From: Lentisphaeria bacterium
GTDB taxonomy: Bacteria > Verrucomicrobiota > Lentisphaeria > JABSQK01
Direction: 5' to 3'
Assembly (NCBI GenBank): GCA_013215875.1
Contig: JABSQK010000017.1
Location: 1 to 58,898, forward strand
DNA length: 58,898 nucleotides
In this document: one piece after another, positions 1 to 58,898 of the stretch
How the letters are laid out: each line of letters starts with the position of its first letter
Numbering within the stretch: position 1 is the stretch's first letter
Program-made: the position numbers and the translations under genes
The notes under the pieces: generated by a model
Database searches by the model: none
Seen by the model: only the letters and a program-made list of their open reading frames with translations
What the model was told of the DNA's origin: nothing

Positions 1-27
1 ATAAAGTTTTTTTTAATATTTTTTTCC

Positions 28-819
28 ATGTTCTTGGGTATCCTCGCTGCCCGGCTTATTCGTAAAAAGAAACCCGAATTGGCTTTTGATGATTTATTGA
101 AAGAGAAATGGATTGGTGCTGTGAGTGTTGCAGTCATGTTGATACTCTTTCTTTTGCTTCCGGCAAATCTTAGTGATGAAGTTTGCCAAAAGTATCCGAT
201 TCTTATTCAAGGATATTTATACAGTATTGTGATAAATGTGATTATGAATATTTTCACTTTTTTTATGATCCTGCTTCTCTCATATGGCTTCATAAAAAAA
301 TCATTAAAAAAGCGCCATATTACATATCCCATTGCATTGATCATTTTTTTCGTAATCTATTATCAACTGGATGCCCCTCTCGGTGGTATCGAAAATAAAA
401 AGATTGAGGGAGTTGTTTTGCAAACAACGGGTTCTACATGTGCAGCAGCTACATTGGCAAATATTTTATCGCTCTATGGTCATGATAAAAGAGAAAGAGA
501 AATGGCTCTTGAACTGCACACCAAAATTATTGGCACAACAAACGGGCAGATGCGTTATCTCTTAAGCCGTTATAATATTCGCTGGCGCGATATTAATAAA
601 CGCAGTTTATCTTTAGCGGATATTCAGTGTCCGGCAATACTGAATGTGGATCACCCGGTTGTAGGCAAGGAAAGTCATGCCGTCGCCTATATGAAAATGC
701 TGCGGGAAGGAAGCTATGAAATATGGGATCCATTAAGCGGGCTGGAAGTTTGGAGTGCCAAAACAGTTGCTGAGGTGTGGCACGGCACAGGGATTGAGTG
801 CCTACCGAATAAAAAATAA
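28..819 (+). CDS. Membrane-anchored C39-like cysteine peptidase (5' end possibly outside window)
   Basis: The protein (263 aa from the ATG) has three or four hydrophobic segments in its first 115 residues, followed by a papain-like C39 domain. The domain shows a Q132 oxyanion residue, C138 within TGSTCAAATLANIL, H217 in SHAVAY and D234 in WDPLSG, the Cys-His-Asp order of bacteriocin-type C39 peptidases. C39 domains usually cut double-glycine leader peptides and are fused to ABC exporters; here there is no ATPase domain, so the enzyme is a stand-alone membrane peptidase whose substrate is unknown. The reading frame is open to base 1, and no clear Shine-Dalgarno precedes the ATG, so the true start may lie upstream of the window. 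Family call fairly sure, role unknown. Confidence 0.7.
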   Translation: MFLGILAARLIRKKKPELAFDDLLKEKWIGAVSVAVMLILFLLLPANLSDEVCQKYPILIQGYLYSIVINVIMNIFTFFMILLLSYGFIKKSLKKRHITYPIALIIFFVIYYQLDAPLGGIENKKIEGVVLQTTGSTCAAATLANILSLYGHDKREREMALELHTKIIGTTNGQMRYLLSRYNIRWRDINKRSLSLADIQCPAILNVDHPVVGKESHAVAYMKMLREGSYEIWDPLSGLEVWSAKTVAEVWHGTGIECLPNKK

Positions 820-966
820 AGCCAATTCATGCGTTGCCAAACTATTTTTAAGTAGCACAAAGACTAACTACAATTTACAATTATTTTACTTTTTATTTAC
901 ATATATATTACACGTCCTTGGGTCATCATTATAGATTTAAGGTAGAAAAAAAATGGAGAAAATGGA

Positions 967-2580
967 ATGAAAAAATTACAAGTTATTGCTATGCTGGTCG
1001 CTTTCAGCATGACTGCAAAAGAAATTGAAGTTCAAAGTAAAATCGAATCCGTAAGCATGTTTAAGAATGGTCTTGGCGTGGTGTCTCGGGTAATCAAGAT
1101 TCCAAAAAATGGTATTTACCTGTTAAAGGATTTGCCGCGTCCTGTACATGGAACATTTTGGCTTGAGAGTGATGCCCGTGTCGTAACACGTTCGACCAAA
1201 CGTGAATTTGATGTGCCAACGCCTTTATCTAAACGCGGTCTCATTTCGCGTTATGCAGGCAAAAAGGTGATCATCCAAACTATGGGTGAAAATAGCAGAA
1301 CATTAAAAGGGTTGGTTATTCCAGATAAATTAAAAGAAGATGAACAATGGAGCAGGCGTTACCAACAACCCAATTACTATTACAACCGGGCAAATACCGG
1401 ACCGTTGAAAGATAATTTTATAACTATTAAAACTCAAACAGGCGTACTGACACTTAAGACTTCATTGATTGCGACGATTTCCTCTGTCTCGATCAATACA
1501 AGTGAAAAGAAAATGCAGCCTGTGATGCTTTTTACTGTCAGTAATGTTCCTCAAAATGGTGCAATTATCACCTTAAGCTATTTAAGCACCGGGGTTTCAT
1601 GGGCCCCCAGTTATAAAATTGATTTGCTGAAGAATGATAAATTAAGCATTGTGCAAAAGGCGGTGATTAAAAATGAGTTGACTAATTTCCCAAAGGCTGA
1701 ATTAAAGTTGATTTCCGGTTATCCACATATACAATTTTCGCATGTCGATTCGCTCGTATCGCTAAATACACTCAGTTCATTTTTTCAGCAATTGGGCCAA
1801 AGAAATACCAGCAGGAATGGCCGACAAATGGTCACACAACAGGCGATGATGAATAATGTAGGAAATAACAGAGCAGCCAGTCGATCAATACGTGATTTTT
1901 CAGGGGAATCAAAAAATGGCGTGGACATTCATTATCAATCGATCGGACAGCATGCTTTAGATAAGGGAGATGCCTTAAGTTTGTCAGTGGCAAAAGCAGA
2001 GACAAAGTATGAGCGCTTGATACACTGGTCTATTGCGGATAACCGGACTGCAAATGGTCGTTATATAGCGGATTATGAACGTAGGCAGAATCCAGAAAAA
2101 TATGGTAATAGTATGTGGGATTCGATTCGTTTTAAGAATCCTTTGAAATTTCCAATGACCACCGGGGTGGCATCGATCTATGAAAATAAACGTTTTCTCG
2201 GGCAGAATATCAGTTATTGGGTAAACCCAGGCGGAAAGAATCTGCTTCACATAACCAAAGCCTTGAGCATTGCCAAAATACATTCAGAGAAAGAAATTGA
2301 ACATAAACGTGAATCTGTTCGCTTGCACGGCCACAGTTATTCTAAAGTGAAAGTCGAGGGACGCATCTTTGTAAAGAATACCTGCAACAGCCCAATCAAG
2401 CTATGTATTGATCGGGCATTTTCCGGACAGTTGATTAAGGTCTCGCACAAAGCAGATTCCGAATTACTGGAGGCGGGAGTATACTCGATAAACGAACGTC
2501 GTAAACTCAGTTGGGAGCTGGACTTAAAAGCGGGTGAAGAGAAAGAATTGGTTTATTCGTACAGTGTTCTGGTCTACTAA
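967..2580 (+). CDS. DUF4139 domain protein (MuiA-like), probably secreted
   Basis: A 537-aa protein with a short hydrophobic N-terminus (about residues 4-17) that may be a signal peptide. Residues 25-70 hold the pattern of the DUF4140/DUF4139 family N-terminus (an SVSMFKNGLGVVSR strand followed by a LLKDLP turn). The segment VSWAPSYKIDLL (about 216-227) and the following KNELTNFPKAELKLISGYP are the hallmark of DUF4139. The C-terminus ends with the family-like WELDLKAGEEKELVYSYSV. Related proteins are called mucoidy inhibitor MuiA or simply uncharacterised envelope beta-sandwich proteins; no reaction is established. A GGAGAAAATGGA stretch just before the ATG serves as ribosome-binding region. 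It converges on the ATP synthase operon. Confidence 0.7.
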   Translation: MKKLQVIAMLVAFSMTAKEIEVQSKIESVSMFKNGLGVVSRVIKIPKNGIYLLKDLPRPVHGTFWLESDARVVTRSTKREFDVPTPLSKRGLISRYAGKKVIIQTMGENSRTLKGLVIPDKLKEDEQWSRRYQQPNYYYNRANTGPLKDNFITIKTQTGVLTLKTSLIATISSVSINTSEKKMQPVMLFTVSNVPQNGAIITLSYLSTGVSWAPSYKIDLLKNDKLSIVQKAVIKNELTNFPKAELKLISGYPHIQFSHVDSLVSLNTLSSFFQQLGQRNTSRNGRQMVTQQAMMNNVGNNRAASRSIRDFSGESKNGVDIHYQSIGQHALDKGDALSLSVAKAETKYERLIHWSIADNRTANGRYIADYERRQNPEKYGNSMWDSIRFKNPLKFPMTTGVASIYENKRFLGQNISYWVNPGGKNLLHITKALSIAKIHSEKEIEHKRESVRLHGHSYSKVKVEGRIFVKNTCNSPIKLCIDRAFSGQLIKVSHKADSELLEAGVYSINERRKLSWELDLKAGEEKELVYSYSVLVY

Positions 2581-2586
2581 GAAGGT

Positions 2587-2640
2587 AAAAAATAACCAAG
2601 CACTTGGGGTTCACAGAGTATATGGGTGATGCCCAGTGCC
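2587..2640 (-). terminator. Candidate Rho-independent terminator of the ATP synthase operon
   Basis: On the minus strand, just after the atpC stop, GCACTGGG pairs with CCCAAGTGC (one bulged base) and is followed by a T-rich stretch (TTATTTTTT). A smaller nested CCAA-GTGC-TTGG hairpin lies directly before the T run. The plus-strand gene ends at the other edge, so the element could also work in both directions, but the T run is only on the minus side. Confidence 0.45.
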
Positions 2641-2641
2641 T

Positions 2642-2967
2642 TTAGTCTTCGTCGGCCTGGAGTCTTTCGAATAGCGCTTGTGCTTTTTCTTTTGCATCAG
2701 AGAGGCTATCCGCTTCTTGATAGTTGTCTGCCAGAATGGTGACTGTATTCCGCCCATCAATCTCAAGCAGTCCATCGCCAATGGCATAAAATGTGGTTTC
2801 ATTGCCAATGTCAATTTTTACTGGACCATGTTCAAGCGAGCTAACCATAGGAGCATGATTGGCCCAAATACCGAAAGAACCGTCGATGCCATTGGCAACG
2901 ACTGCATCTACTTCAGCATCGAAGGCTTTGCCTTCAGCAGTTAAGATTGTGAATTGGAATGCTGCCA

Positions 2968-2968
<1 letters not shown>
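2642..2968 (-). CDS. atpC: ATP synthase F1 subunit epsilon
   Basis: The 108-aa protein is the last gene of the operon and forms the epsilon subunit of the F1 central stalk, which couples rotation to the catalytic hexamer. It shows the epsilon beta-sandwich pattern at the N-terminus (FQFTILTAEGKAFDAEVDAV, then GSFGIWANHAPMVSSLEHGPVKI), and YAIGDGLLEIDGRNTVTILAD. The C-terminal helical part is short: the family is usually about 130-140 aa, so the inhibitory double helix is partly missing, with only one short helix after residue 85. Its ATG overlaps the atpD stop codon (TAATG), indicating translational coupling. Confidence 0.95.
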
Positions 2969-5266
<2,298 letters not shown>

Positions 5267-5267
<1 letters not shown>

Positions 5268-6781
5268 TAGCTTTTAAACTTCGATTTGAAATTATTTAAG
5301 AGTGTTTCAAGACCTTCTTTCACTTCATCGGTCATGGCCTGTTCTTTGTCGAAAAGGCGAACCCATTCTGCATAGCTTGAATCCATCGCATCATCAAGCG
5401 CTAATTCAAACGGACGAACCTGGTCGACATCAATGTCATCGAGGAATCCATTGGTACCTGCATAAATAATCGCCACCTGTTTTGCAACAGACAGTGGTTC
5501 ATTTAATCCTTGTTTGATTACTTCCATGAGGCGTTGTCCGCGCTCGAGCTGTTTACGAGTCGCTTCGTCGAGGTCGGATGCAAACTGTGAAAATGCTGCA
5601 AGTTCGCGGTACTGTGCCAATGTTAAACGCAGTGAACCGGCGGTCTGTTTCATACCTTTAAGCTGGGCATCGCCACCGACTCGGGATACGGAAATACCCG
5701 GGTTGATCGCAGGTCGCTGGCCGGCATTAAATAAGTCACCTTCCAGGAAGATCTGTCCATCAGTAATGGAGATCACGTTGGTTGGGATATATGCAGAGAC
5801 ATCACCAGCCTGTGTTTCGATAATCGGCAATGCAGTTAACGAACCTCCACCAAGTTCATCACTCAGTTTTGCTGAACGTTCAAGCAAACGACTATGAAGA
5901 TAGAATACATCTCCAGGGAATGCTTCACGGCCGGGTGGGCGGCGCAGTAGTAATGACAGCTGGCGGTAAGCCTGTGACTGTTTGGTTAAATCATCAAATA
6001 CAATGAGTGCGTGGCGTCCGGAGTCGCGGAAGAATTCAGCCATTGCGGTACCAGAGTATGGCGCCAGAAACTGCATAGGTGCAGGGTCTGAAGCAGTCGC
6101 TGCAATGATTGTGGTATACTCCATTGCACCATGCTTTTTCAGGGTTTCATAAATTTCTACAACAGTTGAACGTTTCTGACCAATCGCAACATAAAAACAG
6201 AATACATCCGTATTGCGTTGATTGATGATCGTATCTATTGCCACAGTTGTCTTGCCGGTTTTGCGGTCACCGATGATCAACTCACGCTGGCCACGGCCAA
6301 CAGGTGTGAGTGCATCCACAACTTTTATACCAGTCTGCAAGGGCTCGTGCACGTCTTTACGCTGCATGATACCTGGCGCTTTCACCTCAATCTGTCCACT
6401 TGTTTCAGTGTCGATCGGGCCTTTTCCATCGATGGGTGCGCCCAATGCGTCGACAATGCGACCGAGTAGTGCTTCACCAATGGGTACGGATGCGATGGAG
6501 TTTGTACGTTTTACTGCATCGCCTTCTTTGATGTCTGTATCTTCACCGAAGATCGCGACACCGACGTTGTCTGTTTCAAGATTCAGAGCCATACCACGAA
6601 GGCCGTTAGGGAACTCTACAAGCTCACCAGCCATGACATTTGCCAGGCCGTGTATGCGTGCAATTCCGTCACCGACACTTAGTACAGTACCGGTTTCGTA
6701 TGTTTCTGATTTTGTATCAAAATCAGCTAACTGCTTCTTCAGTATGGCGGAAACCTCTTCCGGCTTCAAGTCGATTGCCAT
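5267..6781 (-). CDS. atpA: ATP synthase F1 subunit alpha
   Basis: The 504-aa non-catalytic nucleotide-binding subunit of the F1 hexamer. The P-loop GDRKTGKT is at residues 171-178; the arginine-finger region SRVGG (in [13 protein letters not shown]) is present. The N-terminus has the usual membrane-distal helix that binds delta. It lies 18 bp downstream of atpH and is coupled to atpG. Length and sequence are ordinary. Confidence 0.98.
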
Positions 6782-6799
6782 GGCTTATTCCTTTTGTTG

Positions 6800-7339
6800 T
6801 TAACCAGCTAAAATGCTTTTTCCTAATTTCTTTAACAAATGACTGACACTATTATCGATAACAGTGTCGCCTATCTTTATGGTAAATCCACCAATCAAAG
6901 AGTCGTCAATTGTTACAACTGCACGGATCTCTTTTTTATAGCGGTCTTTAAGTTTTGCTTTAATTGAGTCAATTTGTGCATCAGTAATTTCCGAAGCACT
7001 GGTAATCTCAATATTTATAATTCCTGAATGATCCAAATATAAAGCGTCAAACTCGGCGACAATGTCAGCAAGTATGATTAAACGATTTTTGGAATTTATA
7101 AAGCGGAGAAAACGCACACTTAAGTCAGTTGCTTCGCCTTTGAATATATCATCGAGGATTATATCTTTCTGATCGACGCTCAAAACCGGATTTTTTAGAA
7201 ATGCAGCAAAATCGTCGTTTTCACAGACAGCAGCAAAAGCCACAGTATCTTGATACACGGCATCTAACTGGCTTGTTTCCTGGGCCAGCTCGAAGAGCGA
7301 TTTTGCATATGGCTTTGCGATTTTTGCGTCAGACATCAT
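6800..7339 (-). CDS. atpH: ATP synthase F1 subunit delta (OSCP)
   Basis: The 179-aa peripheral-stalk subunit fixes F1 to the b-subunit stalk. It begins with the family pattern IAKPYAKSLFELA and ends with GGFTIKIGDTVIDNSVSHLLKKL, the conserved C-terminal signature. Two adjacent ATG codons occur at the start; either is possible (7339 or 7336). It follows atpF by 5 bp. Confidence 0.95.
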   Translation of the reverse strand: MMSDAKIAKPYAKSLFELAQETSQLDAVYQDTVAFAAVCENDDFAAFLKNPVLSVDQKDIILDDIFKGEATDLSVRFLRFINSKNRLIILADIVAEFDALYLDHSGIINIEITSASEITDAQIDSIKAKLKDRYKKEIRAVVTIDDSLIGGFTIKIGDTVIDNSVSHLLKKLGKSILAG

Positions 7340-7344
7340 TTTTT

Positions 7345-7950
7345 CTAAATCTCGTTTATTAAGCGATCTGTTAATGCCCGGCTTTTTTCGTTGTCCAGAT
7401 TTTCACCAACAATTTTGCTGGCGATCTGTACCGCGATATCAGCGCTTTCTTTACGCAGTGTGGCCCGTGCCACATTTTGCGCTTCGCCAATATCCCGCTG
7501 GGAATTTTCGATCATAATTTTAGCATCTTCATTCGCTTTGTTGCGAATTGTCAGCGCCGCTTCATCAGCAGCAACTTTTGCTTTTTCAATTATTTCTTTT
7601 GCTTCGTCATTGGCTGCAGCAATTGTCGCACCCCGTGTGGTCTCGATTTCTTCGAGTTGCTCACGGGCCTTATCCGCTTCGTCCATGGACTCACGAATTC
7701 TATCTTCGCGAGCTTTCAGGCCTGCAAGGATAGGCTTTAAACCAAATTTAGTTACGATTGCAAGAGTAATGAAGAATGTGATCCAGACCAGAACAGTTAA
7801 ATTTGTATTAACACTGTCTGCCATCGAACTGCCTTCACTTTTACTATGGCCTTTTTCAACAGTTGCAGATGCGTCATGCAGTTCACTCTCATGTTCTGCT
7901 TGTACATACTGGACTGCCTTAGTGTAGGCCGGGCTGCTTTCTTTACTCAT
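7345..7950 (-). CDS. atpF: ATP synthase Fo subunit b, with a possible N-terminal extension
   Basis: The peripheral-stalk b subunit has one membrane helix (residues about 50-68, LTVLVWITFFITLAIVTKFG) followed by the KPIL..L..RE..I motif and a long charged coiled coil. The full frame is 201 aa because about 42 polar residues precede the usual start. An internal ATG at 7824 (residue 43, MADSVNTNLTV) would give 159 aa, the normal family length, and it has a GAAGG sequence 7 bases upstream. The upstream ATG at 7950 also has an AAGGT 5 bases upstream. Both starts are possible; the longer frame is listed. Function certain, start uncertain. Confidence 0.92.
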   Translation of the reverse strand: MSKESSPAYTKAVQYVQAEHESELHDASATVEKGHSKSEGSSMADSVNTNLTVLVWITFFITLAIVTKFGLKPILAGLKAREDRIRESMDEADKAREQLEEIETTRGATIAAANDEAKEIIEKAKVAADEAALTIRNKANEDAKIMIENSQRDIGEAQNVARATLRKESADIAVQIASKIVGENLDNEKSRALTDRLINEI

Positions 7951-8006
7951 ACTTACCTTGATGGTTAGTTAAGTTCATTAAATTGTGTACTCGTATCCTG
8001 GATGAA

Positions 8007-8216
8007 TTAAGGGTTGATACCCATAAGACAAATAACAGCACCAAAGAGAGCAACACCCTCAATCAAAGCAGCAGCGATTAACATACTGGTTTGAATTTTT
8101 CCGTGCATTTCAGGTTGACGAGCCATTCCACCCATAGCACCATGTGCCAAGATGCCGATTCCAAGACCAGCGCCTATTGCGACGAGTCCTGCTCCAATAC
8201 CAAAAAGACCTAACAT
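8007..8216 (-). CDS. atpE: ATP synthase Fo subunit c (proton type)
   Basis: The 69-aa hairpin of two membrane helices forms the rotating c-ring. It has the glycine-rich first helix, the polar loop ARQPE (33-36 region) and the ion-carrying Glu at residue 53 in the second helix. The position equivalent to the Gln of sodium-binding c subunits is Ile, and the residues after Glu53 are Gly-Val rather than Ser-Thr, so H+ translocation is inferred. An AAGGA ribosome-binding site lies before the ATG, in an A-rich leader that follows small hairpins. Confidence 0.96.
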   Translation of the reverse strand: MLGLFGIGAGLVAIGAGLGIGILAHGAMGGMARQPEMHGKIQTSMLIAAALIEGVALFGAVICLMGINP

Positions 8217-8246
8217 AGTTCTTTTCCTTATTTTACTTTTTATTTT

Positions 8247-8293
8247 TTTAACAGAAACAGTCTGTTAAATGTTAAATTTTGGCAAAGCCAAAA
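8247..8293 (-). promoter_or_regulatory. Hairpins in the atpB-atpE intercistronic leader
   Basis: The 140-bp gap between atpB and atpE is the longest in the operon. It contains a perfect 9-bp inverted repeat with a 5-base loop (8247-8269, TTTAACAGA arm) and a perfect 7-bp repeat with an AAA loop (8277-8293, TTTTGGC arm). On the transcribed strand neither is followed by a T run long enough for a strong terminator. Inferred role: mRNA processing, stability or raised translation of atpE, whose product is needed in many copies. Confidence 0.4.
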
Positions 8294-8356
8294 ACCGATA
8301 CTTATATGTTCGGATCTTTTAATGACAAGTTCCAAACATAAAAATTCTCCATTGTC

Positions 8357-9148
8357 CTAATGTGCAGGATGCCAGACTTGACCAATAAACATTGCCGTAA
8401 GCAATGTAAATATGTAGGCCTGTAAAAATGCCACGAGGATTTCGAGTAAATAAATTCCAACTGCTAAAGCAATAGCGGGTGCCCCAACAACGCCGAATAC
8501 AACGAACATGCCAAGGAATGCAAAAATGATGATATGACCAGCGAACATATTGGCAAAAAGTCGTATTGTCAGGGCGAATGCCTTGATGAACATGCCCAGG
8601 AACTCGATGAAAAATATAAAGGGAACAATGGCTATAGGCAATCCATGGGGGATAAATGCCTTAAAGAATCCAATGGGTCCATTTACGACAATTGCACCAA
8701 TGCTCATGACTGCCAGGGTGATGGTGGCCAGCCCCAAAGTAATGCCAATGTTGCTTGTAGCTGTGGCAAATATTGGAACCAGTCCCATGAGATTCATAGT
8801 GAGGATTAAAAAGAAGAATGTACAGAGTAGTGGGGTGAGACGCATGCCGTCCTTTTCACCAATGTTTGGAATGGCGATGTCATCGCGAACAAAGACGACC
8901 ATTGCTTCCAGCATATTCGTAAGACCTGTGGGAACACGCGAATTTTTCTTTGATATCACACAAAAAAGCAGGATAACAATTGCTGATGCAATGATAAACA
9001 TAAGGCCATGTAATGTGAGCCAATCTGGTAAATGTATTGCGACTCCTGGCAGTGGGTGCCATTCGTTTGAATCTTGTACATGGTGGGTAACCCAGTCTCT
9101 TACCAGAGCCATTTTATCGGTACCGCCTGCCGCTTTATCTGCGCTCAT
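8357..9148 (-). CDS. atpB: ATP synthase Fo subunit a
   Basis: The 263-aa membrane subunit forms the proton half-channels against the c-ring. About five or six hydrophobic segments are visible; the essential Arg is R196 in ALTIRLFANMFAGH, and the preceding helix carries the conserved N/E positions. A hydrophilic N-terminus of about 45 residues precedes the first helix. Its ATG overlaps the stop of the atpI-like gene by one base (TAATG type). Confidence 0.96.
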   Translation of the reverse strand: MSADKAAGGTDKMALVRDWVTHHVQDSNEWHPLPGVAIHLPDWLTLHGLMFIIASAIVILLFCVISKKNSRVPTGLTNMLEAMVVFVRDDIAIPNIGEKDGMRLTPLLCTFFFLILTMNLMGLVPIFATATSNIGITLGLATITLAVMSIGAIVVNGPIGFFKAFIPHGLPIAIVPFIFFIEFLGMFIKAFALTIRLFANMFAGHIIIFAFLGMFVVFGVVGAPAIALAVGIYLLEILVAFLQAYIFTLLTAMFIGQVWHPAH

Positions 9149-9525
9149 TAAAAACTCCTTTGAGAACGATAATATAAATTGCCGACTTCAGTAAACATGT
9201 GAATCATGTAACTAATCAGTCCGCCAATCAATAGTGATTTAAGATTAAGTGATTGAAATCCGATGATAATAATACCGATTGCCATTAGCAAAATCGCACC
9301 GCGGACCATATTGGCAATTAACATACTTTTCATGAATACATCTGGGGCACTGCCAATGGCTTTACGGGTGAAGAGTAACATAACGACTGCACATAATGAT
9401 GAGATGATGGATGCGGCGATTGTCGCAGAAATTTGGAAATTGGGTGTGGAGCCAAGGGCGCCGTTAACTGCCAGTGCAGTGAGTGCGGCAAAAGTGACTG
9501 TTACATATTCAATCGGTTTTATCAT
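9148..9525 (-). CDS. atpI: AtpI-like membrane protein of the ATP synthase operon
   Basis: A 125-aa protein with four hydrophobic segments (about 9-25, 31-52, 67-90, 95-112) in the position of atpI, between atpZ and atpB. The sequence is only loosely like the ATP synthase I family, but length, topology and position agree. AtpI is thought to help c-ring assembly or Mg2+ supply. It overlaps atpZ by 17 bp at its 5' end and atpB by one base at its 3' end. Confidence 0.75.
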   Translation of the reverse strand: MIKPIEYVTVTFAALTALAVNGALGSTPNFQISATIAASIISSLCAVVMLLFTRKAIGSAPDVFMKSMLIANMVRGAILLMAIGIIIIGFQSLNLKSLLIGGLISYMIHMFTEVGNLYYRSQRSF

Positions 9526-9772
9526 TGTCGTTTTCTTTCTTCTCGTCTTCCAGTGTTTTCTGGCAAATTTTCCAAATTTCGTAAATTACAAAAACAAATG
9601 CTAGACAAACACCTGCTAAGGTAAACAAAAAGTTGGTCTGAAATTTTTCATCCAGCCAGACACCTAAAAAGGTAAATCCGATAAATGCCACGGCAAAACT
9701 GATGCCCAATGTCATGGCATCATTCACGCTTCGACGGGACGAATTGTCCTCTGGTTTTTTGTCTTCAGACAC
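9509..9772 (-). CDS. atpZ: AtpZ/AtpI family small membrane protein
   Basis: First gene of the ATP synthase operon. From the GTG start the product is 87 aa with two membrane helices, the hairpin typical of AtpZ (ISFAVAFIGFTFLGVWLDEKF, then FTLAGVCLAFVFVIYEIWKI). AtpZ works with AtpI in assembly and cation supply. A TTG at 9796 would add 8 residues, but it falls almost on the predicted transcription start, while the GTG has a GGTG 8 bases upstream; the GTG is preferred. The C-terminus is strongly charged. Confidence 0.75.
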   Translation of the reverse strand: MSEDKKPEDNSSRRSVNDAMTLGISFAVAFIGFTFLGVWLDEKFQTNFLFTLAGVCLAFVFVIYEIWKICQKTLEDEKKENDNDKTD

Positions 9773-9803
9773 AATAAAAACACCAGTTCTTATCAAAAGG
9801 TGT

Positions 9804-9831
9804 AACTTAGTGATGCCTTAGGGACTGTCAA
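9804..9831 (-). promoter_or_regulatory. Candidate sigma70-type promoter of the ATP synthase operon
   Basis: On the minus strand a perfect TTGACA (9831-9826) is followed after 16 bp by TAAGTT (9809-9804), a weak -10. It sits between the end of the LptF/G gene and atpZ, exactly where the operon needs a promoter. The -10 matches only three of six consensus positions, so this is a moderate call. Confidence 0.4.
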
Positions 9832-9895
9832 TAGCAGTAGGGGAACATTTATGACATAAACAGGACAAAATTTAGGGGTCGAAAATTCCGGGAAA

Positions 9896-11062
9896 TTATC
9901 GTCGTTTCCAGATGAGGTAGATTCCGATTGTCTGGAGGATGATATCGGGAATCCACATGCCGATGCTAGGGTTAATTTTGGACCCGAGGGCTTCGCCCAA
10001 TACTGCCATAAGTATAAAATAGCCACCGGCGACAAAGATGCTGACGATGAGGCCAGCGGATGTTTCACGGCGAGACATTTGTAGTCCCAATGGCATGGCA
10101 AAAAGCAGGAAAGAGAGCGGTGCAAGTGCCCATGCGGCTCGTTTGTGTAACTGCAGATAATGATCCGGGCTTTTTTGATTCATGCTTTTGCGCACCTGAA
10201 TACTGGCAAATATTTGATCCATGGTCATTTCTTTGGGTCGTTTGCCGAGTCGTCTGGCATTGGCATGGTCACTAAATGGAATGATAAATTCGGATTCTTC
10301 GGTGGTCATCCGTTTGATGTGAGTGAGGTCGCTGAGGTCTGCTTTTGGATCCCGTGAAATAATGATTGCATCGTATAGAGTGATGTTCATTGTCTGTTTG
10401 CTGGCATCGAGACTGATTTTTCCCTCCCGGGCAGTAATATTCTGAGCCAGCTTATAAGATTTTATTTGAGTATTATCATCTTTGTCTTTTTGGTTTTTAT
10501 GTTTTTGCTGGACGCTGGTGGTCGATTCTTCGAGAATGTAGATATGTACATCCTTGATAATATTTCCTTCTTTTGAACCAACGAGCATATGAAAGTTCTC
10601 TGCGAGCTCCATATCTTCATCTGCTTCGAGCATAGAGAGCGGGTTTTGCATCGCCTGATTTCTGAGCAGCCACTGACTCTTGTATTTGTAGATGGGGCCG
10701 AGATACATTTGCAGATACCAACAGACTGCAGATACGACGATAGCCAGCAAGAGAGCAGGGGTGATAATTTGCAGAAGACTGATGCCATTGGCTTTCATGG
10801 CGGTAATCTCACAGTCTGCCGACATGCGGTTAAACACCAGAATTGTTGATATGAGAATACTGATGGGTAAACTGAAACAAAGGAGCTGGGGCATGGAGTA
10901 GAAAATGAATGTGAGTAAATTACTCAGGTCAAATCCTTTGCCCATGAGCTTGGCAATTCCCTTCACCATCACGACCAAAACGACCATAAAGGTCGAGACT
11001 GCCACAGTGATACTGAATGTTAAAAGCAGATTTATTGTAAGATATCTATTTATTTTATTCAC
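9896..11062 (-). CDS. LptF/LptG family permease (lipopolysaccharide transport)
   Basis: The 388-aa inner-membrane protein has the LptF/LptG layout: three N-terminal membrane helices (about 12-32, 50-72, 98-118), a periplasmic beta-jellyroll of about 170 residues, and three C-terminal helices (about 308-385). The pattern FYSMPQLLCFSLPISILISTILVFNRMS with EITAMKANGIS is diagnostic of the YjgP/YjgQ family. These permeases work with the LptB ATPase to extract LPS from the inner membrane. Only one copy is here and no lptB is near, so whether it is LptF or LptG is undecided. It is transcribed towards the atp operon, 100 bp upstream of atpZ. Confidence 0.88.
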   Translation of the reverse strand: MNKINRYLTINLLLTFSITVAVSTFMVVLVVMVKGIAKLMGKGFDLSNLLTFIFYSMPQLLCFSLPISILISTILVFNRMSADCEITAMKANGISLLQIITPALLLAIVVSAVCWYLQMYLGPIYKYKSQWLLRNQAMQNPLSMLEADEDMELAENFHMLVGSKEGNIIKDVHIYILEESTTSVQQKHKNQKDKDDNTQIKSYKLAQNITAREGKISLDASKQTMNITLYDAIIISRDPKADLSDLTHIKRMTTEESEFIIPFSDHANARRLGKRPKEMTMDQIFASIQVRKSMNQKSPDHYLQLHKRAAWALAPLSFLLFAMPLGLQMSRRETSAGLIVSIFVAGGYFILMAVLGEALGSKINPSIGMWIPDIILQTIGIYLIWKRR

Positions 11063-11166
11063 AAAACACCTAATACTATCATGGTACTGTAAATCAAATT
11101 TGAATTATGTGAAGTGATTCTCAGTTTCAGATTGCGAAAAAAGAATTTAAGGTTATTAAAGATAGT

Positions 11167-11727
11167 ATGCGACTAAAGCTATGCCAATTTTTTTCACTTG
11201 TTCTTGTCCTGCTAAGTTGCTCGTGTATCGAGCTCTATCAGGAGCTGGAATTTACCAAGGATAATGCTGGAAAGTTTAAGCTGAAGCTTTCGGTTTCAGA
11301 TGTTATTTACAGTAATTTTGTGCTTGGTAGCAAGTTGGACCATTATTTTGACCGGAAGAAGGGTGAGGCCCTGTTTAAGAAATCGGGGGTATTCATATTT
11401 AATAAATATACTGTATTTAACCATGAGAATAAGAAGCATTTGCAGATAGAAGGTGAAATCAGCGATATGAAAAAAGCGATGGAATCAAAAATTCTTGGTG
11501 AGTTTCTGTATAAGTTTGAGTCGGGTCAAAAAACTGTGCGTCTTGTATTTCCTAAGTCAAAAGCCAGCAAAGTAGATTTGAAAGGATTAAAGCTTGAGAT
11601 GAAAATAAAAGTAAATGGTAAAATCACGAAGTGCAATGCTGAGAAACAAGGTAAGAAAGAAGCGAGCTGGATTGTGAATGAAGCAAATTTTAATGAGAAA
11701 CAGGATGTATTTATTCAATGGCGATGA
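11167..11727 (+). CDS. Hypothetical lipoprotein
   Basis: A 186-aa protein with a signal peptide and lipobox-like LLSCSC (Cys at about 18 or 20). The rest is rich in Lys and alternating hydrophobic positions, suggesting a beta-rich domain. I do not recognise a family. It overlaps the next lipoprotein gene (ATGA) and both lie directly ahead of rsmE, probably in one operon. An envelope role is inferred only from the signal. Confidence 0.6.
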   Translation: MRLKLCQFFSLVLVLLSCSCIELYQELEFTKDNAGKFKLKLSVSDVIYSNFVLGSKLDHYFDRKKGEALFKKSGVFIFNKYTVFNHENKKHLQIEGEISDMKKAMESKILGEFLYKFESGQKTVRLVFPKSKASKVDLKGLKLEMKIKVNGKITKCNAEKQGKKEASWIVNEANFNEKQDVFIQWR

Positions 11728-12119
11728 TTCGACGAATGGTAATTTATAGTCTGCTGGCGATAAGTCTTTGCGGTTGTTGCTTATTTAAGAATTATGGCAA
11801 GAATGTGTATACAGGACCAATCTCGGTACTTAAATCATCCGGAACACCCCTTGCGATTGCCAATCTCTTAAAGTTGGAACTGTTGACAAAGAGCCCCTTG
11901 TCTATCGAAGGCAGTGTGATCTTGATTTATTCAGATGATCTAGATAACATAGTTCTGCCGATTCTTTTTAAGAAGTTGTCTCGTGTAGCTCATATTCGCC
12001 TGGCCCAGGACATAAAAGATGCGAGCTACATTATTGATTTTAAGCCGCAAAATTCGGGTTGGGAATTGCGTTTGCTGGACCCGAGTAAAGAGACAAAATA
12101 CCTGATACAGATTGACTAA
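11724..12119 (+). CDS. Small hypothetical lipoprotein
   Basis: From the ATG at 11724, which overlaps the previous stop as ATGA, the product is 131 aa. It has a signal peptide with lipobox SLCGC. An earlier in-frame ATG at 11718 adds two residues. The mature part contains a repeated Leu-rich region and a segment ASYIIDFKPQNSGWELRLLD. No family recognised; the paired position suggests it acts with the preceding lipoprotein. Confidence 0.55.
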   Translation: MIRRMVIYSLLAISLCGCCLFKNYGKNVYTGPISVLKSSGTPLAIANLLKLELLTKSPLSIEGSVILIYSDDLDNIVLPILFKKLSRVAHIRLAQDIKDASYIIDFKPQNSGWELRLLDPSKETKYLIQID

Positions 12120-12123
12120 ACCT

Positions 12124-12813
12124 ATGCGCCGTTTTTTTTACGATGAAGACCTTATTTTTGATGAGACCATTCGCCTTAGTGCTGATGAATCATACCACTT
12201 GGCCACTGTGCTGCGGGCAAAGCCCGGCTTAAAGATTTGTTTAATTAATGCCCTTGGACAAAGTGCTGTAGCGGAATGCGTGGATGTGAATCGCAAGGCT
12301 GCGCTGGTAAAAATTGAATCTGTAGAAACACAGGCGGCTGTTTCCCCAGCTATCGATTTGTACGTTGCTCCACCCAAAGGCAAATTGTTTAACCAGCTCA
12401 TAAAGCAATCCGTGGAGATGGGTGTTCGTCATATCATTCCGGTGATTTGTGAATACAGCGAAAACCGCAGTACAGAAATACCGTCACAATGCGAACAAAC
12501 TATTATCGAAGCAGCGAAACAATCCGGCAACTGCCACCCGCCGAAACTTCTCGCACCCCAAGCATTTTCTGAAGCAGTAAAATCGAGCATTGCGGGAATT
12601 TATGGATCTGTCGAATTAAGTGATACAGCAACGCGTAATACTGCTGAAGAGATCTCCTTATGGATTGGCCCTGAGGGTGGTTTTAGCGAGGATGAGTTGT
12701 CCGAATTATCTACCCATGGCATTGAAGGGGTTTCGTTTGGCCCGTGGATTTTGCGTGTGGAAACGGCCGTTGTGGCAGGATTGGGCCATTTGAGGACTCG
12801 CTTAAAAAAATGA
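12124..12813 (+). CDS. rsmE: 16S rRNA (uracil-1498-N3)-methyltransferase RsmE
   Basis: A 229-aa SPOUT (knotted) methyltransferase that methylates U1498 of 16S rRNA using SAM. Visible are the N-terminal PUA-like domain (MRRFFYDED), the APPKGK motif region, EAAKQSGNC, the glycine-rich knot loop IGPEGGFSEDEL and the C-terminal ILRVETA motif. The usual LGPRILR appears as FGPWILR, with Trp in place of the conserved Arg. The ATG at 12124 is chosen because it starts exactly at the family N-terminus; a TTG 12 bases upstream is less likely. Its stop overlaps the next ATG (ATGA). Confidence 0.92.
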   Translation: MRRFFYDEDLIFDETIRLSADESYHLATVLRAKPGLKICLINALGQSAVAECVDVNRKAALVKIESVETQAAVSPAIDLYVAPPKGKLFNQLIKQSVEMGVRHIIPVICEYSENRSTEIPSQCEQTIIEAAKQSGNCHPPKLLAPQAFSEAVKSSIAGIYGSVELSDTATRNTAEEISLWIGPEGGFSEDELSELSTHGIEGVSFGPWILRVETAVVAGLGHLRTRLKK

Positions 12814-13589
12814 AATTAATCCTCGAACTATCCCATCTTAAATTTCCTGCTTTCCATGAATTTGTAGCGTTGCTGGATGGCATTGCTTTTTCAGGTGAAA
12901 TATTAAATAACAGTCAGAATTGGGAAGATGCTGTGGACAGTATGAATCTGCCCTTGCACTTTATTCCGAATATATTGCCGCCAGATATCGCGTCTAAATT
13001 GGTCGATTTAAATGAGGCACAACAGCTGCAATTTTTTGATCATGCCTTGAGTATCTTGAAGCGCAGTACGTCTCTCGATGTTAAAACCATATCGTTTGAT
13101 CCTGGTTTGGAGTTTCTTTTGTGGCCGGGTATGGAGGAGATGAATGTGGAAAAAAACACCCTTTCGCGTCGGCGTTTAATTAAAACCTTTTTGACAACCA
13201 TTCGCGAGCAATCTGTCTCATTGGCAATTCCTTTGCGCATACCTATGCCACGTGTGGCACGGCATGCGGGCGACTTTATGCTCAAATTTTTGAAATCGTT
13301 GAAAGCGAAGAAAACCTCATTGATGTTGAATGTGTATTATGATGAGTTAAAGGATGATGCACCCGAGCAGCTCGATGATTATCTATCCAAAACATCGGTA
13401 ATTCGAATTTTTTATGAGCCTGAGCTCGGAGTGATTCCTGACGATGCATTTCATACTAGCTGGGCGTCCTATTTGGTGAGTAAGAAATATAAAGGATCGG
13501 TGGTATTTGCCCCGAAAATTACCCGCGAATCAAATAGCGCTGGTGAATTGAGCGATCTTGCTGGGCGCATCCGTCAATTCTGGCGTTGA
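12810..13589 (+). CDS. Hypothetical protein coupled to rsmE
   Basis: A 259-aa soluble protein starting at the ATG overlapping the rsmE stop. Alternating hydrophobic strands and helices (KLILELSH, VKTISFDPGLEFLLWPG, SVSLAIPLRIPMPR, KKTSLMLNVYYDEL, SVIRIFYEPELGVIP) resemble a TIM-barrel layout like sugar-phosphate isomerase/epimerase proteins, but I see no metal-binding set that proves it. The longer in-frame start upstream would lie inside rsmE and is rejected. It converges with the glycosyltransferase gene, overlapping it by 16 bp at the 3' ends. Confidence 0.6.
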   Translation: MKLILELSHLKFPAFHEFVALLDGIAFSGEILNNSQNWEDAVDSMNLPLHFIPNILPPDIASKLVDLNEAQQLQFFDHALSILKRSTSLDVKTISFDPGLEFLLWPGMEEMNVEKNTLSRRRLIKTFLTTIREQSVSLAIPLRIPMPRVARHAGDFMLKFLKSLKAKKTSLMLNVYYDELKDDAPEQLDDYLSKTSVIRIFYEPELGVIPDDAFHTSWASYLVSKKYKGSVVFAPKITRESNSAGELSDLAGRIRQFWR

Positions 13590-14740
13590 GAATTTTCAAG
13601 TAATTCTTCGTAGGCTGCTTCGAGTTGGGTAACCATGGTATGCCAATCCCACTTAATCCGCACAAAATCCTGGCCAATGATGCCCATTTCTTTACGTGTT
13701 TCAGGGTCTTTATAGAGCTTTACCAGAGCGGCCGAGACTGCCAGGTCACTTTCCGGTGCGCAGAGGTAGCCTGTTTCTCCATCGATTACAACTTCCGGGG
13801 CGCCATCTATTTTGTAGGAAACGACGGGAACTTTGGCGGCCATTGCCTGTACAAGGGTACGGGCCAGGCCTTCTCTGAGAGATAAATGAACCAATACATC
13901 CATGAGACCGACATAACGCGGTATTTCTGACGGATCAACTAAACCGGTGAATATGAAATAATCTTTTAGCCCAGCCGCTTCGATTTGGTCTGATAATTCC
14001 TGGCGTAGAATACCATCGCCAATGAGTAAAAATTTAATATTGGGGATTTCCTCTATGACTGCGGCGGCGGCTTTTATAAGATATTTATGTCCTTTGAGTT
14101 CAAACAAGCGGGCAATTTTTCCCACTACAAAGGTATCGTCTGATATATTGAGCTCTTTGGCCAGTTCCTCATCGCGCGGGCTATTGAGGTAGGGTTCTAG
14201 GTCCATGCCACTGTAAACGGTCTGGTATTTAGTCCGTGGAGCGATGCCTGCTTCGACACATTGATCGATCATCGCATCTGCAACAGCAAATATGCGATGG
14301 CAGCGTTTGGCTGCAAAGCGCTCAGCCATGATGAAGATTCTATTTTTAAAATTTGACTGATATTGGTGAAACGATTGTCCATGGACAGTGTGGACAATGA
14401 CAGGAATATTGCATCTTTTTGCTGCGATCCGCCCGAGGATTCCAGCCTTTGAGCTGTGTGTATGGACAACATCGAAGGATTCACGTCGAAAAATGCGTTC
14501 CAGTTCCTTTATGGTTGAGAACTCACTGGTCCAATGAATTTCGCGCTGAAGATTTTCAAGCACTTCCACTTTGAGATTTGGCAATTTCTGATGTTGTAGA
14601 AGCCGGCCTTCAGGCCCTTCTGTAGGTCCAGTAACAAGCACAGTCTCGTGGCCATTTTCCAGATGCCCTTTTATTGTAAAAAGGGTATTCTCTTGAGCAC
14701 CACCCACAATCATTCGGGTGATGACATGACATATCTTCAT
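13574..14740 (-). CDS. Family GT4 glycosyltransferase
   Basis: A 388-aa GT-B fold glycosyltransferase. The N-terminus has the glycine-rich MIVGGAQENT segment; the acceptor-side motif FDVVHTHSSKAGILGR (about residues 89-104) is typical of GT4. The C-terminal half shows VVGKIARLFELKGH and the nucleotide-sugar motif region SLREGLARTLVQAMA, in which the second Glu of the EX7E motif is Gln. It probably adds a sugar to a lipid or polysaccharide at the cytoplasmic membrane; donor and acceptor unknown. It stands alone, divergent from the hybrid kinase. Confidence 0.85.
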   Translation of the reverse strand: MKICHVITRMIVGGAQENTLFTIKGHLENGHETVLVTGPTEGPEGRLLQHQKLPNLKVEVLENLQREIHWTSEFSTIKELERIFRRESFDVVHTHSSKAGILGRIAAKRCNIPVIVHTVHGQSFHQYQSNFKNRIFIMAERFAAKRCHRIFAVADAMIDQCVEAGIAPRTKYQTVYSGMDLEPYLNSPRDEELAKELNISDDTFVVGKIARLFELKGHKYLIKAAAAVIEEIPNIKFLLIGDGILRQELSDQIEAAGLKDYFIFTGLVDPSEIPRYVGLMDVLVHLSLREGLARTLVQAMAAKVPVVSYKIDGAPEVVIDGETGYLCAPESDLAVSAALVKLYKDPETRKEMGIIGQDFVRIKWDWHTMVTQLEAAYEELLENSQRQN

Positions 14741-15045
14741 ATCATATCCAGGTTATTTTGTCTACACTATAGGACTTTTGCTCTTATTTTAAATGAAAAT
14801 AGCAGTATAAATTTATTTGCAAAAATGAATCTTATTTCCTATACTAGCTGGAGATGGTTTGGGATCTTTCAATTGTGGACTAAAACACGGGTAATGAAGG
14901 GCTTGCGTATATTCAACATATACAATTCCCTTGGGAGAATCGATGCACATGATGTTGAATAGAAGAAATAACAGTATCTATTTGTTACATTGTCAGGGAG
15001 CCAGAAGCTAAATATATGGATATTGAGTCGATAGGTAAGTAATTG
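14741..15045. other. 305-bp divergent intergenic region
   Basis: Lies between the starts of the glycosyltransferase (minus) and the hybrid kinase (plus), so it should hold both promoters. It is AT-rich. I saw a 7-bp inverted repeat (TATAGGA/TCCTATA) and a GTATAT/ATATAC repeat but no convincing gene, operator or terminator. An AGGT sequence 9-12 bases before 15046 is the likely ribosome-binding site of the kinase. Confidence 0.4.
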
Positions 15046-18000
15046 ATGAAAAAGCAATATAGAAATTTTCCCATTGAATTGTGCGCAGTATTGGCAATCT
15101 GCGAAATAGTAATTGCAGCATTTGCTCTATTTGTATATAACTACCGGGTCGTACCTCTCCTCCAAAAAACAGAAGCGGAGTCCTTTGTTAACGTGCAAAA
15201 CTATTTTACTGACAGGGACTTACATGCTAGGATTAACAAAAAATTTCATGTTACCGAAGCGCATAAGGTAAAACGAAACAAAAAAATCGTCAAATCTACC
15301 CAGTCGAGCCCTTTAATTTCAGAGACTGTAAATCTTATTTTGAATCAAAGTCCCGACCGTGTGCAAATCGTCAATGACTCTACAAACAGCAATTTTCAGT
15401 TTGTTATAGTCCCGCTCTATGAAACCTCAAAAAATACGCCGGATCATTATCTGGTTATACGAAAAGCGAATTCCCTTGGTAAGAAGATCGCCAAACACAA
15501 TCGCTTTCTTATTGCTGGAGCGATTTTAATTATCGCATTTTCCCTTTGCCTGGTCTACTATTTTTATACGTCGACAGTGACCAAATCCCTGCATGAAGAC
15601 ACTGCACTTTTGTCGGCGTTATTGAAAAGAGAACAATTGCCAGCGAGTGAAACAGTGGCAGACAAAGATCTCTCGCAACTTCAGGAAATGTGCAAAAATG
15701 TTTATGAAGAGATGACTGCACAAATTTCCGATATATCGAGCAGTGAGTCTCAGTATCGGGCCACATTTGAGCAGGCTGCAGTGGGCGTTGCATTGCTGGA
15801 CCTGAAAGGTAACTGGTTGGTTGTGAATGACCGTATGTGCGAAATTGTTGGTTATGAGCGGCTTGATCTGCTGCAATTAACCTACCAGATTATTACCTAC
15901 CCTGACGATCGCCATGAAAGTAATGAAGCGATCAATGAAATCCTTGCTAAAAAGCGCGATAAATACAATGCAGAGATGCGGTATATTCACAAAGATGGGT
16001 CAATTGTCTGGGTGAACCTGACTATCAATCTATTAAAAGATGACGAAAACCAAGCGGATTTTTTCTTATTGGTTTCGGAAGATATTACACAGTATAAGGA
16101 AACCCTGGAATTTCTCAAAAAAAGTGAGAGAAAAATCCGAGCCATATTTGATAATGCACCGGACATTATCGCCGAAGTGGACCAAAATGGAATCTTAAGC
16201 TATACCAATATCCAGCACAAGCTCAGCGATTCTCAGTTTGTGACCGCACACAGTATTTATGAGATTATCCATGATGATCATAAGATGCCGATCAAAGAGG
16301 CAATTACCAAAGTATACGACACAGGTGAGCAACAGAGCTTGGATTGCCTGGCATACAGCAATGATGATGAACTGGTGTGGTATTCCATCCGTATCGCTGC
16401 CATACGAAAAGGGAATGACGATAGCGATGACGAAATTGGGACTATTCTTTATGCGATAATTTTTGCTACTGATATATCAGAAAATAAGAAATATGAGAAC
16501 CGTCTTGTGAAAAGCGAGGCCCGTCTTGCAGAAGCCCAGCGCATCGCACATCTGGGCAGTTGGGAGCACATCTTTGCAGATGGTCAGGTGCATTGGAGCG
16601 ATGAATTATTTTATATTCTTGACTACAAAGTAAACGAAGTTGTTCCTAGCACCGATGCATTGATCGATGCTGTGCATGAGGATAATCGCGAAATGGTTGC
16701 CAACTTTATTTCACTCGCCATTAAAAAGGGTAAACCCTTTGAAGTCGAATTTAAGGTGCAGACAAAAAATGAAGAATTGCGGTTTATCCATGCCAATGCA
16801 GAAATTATTTTTGATGGCGATGGCAAGCCGAATAAACTGATTGGTACGGCTCAGGATGTAACAGAACTCATATTAGCTAACTCTGCGCTTAAGGATAGTG
16901 AAGGGCGCTTTGACCTTGCTGTATTGGGTGCTAACGATGGTATATGGGATATCGACTTCCAAAATGATACCCGCTATTATTCACCCCGACTGAAATACCT
17001 TCTTGGTTTTGAAGAAGATGATAATTTTGAAATAGAAAATCTGATACATCCTGAAGATATGGAAAATTATCAGACTGCGATGGATCATCATATAGATGAG
17101 CATGAACCGTTTTCCATAGAGTTGCGTTTGCAGCACAAGACAAATGATTATCTGTGGTTTCAGATTCGCGGGCAGGCTGTATGGGAGCGCAATGGCAAAG
17201 CCACACGCATGGCTGGATCGATTCGTGATATCAGCAATTCGAGAAAGATGGAACAGAGAATTCGCACGTCCAATAAAATGGAAGCCCTTGGAAACCTCGC
17301 TGGTGGAATTGCCCACGATTTCAATAACCTTCTGGCAGGGATAACATCGTGTGCAGATCTCATAAAACTAAAATCGAGTGAATCAAATAGTCATACTAAA
17401 TATACCGATGAAATTCTGAAAATGACGAGTCGTGCTGCGGATCTAACCAAGCAACTATTGGCATTTTCACGAAAGAAAAATTTGCATAAAGAGCCCATCG
17501 ATATACATGAGATGATTAATGAGGTTGCGACAATTCTTACCCGTACGATTGACAAGCGTATTCAGATAGAGACAGAGCTGCTGGCTCCCGAATCACTCAT
17601 AAGTGGTGATACTTCACAAATTCAAAGTGCAATTCTCAATCTTGGAATCAATGCCAAGGATTCAATGCCTGAGGGCGGAATGTTGAAATTTATAACTGAA
17701 ATCGAAGAGCGTGAGAGTATTGAGTATATAAAGATTCTCGTTACTGATACGGGCAAAGGTATTCCCCCGGAAAATTTGGATCGCATTTTCGAGCCTTTCT
17801 TTACCGATAAAGAAATTGGCCAGGGTACGGGGCTTGGTTTGGCTGCTGTATACGGTACAGCGGAATCGCACAATGGAGAAGTGAGCGTGAAAAGTGCTCT
17901 GGGTGTAGGCAGTTGCTTTGTCATGAGCCTTCCTTTGTCTAAGCAATTAGGTATAGAGGTTGCCCTTGAAGACCGCATAGTAAATGGTTCCGGTTGTGTA

Positions 18001-18360
18001 TTACTTGTTGATGACGAAGATGTCATACGCAGTGTCTGTGGCGATATTCTTGAGGAGCTGGGCTACGAAGTCATCACTGCTGAAGATGGTGAAGATGCAA
18101 TTACAAAGTATCGCAGTTACAGCGATAAAATTGATCTTGTGATTCTCGATATGATGATGCCGAAATTGAATGGCAGGCAGACATTTCAAACACTACGGGG
18201 GATTAACCCTGAGATTAAAGTGCTGATCTCTTCCGGTTATAACGATGACCAGGAACTGGCCGATATTCTGCAAAAAAATAATACCGGCACCTTACAGAAA
18301 CCCTATAAAATCACCGACCTTTCCTCCAAAATAAACGAATTATTGGTCATTTCAAAATAG
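15046..18360 (+). CDS. Membrane-bound multi-PAS hybrid sensor histidine kinase
   Basis: From the ATG at 15046 the product is 1104 aa (a TTG one codon earlier is rejected). Order: TM1 (about 12-30), a periplasmic sensor of about 125 residues, TM2 (about 158-180), four PAS domains starting near residues 235, 360, 488 and 612 (second-half PAC motifs visible), a HisKA domain with the phospho-accepting H757 in GGIAHDFNNLLAG, a HATPase domain (NLGINAKDSM, DTGKGIPPE, GTGLGLAAVYG), and a C-terminal receiver with phospho-acceptor D1035 in VILDMMMPK. Phosphotransfer within the same chain is expected. No output domain or partner regulator is adjacent; the signal is unknown. Confidence 0.9.
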   Translation: MKKQYRNFPIELCAVLAICEIVIAAFALFVYNYRVVPLLQKTEAESFVNVQNYFTDRDLHARINKKFHVTEAHKVKRNKKIVKSTQSSPLISETVNLILNQSPDRVQIVNDSTNSNFQFVIVPLYETSKNTPDHYLVIRKANSLGKKIAKHNRFLIAGAILIIAFSLCLVYYFYTSTVTKSLHEDTALLSALLKREQLPASETVADKDLSQLQEMCKNVYEEMTAQISDISSSESQYRATFEQAAVGVALLDLKGNWLVVNDRMCEIVGYERLDLLQLTYQIITYPDDRHESNEAINEILAKKRDKYNAEMRYIHKDGSIVWVNLTINLLKDDENQADFFLLVSEDITQYKETLEFLKKSERKIRAIFDNAPDIIAEVDQNGILSYTNIQHKLSDSQFVTAHSIYEIIHDDHKMPIKEAITKVYDTGEQQSLDCLAYSNDDELVWYSIRIAAIRKGNDDSDDEIGTILYAIIFATDISENKKYENRLVKSEARLAEAQRIAHLGSWEHIFADGQVHWSDELFYILDYKVNEVVPSTDALIDAVHEDNREMVANFISLAIKKGKPFEVEFKVQTKNEELRFIHANAEIIFDGDGKPNKLIGTAQDVTELILANSALKDSEGRFDLAVLGANDGIWDIDFQNDTRYYSPRLKYLLGFEEDDNFEIENLIHPEDMENYQTAMDHHIDEHEPFSIELRLQHKTNDYLWFQIRGQAVWERNGKATRMAGSIRDISNSRKMEQRIRTSNKMEALGNLAGGIAHDFNNLLAGITSCADLIKLKSSESNSHTKYTDEILKMTSRAADLTKQLLAFSRKKNLHKEPIDIHEMINEVATILTRTIDKRIQIETELLAPESLISGDTSQIQSAILNLGINAKDSMPEGGMLKFITEIEERESIEYIKILVTDTGKGIPPENLDRIFEPFFTDKEIGQGTGLGLAAVYGTAESHNGEVSVKSALGVGSCFVMSLPLSKQLGIEVALEDRIVNGSGCVLLVDDEDVIRSVCGDILEELGYEVITAEDGEDAITKYRSYSDKIDLVILDMMMPKLNGRQTFQTLRGINPEIKVLISSGYNDDQELADILQKNNTGTLQKPYKITDLSSKINELLVISK

Positions 18361-18421
18361 CTTGATAATATCTATTTGCCACATAGTGTATGAGGCAAAC
18401 AAAACTACCCCCTGTGAACTT

Positions 18422-20662
18422 ATGAAAATATATGTTTTTATTATTAGCTTATTGACCTTTTCTATATATGGCCAAAGCCCGTTGCCCTCCATCGATGTAT
18501 CGAATCCATCGGCAACGATAAGCAGTTTTATGTCTGCCATGAACGATTATCGACAAGGCGTTGAAAAAGATAAAAGCGATTTAAAAAAGCGTTTAGCTGA
18601 CGCCTCATTTTGTTTGGATCTATCCACCTATGCAGAAGGAGAAAAACTTCACCATGGTGGAATCTCCGCAAAATATCTCAAAGAAATTATCGATCGTGTG
18701 GTCGATGTAAACGATTTGAAAATTCCAAATGATTCATCTGTTGGCAGGTATCGTTTAGCTAATACCTCTATTAGTATTGTAAAAATTACGTCAGGCGAAC
18801 GTGCCGGAGATTATCTCTTTTCTGCAAGTACGGTAGTACAGGCACAGGCAATCTATCAGCGCATCATGGACAAGCCTTTTATCGAGGGTACTGGAAATGG
18901 CGCCTTAATTGATTATAAAAAAGTATCCAAAATACGCCAGGATGGTTTGATCAGTCCGCATCGTACGGATACGCCTCGGGCAACACTGAAAACGTTTATG
19001 GAAGCGATGAATGATTACCGGCTGGGACTCGCCGCAAAAGATAAACAGAAAACTGCCAGAATTGACGCTGCAGTGAGATGCCTGCACCTGGACAGTGTAC
19101 CTGAAAATATAAAATCTGATGTGGGCCAAAAAGCAGCAATTTTTCTTAAAGAAACTGTTGATCGTATTATCGATGTGGATTTTCGCAGAGTGCCTGAGCA
19201 ATTACAGGAAATCAACGGTGTGAAAATTGCCTGGAAACTGAAAGATACCAATCTGGCAATCAATTTTGTAAAAGAAGGTCCAAATGCCGGTATGTATTTG
19301 ATTACCAAAGAAAGTGTGGATAATGCCGAGTATTATTACAAACAAGTGAAAGACCAGGGGTATCATAAGTCTATAGCAGAAGATAAACAAGGGGCACTTT
19401 ACAAGACACCCTGGGCAGAGGAAAATGTTCCTGCCTGGTCTAAAAATACAATCATTTATTTACCCAACTGGCAATGGATAGGTATCTTTATTGCCATCCT
19501 TGTCGGGCTTTTAATTAAAGTAATCGTGCAACATTTCATGGGAATGATCATGAAGCTAACGGAAAAATCCAAGACCGACTGGGATGAAAAAGTTATTGAA
19601 GCGGCTCATAAGCCTGCGGGTTTAATTGTTGCCAGTATGTTCTGGTATGTGAGTGTTAAGGCATTGCAATTACCTGAAGCAGCATTGGCAATTATGACAG
19701 TGGTCGTACAAATTTTGTTTAGTATTGGTCTCATTTGGCTGCTTTATAAACTGACAGATGTTCTGACGGAATTTCTTAGCCAGATGGCAAGCAATTCTGA
19801 CAATCAGTTAGATGATCATCTTATACCCATGTTAAAGCGTGCACTGCGTATTTTTGTTGTCGTCTTTGGTTTATTGATTACCTTTCAAAATCTGGGTTAC
19901 AATGTGATGAGTATTCTCGCCGGCCTTGGGCTTGGTGGTTTGGCATTTGCCCTGGCAGCAAAAGATGCCTGTGCGAATCTCTTTGGCTCGATTATGATTC
20001 TTACCGACCGCCCGTTCAAAGTAGGTGACTGGGTGATTGTTGGAGATGTGGATGGATCTGTGGAGGAAGTGGGTTTTCGTTCCACCCGTATTCGTACTTT
20101 TTACAACTCAGTCATTTCAGTGCCAAATGCTGTAATGGCAAATGCCAATATCGACAATATGGGCCAACGCGAATACCGCCGAATAAAAGCATATTTCGGA
20201 TTGACCTATGATACTCCACCTGAGAAGGTCGAAGCATTTATGGAAGGTATAAAAAATATCGTGAAGGCAAATGAATATACCCGTAAAGATTATTTCCATG
20301 TGGTCTTCAACAGCTACCAGGACAGTTGCTTAGAGATCATGCTTTATTGCTTTTTGAAAGTTCCAGACTGGAGCACCGAACTTGTGCAACGACAAAATAT
20401 TTTCCTTGAGGTGTATCGTTTAGCAGCAGAACTAAATGTCGAATTTGCTTTCCCAACACAAACATTGCATATGGAAAGTTTCCCTGAGAAAGCGACACCC
20501 GAAAAGCCAGGTTATGAACCGACTGCACTGGCTGCAACGGCCCAGAGCTTTGGGCCCGGCGGTGACAATGCCAAACCTCAAGGGCAGGGTTTGTTTATCC
20601 CACCACATGAAGATAAAGATATCAAAAGTATGCTCGATGCGGGATTTGATGACGAATCTTAA
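18422..20662 (+). CDS. Large MscS-family mechanosensitive channel with duplicated periplasmic domain
   Basis: From the ATG at 18422 the protein has 746 aa and a signal peptide (to about residue 18). Residues about 29-153 and 184-335 are two copies of one domain: each starts with a [PS]xATxxxFMxAMNDYR segment, continues with KE[IT][IV]DR[VI][IV]DV and ends with a similar Tyr-rich helix. Several membrane helices follow (about 355-510), then the MscS core with the pore helix AGLGLGGLAFALAAKDACAN and the beta domain DRPFKVGDWVIV. The tail (after about 690) is polar, ending in IKSMLDAGFDDES. Releases solutes on osmotic downshock, by family knowledge. The duplicated domain is of unknown role. It begins 60 bp after the kinase gene and could be co-transcribed. 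Confidence 0.88.
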   Translation: MKIYVFIISLLTFSIYGQSPLPSIDVSNPSATISSFMSAMNDYRQGVEKDKSDLKKRLADASFCLDLSTYAEGEKLHHGGISAKYLKEIIDRVVDVNDLKIPNDSSVGRYRLANTSISIVKITSGERAGDYLFSASTVVQAQAIYQRIMDKPFIEGTGNGALIDYKKVSKIRQDGLISPHRTDTPRATLKTFMEAMNDYRLGLAAKDKQKTARIDAAVRCLHLDSVPENIKSDVGQKAAIFLKETVDRIIDVDFRRVPEQLQEINGVKIAWKLKDTNLAINFVKEGPNAGMYLITKESVDNAEYYYKQVKDQGYHKSIAEDKQGALYKTPWAEENVPAWSKNTIIYLPNWQWIGIFIAILVGLLIKVIVQHFMGMIMKLTEKSKTDWDEKVIEAAHKPAGLIVASMFWYVSVKALQLPEAALAIMTVVVQILFSIGLIWLLYKLTDVLTEFLSQMASNSDNQLDDHLIPMLKRALRIFVVVFGLLITFQNLGYNVMSILAGLGLGGLAFALAAKDACANLFGSIMILTDRPFKVGDWVIVGDVDGSVEEVGFRSTRIRTFYNSVISVPNAVMANANIDNMGQREYRRIKAYFGLTYDTPPEKVEAFMEGIKNIVKANEYTRKDYFHVVFNSYQDSCLEIMLYCFLKVPDWSTELVQRQNIFLEVYRLAAELNVEFAFPTQTLHMESFPEKATPEKPGYEPTALAATAQSFGPGGDNAKPQGQGLFIPPHEDKDIKSMLDAGFDDES

Positions 20663-20695
20663 TCCGGTTTAGTTAATCAACGAAGCTGTTCCGAA

Positions 20696-21418
20696 TTAGT
20701 TCTCTACAGGGTTGTTGTGGATATTTTTTCCACGGCAATGCCATATCTTATGATTATTCTCATTGTTTTCCGTATTGAATATCATGTCTTGAGAAAAATA
20801 TCGCATGGTATATCCACAGCGCCGCGAGTTACTGGTATTTGCTTCTGCACCATGAATCATTCGTGAATCGTGCAGGGAATACTGGTTTGGTTCCAATTCA
20901 AAATATACTGCCTTATCATTGTCTATTTCCGCAATTTCAGAATTAAAAAGATTTTCTTGTATATCCACATCGATATAATCGGAATCGGCCTTTTTATGTG
21001 AACCCGGAATGACACGCATGCAGCCATTTTCTCTGTTGCTTTGATCGATCGCCAGCCATATGGTAACAATGCCTGTGAACTTATCGAAACGTCCTTCCCA
21101 GTAGGCGGAGTCTTCATGCCAGGGGGTTCGTACCCCGGTGCCGGGTTCTTTTGAAATGAAATGGCTGGACCATAAACCAAAGTCAGGACCAATGATGGAT
21201 TCTACTAGATCGAGCACCGCATCATCCATAAGAAATTCCATGAGTTCCGGGTTATCAAAATGGATGACATCTAAATTACCGGGGCCACGTTCGGCGAGCA
21301 GACGTTCAAAGATAAGTTTCAGATTACTAAATTTATCTTGGCTAAGCAATGGCTTATTCGATATATGATAGCCTTTGTCCTTGTATGAGATGAGTTCTTC
21401 AGATGTTAATGATGGCAT
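20696..21418 (-). CDS. Phytanoyl-CoA dioxygenase (PhyH) family protein
   Basis: A 240-aa Fe(II)/2-oxoglutarate-dependent oxygenase. The iron ligands are H101 and D103 in TPWHEDSAYW and H189 in the MIHGAEANTSNSRR segment, with R199 as probable 2-oxoglutarate-binding residue. The MRVIPGSHKKADSD segment is typical of bacterial PhyH proteins. Substrate is unknown; family members hydroxylate many small molecules. It lies 24 bp downstream of the sialate O-acetylesterase-like gene on the same strand, so the two probably form an operon. Confidence 0.85.
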   Translation of the reverse strand: MPSLTSEELISYKDKGYHISNKPLLSQDKFSNLKLIFERLLAERGPGNLDVIHFDNPELMEFLMDDAVLDLVESIIGPDFGLWSSHFISKEPGTGVRTPWHEDSAYWEGRFDKFTGIVTIWLAIDQSNRENGCMRVIPGSHKKADSDYIDVDIQENLFNSEIAEIDNDKAVYFELEPNQYSLHDSRMIHGAEANTSNSRRCGYTMRYFSQDMIFNTENNENNHKIWHCRGKNIHNNPVEN

Positions 21419-21442
21419 TGCATGAATCCTTTTAGTGATTAA

Positions 21443-22918
21443 TTATTCGAACCTGGTACCCTTGGTGATTCGTTCCCAGTCATCCGTACGGAATAAATTC
21501 ATTGGTAATTTTGCCGCATTGTAAATCGAGGAATGCGGGAAAGTATCCCAATTGTAGCGAATTTCAACGGGGCTATCTATGGGTGATTTTAAGATAATTT
21601 TATCGGATTTAATTTGTGCTGTAGCCCAGACAAATTTTTTATTCTCAGCTGCTACGGCAAAACCATGAAGCTGCTGTGAACAGTGCAAACCCAGGGCATG
21701 CTCAAATTCGATGGTGATCTCATTGCCGTTTACTTCGTGCGACTTGTAGACCGGGCCTGAATATTCAATGGGCTGGCCATAGAGTTGAGCAAGTGCGTTT
21801 AGTGCAAGCCGTTCACCTACAGTCTGTTTATTTTGCGGATGAATGTCATGTTGCTCTCCCACATCCGAAATTACTGCCATGCCTGTATTTGGTTCCTGGA
21901 GTGCTAGAGTCTGAGCTTCTTGTAATTCTGCCCAGGCATTATCACGTGGCTCACTCGCGGATTTTTGCCAAGCTGCTAATTGCACAAAGTAAAATGGTAA
22001 TTCTTCGTTCCAGTTTTTCCGCCAATCGCGAATTAAGGTACGAAAGAGATTGCGATACTCACAGGCGCGATCGGCATTTGATTCTCCCTGATACCAAAGG
22101 AAACCGCGAATGGTATAGTTTAAGACAGGTGCGACCATTGCATTAAAAAGACCTGAACTACGCCAGGGTGAAGAGGCAGGTACATCAAGGCCTGGCATGC
22201 CGGGGATGATTTCATTATTCGCTTCTGCTTGTATGGCTGTTTTGGCCCAGGCGTTGATCGTTTCAGAGTGGGCCAGTATTTTTTCTTCTGATTCTTCTAT
22301 GTTTTTATCCCAAAGCTCGACAAGGTAGTTTAATTCATTATCCGATTCCAGTGACTCACGACTGATCCACGCTTCCGCTGGCGTGCCGCCCCAGGAGCTG
22401 TGAATAATACCAATTGGCACTTGCAGCTCAGCATAAAGTTTTTTAGCAAAGAAATAGGCCGCAGCAGAAAAGCTGGCAACAGTTTCTGAATTGCATATTT
22501 GCCAGCTACCACCTGTATTAAACTTGGGAGCTCCGGCAACCAGGTTGGGAATAGCAATATGTCGAATATTGGGATTGTTAGCTGCGTTAATTTCATCATC
22601 TTGATTGTCACATGAAACGACAGCCATTCCCATGTTTGACTGGCCAGAACAAAACCAGACTTCACCAACCAGGATATTTTCTATACGCTTAGTTTCTGAC
22701 CCTGTTATTTTAAGTACATAGGGACCGCCCGCATTCTGGGCTTCAAGTACCAGTTGCCACGAACCATCCTCTGCTGTAACAGTTGTTGCACTCGTGCCAT
22801 CTAAAGTCGCCGTGATCTCTTCGCCCACACGGTCCTTACCCCAAATGTTAATCGGTTTTTCACGTTGCAGAACCATATTGTCTGATAATATTGATGTAAT
22901 TTCGAAACTCATTTTCAT
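21443..22918 (-). CDS. Sialate O-acetylesterase-family (SASA/SGNH) carbohydrate esterase
   Basis: A 491-aa protein with an N-terminal beta-sandwich (residues about 1-80), then the SGNH esterase core: catalytic Ser94 in CSGQSNMGM, the second block SSWGGTPAEAW, GFLWYQGESNAD, and a D-x-H-type block EQHDIHPQNKQ near residue 357. These enzymes remove acetyl groups from sialic acids or plant/algal glycans. No signal peptide is visible, which is uncommon for family members acting on external glycans, so the substrate may be an imported oligosaccharide. A second ATG six bases downstream could be the start; an AAAGGATG-like site fits either. A LacI-type operator lies 26 bp upstream. Confidence 0.85.
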   Translation of the reverse strand: MKMSFEITSILSDNMVLQREKPINIWGKDRVGEEITATLDGTSATTVTAEDGSWQLVLEAQNAGGPYVLKITGSETKRIENILVGEVWFCSGQSNMGMAVVSCDNQDDEINAANNPNIRHIAIPNLVAGAPKFNTGGSWQICNSETVASFSAAAYFFAKKLYAELQVPIGIIHSSWGGTPAEAWISRESLESDNELNYLVELWDKNIEESEEKILAHSETINAWAKTAIQAEANNEIIPGMPGLDVPASSPWRSSGLFNAMVAPVLNYTIRGFLWYQGESNADRACEYRNLFRTLIRDWRKNWNEELPFYFVQLAAWQKSASEPRDNAWAELQEAQTLALQEPNTGMAVISDVGEQHDIHPQNKQTVGERLALNALAQLYGQPIEYSGPVYKSHEVNGNEITIEFEHALGLHCSQQLHGFAVAAENKKFVWATAQIKSDKIILKSPIDSPVEIRYNWDTFPHSSIYNAAKLPMNLFRTDDWERITKGTRFE

Positions 22919-22943
22919 CCTTTTTAATTTGTTGATGAAAGCT

Positions 22944-22963
22944 ATTGCAAACGCTTTGTAAAT
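22944..22963. promoter_or_regulatory. LacI-family-type operator upstream of the esterase gene
   Basis: The sequence ATTGCAAACGCTTTGTAAAT is a near-palindrome around a central CG, close to the TGNAANCGNTTNCA pattern bound by LacI/GalR family regulators. It lies 26 bp upstream of the sialate O-acetylesterase-like start, a location that suits repression or catabolite control of sugar-degrading genes. No LacI-family gene is in the window. Confidence 0.45.
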
Positions 22964-23056
22964 CCAGTCCCATCAATACATAAAAATTGAAATTTAGCAG
23001 GATAAATTTATCTGTAAAGCTAGCCTAAATAATTCATAAAAGTATCTACTGCAAGC

Positions 23057-23161
23057 GTGAATTGCTGCAGTATCAATTTAGAGCTGACGATGACTTTGGA
23101 GTGCCCTGGCACATCTGCATCCATCTTACAACTCTAAACGCTTGCTACTATTGCACTTCAC
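23057..23161. repeat. Imperfect 105-bp foldback in a divergent intergenic region
   Basis: Outer GTGAA/TTCAC arms, a perfect 7-bp TTTAGAG/CTCTAAA pair (23077-23083 with 23132-23138), an inner GATG/CATC pair and an apical GTGC-CCTG-GCAC hairpin are in register. The arms align over most of their length with small bulges. The remaining 387-bp gap (22919-23305) contains only the LacI-type operator near one gene and presumably the promoters of both divergent genes; the 61-codon open frame across it is not credible as a gene. Confidence 0.4.
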
Positions 23162-23305
23162 ACTTTCGCTACGATATTTATGAATTATTCAGGCTCGTCC
23201 TTATGTTACGGGTTAGTTACTTTATGAGCATCATTTTAGCTGGATGAGCGGATCTTTTTATATGTAATGCAGGCTCAATTTAAATTAATAAATGCGATGA
23301 GTTAA

Positions 23306-24820
23306 ATGGAATTGGAAACAGAATCAACAAAGGTGTCATATACTGCCGGTATAATTGCAGTGCTGGCGCTTTGGTTAGTACCGCTTTTTTTCTTTGTCTT
23401 CGGTCTGAACCACCTGATAGGTCCAGATGCTTATTATCACAGTCAGCTGGCGATGGAGATGAAAGAAAACGGCCTGATACTACACGATTTTACCTATGCG
23501 ACACACAGCATATGGGTGAATGACTGGTTTGATAAGGAATGGCTTTTTCATGTGATTCAGGTGCCGTTCCTATCCATGGGAAAGATGCTTGGTTCTCAGG
23601 TTTATATTATCTTCCTGAATCTACTATTGATTGCAGCTCTATTTACTTACAGTCGCAGTCTAAAATGTAATATCTACCAATCCCTTATTTTAATTGCCTT
23701 GACGCCGTGGATTTGCTGGGGTGTATTCTGGGTGCGTCTTGTCACTTGCAGACCCCATCTTATTTCTATTATTATTTTAATTTTTTCAATCATCGCCATT
23801 CTCAAACGAAAACATATCCTGCTTGCTGTACTGACAATCATTTATGCGCTGAGCTATACCGGACACTGGCAGCTACTTGGGCTTGTTTTGATTGCTGATT
23901 GCCTCTTCTATTTCTTTGACGAAACTGGTAAGAAACGAGAGACGTTCTACAAAGATTTTCCGCTGACCGTTACCTGTCTGCTAGCAATGATAATAGGTAA
24001 TTGTATACACCCGAATTTTCCAAATAACATTCACGGGCTGTATGTGCAAAATGTTGAAGTACTATTCGATTCATGGACGAAGTCGAGCAGCGGGGATTCC
24101 CGTCCAATGGAATTGCGGCCAATAAATATATTTCGTTTTATTCCATTTAGTATTATATTGCTGATCGGACTGGGCTTTGCTATAAAATTCAAACGTCTGA
24201 AATTGAGCCGCAATTTATATGTACTGATTATTTTTACATTGATTTATATTGTGCTGAGTAGTCTAAGTGGTCGTTTCTTGGAATACCTGACACCTGTGAG
24301 CATACTGCTGGCAATTTTATTGGCTAAGGACCTGAAGATCGATTGGCAGGAAAAGCGAACAGTTTATTCGAGCCTTGCTCTTGGGCTCGCTATCATTGCT
24401 TATGGCGCGATTGGCTACAACCATTATTATAGCAAATATGTTGATCCTTTTACGCAGCAAAAAAGTCCGCCTATGTACCTTATTGGTAAATTTATTCAAG
24501 AGCATGCTGATGAGGGAGAGTTGGTCGTTTGTACTCGCTGGCCCGAAATGTCGATTTTGTGGAACATGGCTCCCGAACAAAAGCAGCTCTTATTTCTCGA
24601 CCCCATGTATATGAAGCGCTATTCAAAAAAGCATTCTAACTTCCTTGATCAATTGCGGCGTGGCCAATTGGAATACCCCATGGAAATAATAAAGACCGAA
24701 TTTGGTGCGCGCTTTCTGGTTTGCCATTCTGAGAGTAAAGCGCTAATGGGCATCTTAAAGAATCGGGGCATCAATCCTGTTTTTGAAGATGGTGATTGGT
24801 TTGTGTATATTTTTGACTGA
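23306..24820 (+). CDS. Polytopic membrane protein, GT-C glycosyltransferase-like
   Basis: A 504-aa protein with about eleven hydrophobic segments and a soluble C-terminal part (from about residue 390). The first loop contains GPDAYYHSQLAMEM and later DKEWLFH, acidic motifs in the position used by GT-C transferases (oligosaccharyltransferase and PMT-like) for metal or lipid-sugar binding. A GT-C role in transferring a sugar from a polyprenyl carrier is an inference from topology and this motif only. It is transcribed alone, converging with the ptsP-like gene. Confidence 0.55.
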   Translation: MELETESTKVSYTAGIIAVLALWLVPLFFFVFGLNHLIGPDAYYHSQLAMEMKENGLILHDFTYATHSIWVNDWFDKEWLFHVIQVPFLSMGKMLGSQVYIIFLNLLLIAALFTYSRSLKCNIYQSLILIALTPWICWGVFWVRLVTCRPHLISIIILIFSIIAILKRKHILLAVLTIIYALSYTGHWQLLGLVLIADCLFYFFDETGKKRETFYKDFPLTVTCLLAMIIGNCIHPNFPNNIHGLYVQNVEVLFDSWTKSSSGDSRPMELRPINIFRFIPFSIILLIGLGFAIKFKRLKLSRNLYVLIIFTLIYIVLSSLSGRFLEYLTPVSILLAILLAKDLKIDWQEKRTVYSSLALGLAIIAYGAIGYNHYYSKYVDPFTQQKSPPMYLIGKFIQEHADEGELVVCTRWPEMSILWNMAPEQKQLLFLDPMYMKRYSKKHSNFLDQLRRGQLEYPMEIIKTEFGARFLVCHSESKALMGILKNRGINPVFEDGDWFVYIFD

Positions 24821-24832
24821 CAGCTAGTCTGA

Positions 24833-27073
24833 TTAGATACCGAGTATAGCTTCAATTTTGTCTATGGATGATTCAGCGAGTAGTTCATCGGCAAACTTTT
24901 GGCACTTATCCATAGTATGCTTGCGGATTTCCTGGCGCAGGGTTTGCATATTAAGCGCATCTACACTGAGACTGCTAATACCTATGCCTAATATAAATTT
25001 AAGATAGACAGATTCATTGGCCATTTCTCCGCATAGTGATACATCTGTGTTATGCTTAATTGCTGCTTCGCTAATTTGCTTAAGGGCGCGAAGTACGGAT
25101 GGATGATGTGGCAGATAATAGTCCGCAACTTTTTCATTGCCACGGTCGACGGCTAAAAGGAACTGAATAAAATCGTTGGTACCAATGCAGAAAAAATCCG
25201 CTTCTTTGGCAAGCTCATCGATGATGTATAAAGTGGAAGGCACTTCAATCATCATACCCAATTCAAAATCCTCGCAAAATTCTGCACCTTCTTTCTTGAG
25301 TGATTCTACACAGCTGTATACCGTTTCTTTCGCTTCGAGATATTCTTCGAGTCCGGAAATCATCGGGAACATTATGCGGAATTGCGAATGCCCTTTGGCT
25401 GCTTTGAGCATGGCGCGGATTTGATCGCGAAAAATATCTTTGTATTTCAGTGAGAAACGGATAGAGCGCATGCCTAAAACGGGGTTGTCCTCAGCGAGAT
25501 CATCCTGGAAATATTTAAGAATTTTATCACCGCCAATATCCAGCGTGCGCAGGGTGATGACCTTGTCTGGCATGCTGCTAAAGAGGCGCTTGTAAATGGA
25601 TTCCTGTTCCGTTTCTGAGGGGAAATCTGAACGGATAAGAAAAGGGAATTCTGTACGGTACAAACCGATGCCTTCGGCATTGTGCTTCGCGGCAGTTTTA
25701 AGATCGCTGAGCAGATTGATATTTGCCAGCAGGGCAATTGATTCACCACATTTTGTTTTACTGGAGGTCGTCATTCTGGCGGTTTTGATCCGCTTCTTTG
25801 CTTGCTCTCGTTCTTTAAAAAGGGTGATGATTTCATCGCTTGGATTTATATAGAATGTTCCCATTTCTGCATCGAGCAGCACATCGGTGCCATCATAGAG
25901 CTCCATTAAGCGTGGTTGGTCTACCAATAACATGGGTATTTGTAATGATCGTGCGAGAATGGAGACATGTGAAGTTACGCCACCGCTTACCAGGACAATT
26001 CCTGCGGCATTTTCATTGGCGAGCTTGAGTAATTCGGACGGATATAAATCATGGGCAATGATGACTCTTCCACTGCATTCGGAATCTGCACCATAATGCT
26101 TATGCATCAGATTACTTAAGATTCGCTTGGCAATATCCTCGATATCTTCAACTTTTTCACGGGTATAGGCATTTTTACTGTTTTTGAAAATTCGTATAAA
26201 TTTACGGGCAATAGCGCGTACGGCTAGGGGCGGGTTGTAGCCATTGCGAATCAAATCGCCCATTTTGCCGGTAAATTCAGGGTCTTTAAGTATCAACGAA
26301 TGGGCGCTGAATATCATCGATGCACTTTCAGGTAGCTTTTCACCGAGGCGTTTTTCCAGGAGGTAGAGCTGTGAGGTCGTTTGGGATAAGGCGATTTCAA
26401 AATCTTCCAATGTGAATTCGCCTTCAATATCACTGCTTAACCAGTTGTCTGAATGCTCAATGACCAGGGATTTTGCATGCTTGATGCCCTTGGATGCAAT
26501 TTGTCCTTTAATGACTGCGTTGCGGCTGAACCAGTTTTCACGACTTTCTTCTTCGCTTTCGTTAAGTGTGAGAATAATGCGGGCATTTTCTATGACACTT
26601 GCAAGTTGGGAGGCAGTGGCCTGCATTGCTCTTACATCGAGCTGTATAAATGACAGAGCTTCTTCCCTCTGGACAACCAATACGCCGATGTGTTCAACAC
26701 CACGCTGAATAGGCACTGCCAGAAATGATTCAAAACAGGATTCATCAAGTTCTGCGAAATGTTTAAATTTAGGGTGAGTACTGGCCTTATTTTCAAGAAC
26801 AGCTTCCATCTCCTGGAAGCAATGTCCCACAAGCCCTTCGCCTACAGAAAGTTCGATGTCAGAAGCGACTGTTGAATTCAAACCATGAGTGACTTTCAGG
26901 TAAAGCTTCGACTTCTGGTCGTCAAAGAGGTAAATTGAACACACTGAAGCATTTATGTGGCCAGCCACAATCTCAACAATACGCTGGAGAAAGCTATCCA
27001 CATCATCACTACCGGCCAACACAGCGCTTAGTTCGCTGATGTCGCACAAAAGATTTATATGATTATTTTCCAT
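24833..27073 (-). CDS. ptsP: GAF-domain phosphoenolpyruvate-protein phosphotransferase (EI-Ntr/PtsP type)
   Basis: A 746-aa protein: GAF domain (about 15-165), EI N-terminal HPr-binding and phosphohistidine domain with the active-site His369 in GGVTSHVSILARS, and the C-terminal PEP-binding TIM barrel (GIGLYRTEFPFL, TLRTLDIGGDK, ENPVLGMRSIRFS, GTNDFIQF, SLCGEMANE). It takes phosphate from PEP and passes it to an HPr/NPr protein. The GAF domain makes it an EI-Ntr type regulator rather than a sugar-uptake EI. No HPr, NPr or EIIA gene is nearby. Confidence 0.92.
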   Translation of the reverse strand: MENNHINLLCDISELSAVLAGSDDVDSFLQRIVEIVAGHINASVCSIYLFDDQKSKLYLKVTHGLNSTVASDIELSVGEGLVGHCFQEMEAVLENKASTHPKFKHFAELDESCFESFLAVPIQRGVEHIGVLVVQREEALSFIQLDVRAMQATASQLASVIENARIILTLNESEEESRENWFSRNAVIKGQIASKGIKHAKSLVIEHSDNWLSSDIEGEFTLEDFEIALSQTTSQLYLLEKRLGEKLPESASMIFSAHSLILKDPEFTGKMGDLIRNGYNPPLAVRAIARKFIRIFKNSKNAYTREKVEDIEDIAKRILSNLMHKHYGADSECSGRVIIAHDLYPSELLKLANENAAGIVLVSGGVTSHVSILARSLQIPMLLVDQPRLMELYDGTDVLLDAEMGTFYINPSDEIITLFKEREQAKKRIKTARMTTSSKTKCGESIALLANINLLSDLKTAAKHNAEGIGLYRTEFPFLIRSDFPSETEQESIYKRLFSSMPDKVITLRTLDIGGDKILKYFQDDLAEDNPVLGMRSIRFSLKYKDIFRDQIRAMLKAAKGHSQFRIMFPMISGLEEYLEAKETVYSCVESLKKEGAEFCEDFELGMMIEVPSTLYIIDELAKEADFFCIGTNDFIQFLLAVDRGNEKVADYYLPHHPSVLRALKQISEAAIKHNTDVSLCGEMANESVYLKFILGIGISSLSVDALNMQTLRQEIRKHTMDKCQKFADELLAESSIDKIEAILGI

Positions 27074-27284
27074 GATTTTAAAAACGTAAATACTGCAAGA
27101 AACCGAGTATTTTGCTCAGTTACGGGCGTATATTAGGCAGAAACAGCCTTTTTTCAAGATAAGACCCGATTATAATCCATTAATTACGTGATAGATAGGA
27201 CTATTTTCTTTAAAAAGTCTGCCATAATGGCACTTGATTTATTAGAATGAACTATTATTATTATATTGATAAAAGTGGGACATA

Positions 27285-28496
27285 ATGGCAAAGTCAGATA
27301 GTGAATTTATTAACCGGTTAGTTGAGCGTTTAGATGGTCTCGACCCTAATTCAGTACAAGGATACATCCTTAAGCTGACCCGTGAAAAAGGCCTGCTTGA
27401 AACGATTTTTTCAAGTATTCGTGAGGGTGTCATCATTATTGACAGGACTGGGCACATGCAATTTGTCAACCGGGCCGCTTACACCATGCTTGGCTTGCCT
27501 CAAAATGTGCTTGAAGCGGAAGGTGAATTGATCCAGCGCCATTTAAAGGATCTCGACTGGGAACGACTCATGAGTTTGGACCCTGAAGAGTGGGAGCGGG
27601 TTTCACGCCAGCAAATCGAGGTATTCTATCCGCGTTATCGGTCACTGCTTTTTTATCTCCTGCCTTATAAGAATGATTCAGATCCTGACCCGGAATTGGG
27701 TATGGCAATTATCATTTTGCATGATATCACCGAACTGCGTGAATCTGCCGAAGAAAAAATTGAGGTGGAGAGACTCAGTGCAATAAGTTTACTGGCGGCA
27801 GGAGTTGCACATGAGATTGGCAATCCATTAAACTCCTTAACCATCCACCTGCAATTGCTCGAACGCTATCTAAAAAATCAGCAAAATCACGAAGAGGGTC
27901 TCGAAATGATGAATGTGGCACTGGATGAAGTGCGCCGGCTGGACAAGATCATTCATTCATTTTTGGATGCAGTACGGCCAAATCCAATTAGTCCGGAGTC
28001 TGTCTCACTTGAAGCACTGGTGACTGATACTTTGCGCATTATGATGGCTGAAATTGACAATCGCAAAATCGATATTTACACAGACTGGGGTGTAAATATA
28101 CCAAATGTGCAGGGTGATCCTGAACAATTGCAGCAGGCATTTTATAATATTATAAACAATGCCATACAGGCCATGTCTGATGGCGATAGTTTATCAATAA
28201 GTCAGGAATTGACGGATGACGATGTGATCATACGTTTTACAGATACGGGCGAGGGCATACCAGCGAATATGCTCGATAGTATTTTTGAACCCTATATAAG
28301 CAATAAGGACCAGGGAACCGGGCTGGGTCTGGTGATTGTCGAGCGTATCATACGTGAGCATGGGGCTGACCTGGGAATAGAAAGTGAACCGGGCGTTGGT
28401 AGTACATTTAGCATCAAATTCCCATTGCGTGATAAACCGATCCGCCTCCTAGAAGCAGCAGAATTGGATATAAATATAAACCTGGATACAACATGA
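27285..28496 (+). CDS. PAS-domain sensor histidine kinase (NtrB-like)
   Basis: A 403-aa cytoplasmic kinase without membrane segments. A PAS domain spans about residues 37-150, the HisKA dimerisation helix carries the phospho-accepting H176 in [15 protein letters not shown], and the HATPase domain shows [21 protein letters not shown] and [12 protein letters not shown]. Its stop overlaps the start of the sigma54 regulator gene (ATGA), so the two form a coupled kinase-regulator pair. The signal is unknown; ligand binding in the PAS domain is expected. Confidence 0.92.
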
Positions 28497-29848
28497 CTAA
28501 AGCAAAAATTCTCATCGTTGATGATGAAAAAAATACCCGTGAGGGGCTCAAAAAAGCATTGCAGCAGGAATACGATACGACATTGGCAGACAACGGTAAA
28601 TTGGGCATGGAGCTCATCGTTGAGCGAAGTTTTGACCTGGTCTTGACGGACCTGCGTATGCCGGATATGGATGGCATGCAGTTGCTTGAGCGCTTGCAAG
28701 CAATGGATAAACCACCCTTGTGCATCATGCTTACAGCATACGGGAATTCGCAGATTGCCAAAGATTCGATAAAAAACGGGGCTTATGACTACCTGGAAAA
28801 ACCAGTTGATCTGGATGATCTGGAAAAGATCATCCGTAATGCGCTGGAATCCAAACATCTTCAAGATGAAAATAAGCAGCTTAAAAAAGAGCTTGCGTCA
28901 CAGTTTGCATTTGAGCGAATCATTGGCCATTCACCTGAGATGACAAAAATCATGGATACGGTAAAACAGGTTGCCGCGACCCGGACGACAGTCTTACTCA
29001 CCGGCGAGAGTGGTACAGGTAAAGAGGAAATTGCCCGTGCACTGCATCAACTTAGTGACCGTGCAAATAAGCCATTTGTTCCTATTCATTGCGCTGCATT
29101 GACTGCGAGTTTACTGGAAAGCGAACTATTTGGTTATGAAAAAGGAGCCTTTACAGGTGCCAGTGAGCGCAAAATTGGACGTTTTGAAGCGGCAGATGGC
29201 GGTACCGTGTTTCTTGATGAAATTTCAGAAATAGACCCTGCAGCACAGGTGAAACTGTTACGTGTTTTAGAAACGCGAACATTTGAACGCGTCGGAAGTA
29301 CAGACCCAATTACAGTGGATATCCGATTGATTGCAGCAAGTAATCGGAACTTGAAAAAAATGGTTGCTGACGGCGATTTTCGAGAAGATCTTTATTATCG
29401 TTTGGATGTTTTAAACATTCATCTACCGCCATTGCGTGAACGCATCGAAGATATTTCCCTGCTTCTCTTACATTTTCTGAAAATTTATAATGAGGAAAAT
29501 AACAAGTCTGTGGATGGATTTACTCCCGATGCATTGAAAATTCTTGAGTGCTACAACTGGCCGGGAAATATTCGTCAGTTGAAAAATTGTGTCGAGCGCA
29601 TGCTGGTCTTGAGTCGCAATGATAAATTTACTATAAAGGATATACCGCAGGATATACGCGACTCTGTCGACCAACAGCCAGAGATACAGACAAACCCCAA
29701 AGATACTTTGGATATGGAAGCCAATGAAAAATATCTGATTCAAAAAGCACTAGAGGAATGCAAAGGCAATCGAACCAAAGCAGCAGAAAAACTCGGCATA
29801 AGCCGACGAACTCTGCATCGTAAACTACATCAATTTGATTTAAGATAA
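28493..29848 (+). CDS. Sigma54-dependent NtrC-family response regulator
   Basis: A 451-aa protein with three domains: receiver with phospho-acceptor D53 (LVLTDLRMPD), AAA+ sigma54-activation domain (P-loop GESGTGKE at 171-178, the sigma54-contacting GAFTGA loop at 218-223, Walker B GGTVFLDEISE), and a C-terminal Fis-type helix-turn-helix (NRTKAAEKLGISRRTLHRKL). When phosphorylated by the upstream kinase it should open sigma54 promoters by ATP hydrolysis. No sigma54 promoter was recognised in the window, so its targets are unknown. Confidence 0.94.
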   Translation: MTKAKILIVDDEKNTREGLKKALQQEYDTTLADNGKLGMELIVERSFDLVLTDLRMPDMDGMQLLERLQAMDKPPLCIMLTAYGNSQIAKDSIKNGAYDYLEKPVDLDDLEKIIRNALESKHLQDENKQLKKELASQFAFERIIGHSPEMTKIMDTVKQVAATRTTVLLTGESGTGKEEIARALHQLSDRANKPFVPIHCAALTASLLESELFGYEKGAFTGASERKIGRFEAADGGTVFLDEISEIDPAAQVKLLRVLETRTFERVGSTDPITVDIRLIAASNRNLKKMVADGDFREDLYYRLDVLNIHLPPLRERIEDISLLLLHFLKIYNEENNKSVDGFTPDALKILECYNWPGNIRQLKNCVERMLVLSRNDKFTIKDIPQDIRDSVDQQPEIQTNPKDTLDMEANEKYLIQKALEECKGNRTKAAEKLGISRRTLHRKLHQFDLR

Positions 29849-29857
29849 GGAGTTATT

Positions 29858-30205
29858 ATGAAAAAGTTAATCATGCTTTTACCCCTCTTTTTTATGCTTT
29901 CATGCGTAAGTGAACTTGGCAAAAAAAGCGATATGGATCTGATAAAAAAAATAAAGGCTGGCGAGCAGACTAAGGCTACCATCCTGGAATGGTTTGGCAA
30001 GCCAGACGTAAAACGTGTGGAAATAGTTAATAAAAAAGGAACATGTGTCGAAAGTTGGACATACCGTTACCAGCGAAGCAGTTTTGGTGCACCTATAGAA
30101 TATTCCGAAGTCTTGCTAATTGAATTTGATATAGAAGGAAAAGTCTGCAAACATAAATTTTCATCCTATGAAAAGCAGGTGAAGCCCCCGGTAATCATTC
30201 CTTGA
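29858..30205 (+). CDS. Small lipoprotein, BamE/OmlA-like fold possible
   Basis: A 115-aa protein with signal peptide and lipobox MLSC (Cys at about 16). The mature part has the KIKAGEQTKATILEWFGKPDVKR segment, resembling the small alpha-beta domain of SmpA/OmlA-type lipoproteins (helix, then FGKPD turn). It follows the response regulator by 9 bp with an AAGGAG site, so it is probably the last gene of that operon. A 12-bp palindrome (30202-30213) covers its stop codon. Confidence 0.65.
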   Translation: MKKLIMLLPLFFMLSCVSELGKKSDMDLIKKIKAGEQTKATILEWFGKPDVKRVEIVNKKGTCVESWTYRYQRSSFGAPIEYSEVLLIEFDIEGKVCKHKFSSYEKQVKPPVIIP

Positions 30206-30348
30206 TGCATCAACGGCGAAACTTGTCTATCATAAAAGCCAGACTTAGATGGCAGCTGAACAACTCATACGCTATCGTCTTACGGCCTACTTATTAATAT
30301 GCTTGGGACTTATTCAGCAACCCCTAGGTAGCCAAAAAGGAATAAACA

Positions 30349-31128
30349 ATGGCATTGTTGGAAACCAGTTTTTATTCAGATGTACTGGGCATGTGTTGTC
30401 GAATGAACGTCATATTACCACAACGTACGGTCTCACAAATCGGCATGCGCGGTGTGGATGGCGGTAGTGAATACCCGGTACTCTATCTTCTACATGGCTT
30501 AAGCGACGACCATAGTATCTGGCTGCGGCGAACATCGATAGAGCGCTATGCCAGTGAAATGGGACTGGCAGTTGTCATGCCAAATGTGCATCGCAGCTTT
30601 TATACGGATATGGAACAGGGGCAGCGCTACTGGACATTTATTTCGGAAGAGTTACCCCGCATAACAAAGACACTATTCAAAATAAGTGATAAACGCGAAC
30701 ACACATTCGTGGCCGGATTATCCATGGGTGGTTATGGGGCACTTAAATTGGCATTGAACCACCCAAATCGTTATGCTTATGCAGCCAGCTTATCCGGTGT
30801 AATGGACATCGCGCATTTTTGGAAACAACGTGGTGGAAATAATGCTGAATACAAGATGATCTTTGGCTCCTTGAAGAAGCTTAAAAATTCACTAAATGAC
30901 CTTCATTATGTTGCAGAAGAATTAGCAAAAAAGCGTCGTAAGCCGAAGCTGTATATTGCTTGTGGAAGTGAGGATCACTTAATAGGGGACAATCGCCGCT
31001 TTCATGAAAAACTCGATGATTTAAAAATCAAACATGAATACGTCGAAGAGCCCGGTGCCCATGAATGGGGATTTTGGGATAGCCATATTCAAAAAGTGTT
31101 AGGGGATATTCAGGAAATGATTCGCTAA
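30349..31128 (+). CDS. Esterase D / tributyrin esterase-like alpha/beta hydrolase
   Basis: A 259-aa protein of the esterase (putative esterase, PF00756-type) family. The nucleophile is Ser125 in AGLSMGGYGALK; oxyanion segment YLLHGLSDD (46-54); acid in the CGSEDHLIGDN region and His in PGAHEWGFWD. No signal peptide, so cytoplasmic. Relatives act on short acyl esters or S-formylglutathione. An AAAAGGA site lies before the ATG. The substrate is not visible from context. Confidence 0.85.
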   Translation: MALLETSFYSDVLGMCCRMNVILPQRTVSQIGMRGVDGGSEYPVLYLLHGLSDDHSIWLRRTSIERYASEMGLAVVMPNVHRSFYTDMEQGQRYWTFISEELPRITKTLFKISDKREHTFVAGLSMGGYGALKLALNHPNRYAYAASLSGVMDIAHFWKQRGGNNAEYKMIFGSLKKLKNSLNDLHYVAEELAKKRRKPKLYIACGSEDHLIGDNRRFHEKLDDLKIKHEYVEEPGAHEWGFWDSHIQKVLGDIQEMIR

Positions 31129-31135
31129 CATAGGA

Positions 31136-31470
31136 CCTAAATGTGCTACGCACATTTAGAACTTTCATAAAGAAGACTACCGAGCGGAATGCATTTGCCT
31201 GCCGGCACCCTTAGGAACTACGTTCCTAAGAACCTAAATGTGCTACGCACATTAATTACTTTTAAGAAGACTACCGAGGGGAATGCATTTGCCTGCCGGC
31301 ACCCTTAGGAACTACGTTCCTAAGAACCTAAATGTGCTACGCACATTAATTACTTTTAAGAAGACTGCCGAGCGAAATGCATTTGCCTGCCGGCACCCTT
31401 AGGAACTACGTTCCTAAGAACCTAAATGTGCTACGCACATTAATTACTTTTAAGAAGACTGCCGAGCGAA
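31136..31470. repeat. Tandem array of 94-bp units built from two TAC-loop palindromes
   Basis: Three near-identical 94-bp units plus partial copies lie between the ends of two convergent genes. Each carries hairpin A (AATGTGC-TAC-GCACATT, starts 31237, 31331, 31425) and hairpin B (CTTAGGAAC-TAC-GTTCCTAAG, starts 31210, 31304, 31398). An extra A copy at 31137-31159 has perfect 10-bp arms and is set 97 bp from the next. Both palindromes share the core CTACG (CGTAG on the other strand). The array ends 2 bp before the stop codon of the ABC permease gene. It is not CRISPR: the units abut without spacers. Confidence 0.9.
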
Positions 31471-31472
31471 AT

Positions 31473-32738
31473 TTATTCGTGGCGCAGGGCATCGATGGGG
31501 TCGAGATTTGCCGCACGGTTAGCTGGATAAATTCCAAAAATAATACCAGTGAGAGCTGAAACTGCAAAGGCAATAATCAGTGACCAGGGTGTGATGACTG
31601 TTTTGATATCACTAAAATAAGTCACTGCAAATGGAATGGCGCAGCCAACAACAAGGCCCACCAAGCCACCTGTAACACTGAGTATAACCGTTTCTACTAA
31701 AAACTGAGTAACAATATCTCTCTTTCGCGCACCCAAGGCCCGGCGTACACCAATTTCACGCGTACGTTCAGTAATCGATGCAAGCATGATATTCATGATG
31801 CCGATACCACCGACGAGTAAAGAGATGGAAGCGATGCATGCGAGGACGATTGTGAAAATGTACTGTGTTTCACGGGCTTGTCGTAAAAGCTGTAGCGGTA
31901 TGGTCATTTCGTAATCTTCTTTTTTGTGAAAGCGCTCAAGAATTAATTGTATAGCAGTCGCAGAAGATTCGACGTAGTCAGTATTCTCACATTCGACGAT
32001 CAAGCGGTGAAGTTCTATTTTACTTGCACTTCGTGACCCTGAGCTGCGTTCCATCAAGGTATCACCAAAGCGCTGGCGTGACGTGGCAAGTGGCAGATAG
32101 AGCTTCATATCCCAACTTTTAATTTGCTTGGACTCCAATTCATTGGATTGCACGACACCGACCACACGGTAATAAAAACGGTCCATTTTTACTGTTTGTA
32201 CGAGCGGATCACGGTAGGCAAATAATTTTTTTGCGAGGTTTTCAGTAACGATGCAGACATTGTCGAAGTTTTCATTATCGAGATCTGTGAGGAAGCGCCC
32301 GCGAATAATTTTCAAGCTTTTTAAATCCTGGTATCCAGGCAGTGTCGCAATCGCCTTTATTGGAATCTGGTTTTGTTGAAATTGTGCCTTACAACGAATC
32401 TCGCGTACTGGCATTATGCGTTTTATATGAGGCACAGTTTTGTAGATACGTGTTGCATCTATATATTTGAGACCGTATTCAAGAACAAACCCATTGCCTT
32501 GACCACTACTGGTCGACTCTGTTTCAGGTTTGACGCTTTCCACAATAATATTTGTACTACCCAGTTTACGAATTGATTCCTGCTGGTGCTGACTCGTTCC
32601 TTCGCCAATTGCCAGCATGGCAACAACTGATGCGACACCGAAGATAATACCCAACATAGTCAGTAAGGAACGCACCTTGTGGAGTACAAGGTTTCTAGCG
32701 CCGAGCTGTATGGTTCGAATGGTCGTTTGTGAAATCAT
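31473..32738 (-). CDS. MacB/FtsX-type ABC transporter permease
   Basis: A 421-aa permease with one N-terminal membrane helix (about 24-46), a periplasmic domain of about 240 residues and three C-terminal helices (about 290-415), the MacB/FtsX layout. The motif ITERTREIGVRRALGARKRDI, between helices 2 and 3, is diagnostic. It is the last gene of a four-gene export operon and overlaps the ATPase gene by 4 bp. The cargo is unknown; MacB-type pumps export peptides, macrolides or lipoproteins by a mechanotransmission mechanism. Confidence 0.9.
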   Translation of the reverse strand: MISQTTIRTIQLGARNLVLHKVRSLLTMLGIIFGVASVVAMLAIGEGTSQHQQESIRKLGSTNIIVESVKPETESTSSGQGNGFVLEYGLKYIDATRIYKTVPHIKRIMPVREIRCKAQFQQNQIPIKAIATLPGYQDLKSLKIIRGRFLTDLDNENFDNVCIVTENLAKKLFAYRDPLVQTVKMDRFYYRVVGVVQSNELESKQIKSWDMKLYLPLATSRQRFGDTLMERSSGSRSASKIELHRLIVECENTDYVESSATAIQLILERFHKKEDYEMTIPLQLLRQARETQYIFTIVLACIASISLLVGGIGIMNIMLASITERTREIGVRRALGARKRDIVTQFLVETVILSVTGGLVGLVVGCAIPFAVTYFSDIKTVITPWSLIIAFAVSALTGIIFGIYPANRAANLDPIDALRHE

Positions 32739-33424
32739 GCTATAACAAGCTCGCGTTCAATTTCACCATCTTTTAAATAAATCGCCCGATCTGCCCGTTG
32801 GCAAACGGACTCTTCATGGGTAACGATGATGATCGTTTTACCTTCCTGGTGCAAGTCGTCGAGCATGCCGAGAATTTCTGCTTCAGTCTTACTGTCAAGA
32901 TTTCCGGTTGGTTCATCTGCCAATATGAGCAAGGGTCTATTTGCCAGTGATCGTGCAATTGCCACTCGCTGCATTTGACCCCCGGATAATTCATTTGGCC
33001 GATGATCGAAGCGATCGCCAAGACCCACTTGTCGGGCCAGGTCTTCGGCGCGCTGCCGCGATTCATCAGGATCAATATTTTGGTAAAACATGGGCACCTG
33101 GATATTTTCAATGACAGTCAATTGTTCAATCAGATTAAATGATTGAAATACAAAACCCAGCCGCTGGCTGCGTATTGCTGATAACTCATCGTCATTGAGT
33201 GTTGATACATCATCGCCACCAAGATAATACTGTCCTTCAGTTGGGCGGTCGAGACAGCCGAGTAAATTAAGCATGGTGGATTTACCCGAGCCCGATGAGC
33301 CCATGATTGCAAGATATTCGCCTTCTTTGACAGTTAAATCCACCCTGTGAAGGGCGCGCACCTCGAGGCTGGATTTTTGATAAATTTTACTGACCTGGGC
33401 AAGTTTGACAATATCCTGGGGCAT
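32735..33424 (-). CDS. MacB/LolD-type ABC transporter ATPase
   Basis: A 229-aa ABC ATPase with Walker A GSSGSGKST, Q-loop VFQSFNLIEQ, signature LSGGQMQRVAIARSL, Walker B ILADEPTGNLD and the H-loop IVTHE. The family pairs with FtsX-type permeases; in this operon it drives the adjacent permease. It begins 5 bp after the adaptor gene and overlaps the permease start (ATGA). Confidence 0.95.
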   Translation of the reverse strand: MPQDIVKLAQVSKIYQKSSLEVRALHRVDLTVKEGEYLAIMGSSGSGKSTMLNLLGCLDRPTEGQYYLGGDDVSTLNDDELSAIRSQRLGFVFQSFNLIEQLTVIENIQVPMFYQNIDPDESRQRAEDLARQVGLGDRFDHRPNELSGGQMQRVAIARSLANRPLLILADEPTGNLDSKTEAEILGMLDDLHQEGKTIIIVTHEESVCQRADRAIYLKDGEIERELVIA

Positions 33425-33429
33425 ACGAA

Positions 33430-35052
33430 TTATGACCCTTTTTTGCCAGAATACTTTTTTTTGTATTGATTCGGTTTTCCAGCTGCGTTCGGCTTTTTCT
33501 TGTATTGCTCCGCCTTTCCATGTATCGCAGATTTTTTCTGTACAGTCTTGTCTATTTTTGGTAAATCTTTCTTTTTAATCGAATTCGGGTCTACCAGCTT
33601 TTCATCAATTGCTTCAATTTCGTTTTGCCGTGGCGGGTTGAGCAATACCATATCATTTTCTTTGAGGCCAGTTAATACTTCGATAAAGACATCGTTATAT
33701 TCGCCAACAGTCACCTCTATCTTATCCTGGGCAAAGCCTGATTTTATATACACATATTGTTTGCTGTTTTCAGTAAATACAGCCTGTATTGGAATACTCA
33801 TCACGGACTCAAGCTTATCTATTATAATTTCTGTTTTGACAGACAAGCCGGGTTTTAAGCCTGCTGGTAGTGCATCTGTTATGATTACATCTGCACTGTA
33901 GACTTTTAGATTTGGATTCATCCAGTGTGATTGATCCGGCAAAGGAGAAATTTTAGATACCTCGCCCTTCAGTTTAACATCTGGCAGAGCATCGATGCTG
34001 ATGTAGGCATGCTGGCCTACCTTTATCTGGTTGATTCTCGATTCATGGATTTTCACAATGACTTTCATTTTGCTTGTATCTGGTAAATTAATTAAAGACT
34101 GCCGTTCCCAAACCATTGAGCCTTTTTCTATGGGCTCGCGGTGACGGCGTTTATAATAAACGATAAGCCCATCTTGTGGCGCATAAATTTTTGTTAATGC
34201 GATTTTTTCTTTTTCCCATTTAAGGCGTGCGAGTTCTTTCTTATACTGCGACTCTTGTTCTTTGAAGTTAGCTTCATATCTTGCAAGTTCTGCTTTGGCT
34301 CTCAAACGCACACGGGCAAGTTCCTCAGTCTGTGTTTCGGAATCCGACTTCAGTCTCTTTAAACGTTGGGGGTGATCATATTTCTTTTTCTTTTTTGCTA
34401 ATTCTTTTGTTTGGTCGAACGTGAGTGCCCGTCTTTTCACGATTAGTTTATCAGATTGCAGTTCACTCTTTGTAGCATAGCCTTTTTCGAAGAGTTTCTC
34501 TGTCCATGCTAATTTGTCTTTAGATTGTATGAGTTCTTCTTCTGCGATGGCTATATCGGCTTCTGCTTTCTTTAACTCTATGGGCCAATCACTTTCCACA
34601 TACTTTAACAAATCTATTTTTGCAAATTCCTTATCCAGTTCGGCATTTTTAATTTCCGATATATTGAGGCTCTTGCGAATCGCAAGGTTTTCTTTAGCTT
34701 GTATGAATGACGATTCCTTACTTGCTACTCTTATTTCGCGCTCGGTTAATTGCTCTATGAGCTGGGCTGAATCAAGCTCGATAAGCAACTCACCCTTTTT
34801 TACTATTTTTCCCTCTTCTATTAAAAATATTACCCGACGGTGACCATGAACTTTGGAAGTGACAGTTACTTTTTGCTGAGCTTCCAGGGTACCCCCTTCG
34901 GTAACGCTGATAACAAGGTCGCCTCTCATAACGTTGTGATAAGTGAAATCCTTTGAATTTTCCGAACCGGATTTTCCTGACGAATATATACCGAGCCCCG
35001 AGCCAATTACAGCGAGAACGATAAGTATGATGATGATTCTTTTTTTAGACAA
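33430..35052 (-). CDS. HlyD/MacA-type periplasmic adaptor protein
   Basis: A 540-aa membrane-fusion protein: one N-terminal membrane helix (about 5-24), a lipoyl half (GTLEAQQKVTVTSKVHGHR), a long alpha-helical coiled-coil hairpin (about residues 115-270), the second lipoyl half with IYAPQDGLIVYYKRR, and beta-barrel parts. It should bridge the inner-membrane ABC permease to the outer-membrane factor. The last 40 residues are unusually rich in Lys, Pro and Gly (KKKPNAAGKPNQYKKKYSG) and not part of the family fold. It starts 2 bp after the TolC-like gene. Confidence 0.9.
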   Translation of the reverse strand: MSKKRIIIILIVLAVIGSGLGIYSSGKSGSENSKDFTYHNVMRGDLVISVTEGGTLEAQQKVTVTSKVHGHRRVIFLIEEGKIVKKGELLIELDSAQLIEQLTEREIRVASKESSFIQAKENLAIRKSLNISEIKNAELDKEFAKIDLLKYVESDWPIELKKAEADIAIAEEELIQSKDKLAWTEKLFEKGYATKSELQSDKLIVKRRALTFDQTKELAKKKKKYDHPQRLKRLKSDSETQTEELARVRLRAKAELARYEANFKEQESQYKKELARLKWEKEKIALTKIYAPQDGLIVYYKRRHREPIEKGSMVWERQSLINLPDTSKMKVIVKIHESRINQIKVGQHAYISIDALPDVKLKGEVSKISPLPDQSHWMNPNLKVYSADVIITDALPAGLKPGLSVKTEIIIDKLESVMSIPIQAVFTENSKQYVYIKSGFAQDKIEVTVGEYNDVFIEVLTGLKENDMVLLNPPRQNEIEAIDEKLVDPNSIKKKDLPKIDKTVQKKSAIHGKAEQYKKKPNAAGKPNQYKKKYSGKKGS

Positions 35053-35054
35053 AA

Positions 35055-36728
35055 CTATAATCCTTTATTTTTGAAAAAGTCCGCGGGACTGATGAGTTCT
35101 TTCCGTTCTTTCAGGGTCTTAAATGAGTAGGTCTCAACGATTTTTCCATCCTTAAGTTCCAACTTTCCAATGTCTCTTAATAGCTCCAGTTTGGCCAAAT
35201 TGTAATCCACTGCATTGCGTGTTAAGGCATTTTGCGCCACAACTAAGGCATTTTGTGCATCCAGTAAATCACGTGTTTCTGCACGGCCTGCAAGCACGAG
35301 TAAAGTTGCACTTTCCACACGGCGTTTAGCCAGATTTACCGAATTTTTCTGAATGTGATAATTCGTTAATGATTGTTCGATCCTGCGTATACGCTGGCGC
35401 AGGTCGCGTTTAATTTCATCGAGCTTTAATGATAAGCTGCGGATCTGACGCTCAAAGTCGATATGTTCACGTCTTAGATTATTGCGTTCCTTCAACTTAT
35501 CCAAGGGTAATTTGATCTTTAATCCGTAGCCTGATTCCCAGTTGCGGCTGGAAAATGAATCCCAATCGGTCGTTCCATTGCTCTTAAGAGAAGCATTTGC
35601 AAAGATATCGATATTGGCTTTTAAATCGTTTTTTGCAATTTTTATTTGACGCTTTGCATCGTCAAATTTATCTATTTCATTTTGCATATCCATTCTGTTT
35701 TGTAGGGCAATGGTATAGACTTGTGGTCCCTTAATCTCAATCGGATCCATGCCTTTTAAGATGAGTTGATCCAGTGATTTTTCATCCAAACTGATTTTAG
35801 TACTTATGGGAATACCCAGGGTAATTTTAAATCGTTCCAGTTCCTTCATATATGCTTCGAGGGCTACAATATAGCGGCTTTCTGCCCGCAAGAGATTTTG
35901 TCGAGTCTGGTCTACTTGAAATTCAGGTAACCTGTCTTTTGCCAATGCTTCCGAACGGGCCAGGGCTTTTTTAAGATTCAGGTAATTGTTGTATTCATTT
36001 CGTATGGTCTGTTTGCGCTGAACCAAACGGTAATACTGTGAAGTCACATCCACAGCAAATGTTTTTTGATAGCGGGAAAACGTGCGTATCTGATAGATGA
36101 CATTTCGTTCTTCTTGTTTCAAACTTTCTCCGGCAATCTTCTTACCAGCACCTCTCAGCAGAGGTTTCAAGATGCTAACACTTAAGGTCGAAGTCGCAGA
36201 GCGATCACCTGCTCCCTTATGAAAAGTCAAGAGGTCGTTTAGCAAGGTGATGCTTAAACTTGCGCCGCTCAAGAAGAGTTTGCTTAATGAAAGTGAGTTC
36301 GAACTGGTAATTGATTTAGTATCATTATCATCTGTGGATTTATGCTCTGAGCTTGCCTCGTGCGAAATCAATGCTTTATAGCCATGACGCGTATCACTCA
36401 AGGTGAGGGCGGATAAGTATAAATTTTCTTTTTCCTGCTGATAATTGCGACTATTTTTAATGGCCAGATTTAGCGATTTATCCAGGTCAATTAACAGTGT
36501 ATCTGTGCGGTCACGATCCGCCATAATTTCATCCTGGACGATTTCTTCCGGCTTTCTTTTTGAATAAGCAGTATCGATTGAAAATTGACTATTTGTCGAA
36601 AATTGTGCAAATTCTTTCTCAGAAAGAATTCTGTACGTTTCTTTATCTGCATTCTCAGTTGACCAGTGATTACATGATGTAGTTAACAGGAGAACTGGAA
36701 GAAGTAGTCTTAAAAAGATCATTTTCAT
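35055..36728 (-). CDS. TolC-like outer-membrane efflux lipoprotein
   Basis: A 557-aa protein with signal peptide and lipobox LLTTSC (Cys about 19). The body is made of long coiled-coil helices rich in Arg, Leu and Gln, with two repeated outer-membrane efflux protein (OEP) halves; the characteristic AETRDLLDAQNALVVAQNALTR helix lies near the C-terminus. It is the first gene of the export operon and would form the trimeric outer-membrane exit duct. The gene starts divergently from the phosphatase-cytochrome gene. Confidence 0.88.
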   Translation of the reverse strand: MKMIFLRLLLPVLLLTTSCNHWSTENADKETYRILSEKEFAQFSTNSQFSIDTAYSKRKPEEIVQDEIMADRDRTDTLLIDLDKSLNLAIKNSRNYQQEKENLYLSALTLSDTRHGYKALISHEASSEHKSTDDNDTKSITSSNSLSLSKLFLSGASLSITLLNDLLTFHKGAGDRSATSTLSVSILKPLLRGAGKKIAGESLKQEERNVIYQIRTFSRYQKTFAVDVTSQYYRLVQRKQTIRNEYNNYLNLKKALARSEALAKDRLPEFQVDQTRQNLLRAESRYIVALEAYMKELERFKITLGIPISTKISLDEKSLDQLILKGMDPIEIKGPQVYTIALQNRMDMQNEIDKFDDAKRQIKIAKNDLKANIDIFANASLKSNGTTDWDSFSSRNWESGYGLKIKLPLDKLKERNNLRREHIDFERQIRSLSLKLDEIKRDLRQRIRRIEQSLTNYHIQKNSVNLAKRRVESATLLVLAGRAETRDLLDAQNALVVAQNALTRNAVDYNLAKLELLRDIGKLELKDGKIVETYSFKTLKERKELISPADFFKNKGL

Positions 36729-36932
36729 TCCTAAGTATGAACATTTCTAACCCGTAGAAATATTAATTAAACTTTGTTCCACTAAATGGTTCTTTATTAA
36801 ATAAAAAAAATTAAAGCGAACCATTAATGCCTTCATAGTAGATATTAACTATGGGGCCAAAATAAGCGATATCAATATAGAATAGCCTTGAAATACGATT
36901 AAGGTAATAGTTCGAATGAACCTTGGAGGAGA

Positions 36933-37811
36933 ATGAAATACCGATATATTACAGCATTTTTAGTTCTTACAGCTTTTTTCATGGCCTGCCAAAATAGAGA
37001 AAAAGAAGCAAAAACACCACTAGGTTTAGCGAATTTTCACCAGCTAAATTCACAGGTTTATAGTGGTTCGTCACCCAAAACCGAGGCAGATTTCAAGGCT
37101 CTGGCAGATTTGGGAATACGGTCAATTATCAGTGTAGATGGTGCCCATCCCAAATTGATACCCGCTAAGAAATATGGGATGAAATATGCTCATGTACCAG
37201 TGGATTATTCAGGTATTGACCGCGAAGAAGCAAAAAACATACTTGCGGCATTCCATCAATTAGAAAAACCTGTTTATATCCACTGCCACCGTGGTACACA
37301 ACGGGGGCCAACAGCTGCAATGCTGATTTTAAAACAATATTTTGAGGCTAGCCAGGAAAAAACATTAGCCCTTATGGCTGACATTGGTACATCAAAAAGC
37401 TACACGGGTCTATATAAATCGGTGGCAGAATTTAAATCCCTGACAAAACAAGAAATTGAGGCTGTAAAAGCAATTCCAGAGACCGCTAAGGTCCACGAAT
37501 TTGCCGATCGTATGGCTAAAATCGACCGTATTTGGGAGCGATTGAAAGGGATCCAAAAGGGGAAATGGAAGAAAATTGACCAAACTACAGAATTAGACGC
37601 GTCCCATGAGGTCTTATTATTGCGAGAACAATTCACTGAACTTATCCGTTTTAATAAGAAATCAGAGCTTACTGCGGGTCTTAAACATACAGAAGAATTA
37701 TTAATAAAACTGGAAGAAATCGTACTTAGAGCTTATATTCCACAGCGAGATGTCCTATATAAGAAGGTACGGCAATCCTGCATGGATTGTCATAAGAAAT
37801 ATAGAAATTAG
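36933..37811 (+). CDS. Lipoprotein fusing a Cys-phosphatase domain to a cytochrome c'-like haem domain
   Basis: The 292-aa protein has a signal peptide with lipobox-like FMAC (Cys19). Residues about 35-165 look like a dual-specificity/DUF442-type phosphatase: QVYSGSSPKTEADFKALADLGI, then a CX5R loop with Cys118 and Arg124 in IHCHRGTQRGPTAAM; D91 or D96 is a possible general acid. Residues about 190-292 are helical and end in a CMDCH haem-binding motif (283-287) directly at the C-terminus followed by KKYR, exactly the layout of cytochrome c'/c556. Both domains would be in the periplasm. An AGGAG site precedes the ATG; FHA-MoxR starts 16 bp downstream. The fusion is seen in one continuous frame. 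Substrate and redox partner unknown. Confidence 0.82.
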   Translation: MKYRYITAFLVLTAFFMACQNREKEAKTPLGLANFHQLNSQVYSGSSPKTEADFKALADLGIRSIISVDGAHPKLIPAKKYGMKYAHVPVDYSGIDREEAKNILAAFHQLEKPVYIHCHRGTQRGPTAAMLILKQYFEASQEKTLALMADIGTSKSYTGLYKSVAEFKSLTKQEIEAVKAIPETAKVHEFADRMAKIDRIWERLKGIQKGKWKKIDQTTELDASHEVLLLREQFTELIRFNKKSELTAGLKHTEELLIKLEEIVLRAYIPQRDVLYKKVRQSCMDCHKKYRN

Positions 37812-37827
37812 AATAGGTTAGTATTTT

Positions 37828-39129
37828 ATGCCAAAATTAATTGTACAGCAAGGACACTTCGAACGGGGTGAAATTGAAATTACCAAAGGTGAACTACTTA
37901 TTGGTAGAGATGATGACTGCGATATCAAAATTCCAGATGGGCAGGTTTCACGGCACCATGCCAAACTCATATTTGATGGCAAGAAAACGACCCTGGTCGA
38001 TCTTGGAAGTTACAATGGAAGCTATTTAAACTGGAATCCAATTGATGAAAAGAGCGATGTAAAACATCTCGATGTAATTCAAATAGGCAAAAATGTATTT
38101 GTTTACAATGAAGATGAAAACGTTGTAGAAATCACCGTCGATGAACAAGATGAATTTAAGACAGGTGAATTCTTTACCTTCGAATTTCTGCGAAATCTCT
38201 GTTCGAGGATTGAATTAAATGTCGCGAAAGTGTTTAAGGGTAAGGAAGATGTTATCCGTAATGTACTTGTTTGCATGCTGGCCGATGGCCATATTCTGAT
38301 AGAAGACCGGCCTGGTGTAGGCAAAAGTATCCTGGCGCAAGCATTGGCCAAATCGATAAATGGCAGCTATAAACGGATACAATTTACACCGGATATGCTA
38401 CCGAGCGATATTGTCGGAATTAGCATATACCAGGACGATACTAAAGATTTCAAATTTATCCCCGGGCCGATATTTGGTAATATCATCCTGGCAGATGAGA
38501 TTAACCGTACCACTCCACGTACACAATCGGGACTTCTGGAATGTATGAACGATGCCGTGGTAACAGTTGATGGTAAATCACAAGTATTGCCCCGGCCATT
38601 TTTTGTGATGGCGACGCAAAATCCATCAGGGCACCAGGGGACATACCCGCTTCCTGAAGCCCAGCTCGATCGATTTTTGATGAAGATTAATGTTGGCTAT
38701 CCGACGCCGGAGGTGGAATTGGAGATACTTGAAAGCCAAGCAACACGTCATCCGATAAATGATATTAGTTATGTTGCCTATGCACTCGATATTGTAAAAT
38801 GTTGTGCACTGGTCCGCAAAGTGCATGTATCCGATGCCATTAAAGATTTAATCATCAAGATCGTTAATGCAACGCGCGAACACCCCGCAGTTGTAGAGGG
38901 TGTTAGTCCTCGTGGGTCATTGGCTCTTATGCGTGCAAGCCAGGCCCTGGCGGCATATTATGGTCGCCGTTACGTAATGCCTGCGGATATCAAAGAAATC
39001 GCCATTCCTGTAATGTCACATCGTATACAAATGAAACTTCGTGCCCAGAGCGATTTTGTAAGTACAGATGATTTGGTAATGGATATCGTAAATAGCTACA
39101 GTGACGATTTCAAAGAGGAAGATAGTTGA
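37828..39129 (+). CDS. FHA domain fused to a MoxR-type AAA+ ATPase
   Basis: A 433-aa protein. Residues about 5-95 form an FHA phosphothreonine-binding domain with the conserved R27 (IGRDDDC), S41 and H44 (VSRHHAKL) and N63 (SYNGSYLN). A MoxR AAA+ domain follows: Walker A RPGVGKS near 161-167, Walker B NIILADEINR, FVMATQNPSGHQGTYPLPEAQLDRF and the C-terminal lid. MoxR proteins act as chaperone-like ATPases that often activate von Willebrand or DUF58 partners. The FHA fusion implies control by a phosphorylated protein. It overlaps the DUF58 gene by 4 bp. Confidence 0.93.
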   Translation: MPKLIVQQGHFERGEIEITKGELLIGRDDDCDIKIPDGQVSRHHAKLIFDGKKTTLVDLGSYNGSYLNWNPIDEKSDVKHLDVIQIGKNVFVYNEDENVVEITVDEQDEFKTGEFFTFEFLRNLCSRIELNVAKVFKGKEDVIRNVLVCMLADGHILIEDRPGVGKSILAQALAKSINGSYKRIQFTPDMLPSDIVGISIYQDDTKDFKFIPGPIFGNIILADEINRTTPRTQSGLLECMNDAVVTVDGKSQVLPRPFFVMATQNPSGHQGTYPLPEAQLDRFLMKINVGYPTPEVELEILESQATRHPINDISYVAYALDIVKCCALVRKVHVSDAIKDLIIKIVNATREHPAVVEGVSPRGSLALMRASQALAAYYGRRYVMPADIKEIAIPVMSHRIQMKLRAQSDFVSTDDLVMDIVNSYSDDFKEEDS

Positions 39130-40367
39130 AACTGCTGACGTATTTTACCAGTTCAGCAATTACGGGGCGGTTTATCTGGCCGACATCGCATGGTTGGGTA
39201 GCAATGCTTGTGGGATGTGGATCATTTGCAGTAACAATGGTGCATCCAGGCTTTGTCACTGCGATGTTTACATCTGTTATATTTTCAATTCTTATTTCCA
39301 GTTTCTGCATGTCATTTTTATCTCTTCATAGCATTACACTCACACGTATACCCGGGCTAGACGGACGTTTAGGTTCAGACATTTTATTACCGGCCAAAAT
39401 TACGAATCATTCAAAACGTGCCCGTCAGGCCTTGGTACTTCATGAAGATTGTGAATTTTCTGATGAAGGAAAGTCCAATTATTTTATTCCTGCATTAAAT
39501 GCCAATGAAGAACGGATTCTTAAACGAAAAGTATACGCAATTAACCGTGGTGAATTTGTTCTTTCTAAAATGATCCTCATAGGCGGCGACCCAGCCGGGC
39601 TCTTTATGCGCCAAAAATTGTTTGTTGAAGAAGAAAAAATTTATATCCTTCCGGCTTATGAAGAATTGACCCGTCTACCTTTATATTTATCGAAAAATAC
39701 GCGTGTTTCATCCACCGGACAACCCATTGGAATATCAGGCGTGGGGCAGGACTTTTACGGTGTGCGTGAATATCGTGTTAGCGATGGCATACGTTTCATC
39801 GACTGGAAAAATTCCGCCAAGCAACAAAAATTAATGGTGCGTGAATTTGAAGAAAACTCTGTTCACCAGGTGAGTATATTAGTTGACTGCGATGAAAAAT
39901 ATGCAAAATCAGGTATCGATGGAAACTTTGAATTTTTGGTTCGTATCGCAGCAAGTATTACTGAATACCTGTCTGATTTACATTGCAACCTGTTGCTAAG
40001 CTGTGGAATTGATGAGAGCGAATCTGCCGAAGGGCCTGCACAAAATATACATAATGAAGTGAGACACATACTCTCTTTGATTCAACCATCCCAAACAACC
40101 CTCTACGAACAATTGGATAAAGTCCTTTATGAAATGCCTACAGGTTCGATTCTCTATTGTCTGAGTTTGCACGAATCACCTGAATTATCAAACTTGTTTA
40201 TCACCCTGATGGACAGAAATATTGAAGTCCGTTGGATTCATGCTCCAGCAGAAAATTTTCAAGATTCATCATCTAGCGAGGATCTTGCTGCGAGCAATGC
40301 AGCCTTGCAGCCTGTCTACGTAAATCATGAAACGAAAATTCCGAATCTGCTTGATGCCATCGGCTAA
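39126..40367 (+). CDS. DUF58 family membrane-associated protein
   Basis: A 413-aa protein with two N-terminal membrane helices (about 24-42 and 44-62) followed by a beta domain and the DUF58 core, with the diagnostic YGVREYRVSDGIRFIDWKNSA (about residues 215-236) and a von Willebrand-like C-terminal half starting at VSILVDCD. The start is a TTG overlapping the MoxR stop (TTGA), the only codon that keeps the first helix intact; no ATG is available before residue 27. MoxR and DUF58 proteins are common partners; function remains unclear. Confidence 0.9.
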   Translation: MKLLTYFTSSAITGRFIWPTSHGWVAMLVGCGSFAVTMVHPGFVTAMFTSVIFSILISSFCMSFLSLHSITLTRIPGLDGRLGSDILLPAKITNHSKRARQALVLHEDCEFSDEGKSNYFIPALNANEERILKRKVYAINRGEFVLSKMILIGGDPAGLFMRQKLFVEEEKIYILPAYEELTRLPLYLSKNTRVSSTGQPIGISGVGQDFYGVREYRVSDGIRFIDWKNSAKQQKLMVREFEENSVHQVSILVDCDEKYAKSGIDGNFEFLVRIAASITEYLSDLHCNLLLSCGIDESESAEGPAQNIHNEVRHILSLIQPSQTTLYEQLDKVLYEMPTGSILYCLSLHESPELSNLFITLMDRNIEVRWIHAPAENFQDSSSSEDLAASNAALQPVYVNHETKIPNLLDAIG

Positions 40368-40404
40368 TCGGGTCTGGAATTAACATTCAGGTCTTAAGCC
40401 ACTA

Positions 40405-40857
40405 TTAATTAGTAATTTCCGGACAGATTTTTGTCCCACTATTGATGAAGTCTTCCCATTTAGTTTCGATATAGTCCTGTTCGTGTGCTTTTATTTTTCT
40501 GTAGCCCCGGTATTCGGGCCAGCCGTAGCCCCAGCGAAAAGATGTCGGCCAAAATGGAAATCCGCCAAGACGAACACCAATGTAGACTTTCATACCCTGC
40601 CAGAATCCAGCTTTTCCTTGAATGCATGTTTTAAGTTTTATATCGGCTTTACGGCGTTCTGACCAAGTGCCGCCGCGCCAGTATGCAATGTCATGTTGAT
40701 AGCAGCAGTCACACCAAAGATTTGGTTCGTCATCAGTTCCTTCAGGGTACATGCTGCATTTATCGCTGGTGAAACCTTCAAGATCATTTTCCGTATATGT
40801 TTTGCAGGATACAGCTAAGAGAGAAAGAAGGCCACAAAAAAGCAGAGTCTTAATCAC
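40405..40857 (-). CDS. Secreted phospholipase A2-like lipoprotein
   Basis: A 150-aa lipoprotein (signal peptide, lipobox LLAVSC at Cys18). Its centre has CDCCYQHDIAYWRGG (49-63): the PLA2 signature of paired Cys followed by catalytic His55-Asp56 and Tyr59, with AD (D72) and L-x-x-C following as in the second active-site helix. The protein is rich in Cys and Trp, consistent with an exported disulfide-bonded enzyme. Predicted to hydrolyse phospholipid sn-2 esters or act on lipid membranes. The start is GTG inside the end of msrA (8-bp overlap), so translation is coupled. Confidence 0.62.
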   Translation of the reverse strand: MIKTLLFCGLLSLLAVSCKTYTENDLEGFTSDKCSMYPEGTDDEPNLWCDCCYQHDIAYWRGGTWSERRKADIKLKTCIQGKAGFWQGMKVYIGVRLGGFPFWPTSFRWGYGWPEYRGYRKIKAHEQDYIETKWEDFINSGTKICPEITN

Positions 40858-41362
40858 CTAATTTGTCCTTAAATTTTTCCACCTTGGGGCGGATTAAATG
40901 AAAGCAGTAGGGCTGGGCCGGATTTTGATTGAAGTAATTCTGATGGTAATCCTCGGCAGGATAAAATGTTTCGACAGGCGAAATTTCGGTAACGATTGGC
41001 TCATCGTACCATGATTGGGCCAGTTCTTTTACCTGTTCTGCAGTCGCTTTTTGCTGGTCATCCGTATAATAAATGACAGACCGATATTGCGTGCCTCTAT
41101 CATTGCCCAGCTGATTTAATGTGGTGGGATCGTGGGCTTCAAAAAACAATTCCAGAATTTCTTTATACGAAACTTTTGTTTCATCGTAGTCGACACGTAC
41201 AACCTCAGCATGGCCTGTAGTGCCTGTGCAAATATCTTTGTAACTGGGATTTTCAGTCTGGCCACCTGTGTAACCAGAGACAACTGCTTCGACACCATTT
41301 CGCAATTGCAATATGGCTTCGACGCACCAAAAACAACCACCGCCAATAATTGCTGATTCCAT
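40850..41362 (-). CDS. msrA: Peptide methionine sulfoxide reductase MsrA
   Basis: A 170-aa enzyme that reduces methionine-S-sulfoxide in proteins. The catalytic Cys10 lies in the GGGCFWC motif; SGYTGG, TGTTGHAEVV, FFEAHDPTTLNQLGNDRGTQYRS and the YHQNYF motif are all in place. C-terminal resolving cysteines of longer forms appear as PYC near residue 156. No signal peptide, cytoplasmic. It is followed by an overlapping PLA2-like gene. Confidence 0.97.
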   Translation of the reverse strand: MESAIIGGGCFWCVEAILQLRNGVEAVVSGYTGGQTENPSYKDICTGTTGHAEVVRVDYDETKVSYKEILELFFEAHDPTTLNQLGNDRGTQYRSVIYYTDDQQKATAEQVKELAQSWYDEPIVTEISPVETFYPAEDYHQNYFNQNPAQPYCFHLIRPKVEKFKDKLGD

Positions 41363-41499
41363 AATTTTCCCTATTTTTATTAGAATTCGATATCGGGGAT
41401 ATCAAATTCCAGATTATTTTTAATTCAAATACATATGAACTATGCATTGAAATTGACCATTAGATAATTATTTTCTAAATTAATATTTCAGGAGTATGT

Positions 41500-42417
41500 A
41501 TGGAACCTATTGAACAAACGCCTTCGGAAACGATTGACTTAGCACCCGTTGTATCAGATAAAGAAATACAATTTTATATCGATAATGGCTACCTCGTTGT
41601 TGAAGGATTAATGACAGGTGAGGAACTGGACGAAATAAAAGCCGATACGATAAAAATTACCCGTGGCGGTTATGAGACTGAAAGTATTAAGCCTGTAGAT
41701 GATTCAATAAGTGATGAAGATACGCTGAAAAATATACTCTGTATTCATCAACCACACCATGTAAGTCCGGTGATGGAAAAATTTGCTAAACATGAAAAAA
41801 TCTGCGGGATCCTGAGCCAGATAACTGCAGCACATTTACCCCACTGGGATGGCAGTGTGAAATGCATGCAATCGATGCTTTTTATAAAACCGCCTGAATT
41901 TCAAGGACAGGCATGGCACCAAGATGAAATTTATATCGGTACGCGTGATCGCTCTTTAGTCGGCGCATGGATTGCAATTGATGATGCAACAATTGAAAAC
42001 GGCTGCCTCATGGTACTTCCAGGTTCTCATAAATCCGGCTATCTCTACCCACAACGAGATCATGAAAATCCTGATGAATTCGATTTTGCACCTGAAAGCT
42101 ATGGTTTTGATGAAAGCGAAGAAATACCCGTGGAAGTCAAAGCCGGGGCTTTGGTCTTTTTTAATGGCTATCTTTTACACCGCTCACGAAAAAACCTCAG
42201 CAATGATTATCGCAAAGTGCTGGTGAATCATTATTGCAATGCCTGGAGTTTGATACCAGCCAATCCTAAAGAAGGTGAATCTCCCGCCACCGCAGACCGG
42301 CGCAGTGTACTGCATGTTGCCGGTACAGACCCTTATGCATGGAAAGGGTATGATGTCTCAAACAAAGATGTATACCTACGCCATTGTAAGGCAATAGACA
42401 AGAAAACGACTGATTAA
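41500..42417 (+). CDS. Phytanoyl-CoA dioxygenase (PhyH) family protein
   Basis: A 305-aa Fe(II)/2-oxoglutarate oxygenase with H140 and D142 in AWHQDEIYIG as iron ligands, the conserved CLMVLPGSHKSG segment, a distal His in YLLHRSRKNLSNDYRK and its downstream Arg. It is longer than the first PhyH protein of this window and only distantly similar. An AGGAGTATGTATG ribosome-binding region precedes the ATG. It may act with the dehydrogenase gene 150 bp downstream. Substrate unknown. Confidence 0.86.
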   Translation: MEPIEQTPSETIDLAPVVSDKEIQFYIDNGYLVVEGLMTGEELDEIKADTIKITRGGYETESIKPVDDSISDEDTLKNILCIHQPHHVSPVMEKFAKHEKICGILSQITAAHLPHWDGSVKCMQSMLFIKPPEFQGQAWHQDEIYIGTRDRSLVGAWIAIDDATIENGCLMVLPGSHKSGYLYPQRDHENPDEFDFAPESYGFDESEEIPVEVKAGALVFFNGYLLHRSRKNLSNDYRKVLVNHYCNAWSLIPANPKEGESPATADRRSVLHVAGTDPYAWKGYDVSNKDVYLRHCKAIDKKTTD

Positions 42418-42570
42418 TAAATTGTTGTAAGTCACCCACAATGACTCTCACCTTGGCTGTTTCAGCGATATGATATTGGTTTTCTGTTATAAAAATTCCC
42501 AATTTCATGCTTGTTCTTTTGTGTAGAGGATTGATTATAAGAGTAGATCACTAACCTGCAAGGATATGAA

Positions 42571-43455
42571 ATGACTGTAAATAATACTAAGACAATTGGC
42601 TTTATTGGTATCGGTGTAATGGGCAAAAGCATGGCCACCCATTTGTTAAATGCCGGCTATACAACGCACATTTATAATCGGACAAAGTCGAAAGCCGAAG
42701 ACTTAATCAGCTCTGGTGCGATATGGCATGACGATGTGGCGAGTTTGGCACAGGAGTCGGATATCATTATAACGATCGTTGGTTTTCCAAATGATGTGGA
42801 GGAAGTATATCTTTCAGACTCGGGAATTTTGAATCATGCTAAGGCGGGTTCTTATGTGATTGATATGACGACCTCGAAGCCATCGCTAGCGGTTAAAATT
42901 CATGAACTTGCCAAGGGGAAGGACATTCAAAGTTTGGACGCGCCAGTTTCCGGTGGTGACATTGGAGCGAAGTCCGGTGAGTTGTCTATCATGTGCGGTG
43001 GTGATAAATCGACATTTGATGATTTGCTACCGGTATTGGGACTGATGGGCAAAAACATTGTTTATCAGGGTCCAGCTGGTTCCGGGCAACATTGCAAAAT
43101 GTGCAACCAGATTGTCATTTCAGGGACTATGATGGGTGTCTGTGAATCGATGAAATATGCCAAAGATTCCGGTTTGGATCCGGCGGTCGTTTTAGACAGT
43201 ATTGAAAATGGCGCCGCGAAAAGCTGGGCATTGTCGAACCTTGCTCCGCGTATGATTCAGGGTGATTTTGATCCTGGTTTTTATATCAAGCATTTTATAA
43301 AAGATATGACGATTGCAGTAGAGGAGTCGGATGCTATGGGTATACGCGTCGATGGTTTGAAATTGGCGAAGTCGCTTTATGAAGAGATAGATTCAAAAGG
43401 CGAGGGCTTGCTGGGCACACAAGCACTCTACAAATTACTGGATGAATCTTCATAA
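42571..43455 (+). CDS. 3-hydroxyisobutyrate dehydrogenase-family NAD(P)-dependent oxidoreductase
   Basis: A 294-aa beta-hydroxyacid dehydrogenase. It has the Rossmann motif GFIGIGVMG (10-18), the family substrate signature DAPVSGGDIGAKSG, GPAGSGQHCKMCNQI containing the catalytic Lys near residue 173, and the C-terminal D-rich helix. Members act on 3-hydroxyisobutyrate, tartronate semialdehyde, glyoxylate or similar. The exact substrate cannot be read from the sequence. Follows a PhyH protein on the same strand. Confidence 0.92.
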   Translation: MTVNNTKTIGFIGIGVMGKSMATHLLNAGYTTHIYNRTKSKAEDLISSGAIWHDDVASLAQESDIIITIVGFPNDVEEVYLSDSGILNHAKAGSYVIDMTTSKPSLAVKIHELAKGKDIQSLDAPVSGGDIGAKSGELSIMCGGDKSTFDDLLPVLGLMGKNIVYQGPAGSGQHCKMCNQIVISGTMMGVCESMKYAKDSGLDPAVVLDSIENGAAKSWALSNLAPRMIQGDFDPGFYIKHFIKDMTIAVEESDAMGIRVDGLKLAKSLYEEIDSKGEGLLGTQALYKLLDESS

Positions 43456-43547
43456 TTGTTATAGAATCGAATTACTCTGAGCGAGCACTATCGCCTTGAA
43501 ATTCGTGAAATTTATGATTTGTTTAACTATTAAATCATGGAGATATG

Positions 43548-44756
43548 ATGAATAGACAAGCGCTCATTATTTCAGCATTATTGCTGAGTCTTATTACGTA
43601 TGGGGAAACAGTAAAAAGTAAGGGGTCTGGGGACAATCGAAAAGCCGCCACTTTAAATGCCTTGGGCGCTGCGGTAAGACAGGTAAATGGCTTAGCCGTA
43701 GGCGAAAAAAATAAATTAACAAACAGGGTGGAATCTTTTACCGAGGATCTGAAAAAATCGTTGGAGTCTTCTGAAGAGTTTGAATCAAATGTTAAATCGT
43801 TAAGCTACGGATATATCTCTTCATACAAAGTATTGAAGGAAACAAAAACTGCCAAAGGTGTGGATGTGGAGCTTGAAGTAGTTGTCGAAAAGTTTGATCC
43901 AGCCAAGCCGCGTCCGGGAGTTCCGCGAACAATCATTGTATTACCTTTCGACAGTAAAAAAGAATTCACCCTGCTGAAGAAAACCTACAAGGGAAAAGAT
44001 ATTGCAGATGCATTGCAGACGATGATCATTACACAGCTGGTTAAATCCAGAAACTTTACTGTATTGGACCGTAATAATCTGGACAAGGTACTTAAAGAGC
44101 AAAAACGTAAATGGTCGACTCATATTGCGGATAGTGAGCTGATAAAATTTGGTAATATGTTAGGTGCAGATTTGATGGTGATTGGTAAGATACGTTCTAT
44201 GACTGCGAAGCGAAAAGAAGTACACAAAGACTTGCTGGGTGAGACAGATGTCTATTTATACGCCGGGGCAAATATCGAATACCGCATGCTGAATATATGG
44301 ACCGGGGCGATCGTAAAAATGGAGTTAATCGATTTTAAGGACCAGATTGATCCAGCGATAATGAAAAAATCTGCTACACCATTTACCGATTATATTCTTG
44401 CCATAGCTGCATTCGAAATTTTGAATGAAACCTTAAACCGTACAAATCCTATAAAGGTCGTAAAGGTATCTACCTCCAAATCCTTCAAGGCAAACGGTGC
44501 CAAAGCATTGACGACGATTTATCTCAATCAGGGTAAAGGGCGTTTAAGCTCAGGCCAGCAGCTGGTCATCTTTAAGAAAGGTGAGAAACTGACCGATCCG
44601 GATACGGGTGTGGAATTGGGAACAGAAGATGTATTGGTCGGTGTACTTGAAGTGATGAGCGTAAAAGATAAATATGCCATCGCCCGTTTAACACTTGGCC
44701 ACGCGGAGGCAATAAATCGCGGGGATATTTGCCTTTTCCCTAAAAAGAAAAAATAA
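43548..44756 (+). CDS. CsgG-like secreted protein
   Basis: A 402-aa protein with a signal peptide (about 1-20). Residues about 125-260 match the CsgG-type nucleotide-like fold: PRTIIVLPFDSKKEF, then DALQTMIITQLVKSRNFTVLDRNNLDKVLKEQ and GADLMVIGKIRS. N-terminal ALGAAVRQVNGL suggests a region common in LPP20/FlgT-type proteins; the C-terminal part may also resemble FlgT. Likely a periplasmic or outer-membrane accessory. The start at 43548 is preferred over the ATG three bases upstream because GGAG then lies 5 bases away. Followed by DUF2726 after 2 bp. Confidence 0.7.
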   Translation: MNRQALIISALLLSLITYGETVKSKGSGDNRKAATLNALGAAVRQVNGLAVGEKNKLTNRVESFTEDLKKSLESSEEFESNVKSLSYGYISSYKVLKETKTAKGVDVELEVVVEKFDPAKPRPGVPRTIIVLPFDSKKEFTLLKKTYKGKDIADALQTMIITQLVKSRNFTVLDRNNLDKVLKEQKRKWSTHIADSELIKFGNMLGADLMVIGKIRSMTAKRKEVHKDLLGETDVYLYAGANIEYRMLNIWTGAIVKMELIDFKDQIDPAIMKKSATPFTDYILAIAAFEILNETLNRTNPIKVVKVSTSKSFKANGAKALTTIYLNQGKGRLSSGQQLVIFKKGEKLTDPDTGVELGTEDVLVGVLEVMSVKDKYAIARLTLGHAEAINRGDICLFPKKKK

Positions 44757-44758
44757 AC

Positions 44759-45265
44759 ATGGGTGACTGGACCGGTAACTGGTTATTCATTCTTACTGCT
44801 GTTGTACTTGGTACTTGCTTTGTCATCTGGCTTTATAAAAGCAAAAAGCCTTACTTGCCCTATGAAAAACATGAATCCATTCTTACTCGTTCAGAGTTGG
44901 TATTTTACCAGGTACTGAAAGAAGCGGTGGCGCCTTATTCCTTCGATATTATGTGCAAGATTCGCATGGCCGATTTTGTTACAGTGGAAAGTGGTGCGGA
45001 AGAATGGCGAGCTCATTTCAATAAAATACAGGCAAAGCATGTGGACTTTCTTCTTGTCGACAATGATACTATGGAACCACTGATTGTGGTCGAGCTTGAT
45101 GATGCTAGCCATAAGCGGCCTGACAGGATGGAGCGCGATAAATTTGTGGATTCAGTCATGGCACATTGCGGTATCGGTATTTTGCATATTGCAGTATCAA
45201 AGGAATATGAATCAGATGTTATTAGTGAACAGATACATCAATTAATGAAAAAGTTGAAAATCTAA
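44759..45265 (+). CDS. DUF2726 membrane-anchored protein
   Basis: A 168-aa protein with one N-terminal membrane helix (about 8-25) followed by the DUF2726 domain: RSELVFYQVLKEAV, CKIRMADFV and VDFLLVDNDTMEPLIVVELDDASH, then RDKFVDSV. The D-x-n-E-x-D pattern resembles restriction endonuclease-like folds, so a nuclease-like function is possible but unproven. It follows the CsgG-like gene by 2 bp and is the last gene before the cassette-like region. Confidence 0.82.
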   Translation: MGDWTGNWLFILTAVVLGTCFVIWLYKSKKPYLPYEKHESILTRSELVFYQVLKEAVAPYSFDIMCKIRMADFVTVESGAEEWRAHFNKIQAKHVDFLLVDNDTMEPLIVVELDDASHKRPDRMERDKFVDSVMAHCGIGILHIAVSKEYESDVISEQIHQLMKKLKI

Positions 45266-45280
45266 TTAATAGTTCCACTC

Positions 45281-45296
45281 AGTAACAAAGTTATGA
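45281..45296 (+). other. Possible left boundary core of the cassette-like region
   Basis: AGTAAC-AAA-GTTATGA is a compact TAAC/GTTA repeat 14 bp upstream of the first cassette-like gene. The GTTATGA resembles the GTTRRRY core of attC sites but lacks arms. It may be a boundary or remnant; weak by itself. Confidence 0.2.
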
Positions 45297-45309
45297 ATAG
45301 AAGAATAAA

Positions 45310-45963
45310 ATGATCAGCCCATTTGATCAAGATTATATATTGACCAAAAAAGTCAAGAAAGAGGAAGGCGAACTTCTATCTCCTTTTCTAGAATTATCCG
45401 ATTGGGTTGAGAAAAAATATGATGTCAAAATACTCAATATAATTTTTGATATATGTAATGACCGACCGAGAATACAAATAATTTTGGAATTTGAATCAGA
45501 TAAAAATAAATTCCATGAAAGCGAATCTATCAATTTAAATTTAGAAAAAATGAATGCAATTTCAAGCAGGTTTAGAGATATAATAGAAAAAGAAAAGATA
45601 CCCAATTTTAAGACAGAGAAGCTGTTTACAATATTCTCAGCGTTTGCACCCCTCGCAATTGAAGAGGCGCACAATAGTATAAGTGAGACAGAACTAGAGG
45701 ATCTGAGAATAGACCTAAATAATAATCTATGGAAAATCAGATGTTTATTCGGCGTGGTTACCTTTTTCTATGAAACTGAATCTCAGAGAATTGAATCTGA
45801 GGATGATGAAATTGACTTAAAATATAGAGAAGCTTATTTTGAAATCATAAAAAAATATGATGAATTTAATTATTTAGATAGCAAAATATTGAAAATAGAA
45901 TACGATTCGAAAGAAAAATTTGATAAAGATTACAATGGTAGCTGGTTTAATTATGACAGGTAA
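45310..45963 (+). CDS. Hypothetical protein of cassette-like region (1)
   Basis: A 217-aa acidic, AT-rich-coded protein with no signal peptide or membrane helix. Asp, Glu, Lys and Ile dominate; the codon use is markedly more AT-rich than in neighbouring genes. No family recognised. It starts 14 bp after a GTTATGA core-like sequence and is followed 18 bp later by the best folded attC-like element of the first cassette. Confidence 0.6.
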   Translation: MISPFDQDYILTKKVKKEEGELLSPFLELSDWVEKKYDVKILNIIFDICNDRPRIQIILEFESDKNKFHESESINLNLEKMNAISSRFRDIIEKEKIPNFKTEKLFTIFSAFAPLAIEEAHNSISETELEDLRIDLNNNLWKIRCLFGVVTFFYETESQRIESEDDEIDLKYREAYFEIIKKYDEFNYLDSKILKIEYDSKEKFDKDYNGSWFNYDR

Positions 45964-45980
45964 AAAACTATTAAAAAATC

Positions 45981-46076
45981 ATATAACAAACGCATTCAGA
46001 TGAACATCGACATGTCATTAGCCTCTGCGAAGCAGATGCATGCCATTCCGCTGATCACTGATGCGAGACGTTCGAA
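45981..46076 (+). other. attC-like site 1
   Basis: The element starts with ATATAAC and ends with GTTCGAA. Inner arms CGCATTCAGATGA (45991-46003) and TCACTGATGCG (46055-46065) pair when two single bases of the 5' arm are left unpaired, as with the extrahelical bases of attC sites. Both outer AAC/GTT boxes and short spacers are in register. An apical TCTGC-GAA-GCAGA hairpin forms the tip. Length 96 bp fits the attC range. Confidence 0.55.
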
Positions 46077-46088
46077 AAGGAGAAAGTG

Positions 46089-46463
46089 ATGAAAAGGTGC
46101 TTGCTAATTTTGCTGACAGCAGTTGCATTTACGGGATGTGTCAAAAGCCTTAACTACCCAATTGCGCTGGAAGACAGCCTGACAGAAGTCGAAAGAACGA
46201 ATCTGAAGCTTCCTGCAAAGAGAACGCTTACTCGTGAAACAAAGACAGACAAAGAGTATGCTGCAGAACTATCTCCTACCATGATCAAAGCGATATTATA
46301 CTACTACTACAATTCCGGCACAAAAGCTGTAATCTATGCAGCCCGCCCCGTGGGAGGCTACTTGCTTCTGTGGCTTGAATTCCCTTATGTAGGAGAGGGT
46401 AGAATAGGTGTGATCTGGTCAGTCAAAGAAAATAAACCTGTCGGAATATTCGAAGGACAATGA
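46089..46463 (+). CDS. Small hypothetical lipoprotein of cassette-like region (2)
   Basis: A 124-aa lipoprotein (lipobox FTGC, Cys about 17). The mature part has a repetitive Thr/Glu-rich beginning and an aromatic segment YYYYNSGTKAVIYAARPVGG. An AGGAG lies 6 bases before the ATG at 46089 (a GTG one codon upstream is rejected). It starts 12 bp after the core of attC-like site 1. No family known. Confidence 0.6.
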   Translation: MKRCLLILLTAVAFTGCVKSLNYPIALEDSLTEVERTNLKLPAKRTLTRETKTDKEYAAELSPTMIKAILYYYYNSGTKAVIYAARPVGGYLLLWLEFPYVGEGRIGVIWSVKENKPVGIFEGQ

Positions 46464-46465
46464 AT

Positions 46466-46507
46466 TCCGAACAAATAAATTCAAGCTGGTCAATTAAAAC
46501 GTTATCT
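46466..46507 (+). other. Weak attC-like element 2 (short)
   Basis: GAAC-AAATA-AATT pairs in register with AATT-AAAAC-GTTATC across a loop of about 10 bases; it ends with AACGTTATCT. At 42 bp it is shorter than a normal attC, so it may be a truncated site or chance. Listed because it lies at the expected cassette boundary. Confidence 0.25.
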
Positions 46508-46523
46508 ATAAAGGAATCATAAG

Positions 46524-47192
46524 GTGCCAAGAACAAGATGCCCGCACTGTGGATGGAAAGATGAAGTAGATGAAGAATTTATTGGGAAGCACGTAGAATG
46601 CCCAGAATGTGAAGAAGAATTTTTATCAAAACGATTAAAGAAGAAGAAAAAGCGATCTTTTAGTTCGGCAGCATCTTCTAGTATGCAGGTAGACGAAGCC
46701 ACTATGGCGAATGAAGGCTGTGGTGTCTATCAGGAAGGTAATGCACTAGTCGTTAAAAGGGAGGCAGTATTTCCAAGTCGTTGTGTCAAATGCAATAAAG
46801 AAGCGACAGATCATATCAGACATAGATTTAGTCATGTTAGTCCACTGATATTACTTACATTCCCTTGTGGCATCTTACCAGTTTTAGTTTTATATTTTAT
46901 TTTTAGAAAAACTGTAGTATACCAGATACCACTTTGTGGACGTCATAAGAATCTTCGGAAAATTACTAAAACCATAGGGATCTTACTCACACTACTTTCA
47001 TTCATAGGATTCCTTTATGCTACTTCTGGTGAAAGCGTGATTTATATTGCTGTCTGTGGAGTCAGTTTCATTTTTGGACTTGCCTTTATTATTGCTAGCA
47101 GACCTTTAAGTCTGATGAAAATAGATGACTATTTTGTTACGTTTGAACAGGTGAACATAAAATTTTTACAGAGTCTGCCTTCTAGGCGTTAG
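46524..47192 (+). CDS. Zinc-ribbon membrane protein of cassette-like region (3)
   Basis: A 222-aa protein starting with GTG (AAGGA 8 bases upstream). The N-terminus is a zinc ribbon with two CxxC pairs (CPHCGW and CPECEEEF), followed by a KKKKKR-rich linker, a second CVKC half-ribbon (about residues 86-92), and two or three membrane helices (about 108-128, 147-163, 170-190). The zinc-ribbon-plus-membrane arrangement is common in uncharacterised bacterial proteins; function unknown. It lies 16 bp after the GTTATCT core. Confidence 0.65.
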   Translation: MPRTRCPHCGWKDEVDEEFIGKHVECPECEEEFLSKRLKKKKKRSFSSAASSSMQVDEATMANEGCGVYQEGNALVVKREAVFPSRCVKCNKEATDHIRHRFSHVSPLILLTFPCGILPVLVLYFIFRKTVVYQIPLCGRHKNLRKITKTIGILLTLLSFIGFLYATSGESVIYIAVCGVSFIFGLAFIIASRPLSLMKIDDYFVTFEQVNIKFLQSLPSRR

Positions 47193-47259
47193 TCCATGCT
47201 AATGGTAGTTCGAGGAGTAATATAATTTAACTAACTGTGCTGAAACATAATAAACAAAC

Positions 47260-47337
47260 AGATAACAAGCGCTATGTGGATTTCATTTTATCCATCTCGA
47301 GTTATGTTGAAATGAAACCACAAGCCAAACGTTCTAG
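47260..47337 (+). other. attC-like site 3
   Basis: Outer boxes AGATAAC and GTTCTAG flank long inner arms: TGTGGATTTCATTT (47275-47288) pairs with AAATGAAACCACA (47310-47322) with a single extra A on the 5' arm. Spacers between AAC/GTT and arms are both 8 nt and mostly unpaired. This arrangement (R box, spacer, L box with one extrahelical base on the 5' side, variable tip) is the defining attC architecture. Length 78 bp. Confidence 0.65.
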
Positions 47338-47418
47338 ATTAATGGAGAACTTGAAATAAGCGAGTACGAGACAGAGCTTCCATTGATGGTCCGGATTGCT
47401 GAACGATTACATCTCATA

Positions 47419-47778
47419 ATGAAATTTTTAATAAAGCACTGGCGCAAAATTGGTATATTTATATTAATTATAATTTGTGGGATTTCACTCTTCCTTTATA
47501 TAGTGTATAGGGACCATGTGAATGGAAGGTGTAAATGGAACCTTGAAATTATTCACAATGTAAGGGTTAAGTATCATGATGACAATGGTGTTTGGCCGAA
47601 TAAATTGAAAAGCTTAGGAAAAAAAATTGGGCGAATTAATTTAAATTGCTGGAGAGGGGCTTCCCAACAGAGTTATAAATTAGATATAAATGGAGAATTA
47701 TTTTGTTTAAATGATCATTATGGTTGGACATATAGAATTACAAAAAAGGGTGAATTTAAAAAAATAAAAAATGATTAA
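47419..47778 (+). CDS. Small single-pass membrane protein of cassette-like region (4)
   Basis: From the ATG at 47419 the product is 119 aa: N-terminal positive residues, one membrane helix (about 10-31), then a Lys/Asn-rich domain with GVWPNKLKSLGKKIG and two cysteines. A longer in-frame start at 47383 would add 12 residues. The segment around the NGVWPNKL resembles pseudopilin-like C-terminal parts, but the N-terminal prepilin motif is missing. Unknown function. AT-rich. It follows attC-like site 3 after 81 bp. Confidence 0.55.
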   Translation: MKFLIKHWRKIGIFILIIICGISLFLYIVYRDHVNGRCKWNLEIIHNVRVKYHDDNGVWPNKLKSLGKKIGRINLNCWRGASQQSYKLDINGELFCLNDHYGWTYRITKKGEFKKIKND

Positions 47779-47780
47779 AA

Positions 47781-47829
47781 TTATAAGAAGTCGGCCAATC
47801 AGACAAGCCGGAGACTTAAAACGTTATGC
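47781..47829 (+). other. Weak attC-like element 4
   Basis: TTATAAG-AAGTC-GGC can pair with GCC-GGA-GACTT followed by AAAACGTTATGC; the core GTTATGC fits known attC cores with one deviation. The 5' R box has AAG in place of AAC and arms are short. Likely a degenerate site; weak alone but correctly placed after the fourth gene. Confidence 0.3.
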
Positions 47830-48150
47830 AAACCATCAGGAGTCTGAAATGAAACTGAAGAAGATTGCTGGAATTATCTTCACGCAAGAATAATTTTGGA
47901 GTCATTTGTCATTTTTGTGAGATCCCATGCCGGCATTTAAATCCAGCTGAAGAAAACAGTTCCTGTGTTGCGGAAACAAATTGAGCAGTACACTAGCATC
48001 TCTCATGCTTGTACAATCTAATTTATTGTTATATATAATTCTTGGCTAATTTATTCATGTGTGAGTATTGCCTGTTGATTTACGCTTGCATGTCTCTATA
48101 TTTGCCCTTCATTTTTTTATTCATTCGTATTACCAGACAAGGAATCAGCA
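47830..48150. other. 321-bp gap before the ABC-F gene
   Basis: Holds a 14-codon open frame (47849-47893, MKLKKIAGIIFTQE) with a CAGGAG upstream, directly after the GTTATGC core; it may be the broken start of a fifth cassette gene. A 10-bp palindrome ATGCCGGCAT lies at 47927-47936. The ABC-F promoter presumably sits in the AT-rich last 130 bp; no other gene is visible. Confidence 0.35.
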
Positions 48151-49749
48151 ATGATCACAGCATCAAACATCACAATGCGCTACGGGCAACGAACTCTTTT
48201 CGAAGATGTTTCGGTAAAATTTCGCCCCGGGAACCGTTATGGTTTGATCGGTGCGAATGGCTCTGGTAAGTCGACATTTATGAAAATTCTTAGTGGCGAA
48301 TTGACATCGACATCAGGAGATGTTGCGGTAGATACAGACTGTACGCTGGGTTACTTGAGACAGGACCATTACCAATTTGATGAAGAGATGATCATCGATA
48401 CCGTGATGATGGGCAATAAAGTAATTTGGGCACTACATACAGAACGTGAAGAGCTGTATAGCAAGGGTGACCTAAGCGATGAAGAAATGAATCGCATCGG
48501 CGAAATTGAAACTGAGTATGGGGAAGCCGGCGGTTATACCATGGAGCCAGAGGCTGCAAAATTGCTGGTGGGCCTGGGTATTGATGAAAGCAAACATTAC
48601 GAGCCAATGACCTCTCTTGCTGGTGGCTATAAACTTCGGGTATTACTGGCTCAGGTACTTTTTGCAAATCCGGATATACTTCTATTGGACGAACCGACGA
48701 ACCATCTCGACATGGCAAGTATTGACTGGCTGGAAGACTTTTTAAAACGTAATCAGGGTACAGTTATTGTAATCTCTCATGACCGCTATTTTCTCAACTC
48801 TGTTTGTACTCGCATTGCCGATCTGGATTTTCAGGAAATAAGAGAGTTCGCTGGAAATTATGATGATTTTATGATTGCCAATGCAATCGTTCTTGACCAG
48901 CAGCAACGGGACAAGGCAAAAAAAGAAAAGCGGATAGATCAGCTTCAGGGATTTATCAATCGTTTTAGTGCCAATGCCAGTAAAGCGAAACAGGCGACAT
49001 CTCGCCAGAAAGAAATGGATAAAATAAATGTTGGTAAATTGAAACCGAGTTCGAGAGTTTCACCCTATATCCGTTTTGCTCCTATTGTCAAACTTGGGGA
49101 AAAAGTCATTGAAGCTACGGATATTTCTAAGACGTTTGATGAGGCGTTGTTTAAGGATGTATCAATTGAGATAGGCAATGGGGAAAAGATTGCAATCATC
49201 GGTACAAATGGTGTGGGCAAAACCACCTTGATAAGAATACTCATGAAAGAACTCGCTTCAGATAGCGGGACCGAGGTTATTCTTGGTGAAACAGTTCACT
49301 TCGCATATTTTCCGCAGGATGCCAGCGATGTAATTTCCGGTGACGAACCTGCAATAGACTGGCTGTTGCGATTTAAGCCAGATCCTGAATTGCCTGATGA
49401 TGAGGTGCGTTCGATTATGGGCCGTATGCTCTTTCGCGGTAAGGAAGTTGATAAGTCTGTGTCGATACTCAGTGGTGGCGAACGGGCGCGTATGGTTCTT
49501 GGTAAAATGATTCTTGAAGGTGGTAATGTATTGGTTCTTGATGAGCCAACCAACCATCTGGATTTGGAGTCAATTGAGTCATTGAATTACTCACTTGGCC
49601 TTGTAAAAGAGACGGTCATATTTGTCAGCCACGATCGTGAATTTGTAAACAGCCTTGCGACTCGCATAATTGATATACGTGATGGACAAGTCTTTGACTA
49701 TCCTGGTACGCTTGAAGAATATGAATATTGGAAAACCAAGCAGGCATAG
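48151..49749 (+). CDS. ybiT: ABC-F family ATPase, YbiT type
   Basis: A 532-aa soluble tandem-ABC protein without membrane segments. Both ATPase halves show Walker A (GANGSGKST, GTNGVGKTT), signatures (SLAGGYKLRVLLAQ, LSGGERARMVLGK), Walker B (LLLDEPTNHLD twice) and H loops. The inter-domain linker is charged, and the sequence closely follows the YbiT type, including the GFINRFSANASKAKQATSRQKE linker segment. ABC-F proteins act on ribosomes at the E/P site to ease stalled translation. Monocistronic. Confidence 0.93.
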   Translation: MITASNITMRYGQRTLFEDVSVKFRPGNRYGLIGANGSGKSTFMKILSGELTSTSGDVAVDTDCTLGYLRQDHYQFDEEMIIDTVMMGNKVIWALHTEREELYSKGDLSDEEMNRIGEIETEYGEAGGYTMEPEAAKLLVGLGIDESKHYEPMTSLAGGYKLRVLLAQVLFANPDILLLDEPTNHLDMASIDWLEDFLKRNQGTVIVISHDRYFLNSVCTRIADLDFQEIREFAGNYDDFMIANAIVLDQQQRDKAKKEKRIDQLQGFINRFSANASKAKQATSRQKEMDKINVGKLKPSSRVSPYIRFAPIVKLGEKVIEATDISKTFDEALFKDVSIEIGNGEKIAIIGTNGVGKTTLIRILMKELASDSGTEVILGETVHFAYFPQDASDVISGDEPAIDWLLRFKPDPELPDDEVRSIMGRMLFRGKEVDKSVSILSGGERARMVLGKMILEGGNVLVLDEPTNHLDLESIESLNYSLGLVKETVIFVSHDREFVNSLATRIIDIRDGQVFDYPGTLEEYEYWKTKQA

Positions 49750-49794
49750 ATCGTTTTAACAGGAAGATGCTTAGTTTATTAAATGGCAGACTTG

Positions 49795-50817
49795 TTACTC
49801 AAGTGATTCAAGACTGAAAGTGGTGCCCGTCTTATACTTGTCAATATTCTGTCCTAGTTTTTCAAGTTTAGTCCTTTTTGTGAATATTTTTATGACCTTA
49901 TCATTTTCATCTGTAATCACAGCGACGAATGAGTAATATGCATAAACGTTTGAATTCCCCCTAAAGTATCGGGTGTAATTTTGAGAATAAGAATGTTTAA
50001 ATTGAATTTCTTTCGCTACGGGAACTTCAACACTTTTACTGTATGTATTAATGATCTTTAAGCTTTTTCTAGATGTTGTAAGCTCACCTACAACCAATAA
50101 AATAAATGTATAATCGTTGAGTTCAACGGTATTTCTATTCTTAATTTTAACTTCAAGAAAGAAATCATCAGACCAGGTAATATAGCGTCTATATGAAGTC
50201 GCCTTAGCCCCTTTTTTCTTTTTCAAGATAACTTTGAAATCGATTTTTTTGTGAAGATTTACAGGCAGTTCATTCGACTCTTTTTTTGATATGGCCTCTG
50301 CTTTATCCGTTTTGTCTGGTTTTGTTTTCTTGCCGAAAAGAGCAGCGATATCAAAGCGAGTATCAAGCAATTCATAGAGACTTTTATCAAATCCAGAATT
50401 CTCCAGTTTGACCAGTTGAAGAATTACTTTCTGTTCATCCGGTTCAAAAACGTCTGCTAGCTTGGCATTTAGGAGGCAAAGATTACCCCGAGGATCGTCT
50501 TTAATGAGCTTTTTAACTAAAGCGTCATTACGCTTAATGAGATTCGCTAGGAAACGTTTTAAAGTGACGTTGCTTTTGATTTTTTCCGGATTCTCTCCAT
50601 TTTGAATCTGTCGATATGTTGATATGACATTTTCATCTTTCGGATTGATGCACAGGGCATATTTTAAGAGAATTTTTGCTTCTTTACTTTCAGGATTATC
50701 TATAATCTTATTGGCACCAATGATGCCCGCATATTTTCCTAGAGAGATATCAACCTTGTCTGCAAATAATGAATTTGAAAGGACAATGCTTATTGTAAAT
50801 AAACGAAATGCTCTCAT
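49795..50817 (-). CDS. Hypothetical secreted protein, paralogue A
   Basis: A 340-aa protein with a signal peptide ending at FADK (about residue 20). The N-terminal half is helical with TPR-like features (LLKYALCINPKDENV), followed by a KR-rich linker and a beta-rich C-terminal half with repeated KNRNTVELNDYTFILLVVGE. It is a clear paralogue of the next gene; both begin DKxDxxLGKYAGII after the signal. No known family. AGGAG ribosome-binding site before the ATG. Convergent with ybiT. Confidence 0.7.
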   Translation of the reverse strand: MRAFRLFTISIVLSNSLFADKVDISLGKYAGIIGANKIIDNPESKEAKILLKYALCINPKDENVISTYRQIQNGENPEKIKSNVTLKRFLANLIKRNDALVKKLIKDDPRGNLCLLNAKLADVFEPDEQKVILQLVKLENSGFDKSLYELLDTRFDIAALFGKKTKPDKTDKAEAISKKESNELPVNLHKKIDFKVILKKKKGAKATSYRRYITWSDDFFLEVKIKNRNTVELNDYTFILLVVGELTTSRKSLKIINTYSKSVEVPVAKEIQFKHSYSQNYTRYFRGNSNVYAYYSFVAVITDENDKVIKIFTKRTKLEKLGQNIDKYKTGTTFSLESLE

Positions 50818-51044
50818 GAAATAACTCCTGTGATTATCTGAGTTACAAAGTTAAAATAAAAGAATCGGCACTGAATAGCTGATGAACAAGCAACATTTAG
50901 TTAATTTACATATTTTATAAAAAATCAATATTGAAATTAAATTCTTATCTACCTGGATAATACTTGTTAGTTAACTATAACGGACGAATCTGAGTTTTAT
51001 TGTAGTCTATTGCTGAACTATTTTAAGGTCATCAAGAAGTATGA

Positions 51045-52058
51045 CTACTTAAGTGAGTTCAGGTTGAACGTAGTGCCTTTTCCATACTTGCCGAGATTAG
51101 GTGAAATATTTAACAGTATGGTTCGTCTTGAGGCAGATTTGATGACTTTGTCATTTTCATCTGTAATCACAGCCAGGTATGCGTAGTATTCAAATTCTGT
51201 GTTAGAACATCCCGCGTGTTGATGCCATGAATGTGTATAAAAATGCTTTATTTCAACTTGTTTGGCTTTGGTAATTGAAAACTTTTTAGTGTAGGAATCT
51301 ATTATCTTCATGCTTTTCTTTGCAAATGGATGAACCCCCACAGTAAGTACAGTTATCGTGTAATTTTCTATTTCTACAGTATTCCTGTTCTTAATTTTAA
51401 TTTTGTATGACAAGTTATCAGTTTTATCAGAATGGGAATAGTTTCCTTTTTTCTTTTTAAATGAAACGGTAAGATCAATTCTTTTATGAAGGTTATTTGG
51501 CACTTCTTTCGATACAGTTTTTGTTTTACCAGATGTTTTCTTCTTTTTGCCTGCTTTCTTTTTCGCACCGAATAGTGCATCGAGATCAAATTGAGAATCA
51601 AGCAAATCATCTAGTTCACCTTCAAATCCTGCTTTTCCCAGTTTCACTAATTGAAGAATTACGCTACGTTCATCTGGCTTAAAAACTTCAGCTACTTTAA
51701 CATTTAAGAGGCAGAGATAGCCCAGAGGGTCGTCTTTTTTAAGTGTTTTAACCAGGGCCTTATTGCGCTTCAAAAGAGCGTTCAGGAAACTGTCTATTTT
51801 TTTAGTGGTTTTTATTTTACCCGGTTTCATTTTGCGTTGTATTAGCCCTTTTGTTAAGAGGACATTTTCATCATCCGGATTGATGCACAGGGCATATTTT
51901 AATAGAATGAGTGCTTTTTCGTTACTCGCATCTTTTGCGAGCCTATTTGTAGCAATGATACCCGCATATTTTCCTAGTGTTGAGTCTATTTTGTCTGCGA
52001 ATACTGTAGTTGATACGAGTAACCCCAGTAATATTTTGATACGTATTTTCATGTCCAC
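51045..52058 (-). CDS. Hypothetical secreted protein, paralogue B
   Basis: A 337-aa paralogue of the previous gene with the same order: signal peptide (VFADK at about 22), LGKYAGIIATNRL, ALILLKYALCINPDDENV, and a beta-rich end with KNRNTVEIENYTITVLTVGV. The linker is more Lys-rich (KKKAGKKKKTSGKT). The start is GTG at 52058 or, more likely, ATG at 52052. The 227-bp gap to the paralogue suggests separate transcription; it is divergent from yaaA. Function unknown. Confidence 0.7.
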   Translation of the reverse strand: MDMKIRIKILLGLLVSTTVFADKIDSTLGKYAGIIATNRLAKDASNEKALILLKYALCINPDDENVLLTKGLIQRKMKPGKIKTTKKIDSFLNALLKRNKALVKTLKKDDPLGYLCLLNVKVAEVFKPDERSVILQLVKLGKAGFEGELDDLLDSQFDLDALFGAKKKAGKKKKTSGKTKTVSKEVPNNLHKRIDLTVSFKKKKGNYSHSDKTDNLSYKIKIKNRNTVEIENYTITVLTVGVHPFAKKSMKIIDSYTKKFSITKAKQVEIKHFYTHSWHQHAGCSNTEFEYYAYLAVITDENDKVIKSASRRTILLNISPNLGKYGKGTTFNLNSLK

Positions 52059-52187
52059 CCCGGTTTATTGTCCATTAAGATACACAATAATACGGGAAAT
52101 CAACAAAATGCAGTTTCTTTGTTTTGTTTCTTCCTTGATCGTTAGCTAAAAGGAAGCACATTTCTATCTTGATCAGGAGCGAATTAA

Positions 52188-52961
52188 ATGATAGCAGTGT
52201 TATCCCCAGCGAAGTCCCTTGATTTTGAATCGGACATACAAGTAGAAGCAAGTCGTGCGGTATTTCTAAAGGAAAGCAAGCGACTCGGAAGCGACTTAAA
52301 AAAACTAAGTTCAGCAGATTTGCAATCACTGATGAGTATCAGCGAGAAGCTGGCGGATTTAAATGTGGAAAGATTTCAGCAGTTTAAGGTTCCATTTCCA
52401 GCAAATCAAAGCCGTCCGGCTGTCTATGCATTTACTGGCGATGTCTATCTTGGACTAAATATTAAACAATTTAATAAGACTCAAGTTAAGTTTGCTCAAA
52501 AACACATTCGCATTCTATCCGGATTATATGGTATTTTAAAACCCCTTGATGATATCCTGCCTTATCGCCTGGAAATGGGTACAAAGTTTGCCAGTAAAAA
52601 TGCGTCTGACCTTTATGATTTTTGGGGATCTAAAATTAGTGATTCTGTGAATGAAGAGTTGGCGACTCATAAATCAAAACTACTGGTGAATTTGGCCTCA
52701 CAGGAATATTTCAAAGTGTTAGATCCTAAGCGCATCGATGCTGAGTTAATTGAGCCGGTATTTAAAGATTATAAAAACGGGCAGTATAAAATAATCAGTT
52801 TCTTTGCCAAAAAAGCCAGAGGCATGATGGCTGCACATATCATCAAAAATAAGGTGAATAGCATTGACGGGTTGGCGGCATTTTCAGAAGACGGCTATTC
52901 ATTTGACAAAGCAGGGTCTTCTGGCAATAAGTTATTGTTTACCCGCAAACAGGACACGTAA
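52188..52961 (+). CDS. yaaA: Peroxide stress protein YaaA
   Basis: A 257-aa member of the UPF0246/YaaA family, recognised from MIAVLSPAKSLDF at the N-terminus, PAVYAFTGDVYLGL, RILSGLYGILKPLDDILPYRLEMG and the C-terminal FFAKKARGMMAAHIIKNK. YaaA limits intracellular iron damage during peroxide stress and has DNA-binding activity. Its stop is immediately followed by the ATG of the next gene, so the two are co-translated. Confidence 0.95.
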   Translation: MIAVLSPAKSLDFESDIQVEASRAVFLKESKRLGSDLKKLSSADLQSLMSISEKLADLNVERFQQFKVPFPANQSRPAVYAFTGDVYLGLNIKQFNKTQVKFAQKHIRILSGLYGILKPLDDILPYRLEMGTKFASKNASDLYDFWGSKISDSVNEELATHKSKLLVNLASQEYFKVLDPKRIDAELIEPVFKDYKNGQYKIISFFAKKARGMMAAHIIKNKVNSIDGLAAFSEDGYSFDKAGSSGNKLLFTRKQDT

Positions 52962-54368
52962 ATGAGTGATATTTTTGACACGGTAAAAGCGCATGGCCAG
53001 GAACAGTTATTAAACTTTATTGACGAGCTGGATGACATAAGCAAAGCAACGATTCTCGAGCAGATTGAGCGCCTTGACTGGCAGGAGATTCCATCATTAA
53101 TTGAAAATTATGTTTTGCAAAATCCTGACTATAAATTGCCTGAGAACTTAGACCCGGCAGCTTATTACCCATTTCATCCCGAAACAGCTGAGCAACGTGA
53201 AAAATATAGTGAAGCTGAGCGTTGTGGCGCGGATCTCATTAGAGCGGGAAAGCTTGCCTGTTTTACAGTGGCTGGTGGACAGGGAACGCGCCTGGGCCAT
53301 GATGGACCAAAGGGTTCATTTTGTGTATCGCCAATAAAAAATAAAAGCATCTTTCAGCTTTTTGCTGAAACGATTCTTAAGTATTCAGAAATTTATGATA
53401 CCGAGATACCCTGGTATATAATGACCAGCCCCAATAATAATCTGGCGACCATCGACTTCTTTGAAAGCAACGCGTTCTTTGGGCTGAATAAATCCTCGGT
53501 AATATTTTTTATGCAGGGTCAAATGCCAGCGATTGATTTTAGCGGGAAAATGTTGCTATCAGAAAAAGATGGGTTGGCACTTTCTCCGGACGGGCATGGC
53601 GGAAGTTTGCGGGCACTTTACCAGTCTGGTGCTATTAAAGATATGGCAAAACGAGGGGTTGATTATATTTCATATTTTCAGGTCGATAATCCATTGATTC
53701 CCATGGTCGATCCTCTTTTTCTGGGCCTTCATCATCTCGATAGTTCGCAGATGAGCAATCGCATGCTGGCTAAACGTGATCCCTTTGAAAAGCTTGGACT
53801 TTTTTGCATGGTTGATGACAAGATGCAAGTAATTGAATACAGTGATTTGCCCGATGAATATGCCGTGCAAATAGACGAGAATGGAAAGTTGCGTTACATA
53901 TGTGGTAGCCCGGCTATGCATCTAATCGACCGTGAATTCATTGAAGAGCTCAATCAGGGTGGCTTTTCATTACCCTACCACAGGGCAGAGAAAAAAGTTC
54001 CTTACATCGATGCTTCTGGGGCCTGTGTAATTCCAGAAAGTCCCAATGCAGTAAAACTCGAAACCTTTGTTTTTGATGCATTGCCACTGGCATCCAAAGC
54101 ACTCATAATGGAAGCTGACAGGGCGTGTCATTTTGCTCCGGTAAAAAATAAAGAGGGCGAAGATTCACCTGGCAGCTCACGATCAATTATGCAAGAATTG
54201 CATGCATCATGGCTTGCCGAAAAAGGGGTTCGTATTGCCCGCAAAGCGGATGGAAGTTTGGATTGTAAAATAGAAATTTCGCCTCTGAAAGCGGTATGTT
54301 CAAACTGTCTGAACGTGGATGATTTGCCGAATGAAATTAATACGAACGAGGAATTTTATCTCGGATGA
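52962..54368 (+). CDS. UDPGP-type UDP-sugar pyrophosphorylase
   Basis: A 468-aa nucleotidyltransferase of the UDPGP family (UAP1-like). The uridine-binding loop GGQGTRLG is at residues 105-112 with K117 (GPKGSF) as catalytic residue, and FQVDNPL and the C-terminal ETFVFDALPLA are typical of UDP-GlcNAc pyrophosphorylases. Predicted to make UDP-GlcNAc (or another UDP-sugar) from the sugar-1-phosphate and UTP. In most bacteria GlmU does this; presence of the eukaryote-like enzyme is typical for PVC bacteria. Overlaps the next gene by 4 bp. Confidence 0.9.
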   Translation: MSDIFDTVKAHGQEQLLNFIDELDDISKATILEQIERLDWQEIPSLIENYVLQNPDYKLPENLDPAAYYPFHPETAEQREKYSEAERCGADLIRAGKLACFTVAGGQGTRLGHDGPKGSFCVSPIKNKSIFQLFAETILKYSEIYDTEIPWYIMTSPNNNLATIDFFESNAFFGLNKSSVIFFMQGQMPAIDFSGKMLLSEKDGLALSPDGHGGSLRALYQSGAIKDMAKRGVDYISYFQVDNPLIPMVDPLFLGLHHLDSSQMSNRMLAKRDPFEKLGLFCMVDDKMQVIEYSDLPDEYAVQIDENGKLRYICGSPAMHLIDREFIEELNQGGFSLPYHRAEKKVPYIDASGACVIPESPNAVKLETFVFDALPLASKALIMEADRACHFAPVKNKEGEDSPGSSRSIMQELHASWLAEKGVRIARKADGSLDCKIEISPLKAVCSNCLNVDDLPNEINTNEEFYLG

Positions 54369-54688
54369 GTAAATTACGTATACTAAAATACAACATCAAT
54401 GAGCTTGTGATTGACCATGATGCTATCGCCGATAATCTCAATGAAGCTTGTCATCGTAATGGTGTGGATTATAAACTCATCGGAATATTTCAAAATCGCT
54501 GGCAGGTTATCTTCAGTATAGAACCATGCAAAGAAATTTATCATTACAATATCGACTTTTTTATGGGGCCATCTGAAGAAGATATCATTGCCGATATCTA
54601 TAGCCATTGGCAAAGCGACATACAAACTCTGGGTATGATTCGTGTGAACGATGAATACCTCGGTGTTTTTGAGAAGGTTGCTGAGTAG
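54365..54688 (+). CDS. Small hypothetical protein
   Basis: A 107-aa soluble protein with no signal peptide. The pattern LIGIFQNRWQVIFSIEP suggests an alternating alpha/beta fold. No family recognised. It overlaps the pyrophosphorylase stop (ATGA), so it is part of the yaaA-pyrophosphorylase operon. Expression is likely; function not known. Confidence 0.6.
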   Translation: MSKLRILKYNINELVIDHDAIADNLNEACHRNGVDYKLIGIFQNRWQVIFSIEPCKEIYHYNIDFFMGPSEEDIIADIYSHWQSDIQTLGMIRVNDEYLGVFEKVAE

Positions 54689-54793
54689 CAACCATCTAAT
54701 CGTTCACACTTATCCTTGTTTCCAAGCAGAAGCGATTCATGACTTGTATTTTATGCGAATGCTTTCACATTTGATTATTGAAAGGACTTATTA

Positions 54794-56182
54794 ATGACAC
54801 AAAAAAATATTGTAATTTTATTTACCGACGATCAACGATTTGATACGATTCAGGCATTAAATAATCCAGTCATTCAAACACCAAATATCGATGCGCTTGT
54901 TTCTGAAGGATGCACTTTTACCAGGGCGCACATTCCAGGCGGAACATCCGGGGCAATTTGCATGCCAAGCCGAGCCATGCTGCATACAGGCCGGACTCTT
55001 TTTCACCTTGATGACTGTGGTCAATCGATTCCAGATGAGCATCGTATGCTGGGCGAGCACTTGCAGGAGCATGGTTACCAAACATTTGGAACTGGCAAAT
55101 GGCATAATGGGACTGCAGCTTATGCCCGCAGCTTTAATCATGGCGCGGAAATTTTCTTTGGCGGGATGGATGATCACTGGAACGTGCCTGTGCATAATTA
55201 TGATCCCTCTGGTAAATATGAATCACGATTACCCATATGCCCTGATGCATCCAATTCAAACGACGTTATAAATCGCAATGGCGACCATCTCACAGCAGGG
55301 AAGCACAGTAGTGAATTGTTTGCCGAAGCAGCAGCAGAATTCATAACTGGCTATGAAAGTGAGGATCCATTTTTCGTTTATGTTTCTTTTATGGCGCCGC
55401 ATGATCCACGCGTTATGCCAGCGGATTTTTTAAATCTTTACGATGCGGAAACGATTGAACTTCCAGCGAATTTTCTTGGTGCTCATCCCTTTGAGAATGG
55501 AGCATTGCATTGTCGTGATGAAGAACTTGAAGCATTTCCAAGGATGCCGGATAAAATCAAAACACACATTGCTGAATATTATGCGATGATCACTCACCTG
55601 GATGACGAAATAGGAAAAGTAATCTCCGCATTGAAAGAAAGCGGGCAATATGAGAACACGATTATTGTCTTTGCCGGCGACAATGGATTGGCCTTGGGGC
55701 AGCATGGCTTGATGGGTAAGCAAAGCATGTATGAGCATAGCATACGAGTGCCATTGATCTTCAGCGGTCCTGGAATCAAACAAGGACAAAGCGATAGCTA
55801 TTGTTATCTCTTGGATATTTACGCGACCCTCTGTGAACTTGTTGGCATAGAGACCCCTGATACAGTCGATGGAAAAAGTTTAATTAATGCAATAAACTCG
55901 GATGCATCGATTCGTGATGATCTTTACTTTGCTTATGTTAATTCTCAGCGAGCAGTAAAAGACCAGCGCTATAAGCTAATAGAATATGTATGTGAAGGAA
56001 AAAATAATATGAGCCAGCTATTTGATCTTGAAAATGACCCCTGGGAAATGGAAAATTTAATTGATCATCCGGAGCATCAGGAGCGCGTAAAAAAACTGCG
56101 TGAACGATTGTATGACTACGTAAATGAATGGGATGAACAAAAACATCCGTATGGAACAGAATTTTGGGAGGCTATGACATGA
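54794..56182 (+). CDS. Type I (FGly) sulfatase
   Basis: A 462-aa alkaline-phosphatase-fold sulfatase. The metal ligands D12-D13 lie in FTDDQRFD, the formylglycine Cys56 in CMPSRAML, and the further motif TGKWHNG, FAGDNGLALGQHGLMGKQ and the C-terminal RYKLIEY are in place. It needs an FGE-type activating enzyme, not present here. No signal peptide is visible, unlike most PVC sulfatases, so it should act in the cytoplasm on imported sulfated molecules. Overlaps the thioesterase (ATGA). Confidence 0.93.
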   Translation: MTQKNIVILFTDDQRFDTIQALNNPVIQTPNIDALVSEGCTFTRAHIPGGTSGAICMPSRAMLHTGRTLFHLDDCGQSIPDEHRMLGEHLQEHGYQTFGTGKWHNGTAAYARSFNHGAEIFFGGMDDHWNVPVHNYDPSGKYESRLPICPDASNSNDVINRNGDHLTAGKHSSELFAEAAAEFITGYESEDPFFVYVSFMAPHDPRVMPADFLNLYDAETIELPANFLGAHPFENGALHCRDEELEAFPRMPDKIKTHIAEYYAMITHLDDEIGKVISALKESGQYENTIIVFAGDNGLALGQHGLMGKQSMYEHSIRVPLIFSGPGIKQGQSDSYCYLLDIYATLCELVGIETPDTVDGKSLINAINSDASIRDDLYFAYVNSQRAVKDQRYKLIEYVCEGKNNMSQLFDLENDPWEMENLIDHPEHQERVKKLRERLYDYVNEWDEQKHPYGTEFWEAMT

Positions 56183-56526
56183 GCACATTTAAAAATTACA
56201 AACTTATCTTACCGGCACATTTGAATCACTATGGATTTCTCTTTGGTGGTGATCTATTAAAATGGGTCGATGAAGTCGCCTACATTAAGGCAGCATTGGA
56301 CTTCCCGGATTGCAACTTTGTTACTGTTGGCATGAAGGAAGTAGAATTTAAACAATCCGTACGTGATGGTAGCATACTCGAGTTCGAAGTTACTGAGATT
56401 CATAAGGGTGATACCTCAATACAATATGAAGTGAATGTTCGAAATACTAAAAATAACGACCCCATTTTTAGTAATACAATTACCTTTGTTCGTATTGATA
56501 AACAGGGTGAAAAGCAGAAAATTTAG
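56179..56526 (+). CDS. Hotdog-fold acyl-CoA thioesterase
   Basis: A 115-aa YciA-like hotdog protein. The family motif is visible as NHYGFLFGGDLLKWVDEVAY (residues about 16-35) with Asp31 as the likely catalytic acid. The start is the ATG overlapping the sulfatase stop; a longer frame with MGGYD is rejected since it lies inside the sulfatase gene. It is followed at once (no gap) by a hydrolase gene. Confidence 0.85.
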   Translation: MSTFKNYKLILPAHLNHYGFLFGGDLLKWVDEVAYIKAALDFPDCNFVTVGMKEVEFKQSVRDGSILEFEVTEIHKGDTSIQYEVNVRNTKNNDPIFSNTITFVRIDKQGEKQKI

Positions 56527-57348
56527 ATGTGCGCAAAAACGGGTTCAGGCTTTCTACTTTTAATTATTCCGCTCTTAAACAGCTGTTTAAATTCCGTATT
56601 CTTTCAGCCGGATAAAAAAAGTTATCAAGTTCCTAAAGGGAATTACGAAACCGTAAATTTCCGGTCGCATGGTGAAACTTTGCATGCCTGGTTCATTCCG
56701 GCAAAAAATAAAGCAAAAGGGACCGTGATTCAATTTCATGGAAATGCTCAGAACATGAGCGCGCATTATTCATTTGTGGACTGGTTGCCCGAACAAGGCT
56801 ATAATTTATTTGTCTTTGATTACCGGGGCTATGGCCAATCTACAGGCAAACCCAGCAGAATTGGACTCTACCACGATTCCATTGCTGCTTTGAATTATTT
56901 AAAAAGTAGAAAAGATATCGATAGCAAAAATATATTTGTTATTGCTCAAAGCCTTGGAGCTGCTTTTGCTATAAACGCCATTGGCCGAAACGATTTTGAT
57001 GGCATAAGAGGCATTGTGCTCGATTCACCATTTTACAGTTTCACATCCATTGTCCGGTCGAAGTTGGGGCTGTTTTTAAAGCTTATTACATTTCCTGTCT
57101 TCCCTTTATTTGTCACACCGGGCTTGTCTTCTGCCAGTGCAATAAAAGAAATTAAGACACCAATACTGTTTATTCACGGTACACAAGACCGTGTAATACC
57201 TATTCGTCAGGCTATTGCCCTTTATGCTCAAGCAAATAATCCGAAACAATTCATTTCGGTTAAAAATGGCAGTCACTGTTCAGCATTAGGCAGATTCAAA
57301 TCGACATATGGCTCGGAAATTCTCAAATTTTTCGACGCACAGGATTGA
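56527..57348 (+). CDS. Lipid-anchored alpha/beta hydrolase
   Basis: A 273-aa alpha/beta hydrolase with a signal-peptide-like N-terminus and lipobox LLNSC (Cys20). The nucleophile is Ser in IAQSLGAAF, where the usual GXSXG reads AQSLG; the acid lies in HGTQDRVIP and the His in NGSHCSA. DYRGYGQSTGKPS is typical of the family (Bem46-like). Probably acts in the envelope on a lipid or acyl ester. Its ATG follows the thioesterase stop immediately. Confidence 0.85.
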   Translation: MCAKTGSGFLLLIIPLLNSCLNSVFFQPDKKSYQVPKGNYETVNFRSHGETLHAWFIPAKNKAKGTVIQFHGNAQNMSAHYSFVDWLPEQGYNLFVFDYRGYGQSTGKPSRIGLYHDSIAALNYLKSRKDIDSKNIFVIAQSLGAAFAINAIGRNDFDGIRGIVLDSPFYSFTSIVRSKLGLFLKLITFPVFPLFVTPGLSSASAIKEIKTPILFIHGTQDRVIPIRQAIALYAQANNPKQFISVKNGSHCSALGRFKSTYGSEILKFFDAQD

Positions 57349-57436
57349 CTCTAGGTTGGTCCAGGTGATTTGACTTGGAAAAACGTAATTTTGCAGCTAA
57401 GAATTCGTGTGTTTGCACGTTATAATTTTAGATGAG

Positions 57437-57595
57437 ACTCTACCAACTATAAATGTTCGGGTTGCTTGTAGCCTTTTTGCGCCAACACAGATATCTTTCA
57501 ACAGTATCAGTCGCTTACTACTGATACTGTTTCCAAGACGAGCTGTGGCATCAAAAATTCAAGCAAGCAAGACGACATTTAAACGTTGACAGAGT
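57437..57595. repeat. 159-bp imperfect foldback (attC-like polarity)
   Basis: The two halves pair along their entire length: outer ACTCT/AGAGT, then CAAC/GTTG, TAAATGTTCG with CGACATTTA (an extra T on the 5' arm), TTGCTTG with CAAGCAA, TTTTTG with CAAAAA, and a perfect apical 12-bp stem (57500-57511 with 57520-57531) closed by CGCTTACT. The 3' end has AAACGTTGACA, like the attC-like cores at 46-48 kb. It lies in the gap between the hydrolase and the last gene, and could be an attC-type site, a mobile foldback or a structured RNA. The rest of the gap (57349-57436 and 57596-57652) shows nothing else except an AGGG site before 57653. Confidence 0.7.
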
Positions 57596-57652
57596 ACTAG
57601 TATTTTTAACGCTTTAAATTACGTTTATCTCTAAGCATATAGGGTGTGACAA

Positions 57653-58898
57653 TTGAATAGTAAACTAAACAAGTCCGTCGGTAAATTCTGTGCCTGGCAT
57701 CGTTTTTTGAGAGCCTGGCGAGTTTGTCAGGTCGTATTGCTAACAGGATTGTGCTTATATGCAGTATTTTTCCTGGTAGATAAGCTGATTTACGTAAACT
57801 TCGATCATTATAAAAGTTCCTTATTACTGGGTACGGTAGCGCTTATAGCTGTTCTTCTTACTTACCTTTTTATGCCCAGTCGTGAAATGGATGTGTGTTA
57901 TCTTATTGATAAAAATGCTGGTCATAAAAACCTTATTTTTTCCAGTCTTGAAATTCAAGAGGAAGAAAATGAGATATCCCGTCTGCTGGTTGATAGAGCA
58001 AATACAGTAATCGATGAGCGAAAAGCAGCGGATATAATGCCATTTAAATTCAGCAACTTTGGCAAATTTTCATTTTTACCCGCCTTAGCAATCCTGGCAA
58101 TTTACTTTATGCCTGAACAAGACCTTCTGAAAAGAGAAGAAGTGGAAAAAAATATTGCCCAGGAAGAAATTAAAAAAGAAAATTCCGTAAAGCTTATCCA
58201 TGAACAAATTGTCAAAATCCAGAAACGTGATAAAGACATTCAGAGTATTGGCGGAAAAAATATAATGAATGATTTAATGAAACTGGAGGAGGACCTGAAC
58301 AAAGCCTCGAGCCGTAAAGATGCGATTAGCAGACTGAACGATATTGAAAAAAAGTATGAAAAAGAATTTCAAAAGAAAAATGATTTTGAAAAAGCAACTC
58401 GGAATTTGACCGCACAGATGAATGCCAGTGGCTTGCATAAAGATACAAGCAAGGCCTTGAAAAACCTTCAAAAAAATATGCAAAAAGGCAATATGGCAAA
58501 AGCAGCAAAAGAGATGCGAAAACTAGCTGGTCAAATGGAAGGGCAAGAATTAACGCAGGAAGAGAAAGATGCACTTGCTCGTGAACTACAACGAATGATG
58601 CGGGATCTTCAAGGTGATGAAGCTGCTGATGAACTGGCAGATGCTCTCAAGAAAATGAAGTCGAGTTCAATCGACCAAAACAAGGTAGCATCAGCAGATA
58701 ATAAACAAAATAAGCAGAATCAGCAAAAAAAGAATCAACAGAAAAAGCAGAACCAGCAAAATAAGAATAAGCAAGAGCAGTCGAGTACAACACCAAAGAA
58801 GAAACAGATGTCCGGGATTGAAATGAGTAAAGGGATGGGGCAGAAGCAAGCTCAACAAGGACAAAAACAAGAAGGGAAACAGGGGCAAAAACAGCAAG
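57653..58898 (+). CDS. Membrane coiled-coil protein, DUF4175-like (3' end outside window)
   Basis: An open frame from a TTG at 57653 continues in frame to the window end (415 complete codons plus one base), with AGGG 8 bases before the TTG. The protein has three membrane helices (about residues 24-42, 56-74, 139-153), a LIDKNAGHKNLIFSSLE segment between helices 2 and 3 as in DUF4175-like proteins linked to MoxR/DUF58 operons, then a long Lys/Glu/Met coiled coil and a Lys/Gln-rich low-complexity tail from about residue 345. Role unknown; probably envelope-associated. Family assignment is tentative. Confidence 0.7.
   Translation, partial: MNSKLNKSVGKFCAWHRFLRAWRVCQVVLLTGLCLYAVFFLVDKLIYVNFDHYKSSLLLGTVALIAVLLTYLFMPSREMDVCYLIDKNAGHKNLIFSSLEIQEEENEISRLLVDRANTVIDERKAADIMPFKFSNFGKFSFLPALAILAIYFMPEQDLLKREEVEKNIAQEEIKKENSVKLIHEQIVKIQKRDKDIQSIGGKNIMNDLMKLEEDLNKASSRKDAISRLNDIEKKYEKEFQKKNDFEKATRNLTAQMNASGLHKDTSKALKNLQKNMQKGNMAKAAKEMRKLAGQMEGQELTQEEKDALARELQRMMRDLQGDEAADELADALKKMKSSSIDQNKVASADNKQNKQNQQKKNQQKKQNQQNKNKQEQSSTTPKKKQMSGIEMSKGMGQKQAQQGQKQEGKQGQKQQ

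Follow-up and report, generated by a model that had tools for sequence, protein, structure and literature searches.

Closest described systems

TpbA (PA3885) of Pseudomonas aeruginosa is a periplasmic dual-specificity phosphatase with Asp105 as general acid (PMC4409338). Its nucleophile loop, HCKHGNNR, is followed by Thr (PMC4409338 and our alignment). The Siw14 inositol pyrophosphatases have a specific loop, HCxRGKHRT (PMC10653929). The protein described here belongs to a family in which a cysteine phosphatase-like domain of this kind is followed by a haem domain. Its gene was found in a stretch of 58,898 nucleotides from a Lentisphaeria bacterium, which we refer to as the window.

The family resembles TpbA in fold (TM 0.73 normalised by TpbA), in export and in the HC-x-HG-x-x-R loop, and TpbA is its top PDB profile match. 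Unlike the family, TpbA has no haem domain; further, the family loop ends in R[G/S]P whereas that of TpbA ends in RT, and the family does not consistently retain the residue at the general-acid position. With Siw14 and the PFA-DSP enzymes most family members share the P-loop HCxxGKHR, and the folds agree at a TM of about 0.7, but these enzymes are eukaryotic, have a loop that continues with Thr and carry no haem. The full Siw14/PFA-DSP loop HCxRGKHRT is not found, as the family mostly has HCHHGKHR[GS]P and the window protein HCHRGTQRGP. The DUF442 domain of Blh and TIGR01244 also has a PTP fold with CX5R and gives sub-threshold profile matches, but in Blh the fusion partner is an ETHE1 dioxygenase and not a haem domain.

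The C-terminal half is similar to class II cytochromes c (PF01322: c′, c-556), which likewise form a four-helix bundle with CXXCHxxYR at the C-terminus. It differs from them in being fused behind an enzyme domain and in having Met at the position of the distal Leu16 of cytochrome c′. Cytochrome b562 and its engineered c-type versions are the top fold matches of the bundle; b562 naturally lacks both the CXXCH motif and an enzyme domain. Its haem ligands are Met and His.

The gene and its product

The features of the gene and the genes following it are as follows.

36933..37811, + strand: whole gene, 292 amino acids plus stop, ATG start (sequence; full-length homologues)
36925..36929, + strand: Shine-Dalgarno-like GGAGG (sequence)
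36933..36989, + strand: signal peptide, residues 1-19, with a weak lipobox to Cys19 (sequence; helix 2-19 in the AlphaFold2 model)
37023..37475, + strand: DSP/TpbA-like CX5R domain, residues 31-181 (Pfam; PDB profile; Foldseek)
37209..37211, + strand: residue 93, Ser here, matching the TpbA general acid Asp105 (alignment; PMC4409338)
37281..37310, + strand: P-loop HCHRGTQRGP, residues 117-126, with nucleophile Cys118 and Arg124 (sequence; 167-member alignment)
37497..37805, + strand: four-helix bundle, class II cytochrome c domain, residues 189-291 (AlphaFold2; PF01322; cytochrome c′ profiles)
37512..37514, + strand: Met194, predicted distal haem ligand, 167/167 (MAFFT alignment; conservation)
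37779..37793, + strand: haem attachment motif CMDCH, residues 283-287, with proximal His287 (sequence; conservation)
37803..37805, + strand: Arg291, invariant, compare CXXCHxxYR of cytochrome c′ (profile matches; conservation)
37828-40367, + strand: fusion of an FHA domain and a MoxR-type AAA ATPase, then a DUF58 protein (directly downstream)

The protein has a firmly established architecture: an export signal comes first, then a DSP/TpbA-like HCX5R domain, and at the C-terminus a four-helix bundle that closes with CXXCHxxxR. An earlier note on this DNA, made from the sequence, had placed a CX5R loop and a haem motif in this frame, and both are exactly as described: HCHRGTQRGP includes Cys118 and Arg124, and CMDCHKKYRN makes up the final ten residues. 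The same note called the protein a lipoprotein. The N-terminus, MKYRYITAFLVLTAFFMACQ, is a good hydrophobic signal peptide, but the lipobox (F-M-A-C) is weak, and the lipobox pattern was matched in 29 of 85 homologues only, for which reasons a lipoprotein is possible at most.

AlphaFold2 modelling with a 79-row homologue alignment resulted in a mean pLDDT of 93.2 and a pTM of 0.85. The model consists of the strands and helices of the DSP domain, followed by helices 189–209, 223–240, 246–265 and 269–291, the last of which carries the CXXCH motif. Two separate domains, as the note had proposed, are therefore borne out. In a Foldseek search the neighbours of the whole model were DUF442, DUSP23 and TpbA, which identifies the DSP fold. 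In a mean-field coupling analysis of 283 columns (Neff 156), plausible pairs emerged within the domains and no decisive couplings between them.

Distribution and conservation of the family

A search of 99 related genomes revealed three full-length homologues with 32–34% identity, each having both motifs. A scan of GTDB contigs with the single sequence found no relatives, but the alignment of four sequences as query was successful and gave 367 candidate relatives, the best 80 of which were taken. With a 79-member profile, 160 of 392 sampled Planctomycetota genomes gave a match at E ≤ 1e-20. Of the 392, about 135 count as carriers of the family by E < ~1e-43, nearly all with matches that extend to the C-terminus of the profile; the remaining matches represent the phosphatase domain alone. 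The gene was found in 18 of 384 genomes from the class of a Pedosphaera genome, and in three of 388, the window included, in a sample of the window's own phylum.

Pooling and deduplication resulted in 167 full-length proteins from Planctomycetota, Verrucomicrobiota/Lentisphaerae and relatives. The HCX5R nucleophile loop is present in all of them (167/167). About 80 of the pooled loci came from a scan with P-loop peptide patterns; about 90 came from whole-profile genome searches in which the P-loop was not required. Seven key residues, C118, R124, M194, C283, C286, H287 and R291, are each found in 167/167 non-redundant homologues. Judged from this alignment, the occurrence of the CX5R and haem motifs in one protein is beyond chance. 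Loss of either motif in homologues, or a model lacking the bundle, would have spoken against the two-domain proposal; the AlphaFold2 bundle is present and both motifs are conserved throughout the 167 members.

Divergent members outside this set retain Met194 and CXXCH even where the P-loop drifts, for example to TCETGRDR (locus L166). Three cousins (L161–L163) have the phosphatase domain only. One of them, the planctomycete protein L163, lacks a haem motif and has two phosphatase-type domains in tandem, of which the first contains HCHHGKHRGG. Two standalone class II-like cytochromes c were seen in Zavarzinella formosa (L125, L129) and are a possible origin of the fused domain.

The cysteine domain

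Pfam models of the DSP/PTP type match the window protein (PTP-SAK, E 3.8e-7), and 66–67 of 79 family members match PTP-SAK or Tc-R-P. The best solved relative of the family profile is TpbA (PDB 2m3v, E 3.4e-11). The consensus of the P-loop is HC[HF]HG[KRQ]HR[GS]P.

In cysteine phosphatases of the DSP/PTP type, the P-loop Arg is normally followed by Ser or Thr. In the family the usual residue is mostly absent: Gly occupies this position in the window protein and in 134 of 167 members, Ser in 31. The position equivalent to Asp105 of TpbA is Asp in 119 of 167 members; the window protein has Ser93, with Asp91 two residues earlier. Conserved instead are Asp69 (166/167), His87 (166/167) and Tyr92 (167/167). 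Gly after the Arg and a non-invariant Asp105 position are both unusual for an efficient phosphatase.

Sulfur transferase models also recognise the domain below their cut-offs. The NCBIfam model for the Blh sulfur transferase/dioxygenase was matched by 71 of 79 members at E ≤ 0.01 (best 8.5e-9), and the sulfur transferase model TIGR01244 by 32 of 79. Measured against the curated cut-offs, the window protein reaches 26.1 versus 85.85 bits for TIGR01244 and 19.8 versus 625 bits for Blh.

The haem domain

PF01322 (cytochrome c′) was found in 63 of 79 members at E ≤ 0.01 (best 2.9e-9). The family profile matched cytochrome c′ structures in the PDB at E 4e-5 over its full length and at E 6e-6 when restricted to the C-terminal domain. 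With the window protein by itself, the profile check proposed by the earlier note succeeded for the first domain only: the DSP-type Pfam match has an E-value of 4e-7, whereas PF01322 scored 13.1 bits against a cut-off of 26.5. Modelled alone, the bundle reached a pLDDT of 89.5, and its Foldseek matches were dominated by cytochrome b562/BRIL and cytochrome c′ (TM 0.6–0.7) with weak E-values (0.2–1). Such values are usual for helical bundles.

The haem type was predicted by comparison with cytochrome c′ of A. xylosoxidans (sequence identical to PDB 1e83). MAFFT placed the distal Leu16 on Met194, Phe23 on Trp201 and Met26 on Leu204, so that both Met194 and Leu16 have an aromatic residue at +7 and a hydrophobic one at +10. 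In an hhalign comparison of the bundle with one cytochrome c′, the local match covers the last 50 columns, i.e. the last two helices, and a forced global alignment places helix 1 elsewhere than MAFFT does. As hhalign left helix 1 unresolved, the equivalence of Met194 and Leu16 is based on one alignment together with the exceptionless conservation of Met194.

Met at the distal position of a cytochrome c′ leads to the six-coordinate c-556 type. The haem is therefore predicted to be six-coordinate, with Met194 and His287 as ligands, and to serve in electron transfer, not in gas reception. The non-ligating distal residue of five-coordinate cytochrome c′ is not found in the alignment (Met194 in 167/167). 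The organism's own genome encodes CcsA-type and ResB-type cytochrome maturation proteins, which makes covalent c-type attachment of the haem in the host possible.

Gene context

A divergent TolC-like gene lies before the gene in the window; on its other side the FHA–MoxR ATPase gene follows after 16 bases, and the DUF58 gene comes next. ORF calls with all-against-all BLAST, carried out for 80 loci and then for 167, identified no conserved gene neighbour. MoxR/DUF58 neighbours are restricted to scattered loci (the window, L034, L075 and L196). In Pedosphaera (L044, 2600-10073) the gene is located between tauE and cysN in a cysH/cysN/sulfite-reductase/cbiX cluster (names assigned by eye); this sulfate-assimilation setting was not found in two family relatives. 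SCO/CusF-like neighbours occur at L064 and L088; SCO-type genes are located upstream at two verrucomicrobial loci, and a cytochrome oxidase cluster is nearby on a planctomycete plasmid (L287). The sulfur, SCO/CusF, cytochrome oxidase and MoxR/DUF58 contexts were each seen at few scattered loci and were for this reason dropped as clues to function.

Two further genes of the window are located on the minus strand. The first (40405-40857) encodes a 150-residue predicted lipoprotein with CDCCYQHDIAYW, resembling the CCxxHD motif of phospholipase A2-type proteins. The second (40850-41362) encodes a peptide methionine sulfoxide reductase (PF01625, 1.2e-65).

Proposed function

On balance, the family probably represents a new exported class in which a CX5R cysteine is combined with a covalent electron-transfer haem, and which either performs redox chemistry, e.g. 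on sulfane sulfur, or is switched by the respiratory chain. As best explanation we tentatively propose an exported phosphohydrolase in which the haem gates the Cys118 enzyme according to redox state. The two-domain enzyme would be exported to the periplasm or anchored in the membrane. In its TpbA-like domain, the P-loop residues Cys118 and Arg124 would bind a phosphate-like oxyanion. The haem, attached via Cys283 and Cys286, would be ligated by His287 and probably by Met194, and may exchange electrons with the respiratory cytochrome pool instead of binding a gas. In the oxidised state of the haem and Cys118 the enzyme might be inactive, and in the reduced state it might dephosphorylate an exported phospho-substrate.

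A redox-gated hydrolase is favoured because of the kinship to TpbA, the best profile relative, and because of the basic oxyanion-binding loop with the GKHR sequence shared with Siw14. Counting against a hydrolase, as far as residues can tell, are the non-invariant general acid and the Gly after the P-loop Arg, and also the lack of a conserved neighbour indicating a kinase or phospho-substrate. An electron-transfer haem, moreover, seems to fit redox catalysis as readily as gating. The main rival, which we regard as rather unlikely, is an exported sulfur oxidoreductase: Cys118 would load sulfane sulfur from thiosulfate or a persulfide, and the haem would withdraw electrons. A covalent electron carrier suits such redox chemistry, as does a general acid that is not invariant in the 167 members, and the numerous matches to the Blh and TIGR01244 models point in the same direction. 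Sulfur transferase activity has been measured for the DUF442 domain of Blh, which shares the fold and sits with a TauE transporter (PMC5823870), and the Pedosphaera gene lies next to tauE. Yet this sulfur cluster occurs at one of 167 loci, the window protein remains far under the NCBIfam cut-offs (26 versus 85.9 and 20 versus 625 bits), and one haem accounts for one electron.

The missing P-loop Ser/Thr in 134 of 167 members, the non-invariant general acid and the standalone gene would also agree with a sensor without turnover, in which the P-loop holds an oxyanion and the haem signals its redox state to a partner protein. Binding-only relatives often lose the Cys, but Cys118 and Arg124 are invariant (167/167), as for an active nucleophile, and a mere sensor is improbable. 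The earlier note proposed a periplasmic redox- or gas-sensitive phosphatase, possibly acting on a sulfide, persulfide or phospho substrate. Its gas-sensitive option would be a phosphatase that senses NO or CO through a five-coordinate cytochrome c′-type haem. The C-terminal half and its CXXCHxxYR do match cytochrome c′; the invariant Met194 at the distal site, however, predicts a blocked, six-coordinate haem, which makes gas sensing very doubtful.

Novelty and significance

Each half of the protein is of a known kind, while their fixed pairing appears to be undescribed, as the earlier note had supposed: no model in Pfam or NCBIfam spans the phosphatase–haem architecture, and nothing relevant on such a fusion was found in open-access papers. 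The chemistry may well be new, too. CX5R phosphatases are switched off by oxidation of their cysteine, and to our knowledge none has its own electron carrier. In RefSeq the members are labelled ‘dual specificity protein phosphatase’ or ‘hypothetical protein’, generic names by which public annotation masks the family. Present in about one-third of the sampled Planctomycetota, and with the key residues of both active centres invariant in 167 members, this family would provide a link between the respiratory chain and the cysteine chemistry of exported proteins.

Follow-up and report, generated by a model that had tools for sequence, protein, structure and literature searches.

The stretch of DNA analysed here (the window; JABSQK010000017.1, 58,898 bases) carries a cluster of four attC sites at 45281-47829, all on the + strand, and we read this region, with a probability of about 0.92, as a small chromosomal CALIN in which four cassettes, each made of an ORF and an attC site, lie in series. 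A CALIN is defined, in an excerpt of PMC9024848, as at least two attC sites in cassette layout with no integrase nearby. At this locus the four neighbouring sites, where two would suffice, are packed within 1.85 kb, each follows one ORF, presumably promoterless, in a common orientation, and the 58.9-kb contig is without an integron integrase, the genome's matches to PF00589 and TIGR02249 all being on other contigs. The observed part of the CALIN reading consists of the sites, their order and strand, and their relatedness both to attC sites on other contigs of the genome and to those that adjoin integrases of relatives. CALINs are a known kind of element to which the locus adds another example; measured against CALINs as treated by IntegronFinder it differs in nothing essential, two of its four sites being degenerate. 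Its neighbours are a DUF2726 gene on the left (44759-45265) and, on the other side, a gene for an ABC-F-type ATPase.

An earlier note on this DNA had described four small same-strand genes of unusual AT-richness, and ORFs are indeed found at the positions listed, all on the + strand. If recombination is assumed to cut every R' box after the G of its GTT, cassettes 2 (46071-46501, 431 bp), 3 (46502-47331, 830 bp) and 4 (47332-47823, 492 bp) are bounded by the cuts of adjacent sites and hold a single ORF each: gene 2 (46086-46463, 125 aa), gene 3 (46524-47192, 222 aa) and gene 4 (47383-47778, with an ATG at 47419 inside the listed ORF). Cassette 1 (45291-46070) comprises gene 1 (45310-45963, 217 aa) and attC site 1; its right border was given by covariance model R3 (described below) and its left border, placed at the G of a GTT at 45290, is uncertain. 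Judged by eye, gene 2 has a lipoprotein-like N-terminus and gene 4 encodes a small membrane-anchored protein, while the product of gene 3 has a zinc-ribbon-like start and hydrophobic stretches. Searches against Pfam, NCBIfam and PADLOC matched genes 1, 2 and 4 to no family, and paralogues of the cassette proteins were absent from the other contigs of the genome that were examined. Gene 3 has weak relatives in 25 of 387 genomes of the phylum (its own included; best other match 31% identity, E 1.8e-12), with none of the matches in the same order; it is an orphan and is counted in support of the CALIN reading, and the cassette genes are new orphans. The claim of AT-richness does not hold for every gene: the GC contents of genes 1-4 are 0.294, 0.442, 0.374 and 0.287, and gene 2 thus exceeds the left flank, where GC averages 0.418. 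The GC of the region as a whole (0.348) is low yet ranks 10th among 1127 sliding windows across the window and is not the lowest.

ACGTT terminates each of the four elements, as the note had said, and the full attC architecture that it recognised in two of them (R'' AAC, R' GTT, paired L'' and L' arms, extrahelical bases on L'') was found in those same two. In attC site 1 (45981-46076, R' box GTTCGAA) the arms CGCAT[T]CAG[A]TG and CACTGATGCG are bounded by AAC and GTT; in 47260-47337, a member of a repeated family, the arms are GCT[A]TGTGG[A]TTTCATTT and AAATGAAACCACAAGC. On the cassette strand each has its 5' arm lengthened by two unpaired bases, like attC sites beside integrases elsewhere, and the C that precedes GTT is invariant among 27 attC sites used for training. 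The bottom strand of site 1 folds with -19.7 kcal/mol (z -3.2; matched by 3 of 200 shuffles) and that of 47260-47337 with a z of -2.6, again equalled by 3 of 200 shuffles. The remaining two elements are short or degenerate, in line with the note. The 42-bp site at 46466-46507 has R'' and R' boxes and no stable bottom-strand fold (0 kcal/mol), and the site at 47781-47829, in which R'' reads AAG instead of AAC, folds weakly (z -1.5, 17 of 200 shuffles as good); its 3' arm (GCCGGAGACTTAAAACGTTA) recurs identically in an attC site of contig C171 (C171:3963-4011). Both are probably decayed, and the cassette row appears to be partly fossil. No clear site was seen at the left border of the row, where 45283-45294 carries TAACAAAGTTAT, an apparent R'' fused directly to R'; our guess is that this is perhaps an attC site collapsed by loss of its hairpin, and the motif TAACAANGTTAT of these positions occurs once more among 242 loci. 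Just past the last attC site, 47849-47893 holds an ORF that stops early, after 14 codons, and is preceded by what by eye could be a ribosome site; a fifth cassette may have left this remnant.

Recognition of the sites was based on three covariance models. R1, in the form of joined half-sites and narrower than R2, was made from 27 attC sites picked from six plasmid stretches and from 37 genome loci at which the integrase on contig C689 has relatives; R2 was built on 61 sites from 44 sources gathered with R1, none contributed by the window's genome; and R3 was built on 22 sites of that genome, taken from 14 stretches on contigs other than the window's. As the training set of R3 includes homologues of 47260 (C229, C174) and a relative of 47781 (C171), some found via the window, R3 is not independent for these two sites. 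A loose box-and-arm scanner was used solely to choose training sites beside integrases and was rejected as a means of decision, being too permissive and giving chance hits elsewhere in the window. One hit of this scanner, on both strands, is a long imperfect palindrome at 57441-57591 that is not an attC site by R3 at E<1.

The general Rfam models gave nothing on the window at gathering scores and chance matches only at loose E over 45000-48200. R1 likewise found no attC site in the window, and its unfiltered matches over 44500-48500 were weak (<=3.9 bits). With R2, run unfiltered over 43500-49500, site 1 ranks first (17.6 bits, E 0.0012, or a whole-window E of ~0.01 by scaling) and 46466-46507 fourth (5.9 bits, E 2.4). 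Of 47260 this 6-kb search recognises the start but joins it to an incorrect 3' half (7.4 bits), and 47781 is not listed. R3, run unfiltered over the whole window and both strands, placed exactly the four claimed sites first, all on the + strand: 45981-46076 (32.7 bits, E 5e-5), 47260-47337 (28.5 bits, E 4.8e-4), 47781-47829 (22.1 bits, E 0.015) and 46466-46507 (22.0 bits, E 0.015), the next best match having 13.7 bits and an E of 1.4. The CALIN-like interpretation offered in the note is supported by this ranking. The two or more significant sites that it had proposed to look for with a covariance model were thus obtained with R3, but R2 makes site 1 alone significant and R1 none.

A wider search for intI and further sites, also proposed there, found both, namely an integrase on C689 and some 43 attC sites, which are spread over 17 contigs. 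The latter number comes from a census at E<=0.1 per search (35 + 4 + the window's 4 = 43 sites), in which 22 of the 43 trained R3 and so match by construction. At E<=1, R3 gave 38 matches in 13 of 14 stretches of the genome's own contigs, all 38 on a single strand per contig; contig C3 gave one weak opposite-strand match (E 0.52), and C121, C270 and C542, small contigs of the genome with tyrosine recombinases, gave nothing. On C534 (L018, G000:C534) a 34.3-bit R3 match at 2125-2171 lies ~100 bases beyond a match to a different tyrosine recombinase, on the opposite strand. R2, which found additional attC sites outside the window when the genome bin was searched, marked one-strand rows of sites on C51, C171, C317 and C438 when run unfiltered on five of its contigs; two of the weak matches, those with E over 0.5, are on the opposite strand. 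The whole-genome searches are lower bounds, 150 of 196 and 150 of 1519 candidates having been scored; the window's own sites are not among the matches listed, probably because 150 candidates alone were scored.

A DNA search with 47255-47340 gave, below E 1e-6, 13 further copies, on C229, C679, C174, C580, C560, C368, C51, C295 and C438. The region of site 45981 has no other copies in the genome. An alignment of 15 copies with their flanks (the window and C101 included) agrees from TAACAA to ACGTT only, some copies being partial; a shared core between unrelated flanks is as expected for an attC family attached to differing genes. Within the family there is little covariation, both partners being altered in 2 pairs, and the figure for paired cells (89.1%) does not improve on that obtained by shuffling (88.9%), with 39-53% when slid; this counts against the CALIN reading. 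Tetranucleotide correlation with the window is 0.92-0.94 for C229, C101, C317 and C560, compared with 0.90-0.96 for pieces of the window itself and 0.22-0.71 for foreign loci, so the sites on these four contigs belong to the organism; C51 (0.576) is less clearly a member. Single attC sites lie within the chromosomal contigs C229 (by R3) and C101 (by DNA likeness).

The earlier note was right that the window has no intI, but the genome bin does contain an intact integron integrase, on C689. This open ORF of 414 aa scores 383.4 bits with TIGR02249 against a cut-off of 265 (386 bits in a second profile search), and has the HxLRH...Y catalytic motif and the integron-type insertion (KYPDCPYEWHWQYAF), so that family cut-off, catalytic motif and IntI-specific insertion are all present; the XerC/D-like ORFs of C121 and C270 are without such an insertion. 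Integron integrases usually diverge from their array, and as the start of intI is 238 bp from the end of C689, where a divergent array would begin, an array may have been cut off from this contig. R3 gave no match on C689, and no attC array adjoining intI was seen in the genome, so a complete integron is not assigned. A Rep3 initiator gene adjoins the integrase and makes C689 a possible plasmid; its tetranucleotide correlation is 0.689 against 0.90-0.96 for pieces of the window, and we are unsure whether it is part of the window's organism. The same contig (L015, G000:C689) encodes at 14605-15087 a DUF2726-like protein with 41% identity to that of 44759-45265, left of the cassettes.

Relatives outside the genus and family of the window's genome were compared. 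An integron integrase is found at E<=1e-40 in 11 of 59 genomes (the window's own included). Over 86 kb beside such integrases in three relatives of the class R3 gave 87 matches at E<=1. Those of L225 and L226 are without exception on the + strand and those of L227 and L228 on the - strand, opposite to the integrase (a short stretch beside an integrase, L229, gave none); the model therefore recognises genuine attC arrays and is not just fitted to its own genome. At E<=0.01 it found matches in 9 of 12 chosen genomes, and in the surroundings of seven selected positions of G013, G003 and G018 it gave 81 matches at E<=0.1, one strand per stretch. The near-complete genome G013 has dense one-strand arrays at three places distant from its integrase, one of them on the other large contig, and G003, of the same order, has three sites with no integrase at E<=1e-40, which argues that dispersed cassette clusters are natural to the group and not merely an effect of assembly. 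A flanking CsgG-like gene had a match in 2 of 38 other relatives.

Three other explanations of the cluster were weighed. The repeated family at 47260-47337, present on many contigs between unrelated flanks, is what a MITE would show, and the sites might be dispersed hairpin repeats of such a kind (MITE- or REP-like) with AAC and GTT ends by accident. A model built from foreign attC sites nevertheless detects site 1, the model built from the genome itself marks arrays that directly adjoin integron integrases, the extrahelical bases are on the 5' arm, each site is separated from the next by a single ORF, all on one strand, and an informal look noticed no target duplication; we therefore consider a repeat of another kind very unlikely. 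Slightly less probable still is that a complete integron lost its integrase to the assembly and that the cluster is the part of it left in view. CALIN counts are inflated in draft genomes, according to the part of PMC9024848 dealing with them, and the bin is fragmented into 876 contigs, but the contig ends are 45 kb and 11 kb from the cluster, no further site in the window exceeds 13.7 bits and PF00589 matches are absent from C79.

That the elements are chance palindromes among four ordinary genes has a negligible probability. The loose scanner does yield such hits elsewhere in the window; against this, the four sites top the whole window by covariance model and have DNA homologues elsewhere in the genome. 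Chance is rejected for sites 45981 and 47260, and with less force for 46466-46507.

For the CALIN a plausible origin can be proposed. An integron integrase that recognises the folded bottom strand of attC may have released the cassettes from a larger array in circular form; they would then have been inserted at a secondary (attG-like) site or retained after loss of the local platform; the integrase of C689, or a similar one, could act in trans. Sites 45981-46076 and 47260-47337 are predicted to recombine still, so that genes 2 and 3, which they flank, could leave jointly as one circle, while the short sites 46466-46507 and 47781-47829 are probably dead or weak. Sedentary chromosomal integrons (superintegrons) carry homogeneous repeats, such as the VCR of Vibrio cholerae, and like them the genome has a near-identical attC family joined to unrelated genes, the spacing of site 1 resembling the VCR layout. 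Unlike them, it has its repeats across many contigs, some with single sites (C229, C101), and no array was seen joined to the integrase. Xanthomonas CALINs located away from the integron, described in a section of PMC12444791, are similar small cassette clusters at chromosomal places outside an integron, in a different lineage. Insertion at attG (Loot et al. 2024, as cited in passages of PMC12444791 and PMC12901181) would account for cassettes lying at a secondary position, here as a candidate reading.

The wider surprise, beyond the locus itself, is that the class is rich in dense, dispersed cassette arrays, a point worth specialist follow-up. It is possible, though we hold it doubtful, that throughout the class the chromosome serves as a cassette store, with scattered arrays kept by integrases, sometimes tandem pairs and even on another contig, so that dispersed CALINs and not one attI array hold much of the pool. 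How cassettes come to lie outside integrons, and whether such clusters are maintained by integrases acting in trans, become testable in natural genomes. Inspection of the bare sequence was enough to recognise attC sites, although the lineage is AT-rich and poorly described and a general model misses most of them. The integrase of Lentisphaera araneosa is named in an excerpt of PMC3108266, the sole integron paper by title in a literature search for Lentisphaer* and attC.

Two further observations were made in passing. Two similar adjacent proteins of ~340 aa are encoded on the - strand at 49795-50817 and 51045-52058, where the AT content of the window is highest, and an ORF on C171 (L066:1620-2930) resembles them at its start. 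Integron-integrase-like genes occur as same-strand pairs at four places in three relatives of the class (G010:C1:1889559-1891779, G018:C47:7870-10089, G018:C10:162584-164992 and G014:C61:848-2621), one member of the pair often being far weaker.
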